This document shows positions 1 to 5,475 of a stretch of 5,475 nucleotides of DNA, piece by piece; within the stretch, counting starts at the first letter, position 1; each line of letters begins with the position of its first letter. The notes beneath the pieces are model-generated. The model did not search any database. It saw only the letters and a list, made by a program, of their open reading frames with translations, and had not been told where the DNA came from. Origin of the DNA: Acidithiobacillus sp. (GTDB lineage Bacteria > Pseudomonadota > Gammaproteobacteria > Acidithiobacillales > Acidithiobacillaceae); contig JAPTWR010000073.1 in NCBI GenBank assembly GCA_028065135.1, forward strand, positions 1-5,475, read 5' to 3'. Made by a program: the position numbers and the translations under genes.

Positions 1-226
1 GGTCGATCAAATTCCGTACGCTGCGTCCCAGGCGATCCAGCTTCCAGACCACCAGCGTATCCCCTGCGCGGAGATCTCCCAGCGCCTGAGTGAGGCCCGG
101 TCGCTCTGCGCGGGCACCGCTGATCTGATCCTCCATGATCTTCTCGCAACCGGCTTTGGTCAGCGCCTCCCTTTGCAGGTCCAGATTTTGGTCCTGGGTG
201 GATACCCGGGCATAACCAATCAGCAT
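1..226 (-). CDS. Serine recombinase (resolvase/DNA invertase family), N-terminal part, cut by window edge
   Basis: This is the first 75 codons of a small serine recombinase, which would break and rejoin DNA at short inverted-repeat sites through a 5'-phosphoserine bond. It opens MLIGYARVSTQDQN, with the nucleophile Ser9 in the YxRVS motif. It continues with DLQREAL, an AGCE segment, EDxxSG and RPGL, and then GDTLVVWKLDRLGRS, the conserved arginine-containing helix of the catalytic domain. By memory this run matches the Gin/Pin/Hin invertase subfamily at least as well as Tn3-type resolvases; the C-terminal DNA-binding domain lies outside the window. The start ATG (224-226) is preceded by a good AGGAG ribosome binding site. 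A hix-like inverted repeat lies about 125 bp upstream, the arrangement expected for an invertase that lies outside its invertible segment. Family is certain; invertase versus resolvase is not. Confidence 0.93.
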   Translation of the reverse strand, partial: MLIGYARVSTQDQNLDLQREALTKAGCEKIMEDQISGARAERPGLTQALGDLRAGDTLVVWKLDRLGRSVRNLID

Positions 227-349
227 GTTTTTCTCCTGACTCTCTCGATATTCATGGTGAAGGTAATGAATCAAGAACTCCATTTCAATACCTGTTTTCG
301 AGAACCATATCCTGTTGATTGTTGGTCATGGCGCCCGTGCCGGATTTTG

Positions 350-377
350 CCTCTCAAAAACCCTCGTTTGTGAGAGG
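350..377. repeat. Hix/gix-like inverted repeat, candidate recombinase crossover site
   Basis: This is a 28-bp imperfect palindrome centred on a 2-bp core, CT at 363-364. The inner 26 bp have the invertase-site layout: a 12-bp half (CTCTCAAAAACC), the 2-bp core, and a 12-bp half (CGTTTGTGAGAG). Compared with the Hin half-site TTATCAAAAACC from memory, the left half matches 10 of 12 and the right half, read on the other strand, 8 of 12. It sits directly upstream of the serine recombinase gene. Recombination activity is inferred. A partner copy is not visible in the window. Confidence 0.55.
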
Positions 378-394
378 TTGTCACAGTGACAACC
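376..394. repeat. Perfect 19-bp palindrome (9-bp arms, 1-bp centre)
   Basis: GGTTGTCAC and GTGACAACC flank a single A. The palindrome shares its first 2 bp with the end of the hix-like repeat. It could be an accessory recombinase-binding site or an operator of the recombinase gene. It lacks a following T-tract, so a rho-independent terminator is unlikely. Confidence 0.5.
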
Positions 395-606
395 ACGGAT
401 TAGACCTTGCCGGTTGGTACGGTGTTGAAGTTGGCCCAGTCTGATCTTCCAGAGGATCTGGATGCTTTTGGTGGCCGGGGATTTTTCCGATATTCTCCGC
501 TGGGTTGCTGGTTCTATTCACAGGGTGGCACACAGAATTTGTGGATGGTTTCCTGCAAGGGTGAAAACCGCCTAATATAGCTTTTAAGTGCCGCATGGTT
601 GGCCGA
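395..606. other. Intergenic stretch without a recognisable gene
   Basis: No open frame here looks like a protein I recognise, and no RNA gene is apparent. The stretch contains only short palindromes (for example CCAGA/TCTGG around 460-472). Near its right end is an AT-rich TAATATAG (573-580), a possible -10 region for the toxin-antitoxin operon, though no convincing -35 box is correctly spaced. It may hold accessory recombination sites. Confidence 0.4.
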
Positions 607-626
607 GTGGGGGCTTAAACCCGCAC
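607..626. promoter_or_regulatory. Operator-like palindrome before the toxin-antitoxin operon
   Basis: A 20-bp imperfect palindrome, GTGGGGGC-TTAA-ACCCGCAC by parts, pairs at 8 of 10 positions. It lies 29 bp before the antitoxin ATG and downstream of the possible -10 region. Antitoxins of this type usually repress their own operon by binding such palindromes, so it is a plausible autoregulatory site. Binding is inferred. Confidence 0.35.
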
Positions 627-655
627 TGATGATCGATACCAGAGGAGTGCCCAGA

Positions 656-844
656 ATGAATGCCGTTTTACCATCTATCATTTCCGAGTTTGAGACCGCC
701 GAGCAGGAGGCCAGCTACACGGCCTGGCTGCAGGCCAAGACTGCCGCTAGCATGGTCGACCCGCGCCCGAGCATCCCGCACGATGAGATTGAGCGGCGCA
801 TGGCCGAGCGACTAGCACGACTCAGACAGCGCAAAGCGTCCTGA
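656..844 (+). CDS. Type II antitoxin (RelB/StbD-like stability determinant)
   Basis: This 62-residue protein should neutralise the toxin encoded immediately downstream and, with it, repress the operon. It starts MNAVLPSIISEFETAEQEAS and continues with a segment resembling YTAWLQAKTAASMVDPRPSIPHDE. That FET/E(E)A, Y..W..AK...S..DPRPS.PHD pattern is typical, from memory, of short 'stability determinant' antitoxins paired with RelE/ParE toxins. The C-terminal third is a charged helix rich in Arg and Glu, probably the toxin-wrapping part. An in-frame ATG exists 57 bp upstream, but ATG 656 is preferred because AGAGGAGT (641-648) is a strong ribosome binding site at proper spacing and the conserved part begins there. 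The stop overlaps the toxin start as TGATG, so the genes are translationally coupled. The exact antitoxin subfamily is less certain than the role. Confidence 0.85.
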   Translation: MNAVLPSIISEFETAEQEASYTAWLQAKTAASMVDPRPSIPHDEIERRMAERLARLRQRKAS

Positions 845-1140
845 TGCTGCCCATCTTCTGGCTTGAGTCTGCCGACGCCGATCTAGCCACTATCATAGAC
901 TACATCGGTCAGTACGATGTAAGTGCAGCCGAACGCCTGTGGGAACGCCTGCGCGTCTGCGTGTTACCACTGTCGGAGCATCCCTACCTGTACCGCATCA
1001 GCGATCGCGTGCCGGGCTTGCGTGAAATCGTCGCGCACCCAAACTACATAGTGCTCTATCGTGTCACGGCCACCTGCATCGAGATCGTGAACGTGGTGCA
1101 TGCCCGCCGTGAGTTCCCGGTTTCAATCCAAAATGAGTAA
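844..1140 (+). CDS. Type II toxin of the RelE/ParE superfamily
   Basis: This 98-residue basic protein has the layout of a RelE/ParE toxin. Two N-terminal helices (S9 to about R37) contain the sequence ADLATIIDYIGQYD. They are followed by a β-sheet with the conserved PGLREIVAHPNYIVLYRV stretch (residues 57-74) and the terminal VHARREFP motif (85-92). These signatures fit the ParE side of the superfamily, whose members poison DNA gyrase, better than the ribosome-dependent mRNase RelE, but the sequence alone does not decide the target. The start is the ATG in the TGATG overlap with the antitoxin stop, with no separate ribosome binding site, so it depends on coupling. The gene is intact. Together with the neighbouring serine recombinase it resembles the recombinase-plus-toxin-antitoxin modules carried by some Tn3-family transposons. 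Confidence 0.92.
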   Translation: MLPIFWLESADADLATIIDYIGQYDVSAAERLWERLRVCVLPLSEHPYLYRISDRVPGLREIVAHPNYIVLYRVTATCIEIVNVVHARREFPVSIQNE

Positions 1141-1145
1141 CCTCA

Positions 1146-1239
1146 TCGTTTTGTCTCAAAATGGCCAGTCACCGGCACCCGGAGAACCCAGCAAAAGCAG
1201 TCCATCCGCCCCGGCCCGCCCATCGGCCAGACAAAACGA
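1146..1239. repeat. 11-bp inverted repeat with 72-bp spacer
   Basis: TCGTTTTGTCT (1146-1156) is repeated perfectly in inverted form as AGACAAAACGA (1229-1239), directly after the toxin gene. The arms are followed inward by different sequence. The minus-strand right arm reads TGTCGTTTTGTCTGG, whose first nine bases equal the start of Tn402-type integron inverted repeats (TGTCGTTTT). It could be a mobile-element end or a long-loop RNA hairpin; there is no T-tract to support a terminator. Confidence 0.45.
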
Positions 1240-1336
1240 CACCAAATGTCTTAACTGGATTGCATTTGCCACATACTGATTGGTATCAAGCGTGAAACCC
1301 ATTTAAGGGTTCCCTCAGACGCGCACATCGCACCAG

Positions 1337-2212
1337 CTAACGCCGGAAACGTGGTGTCCAAGACTCAATCAGCAACTGTTCATCTTCTTCGTCCTCAGCA
1401 TCTGGTAGGAAAATGTTATAAAGCACGGTGAGCGTCTTGCCATAGCTCCCCAAGCCAATTACATCCTCATTAATTTCGATGCTGCGACGGCCACCGAACC
1501 AGTCTTGCAGGTTGGAAGTGCCCTCAATGCGAGCGGCGCATCGCACATTCTCGGCGTCCTGATTAAACGCGAATGTCGTCGTATTGCGTGATATCGCCTC
1601 GCGCTTGCGAATCCAATCAATGCCGGCAACAGTCTTGAGGGCCCCGGATATAAAGCAGTGGTCAATACTGTTGCCAACGCTGAGAATGATCGCCACAGGA
1701 TCGCGCGCGCAATGGGTGTAACGAATGGCTGTAGCGTGCAGGGAGGTCTTGCACAGGGTGGCCAAGGTCTCAACCGCCGCAAGCCCCTCGCCAGAGCTTT
1801 GAAGCTCTGGAAAGAACAAGTGCCTCGGCATGAGGAAGCCTGCGGCGAAGCGGTCCGCCTCCATTTCGTAGCGATCCCTCGACGCAAAGCCTGCCCGTGA
1901 CTCATGAATACCGTTCTCGCCAATCACAGCGTCAACATGGCCAGGCAAAAAGTAGTGCCCCAGCTCGTGGCTAACGCTGAAACGCTGAAATGGCTCGTTG
2001 TCTATGTGGGTCGCGTAGGCGATAGCGAACTCGTTGCCGACACGGATCAGCATTCCAGACACACCGGCGTCGCGCGCTGGTTTAGACACCACTTCAATTT
2101 CACGATTCCGCGCAATGGCGAATGGGTCAATGGGTAGGGTGGTAATGCCCAAACCCTTGATGAGTTGTTCTGCCGCCAGCGACGCAAATGCGTAGGGATC
2201 GGTAAGAATCAT
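1337..2212 (-). CDS. ImmA/IrrE-family metallopeptidase, probable anti-repressor
   Basis: This 291-residue protein belongs to the ImmA/IrrE zinc peptidase family, whose characterised members (ICEBs1 ImmA, Deinococcus IrrE) cleave a partner XRE repressor after stress. The zinc motif HELGH is at residues 82-86 (His82, Glu83, His86). The second conserved block EMEADRFAAGFLMP (116-129) supplies the likely third ligand, Glu118. The N-terminal part (residues 25-70) has the usual β-rich lead-in, with DPFAIA near 29-34. The C-terminal half has a segment GLGSYGKTLTVLY and an acidic stretch (271-278) before the end; its role is unknown. Its ATG overlaps the stop of the XRE gene (ATGA, 2209-2212), so the two are co-translated. 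The natural target is that XRE protein, which probably controls both this operon and the divergent ubiquitin-like operon. The regulatory target is inferred. Confidence 0.93.
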   Translation of the reverse strand: MILTDPYAFASLAAEQLIKGLGITTLPIDPFAIARNREIEVVSKPARDAGVSGMLIRVGNEFAIAYATHIDNEPFQRFSVSHELGHYFLPGHVDAVIGENGIHESRAGFASRDRYEMEADRFAAGFLMPRHLFFPELQSSGEGLAAVETLATLCKTSLHATAIRYTHCARDPVAIILSVGNSIDHCFISGALKTVAGIDWIRKREAISRNTTTFAFNQDAENVRCAARIEGTSNLQDWFGGRRSIEINEDVIGLGSYGKTLTVLYNIFLPDAEDEEDEQLLIESWTPRFRR

Positions 2213-2568
2213 TTCTTGCCGGAACCACGCACGGCGGCCTTGCCAGCAAGGTGCGTTATCAGTGCATCGGCGAACTTGCGATCAACCTCCTGTAGGGCAT
2301 CGTAGTGGCGATGCAATTTATCAGCTCCAGCCAGCTCCTTGAACTCAGCAACCCGCCCGAGCAGATAGTCCGTGGTCACATCAAGCGTGTCGGCAAGAAG
2401 GCGAAGGTTATCGAACGACGGCTTGCGCGTGCCCGTCTCGAAGTGCGATATCGCAGAGGGCTGCAGGCCAGCATGCTCCGCCAACTCACTCTGGGTGAGG
2501 CCGCGATATTCTCGCGCGCACCGAAGACGGTAAGGAAAGATAGTAGACGGGGAACTTGACTCGGACAT
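2209..2568 (-). CDS. XRE-family helix-turn-helix repressor
   Basis: This 119-residue regulator has a Cro/CI-type HTH domain at about residues 14-71. It contains RLRCAREYRGLTQSELAEHA, the recognition-helix region LQPSAISHFETGTRKPS, and the closing LADTLDVTTDYLLGR. The remaining 48 residues are charged and helical and may mediate dimerisation or presentation to the protease. A ribosome binding site GGAG lies 8 bp before the ATG. It overlaps the ImmA-type gene by ATGA, the standard repressor/anti-repressor arrangement of mobile elements. The divergent promoter region next to it holds three TGACGA-based palindromic sites that fit autorepression and control of the plus-strand operon. DNA binding is certain by family; the operators are inferred. 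Confidence 0.95.
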   Translation of the reverse strand: MSESSSPSTIFPYRLRCAREYRGLTQSELAEHAGLQPSAISHFETGTRKPSFDNLRLLADTLDVTTDYLLGRVAEFKELAGADKLHRHYDALQEVDRKFADALITHLAGKAAVRGSGKK

Positions 2569-2589
2569 TACGACTCCGTATTATTTAAA

Positions 2590-2605
2590 ATGACGACTTA
2601 GTCAT
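2590..2605. promoter_or_regulatory. Operator-like palindrome 1, next to the XRE gene
   Basis: ATGACGACTTAGTCAT is an imperfect palindrome with 5-bp perfect outer arms. Its core TGACGACTTAGTCA is the same type as the perfect site at 2639-2652. It lies 22 bp from the XRE start, where its promoter should be (AT-rich 2580-2590), so binding would autorepress. Confidence 0.55.
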
Positions 2606-2624
2606 GGCCCGTTTGGGCCTTTTG
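2606..2624 (+). terminator. Short terminator-like hairpin within the divergent region
   Basis: GGCCC and GGGCC form a 5-bp GC stem around GTTT, followed by TTTTG on the plus strand. This could stop plus-strand transcripts entering from the XRE/ImmA side before they reach the ubiquitin-like operon. The stem is short and the T-tract weak, so this is tentative. Confidence 0.35.
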
Positions 2625-2638
2625 TTGACCTGTGATTT

Positions 2639-2652
2639 TGACGAATTCGTCA
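2639..2652. promoter_or_regulatory. Operator-like palindrome 2, perfect TGACGAATTCGTCA
   Basis: This perfect 14-bp palindrome sits in the middle of the divergent region. It differs from site 1 only in the central and one arm position and shares the half-site TGACGA with sites 1 and 3. It is the best candidate for the XRE binding site; it lies within possible promoter elements for the plus-strand operon. Confidence 0.62.
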
Positions 2653-2659
2653 TATTTTA

Positions 2660-2672
2660 CATGACGATCATG
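2660..2672. promoter_or_regulatory. Operator-like palindrome 3 before the multiubiquitin gene
   Basis: CATGACGATCATG has 5-bp arms around CGA and contains the TGACGA half-site at 2662-2667. It lies 26 bp before the multiubiquitin ATG, likely over the transcription start. It is weaker than site 2 because the second half lacks TCGTCA. Confidence 0.4.
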
Positions 2673-2698
2673 GCTCAATCAACCAGAAAGGAAAGAAA

Positions 2699-3178
2699 AT
2701 GGCCAACGTTCAAGTACAAGATGAAACCAAGCACCATGTGCGGATTCATATCGACCAACAGCCGTATGAGTCCCCCAGCCCAACAACTGGCGAAGCACTG
2801 TACCTGCTGGGCAGGGTGCAGATAGATCTGGAACTTTTTCGGGAAGTAAGCGGTGATAAGGAAGACGCGGTGGTACCGAACGGTCCGGGAATTGTGTATC
2901 TGAAGGAGGATGAGCATTTCCATAGCGGTCCACCTGAGGTAAGGCACTTCGATATTTTTATCAACGGCCGAAAAAAAGTGGTGACGACGCCGGAGTTGTC
3001 GTTCAACGAACTCGTGGCACTGGCTTTCGATCCAGTACCAACTGGTCCGAACATCATGTTCACAATTACTTATCGGCATGGTCCGCATACAAACCCTGAA
3101 GGGAATTTGCTGGAAGGGGGCACAGTCAAGATCAAAGACGGGATGGTTTTCAATGTCACACCAACTGATAAGTCATAG
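2699..3178 (+). CDS. Multiubiquitin-domain protein (tandem ubiquitin-like)
   Basis: This 159-residue protein contains two ubiquitin-like β-grasp repeats and matches my memory of the 'multiubiquitin' family. Repeat 1 spans about residues 12-77 (opening HHVRIHIDQQPYES, containing GEALYLLGRV). Repeat 2 spans about 82-155 (opening RHFDIFINGRKKVV, containing SFNELVALAF, then MFTITYRHG and a closing GGTVKIKDGMVFNVT). Each repeat begins with a β-hairpin followed by the helix pattern expected of ubiquitin. The protein ends FNVTPTDKS, with no C-terminal diglycine, so transfer would need processing or a different end chemistry. ATG 2699 follows a good AAGGA ribosome binding site (2688-2692). The gene overlaps the E1-like gene by 26 bp and leads the operon, so it is the likely substrate of that enzyme. 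Conjugation and targets are inferred. Confidence 0.88.
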   Translation: MANVQVQDETKHHVRIHIDQQPYESPSPTTGEALYLLGRVQIDLELFREVSGDKEDAVVPNGPGIVYLKEDEHFHSGPPEVRHFDIFINGRKKVVTTPELSFNELVALAFDPVPTGPNIMFTITYRHGPHTNPEGNLLEGGTVKIKDGMVFNVTPTDKS

Positions 3179-4334
3179 CCCCGATCTGAAAAGGCTCCGC
3201 GACGAAGGCTATGACCTGGCAATCCAGTCCGGCTATTTGCTGGTCAAGGATGTTCCATACGTGAACGCCCGTCGGGAGGTCACGCGCGGGATTCTCGTCT
3301 CGACGCTGACGCTGGCAGGCGATGACACGACAACGCCGGACAACCATGTCGCCTATTTTGTCGGGGATCATCCATGCCGCCAGGATGGCATGGAGATCGA
3401 CCAGATCAAGAACTCTGGCGGCGGGAAGGCCCTTGCCGAGGGTCTTGTCGTAAACCATACGTTTTCAGCAAGGCCGCGCGATCCCTATCCCGATTACTAC
3501 GCAAAGATGACGACATATGTGGCTATTCTAGAGGGACAGGCGCAGGCGATTGACCCCGTGGCCACAGCGAGAACTTTCCCGGTCATCGAACCGGAGAAGG
3601 AGGATGAGACGGTATTCAACTACATTGACACCGCATCGAGCCGGGCGGAAATTGATCTTATTACCAAGAAATTGGCGATACAGAAGATCGCCATTGTGGG
3701 GCTCGGCGGAACCGGAGCCTACGTGCTGGACCTTGTCGCCAAGACCACCGTCAATGAGATTCACCTATTCGACGGAGACATATTTTTGCAGCACAATGCG
3801 TTTCGATCACCGGGTGCACCGTCAATCGAGGAACTGAGGGTGAAGCCGAGCAAGGTGGCCTATCTGCAGGGTATCTATGCGAAGATGCGGCGTGGCATTA
3901 TGGTCCACGCGGACTATGTCGGTGCTGAAAATGTCGGACTGCTGCGGGACATGCAATTCGTATTTCTCTGCCTCGATCGCGGTACCGCCAAAAAGTTGAT
4001 CGTCGAGATGCTGGAGGAATTCGGTATCCCTTTCATTGATGTGGGCATGGGCGTCTACGCGACCGATAATATGCTCGGCGGCGTTCTCAGGGTCACAGTT
4101 AGTTCGCCAGAGCAGCGTGATCACTTTCGAAGCCGGGTGCCTTTCTCTGACGGCGATGGCCACAATGAATATGCGGTCAACATCCAGATTGCCGATCTCA
4201 ATGCGTTGAATGCCGCTTTGGCGGTCATTAAATGGAAAAAGCTGTTCGGGTTCTATCTGGACCTTGACCGCGAGCATCATTGCACATACACCGTCGACGG
4301 AAACACTCTAACAAATTCAGATTGGCGGCTATGA
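3153..4334 (+). CDS. E1-like ThiF adenylyltransferase with N-terminal DUF6791-type domain
   Basis: This 393-residue protein should adenylate the C terminus of a ubiquitin-like protein, as E1, ThiF and MoeB do. The Rossmann E1-like domain starts near residue 175 with IVGLGGTG (GxGxxG, 181-188). It continues with LFDGD (Asp207/Asp209), Asn215, Arg218, Lys234 and CLDRG (273-277, Asp275), all in the order of ThiF family ATP-binding residues. The first 170 residues form a separate domain I associate with DUF6791, with HSPDLKRL near the start, GDHPC (Cys75) and the FSA, DYYAKMTTY segment. Cysteines are only Cys75, Cys273 and Cys377, so any thioester would use one of them. Start 3153 is chosen because an upstream in-frame ATG (3078) would add 25 residues read from the multiubiquitin gene. 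The stop overlaps the next gene by ATGA. This places it as the activating enzyme of the three-gene operon. Confidence 0.87.
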   Translation: MSHQLISHSPDLKRLRDEGYDLAIQSGYLLVKDVPYVNARREVTRGILVSTLTLAGDDTTTPDNHVAYFVGDHPCRQDGMEIDQIKNSGGGKALAEGLVVNHTFSARPRDPYPDYYAKMTTYVAILEGQAQAIDPVATARTFPVIEPEKEDETVFNYIDTASSRAEIDLITKKLAIQKIAIVGLGGTGAYVLDLVAKTTVNEIHLFDGDIFLQHNAFRSPGAPSIEELRVKPSKVAYLQGIYAKMRRGIMVHADYVGAENVGLLRDMQFVFLCLDRGTAKKLIVEMLEEFGIPFIDVGMGVYATDNMLGGVLRVTVSSPEQRDHFRSRVPFSDGDGHNEYAVNIQIADLNALNAALAVIKWKKLFGFYLDLDREHHCTYTVDGNTLTNSDWRL

Positions 4335-4780
4335 CACAGCAAATGATGCTTGCACACGAATTCGTTGAGTTCGTTCCGGATGAACTAAATGAAGGAACGC
4401 TTTACATCTGTATCGGGCTCGCGACGGTCGTTCACAAGTGCTGTTGCGGATGCGGAAACGAAGTTGTGACCCCACTGAGTCCCACAGATTGGAACCTGAC
4501 TTTCGACGGCAAGACAATCACGCTGCACCCGTCGATCGGGAATTGGGGATTTTATTGCCAGTCTCACTACTGGATCAGCAATAACAGGGTCAAATGGGCA
4601 GCACAATGGTCTCAAGAGCAGGTCAAAGTGGGCAGGGTTCACGATCGATTGGCGAAGGACAGATATTTCGGCGCAGGTGATCTGCAGAAATCGTCAGAGT
4701 CAGAGATAGCTGAGACAATGAAAACAACCTCTACGGGAAAGGGAATATGGCGGAAGCTAAAGAAGTGGTGGTCATGGTGA
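4331..4780 (+). CDS. DUF6527-type protein with probable zinc site
   Basis: The 149-residue protein resembles the DUF6527 family, recalled as an associate of ThiF/multiubiquitin genes; no biochemical activity is established that I know of. The conserved block is HKCCCGCGNEVVTPLSP (36-51), followed by a W..FDGKTITLHPSIGNW region (54-72) and CQSHYWISNN (76-85). Cys37/38/39/41 together with Cys76 and His79 make a probable zinc-binding knuckle pair, which may organise a protein- or ubiquitin-binding surface. The C-terminal 40 residues are polar and then end in the basic-aromatic GIWRKLKKWWSW, which looks like a lipid- or nucleic-acid-contacting tail and is not part of the conserved block. ATG 4331 is used because it forms ATGA with the stop of the E1-like gene. 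Alternatives upstream are unlikely since they would read into that gene. Function is unknown; an adaptor, E2/E3-like or effector role is speculative. Confidence 0.78.
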   Translation: MTQQMMLAHEFVEFVPDELNEGTLYICIGLATVVHKCCCGCGNEVVTPLSPTDWNLTFDGKTITLHPSIGNWGFYCQSHYWISNNRVKWAAQWSQEQVKVGRVHDRLAKDRYFGAGDLQKSSESEIAETMKTTSTGKGIWRKLKKWWSW

Positions 4781-4811
4781 ATTCCATTTAGGGGGTATAC
4801 GCTGGGACTCC

Positions 4812-5216
4812 TTATATGCTACGGATGCGATCTGCCAAGGATTCAAGGGCTGCCTGGCTTCGCGTTTCACATTCCCAAATCGCCAAGACTTTCCAGCCGG
4901 CAGCTTCCAGTGCTAACCGTTGGCGCTCATCGCGAGCGACGTTCCCATCGAGCTTTTGAGACCAGTAGTCTGTGCGGGAGCGCGGCCGCGAAGCGGCAGG
5001 GCAACTAGGATGCTGATGCCAGAAACAGCCGTGCACGAACAGGGCAATGCGTCGGCCAGGGAATACTAGGTCTGGGACGCCAGGTAGTCGGCGGTCATGA
5101 AGGCGGAAGCGGAGGCCTGCGGCATGAAGAAAACGCCGTACGATCATTTCAGGCCCGGTATCGCGGGAGCGCACAGCTCGCATGGTGCGGCTGCGCTGCT
5201 CCGGCGTTTCGATCAT
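4812..5216 (-). CDS. vsr: Very short patch repair (Vsr) mismatch endonuclease
   Basis: This 134-residue protein is a Vsr-family endonuclease, which nicks DNA 5' of the T in T:G mismatches that arise when 5-methylcytosine deaminates. The N terminus carries TPEQRSRTMRAVRSRDT. The catalytic metal-binding Asp is in LPGVPDLVF (Asp49, equal to Asp51 of the E. coli enzyme). The HGCFWHQHP block (62-70) and Cys72 and Cys116 (WEC) supply the structural zinc ligands. The position matching E. coli Thr63 is Val61 here, a small departure. Length is slightly less than E. coli Vsr (about 156), with the missing part at the C terminus. The ATG overlaps the stop of the preceding truncated gene (ATGA), so expression is coupled to a broken partner and may be reduced. 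No cytosine methyltransferase partner is seen. It converges with the ubiquitin-like operon, 31 bp from its end. Confidence 0.93.
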   Translation of the reverse strand: MIETPEQRSRTMRAVRSRDTGPEMIVRRFLHAAGLRFRLHDRRLPGVPDLVFPGRRIALFVHGCFWHQHPSCPAASRPRSRTDYWSQKLDGNVARDERQRLALEAAGWKVLAIWECETRSQAALESLADRIRSI

Positions 5217-5349
5217 TGGCGAAACTCAATCTTCAAACTGGGGTCGGTTTCGACCTCTTCCACGATTTCGTTGTATCGTGTCACCAAGTCGCTCACTGCA
5301 ACCCGCCGACCTTCGGCCGCGAACTTGCCCAGTTCGTATAGATTGATGG
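5213..5349 (-). pseudogene. C-terminal stub of a gene interrupted by the IS3-family element
   Basis: The last 45 or so codons of a host gene survive; the first complete host residues read INLYELGKFAAEGRR and the end is SLKIEFRQ. It is followed through an ATGA overlap by vsr. Reading continues without a stop into the IS left end as far as an ATG at 5399-5401, giving a chimeric 62-residue frame whose first 17 or so residues are insertion sequence; there is no convincing ribosome binding site for it, so expression is doubtful. The original gene is unknown. In Vsr operons an ATPase, a Z1 or PD-(D/E)XK or AIPR protein, or a methyltransferase would be possible partners, but the stub is too short to choose. 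Confidence 0.6.
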
Positions 5350-5475
5350 TGAACCGCCCCGGATTTTGAGGAGGCTCCTTTTTCCAAGAGAATGGAGCCA
5401 TGATGAACAAAGCTAAAACACCCAAATATTCCCCTGAAGTTCGCGAACGCGCGGTGCGCATGGTGCAGGAACACC
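5350..5475 (+). mobile_element. IS3-family insertion sequence, left end, cut by window edge
   Basis: TGAACCGCCCC at 5350 starts a sequence I associate with the terminal inverted repeat of an IS3-family group. It lies 53 bp before a typical OrfA start. The element opens within the gene before vsr. The right end and any 3-bp target duplication (candidate 5347-5349) are outside the window or cannot be tested. Confidence 0.75.
5403..5475 (+). CDS. IS3-family transposase OrfA, N-terminal part, cut by window edge
   Basis: The first 24 codons read MNKAKTPKYSPEVRERAVRM and onward, the usual start of the DNA-binding OrfA protein of IS3-family elements; the KYSPEVRERAVRMV segment is the beginning of its helix-turn-helix domain. 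GGAG (5394-5397) sits 5 bp before the ATG as ribosome binding site. In complete elements OrfA is followed by OrfB, which carries the DDE catalytic domain, and the two are joined by frameshifting. Neither the rest of OrfA nor OrfB is in view, so intactness cannot be judged. Confidence 0.9.
   Translation, partial: MNKAKTPKYSPEVRERAVRMVQEH

Follow-up and report, generated by a model that had tools for sequence, protein, structure and literature searches.

What defines ubiquitin and its relatives is the glycine at their C-terminus, which an E1 enzyme hands on to a cysteine. The locus analysed here raises the question of how a ubiquitin-like protein (Ubl) might be put to use by a set of three genes in which neither that glycine nor the usual cysteine is found. 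The window, that is, the whole stretch of DNA that we analysed, comprises 5,475 nucleotides from an Acidithiobacillus sp. The initial annotation had described three overlapping plus-strand genes and no recognisable E2 or JAB. We found the same arrangement, a 26-nt overlap at 3153-3178 followed by a 4-nt overlap (ATGA at 4331-4334) between the E1 and DUF6527 genes (Table 1), and neither a Pfam scan of the ten window proteins nor our own models run on the window reading frames detected an E2 or a JAB. Among named relatives, those closest to the three proteins belong to a Gallionellaceae metagenome assembly (71-83% identity).

Table 1. Positions of the operon genes, the divergent regulatory pair and the sites discussed in the text.
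Feature	Position	Strand	Basis
Two-domain ubiquitin-like protein (Multi_ubiq), 159 aa, ending in VTPTDKS	2699..3178	+	PF14452 3.6e-19; profile match to 9cd2 7.4e-30
E1-like adenylyltransferase, 393 aa from the ATG at 3153: DUF6791 (10-160) and ThiF fold (about 164-393)	3153..4334	+	PF20590, PF00899; model pLDDT 90.7; best solved Foldseek match BubCD
DUF6527 zinc-type protein, 149 aa, C37-x3-C41-x34-C76-x2-H79	4331..4780	+	PF20137 4.8e-26; model pLDDT 84.2
CapP-like metallopeptidase, M78/ImmA-IrrE, HELGH motif	1337..2212	-	PF06114 1e-10; PADLOC capP 8.2e-56; HELGH in translation
CapH-like HTH repressor, divergent from the operon	2209..2568	-	HTH_3 1.1e-14; PADLOC capH 1.3e-19
Operator-like 16-bp palindrome ATGACGACTTAGTCAT, between repressor gene and operon	2590..2605	.	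function inferred
Second operator-like palindrome TTGACGAATTCGTCAT	2638..2653	.	function inferred
Conserved Ubl tail T-x-T-D-K-S plus stop codon	3158..3178	+	terminal Ser in 59/59 loci
26-nt overlap in two frames, Ubl tail and E1 start	3153..3178	+	equal length in 57/59 loci
Codon of invariant Tyr340 of E1, aligned with residue 370 in the BubCD homologue from Citrobacter braakii	4170..4172	+	Tyr in 75/75 DUF6791-type and 15/16 JAB-type E1s

A scan of genome contigs yielded 47 related loci, which by their record titles come from Acidobacteria, Nitrospirae, Proteobacteria, Bacteroidetes, Actinobacteria, Firmicutes, Chloroflexi, Patescibacteria, an archaeal assembly and others. The E1 gene is followed by a DUF6527 gene in all 47 and preceded by a Ubl gene in 41; of the remaining six loci, L011, L040 and L046 begin at a contig end, and in L038, L039 and L045 the E1 is truncated. 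The three genes are thus co-conserved, as had been predicted, and the reading as a Ubl module with a part list reduced to tag, activating enzyme and zinc protein is supported; its surroundings are of a mobile or defence type. Of 398 Pseudomonadota genomes drawn evenly, eight contain DUF6791, among them the centre genome, which had been chosen for having DUF6791; the trio is complete in the seven others. Among 72,556 plasmid records, 118 encode a relative of the E1, and the seven annotated plasmid loci inspected out of these 118 all carry the trio. No match was detected in 50,697 phage records, and a scan of IMG/VR limited to two peptide patterns found six contigs encoding a relative.

The same loci were searched for the missing enzymes. 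Our own models, applied to 4,136 ORFs of the 47 loci and the window, detected no E2 or JAB except in the archaeal assembly (L014), and a JAMM-motif scan near the trio returned chance-like matches and the L014 gene, nothing more. This assembly has both a DUF6791-type trio and a JAB-E1 and Prok-E2_E pair, the latter lying at a distance of about 2 kb on the opposite strand (7742-9507 and 11571-13366). Neither E2 nor JAB was found in the seven DUF6791-type plasmid loci. A Prok-JAB is encoded somewhere in 29 of 40 genomes, a count that is uninformative about the operon.

Pfam recognises a single Multi_ubiq domain in the Ubl, at residues 84-157. A profile built from 36 Ubl-family sequences aligned positions 10-158 of the Ubl with residues 75-222 of the 222-residue solved multi-ubiquitin protein 9cd2, which carries the identical C-terminal TDKS tail. 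Because nearly the whole Ubl aligns with 9cd2, the two β-grasp repeats assigned to it by the initial annotation are supported at the level of sequence, the first repeat being degenerate. The lengths of the relatives point to one domain in many of them and to three in some.

Beyond its last strand the Ubl ends in a T-x-x-S tail, and its last residue is Ser in every one of 59 loci (the window, 41 genome loci, seven plasmid loci, the seven genome draws and three IMG/VR contigs; for the seven draws and three viral contigs the 26-nt arrangement was sought near the E1 start, genes not being called blindly). Similarly, 119 of the 120 homologues listed of 927 end in Ser, and none among those listed ends in Gly. 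In 57 of the 59 loci, across phyla, the stretch from the E1 start codon to the end of the Ubl stop codon measures exactly 26 nt. The two exceptions, L027 and L060, have no start codon at the usual position and still retain the terminal Ser. In 57 loci the terminal codon is TCG (29), TCA (17), TCT (8) or TCC (3), and the E1 residue that it partly encodes is R, H, L or P. With the third base free and the overlapping E1 residue variable, these alignments point to the Ubl residue as the target of selection. Some further constraint may come from the E1 frame, since the codon is always TCN and never AGY. A literature search recognised no account of the Ser tail or the 26-nt overlap within its coverage, which did not extend to Gong 2025 and Ye 2026. 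We also noticed a 491-aa protein family (P0170, four member sequences) in which the Ubl frame is joined to the DUF6791-E1 frame. We considered it as a natural Ubl-E1 fusion that would give a functional clue and set it aside: the conserved end of the Ubl is lost at the join, which makes a frameshift or an error in assembly just as likely.

For comparison we examined 16 loci of the JAB type, which encode Multi_ubiq, Prok-E2_E as a separate or fused protein (model match in 15, not in L059) and JAB-E1 (JAB model match in all 16, weakly in L059); DUF6527 is annotated in 13. By eye, Gly occupies the equivalent place in 15 of the 16 Ubl tails: it is the final residue in four, stands one or two residues short of the end in four and precedes the fused E2 in seven. 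The remaining tail has none. In the C. braakii protein this Gly is Ubl residue 229, the same number with which the construct BubA(155-229) named in the PDB titles ends. A Rhodococcus plasmid operon (L085) lacks three things together: the Tyr of the E1, the Gly of the Ubl tail and an annotated DUF6527. In two other loci the JAB-E1 and DUF6527 genes are separated by a phosphotransferase-family gene (L056, 4734-6338; L083, 3777-5225).

The E1-like protein consists of DUF6791 (Pfam, residues 10-160, 1.1e-58) and ThiF (171-300, 3.9e-11), and the extra N-terminal domain that had been noted on its ThiF-fold adenylyltransferase part is therefore DUF6791. The NCBIfam name of the family is just 'hypothetical protein'. 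The residues of the ATP site are kept, as far as the alignment tells. A Foldseek search with the E1 model gave BubCD as the best solved match, with MccB and PaaA also matched, and a VIA structural comparison placed BubCD and ThiF in a tie, with MoeB also among the top matches. The window E1 thus has the fold of BubCD-type E1s (BubCD being tied with ThiF in VIA) and shares their Tyr: the position of Tyr340 is Tyr in all 75 DUF6791-type E1s and in 15 of 16 JAB-type E1s, its equivalence with residue 370 resting on a sequence alignment over loops of unequal length, not on superposed coordinates (an earlier alignment had residue 370 opposite a gap). By these alignments the E1 is without a conserved crossover cysteine and has an invariant Tyr instead. 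An unrooted tree separates the DUF6791-type from the JAB-type E1s with a support of 1.0.

The structural matches bear on two other uses of the Ubl. ThiF and MoeB rank among the top matches, ThiF in a tie with BubCD, and the fold is that of ThiF, so that the E1 might turn the C-terminus of the Ubl into a thiocarboxylate that hands on sulfur, as in the ThiS/ThiF type of sulfur carrier. However, the Ubl has no Gly-Gly tail, CxxC-type cysteine columns occur in none of the 75 E1s, and no rhodanese or sulfur family is among the 25 commonest neighbour families, to which the neighbour results refer (115 of the 128 ORFs upstream and 98 of the 129 downstream, chosen by a longest-ORF rule, the ORFs left out being mostly short); we consider a sulfur carrier most improbable. 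Alternatively, the Ubl could remain unconjugated and form a non-covalent filament or scaffold block, with the E1 going no further than to adenylate the Ubl or to make a minor change to its tail, as MccB does with its substrate. MccB and PaaA are E1-like enzymes with non-ubiquitin peptide substrates, and MccB modifies a peptide ending in Asn; their presence among the Foldseek matches, a tail without Gly and a locus without E2 or JAB agree with such a role. Filaments of three-domain bacterial Ubls are reportedly described in Gong 2025, which we take as further support. Against it, the nearest E1 fold, BubCD, was according to the PDB titles solved in complex with its Ubl partner, and the Tyr common to the JAB branch suggests a common transfer chemistry. 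We regard an unconjugated Ubl as unlikely and prefer activation and transfer of the tag.

We also asked whether DUF6791 is itself E2-like. In the model, its predicted elements (helix, four strands, two further strands, helix) agree in number and order with those of Prok-E2_E and are colinear with them. The hhalign score against Prok-E2_E was 14.2, a value reached by 17 of 150 decoys with shuffled columns and by 33 of 150 with shuffled blocks; the controls gave 13.5 (reversed Prok-E2_E), 14.9 (DUF6527), 12.6 (Multi_ubiq) and 11.2 (JAB), compared with 93.2 for a positive control within Prok-E2_E. A long near-diagonal alignment was seen in only one of 300 decoys. The two families align over 70 columns at default settings and over 107-113 columns at a looser setting, applied to the decoys likewise. 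The profile score does not stand above decoys or unrelated controls, and we retain a divergent E2-like domain (Prok-E2_E/RWD) fused to the E1 only as an idea. A derivation of DUF6791 from JAB is unsupported by its score. Because the ThiF part of the E1 fills the matches, the fold searches barely probed DUF6791.

The third gene fits the probable zinc protein of the initial annotation. C37, C41, C76 and H79 of DUF6527, its putative ligands, are invariant in 71 aligned sequences, and the C-x3-C-x34-C-x2-H pattern is present in all 120 homologues listed of 3415. The model has a confident core (residues 11-110, block means of 87 or more). It gave no match in the PDB at E<=0.001, and the VIA rows fall mostly on the C-terminal helix; judged by this model, the fold is neither placed nor demonstrably new.

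Divergent from the operon are genes for an HTH repressor and an M78 peptidase with a HEXXH motif, the layout of CapH-CapP regulators. Since this pair scores as CapH/CapP, DNA-damage control of the operon is likely by analogy, and the CapP-like peptidase is predicted to inactivate the CapH-like repressor. The palindrome pattern, which was written after the site had been seen, has five matches at up to two mismatches (the two palindromes on both strands and one at 2115), compared with a mean of 0.66 in 200 shuffles, none reaching five. Three sigma-70-like sites (shuffle mean 0.4) came out of a promoter scan of 2500-2760, together with two terminator-like ones that include the palindrome at 2639-2652; we count none of these as evidence. 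In the upstream ORFs of 44 related loci (115 of 128 ORFs) we found an M78 peptidase 21 times, PADLOC capP 20 times and capH 11 times. Of the 41 loci with at least 1.5 kb of upstream sequence, 24 have an ORF there that bears HEXXH, and a CapP-type gene is thus not universal; five of the seven sampled DUF6791-type plasmid loci carry a UvrD-helicase module in its place. In L048, L049, L050, L062 and L063 a long Ubl (about 245-250 aa) adjoins a UvrD-family helicase and small sigma-factor-like, regulator-like or hypothetical genes, and the JAB-type locus L052 also has an ATP-dependent helicase at that neighbour position.

According to a 2016 Toxins paper (PMC4963859), 70% of PF14452 proteins adjoin COG2856 loci, and HTH+COG2856 pairs lie beside Multi_ubiq genes. 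In the reading of that paper, the pair could be a toxin-antitoxin module that stabilises the cassette. We find this very unlikely: the two proteins score as capP and capH (Table 1), they are divergent at the operon promoter region with its two operator-like palindromes, and CapH+CapP controls adjacent operons upon DNA damage according to a 2026 EMBO J paper (PMC13373217). The same paper states that 219 of 544 Bub operons adjoin CapW or CapH+CapP and that phage protection by Bub operons has yet to be demonstrated. We therefore keep the damage switch as the preferred reading of the pair.

Other genes of the window lie around this core. To the left of the CapP-like gene are a RelB/PaaA2-type antitoxin and a ParE-type toxin (656-844 and 844-1140, plus strand), and at the window edge the cut-off N-terminal part of a serine resolvase (2-283, minus strand, 4.4e-25). 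A Vsr mismatch endonuclease (4812-5216, minus strand, TIGR00632 1.4e-42) is convergent with the operon. The adjacent minus-strand ORF (5213-5475) matched the last 41 DUF4928 positions alone (9.4e-4, below the cut-off) and may be a DUF4928 remnant beside Vsr. The plus-strand frame from 5401 that overlaps it resembles the start of an IS3-type transposase.

Together, these data give a slight preference to a reading in which the locus belongs to a DUF6791-type branch of the polyubiquitin-like operons (the Iyer 6e variant), sister to the Bub branch, and works in five steps that we infer as follows. First, the CapH-like repressor would hold the operon off via the palindromes in the 130-bp divergent promoter region, and DNA damage would render the CapP-like protease active and lead to removal of the repressor, by analogy with the characterised CapH/CapP pair. 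Second, the overlapping genes would be translationally coupled. Third, the Ubl would be made with its final T-x-x-S tail, set by the stop codon, and we propose that no trimming JAB would therefore be needed. Fourth, the E1 would bind ATP and adenylate the Ubl C-terminus; for want of a conserved crossover cysteine, the acyl group would move either to an oxygen nucleophile, most plausibly Tyr340, or to Cys75 in the DUF6791 part of the enzyme. As a rule Ubls have Gly as their last residue, which counts against adenylation of a Ser C-terminus. Fifth, DUF6527 may be a zinc adaptor or ligase-like factor that chooses the target. The locus is most likely a damage-induced system that activates a ready-made, non-glycine tag, and it may serve in conjugation and phage defence.

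A more specific proposal, which we hold to be doubtful, is that ligation is self-contained: the ribosome would finish the Ser tag, an invariant-Tyr (oxyester) E1 with a fused, divergent E2-like DUF6791 would both activate and transfer it, DUF6527 would be the zinc adaptor, and the 26-nt overlap would fix the end of the tag protease-free. Were the E1 ATP site of this widespread family to work without a terminal glycine or a conserved crossover cysteine, ubiquitin-like tagging would proceed by other chemistry and with three genes only. With its serine end and no separate E2 or trimming enzyme close by, the operon is a good test case for unusual protein tagging, and DNA-damage-type control would link it to stress and mobile-element biology.

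Among known systems, CBASS Cap2 and Bil share an E1-like activation module with the window, to which PADLOC E1-E2 models gave weak matches (best 2.6e-07), whereas no CD-NTase, E2 or JAB is among the window proteins scanned. The likeness to CapH-CapP regulators lies in the profile scores and the divergent placement; the window pair differs in standing beside a ubiquitin-like operon, not CBASS, which it may regulate. The Bub pathway is said to be the subject of Gong 2025 and Ye 2026. In comparison with Citrobacter BubA/BubB/BubCD (PDB 9ea4-9eav), the window has DUF6791 in place of JAB (BubD) and lacks Prok-E2_E (BubB) as a separate protein, its Ubl ends in Ser whereas BubA has Gly at its presumed mature C-terminus, and its genes overlap by 26 nt as opposed to 4 nt in the JAB-type Citrobacter locus, with no CxxC-type columns in its branch. 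We file the locus as a sister branch of Bub, since the closest solved E1 is BubCD, yet the JAB and E2 features of Bub fail. The closest description is operon type 6e of Iyer et al. 2006 (PMC1779556), who list a one-to-three-repeat Ubl, an E1 variant with a distinct N-terminal domain and a zinc protein, and suggest that such zinc proteins may act as E3-like adaptors. Variant b in row 6e, with one to three β-grasp repeats in the polyUbl, an E1 with a non-JAB N-terminal domain and a Cys/His metal-binding protein Y, has all its parts in the window, whereas the RWD/E2-like gene of type 6e is absent; from its description there, domain X is probably DUF6791. The zinc pattern printed there is C-x3-C-x35-38-H-x2-C, compared with C-x3-C-x34-C-x2-H in the window, so the match is not literal. 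The layout is therefore not new: Iyer et al. cover the operon type, the E1 variant, the Ubl and the zinc protein, so that the finding, though real, concerns a gene set already on record. Within this well-conserved set the window is a new member with CapH/CapP-type control. Beyond the initial annotation, the present analysis contributes the CapH/CapP-like pair, a Ubl that does not end in glycine, an overlap of exactly conserved length and an E1 of the Tyr type.
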